The notes under the pieces are model-generated. The model saw nothing but the letters and a program-made list of their open reading frames with translations, was not told the DNA's origin and searched no databases. Positions 1 through 15,836 of a stretch of DNA of 15,836 bases are shown here, piece by piece (position 1 is the stretch's first letter; every line of letters starts with the position of its first letter). Source of the stretch: Gemmatimonadota bacterium (GTDB taxonomy: Bacteria; GCA-2686955); NCBI GenBank assembly GCA_002686955.1, contig NYZA01000027.1:1-15836 (forward strand), in the 5' to 3' direction. The position numbers were made by a program, and so were the translations under genes.

Positions 1-1
1 C

Positions 2-139
2 CGCGGTCTGAATCTGCATGGCAGAGAGGGTCACATCATCTACCCCTACATCACCAGCGCCGAGCTTCGCTACACCCGGCCCGATCCAGTGCGCCTCGAT
101 GCTTGGTCGTCGGGACCGCCTCACTTCGGGCCGCGGTAG
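2..139 (+). CDS. 3' end of a tandem paralogue of the next gene (propeller protein, N-terminus outside window)
   Basis: An open frame enters the window at its left edge and ends at TAG 137-139. Its last 41 residues align without gaps to the C-terminus of the gene at 183-2216. I count 24 of 41 identities, including the shared blocks YTRPDP, SGPP and the terminal FGPR. This is therefore the tail of a second, diverged copy lying directly upstream, with 43 nt between its stop and the next ATG. It is probably secreted and beta-propeller-like, as its neighbour is; that part is inference, since only the C-terminus is visible. The gene is cut by the window edge, not broken. Confidence 0.8.
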   Translation, partial: RGLNLHGREGHIIYPYITSAELRYTRPDPVRLDAWSSGPPHFGPR

Positions 140-182
140 GCCGGCTCGAAGGTTGATCAAGGGCGCCCGCGCGAGAGAACCC

Positions 183-2216
183 ATGCGCAAGCGAACGATG
201 CTTTCCGTCATCGGCGCCGCCGCCCTCGCCTTCGGGGCGGGAGCAGCGGCCGCCGGCATCGACGGCACGGGATACGAGCGGATCTCTTCCGTGGACTTCC
301 AGGGCGGCAACAAGCTCGTCGCCGACGGAGAGCGTGTCGCGCAGCTAGGCACACTGACCCAGCGCTGGAGCCTCGATCGCGAAGGGCGGATTCCGGTCGA
401 TGTCGAGGTGGAGCTGCCGCCCACCGCCCCGCGGGACGCCCTGCCCTACGATGGCAAGCTGCGGGTGATGGAGCATGAAGGCAAGCTTTGGACGGCGGAG
501 GACGATACCCGCTTTTCACTCGTCACGAGCAGTCAACACTCCTGGATGAGCCTCGCCCGCTCGGGCCCCTATCTGGTCTGCGCGGGGACCGAGGCGGATG
601 AATCGTTCTACTGGAGCTGGCCGGTTTTTCAGGTACTCGAGAGCGATGGCCTGGGGGGGCTGCGCACTGTCGCGTACACCGCTCTGGATCAGGTCGCCAG
701 CGGGGCGCCCTGGGTATTGGCGGCCGACCGCCTGGGCGGGCTCTACTTCGCCGATTTGTACGGCGCCTACGGCGCACGCCTCGAAGAGGACGACAGCGTG
801 ACGATGGTGGCGGATCTGCTCTCGGGCTACACGCGGGATCTGCTGGCCAGTCCGCAGTTCGATCTTCTCTACTCCGCGACCGGCCAGGATGGCCTGCAAG
901 TCGACCGCATTCTGGAGCCGGGGCTGACCGAAATGGTCGACAGGGATGCCCGCGGTATCACCCTCTGGGATCTCGATGTCTGGCCGGACACGACCCGCGG
1001 GATCGACCGGGTTGCCGCGGCCGCCGATGAGAGACTCTTCGTCTTCGAGGTGAACGCCGAGGGTGAGATCGCGAGGCTGGTGGAGGAGGACGTCGAGGGA
1101 TGGACGGCGAAGAACCGCCTCTGCTTCCTCGATTCCGGGACGCTCCTCTGCGCGAGCGGGGCAATGACGGTATCGGTGCGGCCGGCTGGGGATCTTTCGC
1201 GCGCGAGGGTCTTCGACATACCGCAGCACCTAACGCAGGACGATTCTGTACCCGAAGGGAGAAACGCGCTCACAGTTGGCACCGTACCGACCTACCCCCT
1301 TTTCACGTCGATCATCTCCCAGAACCTGCGGAGTCCTTCGCGAGCCTACTTCCCTACATCAAGCCTGGTCATCCCCTGGACGTTCAGCATAGAGGTCTAC
1401 GGCGACTTCGTCTACGCCCGCACCTCCGGCAATGGCGACAACCACCGCATCCACATCATCGAACGCGCCGCCGAGCCCCGCCTCGCCCTCGTCGATTCTC
1501 TCGAAGTCGCGGGCACGACCGAGCCCAACATGATCATCGCCGGCCGCTTCCTGCTCTGCGACCACGAGGTTTTCGATCTCGCCGATCCCCGGCATCCGGT
1601 GTTGGCCGCCGAGTTGAGCCGAAGGGCCTTCCGACTCAGAGCGCGGCCGCACCCGATCCACCCGGACGCCCAGCTCATCGCGTCAACCTCCCTGGAGATA
1701 TCGGACAGCCGGCCCGATTCGCTCTATCTCTGGCGCCTCTCTCCCTCGGAGGGCCTGGTCCGCGAATGGGCCGCGACACCGACCGACCTCGCCCTGCTTT
1801 TCATCGAGCTCGACGATGAGAGAGATCTCCTCTACGCGGGCAATCCGGACTACGTCGGCGTCTACGATGTGAGCGATCCCGCGGAGGCCCGATTGCTCCA
1901 CTACTACTGGTATTGGGAGGTGACCGGGCGCTGGCTCGACGGGTTCGGCGCCGCGGGCGGCATGCTGCACTTGGCCGATCAAAACGCCGGTTGGGGCCGC
2001 ATCGATCGGAAACTGCGCCCCTGGTGGTGGAACGGCGAGACGATCGTGCCGGTCGGGCCGCCGCTGCGGCATACGCTGGGGGCGCACGAGATGTACGGCG
2101 AAGACGGCCGTTTGATCTTCCCCTACATCGCGGGCGTAGAGCTGGGCTACACCCGCCCCGATCCGCTCGGCTTCGATGCGACGTGCAGCGGTCCGCCGCC
2201 TTTCGGGCCGCGTTGA
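183..2216 (+). CDS. Secreted LVIVD-type beta-propeller protein, tandem paralogue
   Basis: A 677-residue protein with a clear Sec signal peptide: MRKR followed by a hydrophobic Ala/Gly-rich core up to about residue 24. The frame is open further upstream to position 18, but that extension would overlap the tail of the upstream paralogue and lacks a signal peptide, so the ATG at 183 was chosen. The body shows irregular beta-rich repeats of the LVIVD/propeller type: short strands such as GDFVYAR, GRFLLCD and DLLYAGN, followed by turns like YDVSDPAEARLL and FDLADPRHPVLAAEL. No catalytic motif is visible. The C-terminus carries the block YTRPDP...GPPPFGPR shared with the upstream copy. There is no FlgD/Por-like sorting domain or transmembrane anchor. 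It likely acts outside the cytoplasm in binding or surface scaffolding; the specific function is unknown. It probably forms one transcription unit with the upstream copy. Confidence 0.8.
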   Translation: MRKRTMLSVIGAAALAFGAGAAAAGIDGTGYERISSVDFQGGNKLVADGERVAQLGTLTQRWSLDREGRIPVDVEVELPPTAPRDALPYDGKLRVMEHEGKLWTAEDDTRFSLVTSSQHSWMSLARSGPYLVCAGTEADESFYWSWPVFQVLESDGLGGLRTVAYTALDQVASGAPWVLAADRLGGLYFADLYGAYGARLEEDDSVTMVADLLSGYTRDLLASPQFDLLYSATGQDGLQVDRILEPGLTEMVDRDARGITLWDLDVWPDTTRGIDRVAAAADERLFVFEVNAEGEIARLVEEDVEGWTAKNRLCFLDSGTLLCASGAMTVSVRPAGDLSRARVFDIPQHLTQDDSVPEGRNALTVGTVPTYPLFTSIISQNLRSPSRAYFPTSSLVIPWTFSIEVYGDFVYARTSGNGDNHRIHIIERAAEPRLALVDSLEVAGTTEPNMIIAGRFLLCDHEVFDLADPRHPVLAAELSRRAFRLRARPHPIHPDAQLIASTSLEISDSRPDSLYLWRLSPSEGLVREWAATPTDLALLFIELDDERDLLYAGNPDYVGVYDVSDPAEARLLHYYWYWEVTGRWLDGFGAAGGMLHLADQNAGWGRIDRKLRPWWWNGETIVPVGPPLRHTLGAHEMYGEDGRLIFPYIAGVELGYTRPDPLGFDATCSGPPPFGPR

Positions 2217-2553
2217 GACCGCGGCGGGCGCGCACTGGTCGGCGGCCGTCTCCGCGTTTGGGCGCACGCGTTCAAAAGCACCGGCGACCTCGTCCATTCG
2301 TGTGTCGCGGCCTGGGGAGTTTGCGTCGCTTGCGCGGGCGGGGGAACGATTGCGCGTATCGCTTCCCAATGAATGCCTGTTTGGGAACGGAGCATCGAGA
2401 GTCGGCGGGGATGGAGATCAGGCTAGACGCTCCAGGGATCTTGCCGCCGGTATTGCCTCGGCATCGGGGAAGTGGTGCGGATGGAATGCCAGAGTCGCTG
2501 GTTGTTCCTGCGCGGATCCCAAGGGCACCGGCCCCGAAGAGATTTCAAAGGCA
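2217..2553. other. Convergent intergenic region, no gene supported
   Basis: This stretch separates the stop of the + strand propeller gene from the stop of the - strand beta-helix gene. Open frames cross it on both strands, but their translations are Arg/Ala/Ser-rich without recognisable domains, and none has a convincing ribosome binding site. The only structure I see is a 7-bp inverted repeat at 2363-2387, listed separately. Confidence 0.5.
2363..2387. terminator. Possible terminator or attenuating hairpin between convergent genes
   Basis: The perfect inverted repeat TTCCCAA (2363-2369) / TTGGGAA (2381-2387) encloses an 11-nt loop. It lies about 150 nt after the propeller-gene stop and about 170 nt from the stop of the convergent gene. 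No U-run follows on either strand, so it is not a classical intrinsic terminator. It may be chance. Confidence 0.2.
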
Positions 2554-4080
2554 CTATTTGAGCAAGAGCAGCTTCCGCGTGAGCGTTCGCGAAGACGTCT
2601 CCAGTGAGAGATGGTAGACGCCGGAGGCGACAGGAGCGCCCTTTTCGTTCATGCCGTTCCAGCCGATTCGATGGCTTCCGGCGGGTCGGGAAGCATCCAC
2701 CAGGACCCGGACTAGATCCCCTCGGATCCCGTAGACGGCTATGCGGTGGCGCGTGGCGACGTGAAGCTCGTAGGGGATTTCCACTCTGGGATTGAAGGGA
2801 TTGGGGCTGGGGGTTCCGAGGGAGGCCACCGCTGCCGATGGAGGATTGGGCGCGTTCCCCTCCAGCCCGAGGGGGATCTGCTCGTCCGCACCGATGTCGA
2901 CTTCAAAACCGATGGGTCGCGGGTCTCCATCGAGGTCTTCCTGGGGCGCTCCGACGGAGGTTCCGGTGTTGATGCACGGAGAGTTGCTCTGCAGGTGAAA
3001 ATCCCCGAGGAAAAGTTCCGGATCGACTCCGATGTTGCCCTCCCCCGGCCAGGTCCCCTCGACGTCGCTGTAGGTGACGGTCGCCGTGGATCCATCCTCC
3101 ACAATCGCGTCGGGACTGTTGCCCCACAGGATACAGTTGGTGAATGTTGAGGTCGCATTCCAGAGATAGGAGCCACCGCCCTCGCTCGCGGAGTTCGCGG
3201 TGATCGTGCAGTTCATGAACGCGGGGGCCCCGGCGGTGCCGCAGAACACGCCTCCGCCGTCATCCCCAATGGAGTTGTCGGCGATATAGCAGTTGCTCAG
3301 GCTCGCGGTGCTCGACCCGCAGTGAATTCCGCCCCCGTCGTCGCCTCCCGTATTCCCCAAGATCCGACACCGAGTCAGTGTCGGCGCACCCGTTGAGCAG
3401 TAGATTCCCCCGCCGGAAGCATTGACCGAATTGTCCGAGATCAGGCAGTCGGTGACGGTGGCTTGACTGTTCAGTAGATAGAACCCGCCGCCGTTGGATG
3501 CGCTGTTTCTGACACTCCGGCAATCGACCATGCTCGGGGCACCTGCTTCCAAGAAGACTCCTCCGCCCCTGCGACCCGCCTGGTTGTCGGCGAAGATGCA
3601 GCGCTCGAACGTCGCCGAGGAGAGATCCCCGAATACACCGGCTCCGTCCCAACCCGCGGAGTTGTTCGTGATGAAGCATCGAATGAATGTGGGCGACGCG
3701 TAGAAGCAGAACACTCCTCCGCCGTCTCGAGAATCGGTTCCCCCGGTGATCGAAAGACCGCTCACGACACTCGAGGCTCCCTCGCCCTGATCGAACTCGA
3801 AACCTCTTCCCTGGCCTTCGGCGTCGATCAGAGTGGCGGCCACGACCGCCGAATCCTCGGGCGCCGTGCCGGTCACGGTAATGGCTCGACCCCCGAAATC
3901 GAGATCGTGCTCGAGGTAGGTTCCCGGCTGGACGAGAACCGAATCACCGTCCGAGGCCGCATTGATAGCATCCTGGATCGAGCTGTAGTCACCCGGAACA
4001 TCGATGGTGGCTCCTCGGCCGCCGGTGGCGAGGGCCGCGACGAGGAGCAACAACGAATAGAGCATTTCGGGGGTGTTCAT
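2554..4080 (-). CDS. Secreted right-handed parallel beta-helix protein with FlgD-like Ig C-terminus
   Basis: A 508-residue protein. The ATG at 4080 follows GGAGA with good spacing and starts a signal peptide (hydrophobic residues 7-19, cleavage near residue 23). Residues 25-60 form the usual beta-helix entry (IDVPGDYSSIQDAINAASDG, then VLVQPGTY). Residues about 110-325 are seven to eight coils of roughly 25-26 residues, each beginning GGG[VFI][FYH] and containing a Cys at a fixed place and an N/S turn (DNS, NNS). The C-terminal 85 residues (TPSPNPFNP..., IAVYGIRGDLVRVL, GWNGMNEKGAPVASGVYHLSL) form a FlgD Ig-like domain, often found as a C-terminal module on secreted proteins of FCB-group bacteria and related to type IX sorting-type domains. 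The fold suggests a carbohydrate-binding or surface protein. No lyase active site is evident. Confidence 0.88.
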   Translation of the reverse strand: MNTPEMLYSLLLLVAALATGGRGATIDVPGDYSSIQDAINAASDGDSVLVQPGTYLEHDLDFGGRAITVTGTAPEDSAVVAATLIDAEGQGRGFEFDQGEGASSVVSGLSITGGTDSRDGGGVFCFYASPTFIRCFITNNSAGWDGAGVFGDLSSATFERCIFADNQAGRRGGGVFLEAGAPSMVDCRSVRNSASNGGGFYLLNSQATVTDCLISDNSVNASGGGIYCSTGAPTLTRCRILGNTGGDDGGGIHCGSSTASLSNCYIADNSIGDDGGGVFCGTAGAPAFMNCTITANSASEGGGSYLWNATSTFTNCILWGNSPDAIVEDGSTATVTYSDVEGTWPGEGNIGVDPELFLGDFHLQSNSPCINTGTSVGAPQEDLDGDPRPIGFEVDIGADEQIPLGLEGNAPNPPSAAVASLGTPSPNPFNPRVEIPYELHVATRHRIAVYGIRGDLVRVLVDASRPAGSHRIGWNGMNEKGAPVASGVYHLSLETSSRTLTRKLLLLK

Positions 4081-4480
4081 GGTCGTCTCCAATGTTCTGG
4101 GGCGAGCGTGGAACCGGTCAACGAGCTTCCAACACTGTTCAGTGTAGCCAGCACGCCCGCAAGAATGCCCCCCGTTTCGTCTCGGCAGTCTTCCCGAGAT
4201 CGGCCGTGGCGCGTGCGGCGACGGGACCGGCTGGAGCCATACGAAGGCCTCTCGGCTTGATCGAGCGGGCGAGCGGGGTCGATCGGCGGCGCCCGGGTCT
4301 GCAGGCCGACTGCCGGCAGAATGCGCGGAATCGTGTCGTGTGGCTGAGGCTGTGAAGGGATCAACGCATCGATGCGGGTGATGTCGCGAGAGAGGTTCTT
4401 CAGCGATTCCGACTATAATGCCCACATCCTGCCGCTATCCTCCTAGCTTCTGGCGCAGCTACGATGGCAACGAGTACGTA
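4081..4480. other. Intergenic region upstream of the beta-helix gene, no gene supported
   Basis: The ribosome binding site of the beta-helix gene is at the left end. The rest must hold its promoter, but I find no convincing -35/-10 pair. Frames crossing it give low-complexity Arg/Pro/Ser-rich translations without domains. It may include further decayed sequence from the adjacent propeller remnant (4481 onward), but nothing recognisable remains. Confidence 0.4.
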
Positions 4481-4806
4481 TCATCCCTCGGGAGAGGAGA
4501 TGTACATGGTGGAAGTGTCGCCGAATGCGATTCCGACGGGATTGTCGTCGGGACCGACGGTGAAGCTGCCCCATTCGGTGAAGCCGCCGCTCTCGTCGAC
4601 CTCTCGAATGTGTTTCGCGGCTCCGTCGACGAGATGAATGTTGTTGCCGAAGGGGCCGCCCCTCGCGAAGGCCATTCCGCGGAGCTTGCGGCTATGTCGA
4701 AACGTCAGCCGTGCAAGTTCCACCTTGACATTCGAGAATTCGGACTATTCTGGTCATATATGGTTGGGCGCCGCCGATCTGGTGCCCGTCCCAGACAAGA
4801 GAATCC
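4481..4806 (-). pseudogene. Decayed NHL/SMP-30-like beta-propeller gene remnant
   Basis: From 4744 down to the TGA at 4483-4481 the - strand reads as propeller repeats: RGMAFARGGPFGNNIHLVDG, then IREVDESGGFTEWGSF, then PVGIAFGDTSTMYIS. This matches the rhythm of extracellular NHL/SMP-30-type propellers ([RG]-x-AF-x-x-GG-x-FGN-x-[IL]-[HY]-[LV]-x-D). Upstream this frame hits a TAG at 4747-4745. A second frame (stop TAG 4694-4692) reads DGHQIGGAQPYMTRIVRIL just before it, as if one gene had been broken by a frameshift between about 4695 and 4744. There is no start codon with a ribosome binding site and no signal peptide, and less than two blades remain. It lies between the divergent beta-helix and cysM genes, and the right edge is uncertain. 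It could alternatively be a short unknown ORF, but the repeat pattern favours a remnant. Confidence 0.45.
4725..4751 (+). promoter_or_regulatory. Candidate sigma-70-type promoter for the cysM-mec-cysO/moeB operon
   Basis: A perfect TTGACA (4725-4730) lies 79 nt upstream of the cysM ATG in otherwise GC-rich DNA. The best -10 candidate is TATTCT (4746-4751), with a short 15-bp spacer. A second AT-rich element, TCATATATG, begins at 4754. The -35 match is strong and the -10 is weak, so this is only a candidate. It sits inside the decayed propeller remnant. Confidence 0.3.
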
Positions 4807-4809
4807 GAG

Positions 4810-5751
4810 ATGCAGCAGGAACTCATGCTCCCCACCGGCGAGCTGATCGGTCGCGACCCCACCTCGTTGGTGGGGAATACTCCGCTCTTGGCGCTTCGCT
4901 CACTGAGCCGCGAGGTGGCGCCGGTGCGGATCTATGCGAAGGCGGAGTGGTTCAATCCCGGTGGATCGGTGAAGGATCGGGCGGCTCTCGCGATCATCGA
5001 GGATGCCGAGCGGAGAGGCGTGCTGGAGCCAGGCGGCACGATTCTGGACGCTACCTCGGGGAACACGGGGATCGCCTATGCGTGGATTGGCGCGCATCGG
5101 GGTTATCGGGTGGAGCTGACGCTGCCGAAGAGCGCGAGCCAGGAGCGGAAGCGGATCTTGCGGGCGTATGGCGCGGAGTTGGTGCTTACCGATCCGGCGG
5201 AGGGGTCGGATGGGGCGATCCGTGCGGCGGAGGAACGGCACCGGGGTGATCCGGGGCGGGCGTTCTATGCCGATCAGTACGGAAATCGGGCGAACTGGCG
5301 AGCGCATGAGCTGGGGACGGCGCGGGAGATCTACGCGCAGACGGCCGGCAGGGTCACCCATTTCGTGGCGGGGTTGGGCACGAGCGGGACCTTCGTCGGC
5401 ACCGGAAGGGGACTGCGGGGACTCGATTCGGAGATCGAGCTAGTGTCGTTTCAGCCGGCGACGCCTTTGCATGGCCTCGAGGGGATGAAGCATATGGAGA
5501 GTGCGATCGCGCCGGCCATCTACGATCGGCGGCTGGCGGACCGGAATCTCTGGATCGAGACCGAGGAGGCGTACCGAATGGTGCGGCGGTTGGCGCGGGA
5601 GGAGGGCCTGCTCGTCGGAGTGTCATCCGGTGCGGCGGCGGCTTGCGCCTTGCGCGTGGCCCGCGAAATCGAGACCGGTGTTGTCGTGACGGTGTTCCCC
5701 GATGGCGGCGACAGGTATTTGAGTGAGCGTTTCTGGGAGGAAGAGAGATGA
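4810..5751 (+). CDS. cysM: PLP-dependent cysteine synthase, probably sulfur-carrier-dependent (CysM type)
   Basis: A 313-residue fold-type II PLP enzyme of the cysteine synthase family, near the family's usual length. VGNTPLLAL (21-29) is the N-terminal motif. NPGGSVKDR (49-57) carries the PLP lysine K55. SGNTG is the substrate loop, GLGTSGTFVGTG binds the PLP phosphate, and VSSGAAA near the C-terminus faces the pyridine nitrogen. The enzyme makes cysteine by beta-replacement on an activated serine. The neighbours, a JAMM protease and a CysO-MoeB-rhodanese fusion, point to the mycobacterial-type route in which a thiocarboxylated carrier protein donates the sulfur, likely to O-phosphoserine. 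The acceptor is inferred, not visible. The start is not certain: ATG 4810 has only a weak upstream signal, while the in-frame ATG at 4825 is closely preceded by AGGAA. The stop overlaps the mec start as ATGA, so the genes are translationally coupled. Confidence 0.93.
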   Translation: MQQELMLPTGELIGRDPTSLVGNTPLLALRSLSREVAPVRIYAKAEWFNPGGSVKDRAALAIIEDAERRGVLEPGGTILDATSGNTGIAYAWIGAHRGYRVELTLPKSASQERKRILRAYGAELVLTDPAEGSDGAIRAAEERHRGDPGRAFYADQYGNRANWRAHELGTAREIYAQTAGRVTHFVAGLGTSGTFVGTGRGLRGLDSEIELVSFQPATPLHGLEGMKHMESAIAPAIYDRRLADRNLWIETEEAYRMVRRLAREEGLLVGVSSGAAAACALRVAREIETGVVVTVFPDGGDRYLSERFWEEER

Positions 5752-6173
5752 TACGGTTGACCGAAAAGCATCGCCGTGAGATCGAGCGGCATGGCGAGGA
5801 GGTTTTTCCGAATGAGTGTTGCGGTTTCCTAGTCGGTGACGCGGCTTCGGGATTGCGGTCGGTCCGCGAGGTCTGGCCGGCAACGAACGGACGAGGCGAT
5901 TCGCCGAAAAACCGATACATCGTTCCTCCGCTCGAGGTCGTTCGGGCAGAGCTCGAGTGTCGTCGTCGGGGCCTCGACGTGGTGGGTTACTACCATTCCC
6001 ACCCAAATGCTCCCGCTCGCCCTTCGAGTTTCGATCGTGAGCATGCGTGGGCGGATTATAGCTACGTAATTGTGTCGGTCGCGAAGGGGAAGGCCGAGTC
6101 GATGGCATCATGGGTCGTGTCGGATCCCGATGGACCCTTCGTCGAGGAGACGATGGCGGAGAGCGAGACCTGA
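5748..6173 (+). CDS. mec: JAMM/MPN metalloprotease of the Mec type (releases cysteine from CysO)
   Basis: A 141-residue M67-family protein, essentially a single JAB/MPN domain. The zinc site is complete: E23 in NECCGFLVG, then HSH (H83, H85), seven residues, S93 and D96, fitting the JAMM pattern HxH-x7-S-x2-D. In Mycobacterium the homologue Mec hydrolyses the CysO-cysteine adduct formed by CysM, freeing cysteine and regenerating the carrier. That matches the position here, between cysM and the carrier/activating-enzyme fusion. The start ATG 5748 overlaps the cysM stop (ATGA) and uses the GAGGAAGAGAG inside the end of cysM as its ribosome binding site. A second plausible job in this operon is cleaving after the internal Gly-Gly of the fused carrier domain; that is inference. 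Cytoplasmic, no signal peptide. Confidence 0.92.
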   Translation: MIRLTEKHRREIERHGEEVFPNECCGFLVGDAASGLRSVREVWPATNGRGDSPKNRYIVPPLEVVRAELECRRRGLDVVGYYHSHPNAPARPSSFDREHAWADYSYVIVSVAKGKAESMASWVVSDPDGPFVEETMAESET

Positions 6174-6194
6174 TCGATAGAGAGGATGATTTCG

Positions 6195-7610
6195 ATGCAA
6201 ACTGAAATACTGATTCCAACTCCGCTTCGTCGCTTCTCCAATAACGAAAGCTCGGTATTCGTGGAGGCAACGACGGTTGGCGAGGCTTTCGAACGATTGG
6301 TGGTCGATCATCCGGAGCTACGCAGGCATCTGTTCGCGGAGAGCGGTGCGTTGCGCAGCTACGTCAATGTGTTCCTTGGGGACGAGGATATTCGACATCT
6401 GCGCGGGGTCGAAACCCCTCTCGAAGCGGGGGTCCTTCTGACGATCGTGCCCGCGATCGCTGGAGGATCGGGGGCGGATCTGGATGCAGGTGAGATCGCT
6501 CGATACAGCCGCCACCTGATCTTGCCTGAGGTGGGGATGGGGGGGCAACGCAAGCTCAAGGCGGCGAGCGTCTTGCTCGTCGGAACCGGGGGCCTGGGAT
6601 CGCCGCTCGGGATGTATCTCGCGGCGGCGGGGGTCGGGAGGATCGGCTTGGTCGATTTCGATGTCGTGGATCATTCCAATCTGCAACGACAGATCATCCA
6701 TGGGACCAAGAACGTGGGGCGCCCAAAGCTGGAATCGGCTCGGGAGCGGATTCTCGACATCAATCCGAGAACGGTGGTCGACCTGTACGATACGCGCCTA
6801 TCTTCCGACAACGCTCGAGAGATCGTTCGACTCTACGATTTGGTGATCGACGGCACCGACAATTTTCCAACGCGCTATTTGGTCAACGATGTGTGTGTGC
6901 TCGAGGGCAAACCGAACGTCTATGGGAGCATTTTTCGTTTCGAGGGGCAGTCGAGTGTCTTTTGGGCTGAGAGGGGGCCGTGCTATCGATGTCTCTATCC
7001 CGATCCACCTCCACCTGGGCTCGTGCCGAGCTGTGCGGAAGGAGGCGTGTTGGGAGTGCTGCCGGGGATTATCGGCACGATCCAGGCGACCGAGGGAATC
7101 AAGCTCTTGCTGGGGAGAGGGGAGCCGCTGATCGGACGTCTTCTTCTATTCGACGCGCTCGACATGCGCTTCCGCGAGCTGAAGCTGCGGAGCGACCCTG
7201 CGTGCCCGGTGTGCGGAGAGAGCCCGACGATCCGAGAGCCGATCGATTACGAGGCGTTTTGCGGAGTCGTGCCGGCGCAGCATCATCCCGAAGAGTGGGA
7301 CGTGAGCCCACGGGAGCTGATGGAGCGCTTGCGGCGAGGGGACCGGTTGGTGCTGCTCGACGTGCGCTCCCCCCAGGAGTGGGAGATCTGCCGCTTGCCC
7401 GACGCACGACACATCCCGGTGGACGATCTACCCTCGCGCGTCCGTGAGCTCGACTCGACGGACGAGATCGTCGTCTACTGCAAGATGGGGGTGCGGAGCG
7501 CGACCGCCGCGCGCTTCTTGAAGGACGCGGGCTTCGGAAGGCTGCGGAACCTCCAGGGCGGGATTCTCGCGTGGGCCGACCAGATCGATTCGAGCGTGCC
7601 GAAGTACTGA
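6195..7610 (+). CDS. Fusion of CysO/MoaD-like sulfur carrier, MoeB/ThiF adenylyltransferase and rhodanese
   Basis: A 471-residue cytoplasmic protein with three domains. Residues 1-91 are a ubiquitin-fold sulfur carrier resembling CysO (IPTPLRRF..., YVNVFLGDEDIRHLRG..., LTIVPAIAGG), with Gly-Gly at 90-91. Residues about 98-350 are an E1-like adenylyltransferase: ARYSRHLILPEVG, nucleotide loop GTGGLGSP (130-137), DFDVVDHSNLQRQ, DGTDNFPTRY, the MoeB-type cysteine C280 in SCAEGGVLG, and zinc cysteine pairs CYRC (263/266) and CPVC (337/340). Residues about 370-471 are a rhodanese with active-site loop CKMGVRS (C429). Together they would adenylate the carrier C-terminus and turn it into a thiocarboxylate for CysM. 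The carrier's Gly-Gly is internal, so cleavage or in-cis chemistry is needed. ATG 6195 was chosen because GAGG lies 9 nt upstream; ATG 6186 abuts that GAGG. The gene starts 21 nt after mec, in the same operon. Confidence 0.92.
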   Translation: MQTEILIPTPLRRFSNNESSVFVEATTVGEAFERLVVDHPELRRHLFAESGALRSYVNVFLGDEDIRHLRGVETPLEAGVLLTIVPAIAGGSGADLDAGEIARYSRHLILPEVGMGGQRKLKAASVLLVGTGGLGSPLGMYLAAAGVGRIGLVDFDVVDHSNLQRQIIHGTKNVGRPKLESARERILDINPRTVVDLYDTRLSSDNAREIVRLYDLVIDGTDNFPTRYLVNDVCVLEGKPNVYGSIFRFEGQSSVFWAERGPCYRCLYPDPPPPGLVPSCAEGGVLGVLPGIIGTIQATEGIKLLLGRGEPLIGRLLLFDALDMRFRELKLRSDPACPVCGESPTIREPIDYEAFCGVVPAQHHPEEWDVSPRELMERLRRGDRLVLLDVRSPQEWEICRLPDARHIPVDDLPSRVRELDSTDEIVVYCKMGVRSATAARFLKDAGFGRLRNLQGGILAWADQIDSSVPKY

Positions 7611-7843
7611 GCGCACGCTGGGAGTGTGGGTAGAGCAGGCGGCCCTGGGTCATTTTTCACCTACGGGCGGCGCGATCGACGACTTCGTCGAACACGAGGC
7701 GGCCAATGTCCTCGGAGCATCCGGCCAAGCGCTTGTGGTTCAGCCGATTTCACCCAAGAATGTGCCGTGGCACGTTGCACGCTATGTATGGCTCCCTCCG
7801 GACCGATCCGATTCCTCCTCTACCACCTCAGCGGGAGGCGCTC

Positions 7844-10800
7844 GTGCGCTCGATATCGACCTTCCCTTCGGCTCTCCTGACACTCATCGCGCTCCTCGCC
7901 GCGACCGGCCGGTCGCATGCCACGACCTGGCTGGTCCACGCCGACGGTACGGGCGATGCTCCCACTATTCCCGCTGCCATGGATGCTGCTTCGAGCGGAG
8001 ACACGGTCCTCGTGAGCGCCGGCACCTACGCCGATCTCATTCAAGACGCCTACGGGCTGTGGGTTGGCGTCGAAATGAAAAACGGGGTCGCCCTGATCTC
8101 CACGGACGGAGCATCATCGACAACGATCGACGTCACCGACGACAGCCTTTTCACGCGCGGCATCAGCGCGAGCGCCTGCGACGGCGGCACCTCGATCGAG
8201 GGATTCACGATCACCGGCGGTGACCAGTACGACGGCGCCGCGATCTGGATCTCTGGGGGAGCTCCGATCATCCGCGACAACATTATGCTGAATGCCTATG
8301 GCGGCCAGGCGGGTTCGATCTCGATCGCGACGGGGGCCACTCCAACGATCGAGTCGAATGTTTTCGACGGGAGCTACGCTTGCTGCGGTATCGGGGGAGC
8401 GATCCTGGGGCTGTCCTCCGATCCGATTATTCGCGACAACACCTTCTTCGAGTGCGGCTCCGCCTGGAACGGGGGTGCCATTGCGCTACAGTCTTCGGGG
8501 GGTGAGATATCGAACAACGTCTTCGAGGGCTGCTACGCAACCGATGGCGGCGCGCTCTATTTCGGCGATGCCGATCCGCTGGTCGAGAACAACCTCTTCT
8601 CCGGCAATTATGCGACCGACGACGGGGGCGTGGCCTCTTACACGAGCTCGAGCGCGGGTGGATTTCGACTCAATATCTTGACCGAAAACTCGGCCGACGG
8701 CAACGGCGGTGCTTTTTTCGTTGCCGATTCCTCGCCGCTGGTGGAAGAGAACACAATCGCCGGAAACGCTGCGCTTTCGTTGGGTGGTGGATTCTACCTC
8801 GATGGGATTTCGTCCCCCGTCTTCGCTCGCAATATCGTCGCATTCAACCAGGGGGAGAGCGGTTTCTACAGCGCCCATCCCTTGGTAGCGGCGAGCTTCG
8901 AGTGTTGTGATGTCTTCGGCAACGAGGGAACGCAGTACGGTGGATTCCTCGTCGATCCCACCGGCACTGACGGCAATCTGTCGGTCGATCCCGGCTTCTG
9001 TCAAGATTCGGTGGCGCTGAAGTTCTGTTCCCCTCTCGTTGATGCCGAGAGCTGCGGACTGATCGGAGGCGTTGGGGTGGGATGCGAGTGCGCGCTCGGC
9101 CCCAGAGTGAGCGAAGCGCCGCTGCCCGCGCCGATTGCCGCGGCGGCGATCAACACCGGGGTCGACGGAATCCGGCTGGTGGGATCGAACGGAATTCAGT
9201 TCGCGCATATGATGTCGTTCGCCGTCAACGGCGACTATGCATACGCGTCCGTCGGCGCTTCAATGGGCCTGGAGACCTACGATATCTCCGATCCCAGTGC
9301 CCCGATTCGAATCGACGCGGCCGGCCCCGCATCCTGGCGGAGCGAAGTTTCTGGCGACACGTTGTTCAGCTTTCAGCATTTCCGTGGCGTCGAGATGCTC
9401 GATATCTCCGGCGGCATCCCCAGCTCGATCGATTCGTACGACCCGACCGATCCGGATGTCGCGTTCGAAGGCGGCGCGCGGGTCGGCAATCGACTCTATG
9501 CCGCCGCCCATCAAGAGGGGCTCTACGTTCTCGCGATCGGCCCCGGCCTCAGCTTCGATTCCATCTTCGCTCTCCAAGACGCCGCGGCGTGGAATGTCGC
9601 CGCTCAGGGGAACCATCTCTATGTGGCGAACGGTCGCTTCGGCCTCTCCGTGATCGATATTTCCGCGGCACCGGTCGAGATCGCCACGCTCGATCTGCCG
9701 GGCCTCGCCAATGACATCGAAGTCGACGGAAACACCGCCTACCTCTCGCTGGCGGCTGAAGGAATCGCCTCGATCGATATTTCCAACCCGGCATCTCCGT
9801 CGCTTCTGGATGTCGAGCCGACGAAGGGCAACGCCCTCTCGATGGGACTCGTCGGAACCACCCTCGCCGTCGGTGCCTACACCAGGCTGGAGACCTACGA
9901 TGTCAGCGATCCGAGCGATATCCGGCTGAACGCCTGGGAAGGCACGCCGGTGTGGGCGATGGGAGCCGGAGCCGGAGTGACGAGCTCGGGCGACACGGTA
10001 TTCGTCGTAGCTGACTGGGAAGGGATGCTGGTGTACTCGCCGGGTATTGATGCGCTGCCCGATATCGACGTGCATCCGACGCAACTCGATTTCGGACCGG
10101 TCTGGGGTTCGCGCGACACGATCGTGACGGTGCTCAATACCGGAGGAGGAACACTGAACGTGCTGGCCATGTCGACGCCGTCGGGATTCTCGGCAACACC
10201 CAGCAGCTTTTCGGTCGCGCCGGGGTCGGCCCAGGAGGTGACCGTGAGCGCCACCGGATCGGCCCAGGTGAATGGAGAGATCCGCTACTTCAGCGACGAC
10301 CCGGATGAATCCACGGTCGATCAGCCCACTTTCAAGAACAGCACCTTGTTCCCGGCGATCGGATCGATCGCACCGGAGTTCACGCTCAGCGGCACAGATG
10401 GGAACACACATACGCTCTCCGATTATCGAGGTCGGGTCGTCTATCTGGAGTTCGGAGCCAACTGGTGACCGATCTGTCCGCTGCAGGCTGCAGCGACGGA
10501 CGGCGCGATCTTCTCCAGCTACGACACCACCGACGTCGTGATCTTCGAGATCACGAGAGAGATGAGCTACTCCCTGGAATTTCAAACCACTTTCGGCATG
10601 CGTTTCGTCGGCCTGGAAGACCCTTCCGGGGCCCAATACAGCACCTACCGCGTTCCCGATCCGCTGGCGCCCTACCCCCAAGATTACGTAATCGATGCCG
10701 ATGGCGTAGTGCGCTACTGGTCGCGGGAGTACGATCCCCAGCATGTGACGCAGGTGATCGATCAGTTGACCGGGGGGCCGTACGAACTGGAAATCGATCC

Positions 10801-11098
10801 CGATCCGCTCGTGGGTGGGCAGCAGGGGAGCTTCGCGGTCGAGCGCGGTACGCCGAATCAGGCGAGCTATCTCGTTTACAGTCTGGCCGGCCCGGGATCG
10901 ACCTACGTTCCTCAACTCGACGTGACCCTGGGGCTCGCATCCCCCGTTCTGGCCGCACCTCCCCTCGATGCCGACCAGGACGGCGCCGCCACATGGATCG
11001 GAATTGTGCCGGGAACAGCCAACACCCTGCCGGTCTGGCTGCAGAGCGCGCAGTTCGGCAGAGTCAGCAACATCGTAGCGACCGAAGTGGTGCCGTGA
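7844..11098 (+). CDS. Secreted multidomain selenoprotein: beta-helix, LVIVD propeller, ASH-like Ig, UxxC redoxin, C-terminal beta domain
   Basis: Read through the in-frame UGA at 10466-10468 as selenocysteine, this is a 1084-residue protein. The GTG at 7844 has GGGAGG five bases upstream and opens a signal peptide (about 1-26, ending HA); an ATG at 7706 would bury that signal. Residues 27-430 form a parallel beta-helix with repeated GGA/GGG and NN turns. About 435-733 are LVIVD propeller repeats (LETYDISDPSAPIRI, SVIDISAAPVEIATL). About 736-826 form an ASH-like Ig domain (LDFGPVWG...VLNTGGGTL). About 836-976 form a TlpA/AhpC-like redoxin: SIAPEFTLSGTDG, RGRVVYLEFGANW, then U875-P-I-C878, and the cis-Pro-like YPQDYVIDADG. 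Residues 977-1084 form a beta domain (YLVYSLAGPGST, LDVTLGLASP) seen at the ends of secreted proteins. It probably reduces disulfides or peroxides outside the cytoplasm. A nonsense TGC-to-TGA mutation is the rival explanation. Confidence 0.8.
10466..10468 (+). other. Predicted selenocysteine codon (UGA)
   Basis: The TGA falls exactly where the first Cys of a thioredoxin CxxC would be: ...FGANW-[UGA]-P-I-C-P. The frame stays open and domain-like for 630 nt beyond it. Standard TGA stops elsewhere in the window exclude a recoded genome. Confidence 0.78.
10469..11098 (+). other. Downstream half of the selenoprotein, beyond the Sec UGA
   Basis: This is the in-frame continuation after UGA 10466-10468. 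A conventional caller would report it as a separate ORF starting at GTG 10538 or ATG 10562, or end the gene at 10468. Neither alternative start has a good ribosome binding site, and either would give a redoxin domain lacking its first strand and active site. The segment holds the resolving Cys (TGT 10475-10477), the rest of the redoxin fold including YPQDYVIDADG, and the C-terminal beta domain. It is listed separately so that an annotation split at the UGA can be recognised. Confidence 0.7.
10474..10503 (+). promoter_or_regulatory. Putative bacterial SECIS hairpin
   Basis: Starting 5 nt after the UGA, the transcript can fold as follows. The lower stem pairs GUCC (10476-10479) with GGAC (10498-10501) and can be extended by a U-G and a C-G pair at its base (10475-10502, 10474-10503). 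Bases GAC (10495-10497) bulge on the 3' side. The upper 6-bp stem pairs GCUGCA (10480-10485) with UGCAGC (10489-10494), closed by loop GGC (10486-10488). The GG of the loop begins 17 nt after the UGA. The known bacterial SECIS features (hairpin just 3' of UGA, G at the start of the apical loop, loop roughly 16-37 nt from UGA) are met. The upper stem resembles the GCA-GG-loop of the E. coli fdhF element. SelB would bind it to direct Sec insertion. Confidence 0.6.
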
Positions 11099-11107
11099 TG
11101 GTTTGGC

Positions 11108-11136
11108 GGGGCGGTCGATGCCTATTTCGCCGCCCC
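11108..11136. terminator. Inverted repeat between convergent genes, possible bidirectional terminator
   Basis: GGGGCGG (11108-11114) and CCGCCCC (11130-11136) form a perfect 7-bp GC stem with a 15-nt loop. It spans the 23-nt gap between the selenoprotein stop and the end of the convergent histidine kinase gene. No U-tract follows on either strand, so intrinsic termination is only a possibility. Confidence 0.3.
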
Positions 11137-12396
11137 TCCCCATCCCCACCGCACAATCACCCGGCACCCTCCCCCAAATCCCTCCTCGATCCAAGCCTCC
11201 CCCCCGTGCCGCTCGGCCACCCGGCGCACTATCGCCAACCCGATCCCGTATCCCGTCCCCCCCGCTGCTCGATTCAGGCGTACAAAGGGCTCGAACACCC
11301 GCTCCCTCTCCTCGACCGGCACCCCGGGCCCGTCGTCCTCCACGGAGACCACCAGCGACACTTTTTCGGCGACCGCGCCAACCTTCACCTCCCCTTGCGC
11401 GTGCCGCAGCGCATTCGACAACAGATTCCCCACCACTCGCCGGAACAGCCGCGGATCGGCCGCCAGCTCCGTCCCCTCCTCGAGCCCCGCATCGAGAATC
11501 AGCGCGATCCCGCGCCCCGCCGCCTCGTCGGCCATACCGCCCACGAGATCTTCCAGCTCCTTCGCCGGCCAGGTCGTGCCTTCGCAGGGGTCACCGCTCT
11601 CGAGCCGCGCATAGGTCAACAGCTCGTCGACCAGGCGTGAAAGCTCCTCAAAATCTAGATCCAGCTCCTCCAGCCGTCTATCGCGTTCGGCGCGATCTTC
11701 GACGTGAGTCAAAATGTGCATCGCGGTCTGGATGCGGGCGAGAGGAGTGCGCAATTCATGAGAGACCGCGCGCAAGAGCTCGCGCTGCGATTCGATCGTC
11801 GAGGCCGTCGTCTCGGCCATGCGGTTGAGCGCACCCGCAAGGGTGTGCGTCGGCCCCTCGATCACCGGTGCCCGAGCGGCGAGGTCGCCGCCGGCGATCT
11901 GTGCGGCGGTCGATTCCACCATGCGGAGCTCGCGCTCGACGGGACGCAGCAAGCGACGAATCGCCAGAGCGCCCAGCAGCGGTACCAGCAACACCAATCC
12001 GATGGTGACATAATACTCCGTGTTCGGATAGGGAGGCAACGGGCCGAGTCGCAACGCATGATCGCCTTCGCCGATCAGCACGAAGATGTACTCCTCGGCG
12101 GCATAATGCCAGACCAGCTCCATGCCCCACTCGAACTCCTCCTGCACTTCGTTGGGCAGAAGATCCCACTCCATCACTCGAACCGGGTAGCCGTACTCCT
12201 CCGAAACCTCGCCGGCGCGTTTCGGATCGGCCAACAGCTCATCGCCCTGGTTCAACAGAGGGCCGAGCAGCAGCGACTCGTGGTAGGAAGCGTATTGGGG
12301 CGGGTAGAGATACTGATCGTACAGCCATCCCAATCCCCCGATCGCGGAGCAGACAACAAAGACCATCAACCAGAGACGGAGAAAGAGTCCCCTCAC
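11122..12396 (-). CDS. Membrane sensor histidine kinase (HAMP, HisKA, HATPase_c)
   Basis: A 424-residue sensor kinase. A transmembrane helix spans about residues 7-26. Residues 27-127 are an extracytoplasmic sensor region rich in Glu/Tyr/Trp with no recognised fold, and the second transmembrane helix lies at about 128-150. A HAMP linker follows (RRLLRPVERELRMVESTAAQIAGGDLAAR, about 147-200). The dimerisation/phosphoacceptor domain has H213 in VSHELRTPLARIQ. The ATPase domain shows the N box (VVGNLLSNALRHA), G1 (VEDDGPGVP) and G2 (GTGYGIGLAIVRRV). It autophosphorylates on H213 and passes phosphate to the response regulator encoded just upstream, whose stop overlaps its GTG start as GTGA. This overlap implies translational coupling and fixes the start. 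The ligand is unknown. The operon context suggests it senses something processed by the exported amine oxidase or the redox state outside the membrane; that is inference. RstB/CpxA-like layout. Confidence 0.93.
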   Translation of the reverse strand: MRGLFLRLWLMVFVVCSAIGGLGWLYDQYLYPPQYASYHESLLLGPLLNQGDELLADPKRAGEVSEEYGYPVRVMEWDLLPNEVQEEFEWGMELVWHYAAEEYIFVLIGEGDHALRLGPLPPYPNTEYYVTIGLVLLVPLLGALAIRRLLRPVERELRMVESTAAQIAGGDLAARAPVIEGPTHTLAGALNRMAETTASTIESQRELLRAVSHELRTPLARIQTAMHILTHVEDRAERDRRLEELDLDFEELSRLVDELLTYARLESGDPCEGTTWPAKELEDLVGGMADEAAGRGIALILDAGLEEGTELAADPRLFRRVVGNLLSNALRHAQGEVKVGAVAEKVSLVVSVEDDGPGVPVEERERVFEPFVRLNRAAGGTGYGIGLAIVRRVAERHGGEAWIEEGFGGGCRVIVRWGWGGAAK

Positions 12397-13085
12397 GGCA
12401 GCCCCGCGAAGAGGTAGCCGGCGCCGTGGATCGTCTTGATCCAGCGCGGGTTCTTCGGATCGTCCGCCAGGCCGCGGCGCAGGCGCGAGATACGAAGATC
12501 GATCGAGCGGTCGAGGCCGTCATGCTCGAGCCCGCGGAGCTCCCGCAAGATCTCGTCGCGGGTCACGACCTCACCCGCGCGGCGAACGAGCAGGTGCAGA
12601 AGGTCGAATTCCGCCGTGCTGAGAGGGACGGTTCTGCCTTCGAGCTCGACGGCGCGACGTCGGGGATCGATGACCAGATCGCCCATCCGAAAGGGCTCGG
12701 CCGGTGCCCCCGCCCCACCGGAAGTGCGGCGAAGCAGCGCCCGGACCCGCGCCAGGAGCCTCGGCGGACTCACCGGCTTAGTGAGGTAATCGTCGGCGCC
12801 CACCTCGAGTCCCAGAATCTCGTCGTGCTCCTCACCACGCGCCGTGACCATCAAGATCGGACCCTCGAATCCTCTCGATCGGCACGCCCGGCAGACCGAA
12901 ACTCCGTCGAGCCCGTCGAGCCCGATGTCCAACACGACCAGGTTCGGCTTCTCCGCGAGGATCTGCTCGAGCGCCACCTCTCCGCGCGCCTCCAACTTGG
13001 CCTCCATGCCCTGCAGACCGAGCAGCTCGACAACCAAGTTGCCAAGGCGGATGTCGTCCTCCACGACTAGGATTCTCGGGCGCAC
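12393..13085 (-). CDS. OmpR/PhoB-family response regulator
   Basis: A 230-residue two-domain regulator. The receiver domain (about 3-118) has the acidic pair D10/D11 in VVEDD, phosphoacceptor D53 in VVLDIGLDGLDG, T81 in MVTARG and K103 in LTKPVSP. After a Gly/Ala linker, residues about 130-228 form the winged-helix DNA-binding domain, with LSTAEFDLLHLLVRRAGEVVTRDEIL, the recognition-helix region DRSIDLRISRLRRGL and the wing TIHGAGYLF. The frame is open far upstream, but the GTG at 13085 is preceded by GGAGA five bases away and starts exactly at the receiver's first strand (RPRILVVEDD), so it was chosen. It lies 44 nt after the amine oxidase stop and overlaps the kinase start, so it is in the same operon. 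It probably regulates this operon or envelope functions; the targets are not visible. Confidence 0.94.
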   Translation of the reverse strand: MRPRILVVEDDIRLGNLVVELLGLQGMEAKLEARGEVALEQILAEKPNLVVLDIGLDGLDGVSVCRACRSRGFEGPILMVTARGEEHDEILGLEVGADDYLTKPVSPPRLLARVRALLRRTSGGAGAPAEPFRMGDLVIDPRRRAVELEGRTVPLSTAEFDLLHLLVRRAGEVVTRDEILRELRGLEHDGLDRSIDLRISRLRRGLADDPKNPRWIKTIHGAGYLFAGLP

Positions 13086-13129
13086 TCGACTCTCCGGGCT
13101 TTCCGGTTCTTCTCCTGGGTTCCGTGAGA

Positions 13130-14791
13130 CTACCTTCGCGAACGCCGCCGCATCGCGGCCAGGATCTCGCTCGCCGCGCGCTCCCCGGTCTCGGCCGCAC
13201 CCTCGAGGAAGCCCTGAAAGCGCAGACTCGTATGATCGCCGGCGAAATGCACCCTCCCTTCGACCTCCGGCTCCAGCCCGCGGATCGTCGAGTATTGACC
13301 CAAGGCGTAGGCGGGATATGAACCCCGGAGCAGAGGTGAGCTGGTGGGGTGTACGCGAAAGACGCGGCCGTTCCACTTGTCCCCCAGACCCGGCAGGATC
13401 GGGTCGATATCGGCCAAAAAGGCCGCGGCCCGCTCCTCGGGCGTGCCCTCGTCGAAGTTCGCGCCGAATTCACCTCCGAGATAGTCGACCAGGATCCCCG
13501 ACATGCCCGGCTGCACCGACGCGCCATCCCAGGTCGCCTGGAAATCGCGGTCGCTCCAGATGTCGCCGTCCTTGCCCAATGTTCGCCAGTGCCGATCGCT
13601 GAACTGCATGATCAGCTTCGAGTTGGTTGCGATCCCGAGCTGGTCGATCGCGTTCCGCTTCTCCGGGCGCAGATCGAGACCGGATAGATCGATCTCACGC
13701 AGCACGCTGAAGGGCAAGGCGAGCACGACGCGGTCGACGCGCGTCTCCACGGTGCCCCCGGGGGTGTCGAAGGTGAGCCGCACTCGCGCCCCCTCCGTCG
13801 CCGCCGAGACAAGGCGATGATTCAGCTCGATCTGACCCGGCAACGCCCCGGCGAGGCGAGTCGAAAGCAGATCGGTCCCTCCTTGGATGTGCCAGACCGC
13901 GAGCGGCCCCTCGTCTTCGGAGAGCGCACGCGATCGGCGCCGCCCACGGGCCAGATCTTGACCCAGACCGGCACGCTCGCCGCGGCCGCCCCCCTCATCC
14001 CCCGCCAGCGCCGAAAGCCCGTAGACGATATTGAGCGAGCTGAGCTGCGCCGGCTCCATGCCGTATTCGTTCCGAATATGCACGTCGAGAAGCTGCCCGA
14101 TCCGCGACGACATCCCGCCCGAAACGCGCGTCTCCATCCACTCGGTGACGCTCATCTCGTCGAGCGCGCGTCCGTGGGGAGTGCTCTCGTAGAAGGTCGT
14201 ATCCCATCCGGCCCGCGCACCGTCCCGAACCGCCATCCGCACCACCGGAATCAGGTCGACCACGATCCGCCAGAAGGGGTAGGGCTCCCCGTCGATGTCG
14301 AAGGTCGTCCGCAGGCCGCCCGGAATGTTGTTGAGGTTCTCGAGCTCGAGCCCGGCCTCCCGCGCGATCCGGATCAGGGTGTAGTGGTAGCCGTCGATGA
14401 ACTCCGCGTGCGCCTCGGCGATCTGGTCGTCGTTGAAAAGGCCGCGCAGTGTCCATGCTCGACCACCGACCCGCGTGTCGCCCTCGTACACCTTGGCGAC
14501 AACATCCGCCTCTCGCAGGCGGTAGGCGGCGATCAGACCGGCGAAACCGGCGCCCACGATCGCCACCTCGTCGTCGAGGGAGCGAGAGGGGCGCTTCGCC
14601 CCGATCTCGGCCATGCGGCCGCGCGCCACCGGGGGCATCGCCCCGGCGAGCAGCAGACCGCCACAGGCCGTGCCGGCTCTCGAGATGAACCGTCTACGAG
14701 ATGCCTGCTCCGGGTGAAGCTCATCGTTGACGAGCTCTTCGGCGCGGGCCCAGGCTTTGGCGAAGATATGGGTAGAAATCGAGCGGGCCAT
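13130..14791 (-). CDS. Tat-exported flavin amine oxidase (FAD-dependent)
   Basis: A 553-residue flavin-containing amine oxidase. The ATG at 14791 has AGGAGC upstream at suitable spacing. A twin-arginine motif, SRRRFIS (31-37), precedes a hydrophobic stretch (to about 57), so it is probably exported folded with FAD bound, after a long n-region. The FAD-binding Rossmann fold starts VAIVGAGFAG (G80, G82, G85), followed by the acidic residue in VYEGDTRVGGRAWT. The C-terminal family signature VHFAGDHTSLRFQGFLEGAAETGERAA closes the FAD site. WHIQGGTDLL and the middle substrate-binding region match the monoamine oxidase family. The substrate cannot be told. Residues about 265-293 form an Arg/Gly-rich insertion of low complexity. 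It lies 21 nt after the Reeler/CxxCH gene and 44 nt before the response regulator in a four-gene operon. Confidence 0.9.
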   Translation of the reverse strand: MARSISTHIFAKAWARAEELVNDELHPEQASRRRFISRAGTACGGLLLAGAMPPVARGRMAEIGAKRPSRSLDDEVAIVGAGFAGLIAAYRLREADVVAKVYEGDTRVGGRAWTLRGLFNDDQIAEAHAEFIDGYHYTLIRIAREAGLELENLNNIPGGLRTTFDIDGEPYPFWRIVVDLIPVVRMAVRDGARAGWDTTFYESTPHGRALDEMSVTEWMETRVSGGMSSRIGQLLDVHIRNEYGMEPAQLSSLNIVYGLSALAGDEGGGRGERAGLGQDLARGRRRSRALSEDEGPLAVWHIQGGTDLLSTRLAGALPGQIELNHRLVSAATEGARVRLTFDTPGGTVETRVDRVVLALPFSVLREIDLSGLDLRPEKRNAIDQLGIATNSKLIMQFSDRHWRTLGKDGDIWSDRDFQATWDGASVQPGMSGILVDYLGGEFGANFDEGTPEERAAAFLADIDPILPGLGDKWNGRVFRVHPTSSPLLRGSYPAYALGQYSTIRGLEPEVEGRVHFAGDHTSLRFQGFLEGAAETGERAASEILAAMRRRSRR

Positions 14792-14812
14792 CGTCTTGCT
14801 CCTGCCAAATGG

Positions 14813-15721
14813 TCAGTCCGTGACCTCGACTGTGATCGTTTCGACATCGAGCTGCACGCCCAGGTCGGAGATCGACACATCGGCGTAGTAGATCCCGAGC
14901 GGCGCATAACCCGGCACCGGAACCGTGATCGGTCCGGATCGCGGGCTTCCCACGAAGACCGGAACCCGCGGCGGAGCGTCGTAGACCGGCACGTTCGTCG
15001 GCGGAATCGGCCCGGTGGCATCGAGATCGGCCTCGTCGAAGTAGGCAAGCGCATCGCCGGTGTTGGTCACGATGCCGGTGAACGTCAGAGTCGAGCCGCG
15101 GCTCACCGTCGCCGGAACGCCGTCGAGGGTCAGATCGAGACCTCCTCCCGCCCCTTCCGAGACGGTCCAGGAGCCAGTGTAGATATAGTCCCCAACGGCG
15201 ATGTGGTTTCCGTCACCGCCAAGCCCAGTGAAGTAGAAGCTCACCGGTCCGGTCCCGGGCGAGGCCGGCGCCGTCCATTCGATTCGCCAGGTCACGGGAC
15301 CATCGGGGACGCCCGCCCAGGTCCCCAGAGTTCTCTGTCCAACGTACTCGCGCCCCCCGCTCGCCATCACCTGCGTCGAGTCGGGCGCTCCGGGATCGAG
15401 CGTTCCGGCCCCCTCCCCCGCGCCGTCGATCGCCGTGAGCTGGAACCCCCACACCTCCTGACCGGGGTCTTCGGCGCGAACCCAGAAGGTGTAGGCCTGT
15501 CCCGGGCTGTAGCTGTCCGGAGCCGCGATCAGGTCGACCCCCCCGTCCCCCGAATCGACCGGGTAGCTGCTGTGGCAGGTGACACAGGTCCCCTCACCCG
15601 GCGCGCCGGTGAAGCCCGCCGGCGATCCGCCGGTGTAGGCGAAGGCGGCGGATGCCACGAGCAGCGGCGTGAGGCAACCGAGGGGGAAGGGTCGCGTGGA
15701 GCGATCGGTGCGCGGGTCCAT
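14813..15721 (-). CDS. Secreted Reeler/choice-of-anchor V protein with a single CxxCH haem motif
   Basis: A 302-residue secreted protein. The ATG at 15721 has a strong AAAGGAGAT site six bases upstream. The signal peptide covers about residues 1-28 (ends AFA). Immediately after it, GAPGEGTCVTCHSSYP carries a c-type haem-binding motif (C46, C49, H50), as is usual in choice-of-anchor V/Reeler-like proteins. Residues about 60-190 form the Reeler-like beta domain (YSPGQAYTFWVRAEDPGQEVWGF, WRIEWTAPASPGTGPVSFYF, GDYIYTGSWTV). Residues about 200-302 resemble a CARDB-type Ig module (GSTLTFTGIVTNTGDALAYF...). It may carry electrons outside the membrane. Its position as first gene of the operon, followed 21 nt later by an exported FAD oxidase, makes it a plausible electron acceptor or partner; that is inference. 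An extension of the frame to 15769 lacks a signal peptide and was not used. Confidence 0.85.
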   Translation of the reverse strand: MDPRTDRSTRPFPLGCLTPLLVASAAFAYTGGSPAGFTGAPGEGTCVTCHSSYPVDSGDGGVDLIAAPDSYSPGQAYTFWVRAEDPGQEVWGFQLTAIDGAGEGAGTLDPGAPDSTQVMASGGREYVGQRTLGTWAGVPDGPVTWRIEWTAPASPGTGPVSFYFTGLGGDGNHIAVGDYIYTGSWTVSEGAGGGLDLTLDGVPATVSRGSTLTFTGIVTNTGDALAYFDEADLDATGPIPPTNVPVYDAPPRVPVFVGSPRSGPITVPVPGYAPLGIYYADVSISDLGVQLDVETITVEVTD

Positions 15722-15836
15722 GGTGATCTCCTTTCCGGCGGGGGCGGTGTGAAAGACTTCTGCCTGCAATTAGAAGCGGCGAAGCGTGATTTGGCCGTTG
15801 CTTTTCTGTACCAGGTTGTAACGAGATATTTCGGGA

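Follow-up and report, generated by a model that had tools for sequence, protein, structure and literature searches.

Redoxin selenoproteins with a UxxC motif are already on record. Those of PF00578, termed 'Prx-like thiol:disulfide oxidoreductase' and carrying UxxC or UxxU, form a listed family (PMC9312934, PMC13188914, PMC1794560), and UxxC selenoproteins of PF08534 are listed as the Redoxin family (PMC9312934, PMC13188914). Here we analysed a 15,836-nt stretch of DNA from a Gemmatimonadota bacterium (contig NYZA01000027.1; hereafter the window), in which a preliminary description had noticed an in-frame TGA at the redox-active position of a thioredoxin-like domain. It also noted that known UxxC selenoproteins place Sec at this position.

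The window redoxin resembles the Prx-like selenoproteins in matching PF00578 above the cut-off (58.0 bits against 26) and in having Sec first in UxxC. It differs from them in its setting: they are listed as a domain family, whereas the window redoxin forms the C-terminal portion of a protein with a predicted signal peptide, a propeller, an Ig-like domain and a sorting/anchor tail. The separation of the window protein from the Prx-like family (reference WP_010940744.1) was made by means of review descriptions. It shares UxxC and a PF08534 match (37.5 bits against a cut-off of 26.6) with the Redoxin family selenoproteins, but PF00578 fits it better, and a propeller-Ig architecture is unmentioned in PMC13188914. 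ResA, TlpA and DsbE have the same fold (TM ~0.75-0.8) and active-site layout, with WCxxC and a cis-Pro loop; the window redoxin differs in having Sec for the first Cys and in being fused to propeller and Ig domains. It falls outside the ResA model itself (NCBIfam NF002854; 36.1 bits against a cut-off of 170). The ResA-like WAxxUGC selenoproteins of NF041054 are likewise Sec-containing ResA-like redoxins, but the window protein is absent from the matches to this model, its motif is WUPxC, and its homologue L047 scores 28 bits against a cut-off of 300. Sec peroxiredoxins have TxxU, whereas the window protein has UxxC, and in alignment with TxxC peroxiredoxins its Sec falls on their Thr. No NCBIfam model matches the window protein above cut-off.

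The suggestion of an undescribed selenoprotein thus divides: the UxxC Sec site of PF00578 is of a known kind, while for the propeller-Ig-Sec-redoxin architecture no description was found. In the open-access literature, to which the search was confined (subscription papers and preprints lay outside it), nothing joined selenoprotein with LVIVD, and the type IX secretion query returned only unrelated work. Within that literature the propeller-Ig-Sec-redoxin subfamily appears to be undescribed. With it, the bacterial selenoproteome, whose listed families are mostly recognised by one redox domain each, would gain large exported proteins of several domains.

A single UGA interrupts the redoxin reading frame

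TGA 10466-10468 (+ strand) is the sole in-frame stop within a frame of 1,131 codons (7706-11098). The frame is open from 7634 and, once the UGA is read through, runs from ATG 7706 to a terminal TGA at 11096-11098. The features of the gene are as follows.

7706..11098, + strand: predicted selenoprotein gene, read through UGA; 1,130 residues including Sec from ATG 7706
7784, + strand: alternative start ATG; the predicted signal-peptide-like stretch extends to ~...RSHA (nt 7921); start and stretch both judged by eye
7922..9106, + strand: NosD/parallel beta-helix (PF05048, 43.1 bits), not in homologues, which begin directly with the propeller
9149..10042, + strand: LVIVD beta-propeller (PF08309, 52.7 bits; AF2 model; Foldseek propeller matches)
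10043..10348, + strand: ASH/HYDIN-type Ig-like domain, choice-of-anchor D type (PF22544, E 8e-5, slightly below cut-off; above cut-off in homologues)
10349..10768, + strand: AhpC/TSA (ResA/TlpA-like) redoxin with UxxC (PF00578, 58-62 bits; AF2 pLDDT 85)
10466..10468, + strand: UGA codon, predicted to be read as Sec, first position of U-P-I-C
10469..10503, + strand: predicted SECIS hairpin of bacterial type; its apical loop, AGGCU, comes ~16 nt 3' of the UGA
10661..10699, + strand: cis-Pro-like loop and next strand, LAPYPQDYVIDAD; P110, D112, I115 and D116 (domain numbering) invariant in 11 sequences
10769..11095, + strand: C-terminal domain, also on other predicted surface proteins of the genome and of a relative

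The residues around the TGA (...VVYLEFGANW-U-PICPLQ...) place it at the first Cys of a WCxxC redoxin motif (W-U-P-I-C), as the preliminary description had read from FGANW-U-PICP. Beyond it the same frame continues for 630 nt, its own stop counted, and PYPQDYVIDADG lies 3' of the UGA in this frame. Profile search supports the view that one redoxin domain is broken by TGA alone: with PF00578 the joined sequence reaches 58.0 bits over the whole protein and 61.6 bits for the domain, and the pieces taken singly give 25.8 and 19.0 bits. Four residues are invariant in the stretch of the cis-Pro-like loop proposed at the outset and the strand after it. The extent given there, 10350-10770, holds for the redoxin, but the gene is larger (7706-11098, or 7784-11098 from the alternative start), and the conserved unit begins at ~9149.

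The UGA is conserved among homologues

One-per-species genomes were searched with an Ig+redoxin alignment in which the Sec column was masked and with patterns that leave out the UGA site. Ten loci with both domains were obtained (L066-L075), from Calditrichaeota, two WOR-3 genomes, Neomarinimicrobiota, an FCB bin and other bins. All ten of these homologues from named genomes have TGA at exactly the same codon, and tRNA-Sec and selA score above cut-off in every one of the ten host genomes. In 11 sequences the U, P and second C of the UxxC motif are invariant. Of 90 aligned redoxins, 29 have TGA at the site, 54 a Cys codon, five Thr, one Ser and one Tyr, and none has TAA or TAG; since loci with stops were partly chosen for this sample, no frequency of TGA can be read from it, and the informative part is the absence of TAA and TAG.

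A nonsense mutation, pseudogene or base-calling error would end the gene at 10468 and leave the rest decaying or as a separate ORF. The standard code does read TGA as a stop, and ORF calling by program splits the gene at 10466-10468. However, the same TGA recurs in at least ten independent assemblies from several phyla, the other two stop codons never occur at the site, and the downstream frame is conserved: amino acid identity between the window and seven homologues is 53-68% over the 100 codons after the UGA and 42-55% before it, and downstream of the UGA codon positions 1 and 2 are better conserved than position 3. The decayed downstream half that would have spoken against a selenoprotein was not seen. 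Because the same UGA is found in independent assemblies, a base error at 10466-10468 is judged very unlikely from these comparisons; decay or error as a whole is extremely improbable, and we rejected it on account of the aligned UGAs.

Selenocysteine machinery and a covarying hairpin

The host draft genome (4.28 Mb, 84.5% complete) contains the full selA, selB, selC and selD set whose presence the preliminary description had proposed to check: tRNA-Sec (76.9 bits, anticodon tca), selA (498.7 bits), selB (327 bits, a 647-aa ORF) and selD (322.6 bits). For comparison, SelB scores above cut-off in 15 of the 31 genomes of the relatives sample. The host selD has an in-frame TGA of its own (LVPAGG-U-ARKL), at the position that we take as the one where SelD usually has Sec or Cys. 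This TGA points, from within the genome itself, to decoding of UGA by the organism.

A predicted hairpin with a conserved loop G, as looked for in a bacterial SECIS element, lies directly 3' of the UGA. Folding of the 40-nt stretch that begins at the UGA gives -21.5 kcal/mol (z -3.3), and an equally stable hairpin with a suitably placed G accompanies only three of the 317 TGAs in the window on both strands, TGA 10466 included. In 15 aligned sequences (14 distinct) A20-G21 of the loop are invariant and the stem is paired in 85.1% of cells, against at most 52% in slid registers. Five stem pairs have changed on both sides, in 23 such cells against 9.6 expected, and none of 500 shuffles reached the paired share or the covariation score of the stem. 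The hairpin energies of the five homologues tested all lie within ~1.3 sd of shuffles and so are not unusual; SECIS support therefore rests mainly on covariation. Coding constraint also shapes this region, alongside any SECIS role. An Rfam scan of the window gave no match above gathering score.

UGA read-through by non-Sec routes occurs in some bacteria, and the codon might on that ground be decoded as another amino acid, either through reassignment of UGA to Trp or Gly throughout the genome, or by a suppressor tRNA. Against this, the position is held by Cys in relatives, the genome has the full Sec machinery, the hairpin covaries, and TGA terminates seven of the ten window genes, the selenoprotein gene among them, as expected from the earlier claim that UGA is an ordinary stop here. 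Genome-wide reassignment was rejected, TGA being a normal stop in this genome, and decoding as any other amino acid is very improbable.

From the machinery, the aligned UGAs, the covarying hairpin and the lack of TAA or TAG at the site, we conclude that the locus is a selenoprotein gene, neither a pseudogene nor an assembly error. The gene at 7706-11098 very probably encodes a protein with Sec at UGA 10466. SelB with Sec-tRNA would decode this codon as selenocysteine, guided by the hairpin in the coding sequence directly 3' of it; the scheme combines sequence, machinery and covariation. Gene finders probably cut this family in two at the UGA, with loss of the active site, and it is probably mis-annotated in many bins.

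Paralogues and phylogeny

UGA stands at the site in five redoxins of the host genome, labelled C27 (the window gene), C66, C14, C108 and C203; the genome also has Cys redoxins without stops. Two sister paralogues (support 100/99) differ at this position: L127 (G000:C14) has Sec in NFGEYW-U-GSC, and L128 (G000:C47) has Cys in NFGEYW-C-GPC.

In a tree of 83 redoxins, a single clade (99/82) unites the propeller-Ig Sec redoxins with the shorter paralogue C66; its 13 members all have Sec. Elsewhere in the tree Sec and Cys are interspersed, and at least four changes are forced. The alignment has few columns and the bootstrap is unsettled, so that starred forks alone were used; the C108 and C203 proteins were left out. 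The family raises the question of why a surface redox enzyme of uncultured lineages keeps Sec in all copies seen, when Sec and Cys replace each other in ordinary redoxins.

The two proteins left out, L114 (G000:C108) and L115 (G000:C203), are large, with propeller- and Ig-like sequence before a C-terminal Sec redoxin (AAFASW-U-PICGLEV), and look like another branch built on this design. Genome G208 has two propeller-Ig-Sec-redoxin genes, L117 (G208:C262), with a long insert in the propeller region, and L086 (G208:C261). Many further redoxins with TGA at the active site were seen in unrelated genomes (L049, L051, L059 and L061), with tandem pairs in L049 and L061.

Domain architecture and predicted export

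The homologues share one layout: an N-terminal signal-like stretch, an LVIVD propeller, an ASH/HYDIN Ig domain and a PF00578 redoxin. In the window protein the NosD beta-helix is inserted between leader and propeller. AF2 models have pLDDT mostly ~85-96 for the propeller and Ig domains and a mean of 85 for the redoxin. After the redoxin most homologues have a FlgD/T9SS-type tail, at the position of the C-terminal domain of the window protein; L047, L066, L068 and L070 carry a C-terminal sorting domain, and the tail of L074 is dockerin-like. Profile search found neither Por_Secre_tail nor FlgD_ig in the window protein, and by sorting domain it does not class as a T9SS cargo. Its C-terminal domain recurs on further large proteins, probably exported, from its own genome and from its one family relative. 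From the signal peptide, judged by eye, and the T9SS-type or anchor tails of the homologues, the product is predicted to be exported and to act outside the cytoplasm.

Partial termination is common at Sec codons, and the part before the UGA (NosD, propeller and Ig) could fold alone as a binding protein. The UGA might thus serve mainly as a regulated stop, with most of the product a propeller/Ig protein without the redoxin and the Sec form made only when selenium is available. Yet the redoxin and its UGA are strongly conserved in every homologue, and the tails of the homologues sit after the redoxin, which points to the full-length form as the selected product. A mainly regulatory role is unlikely, and it would in any case be compatible with the selenoprotein reading.

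Proposed function

Foldseek with the whole model gave mainly propellers, and the redoxin was therefore modelled on its own. Its best solved structural matches are Bcp4 of Sulfolobus (top), a putative protein disulfide isomerase, ResA and DsbE. In this Bcp/ResA/TlpA-like fold Sec stands just ahead of the first long helix, at its N-terminus, as in thioredoxin-like active sites.

On this basis an extracytoplasmic thiol:disulfide oxidoreductase is a reasonably likely role, with redox direction and substrate proposed from fold similarity alone. The Sec selenolate would attack a disulfide (or a peroxide), the Cys three residues downstream would resolve the intermediate, and the propeller/Ig part could hold the enzyme at the surface or bind a partner, with the Ig domain as a spacer.

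The main functional rival is a peroxiredoxin-like peroxidase rather than a disulfide reductase or isomerase. PF00578 membership, the top rank of Bcp4 and the alignment of the second Cys with the peroxidatic Cys of TxxC peroxiredoxins speak for it. PDB sequence matches of the redoxin, however, are mostly thioredoxin-family or ResA proteins, ResA is the best NCBIfam match (though far below cut-off), and in the WUxxC motif Sec takes the place of the peroxiredoxin Thr. We regard a peroxidase as possible but doubtful. There is about an even chance that the propeller-Ig-Sec-redoxin proteins, all copies of which seen here have Sec, make up an unrecognised and widespread class of selenoproteins displayed on the cell surface in the FCB group and related phyla, located outside the cytoplasm and acting on extracellular disulfides or oxidants.

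Gene neighbourhood

Among the homologue loci looked at, in part quickly, no shared neighbour gene pointed to a pathway. Neighbours in the window considered as functional partners, namely the cysteine synthase-JAB-ThiS/ThiF-rhodanese cluster and a two-component system, are not conserved beside the homologues and were rejected. The cluster, at 4810-7610 upstream of the selenoprotein gene, has cysteine synthase (PALP), Prok-JAB and a ThiS-ThiF-rhodanese fusion in tandem, and resembles a cluster for cysteine synthesis of the sulfur-carrier (Mec/CysO/CysM) type. On the minus strand, ORFs 12393-13376 (response regulator) and 13130-14791 (amine oxidase) overlap by ~250 nt as called; the true start of the response regulator is probably further in.
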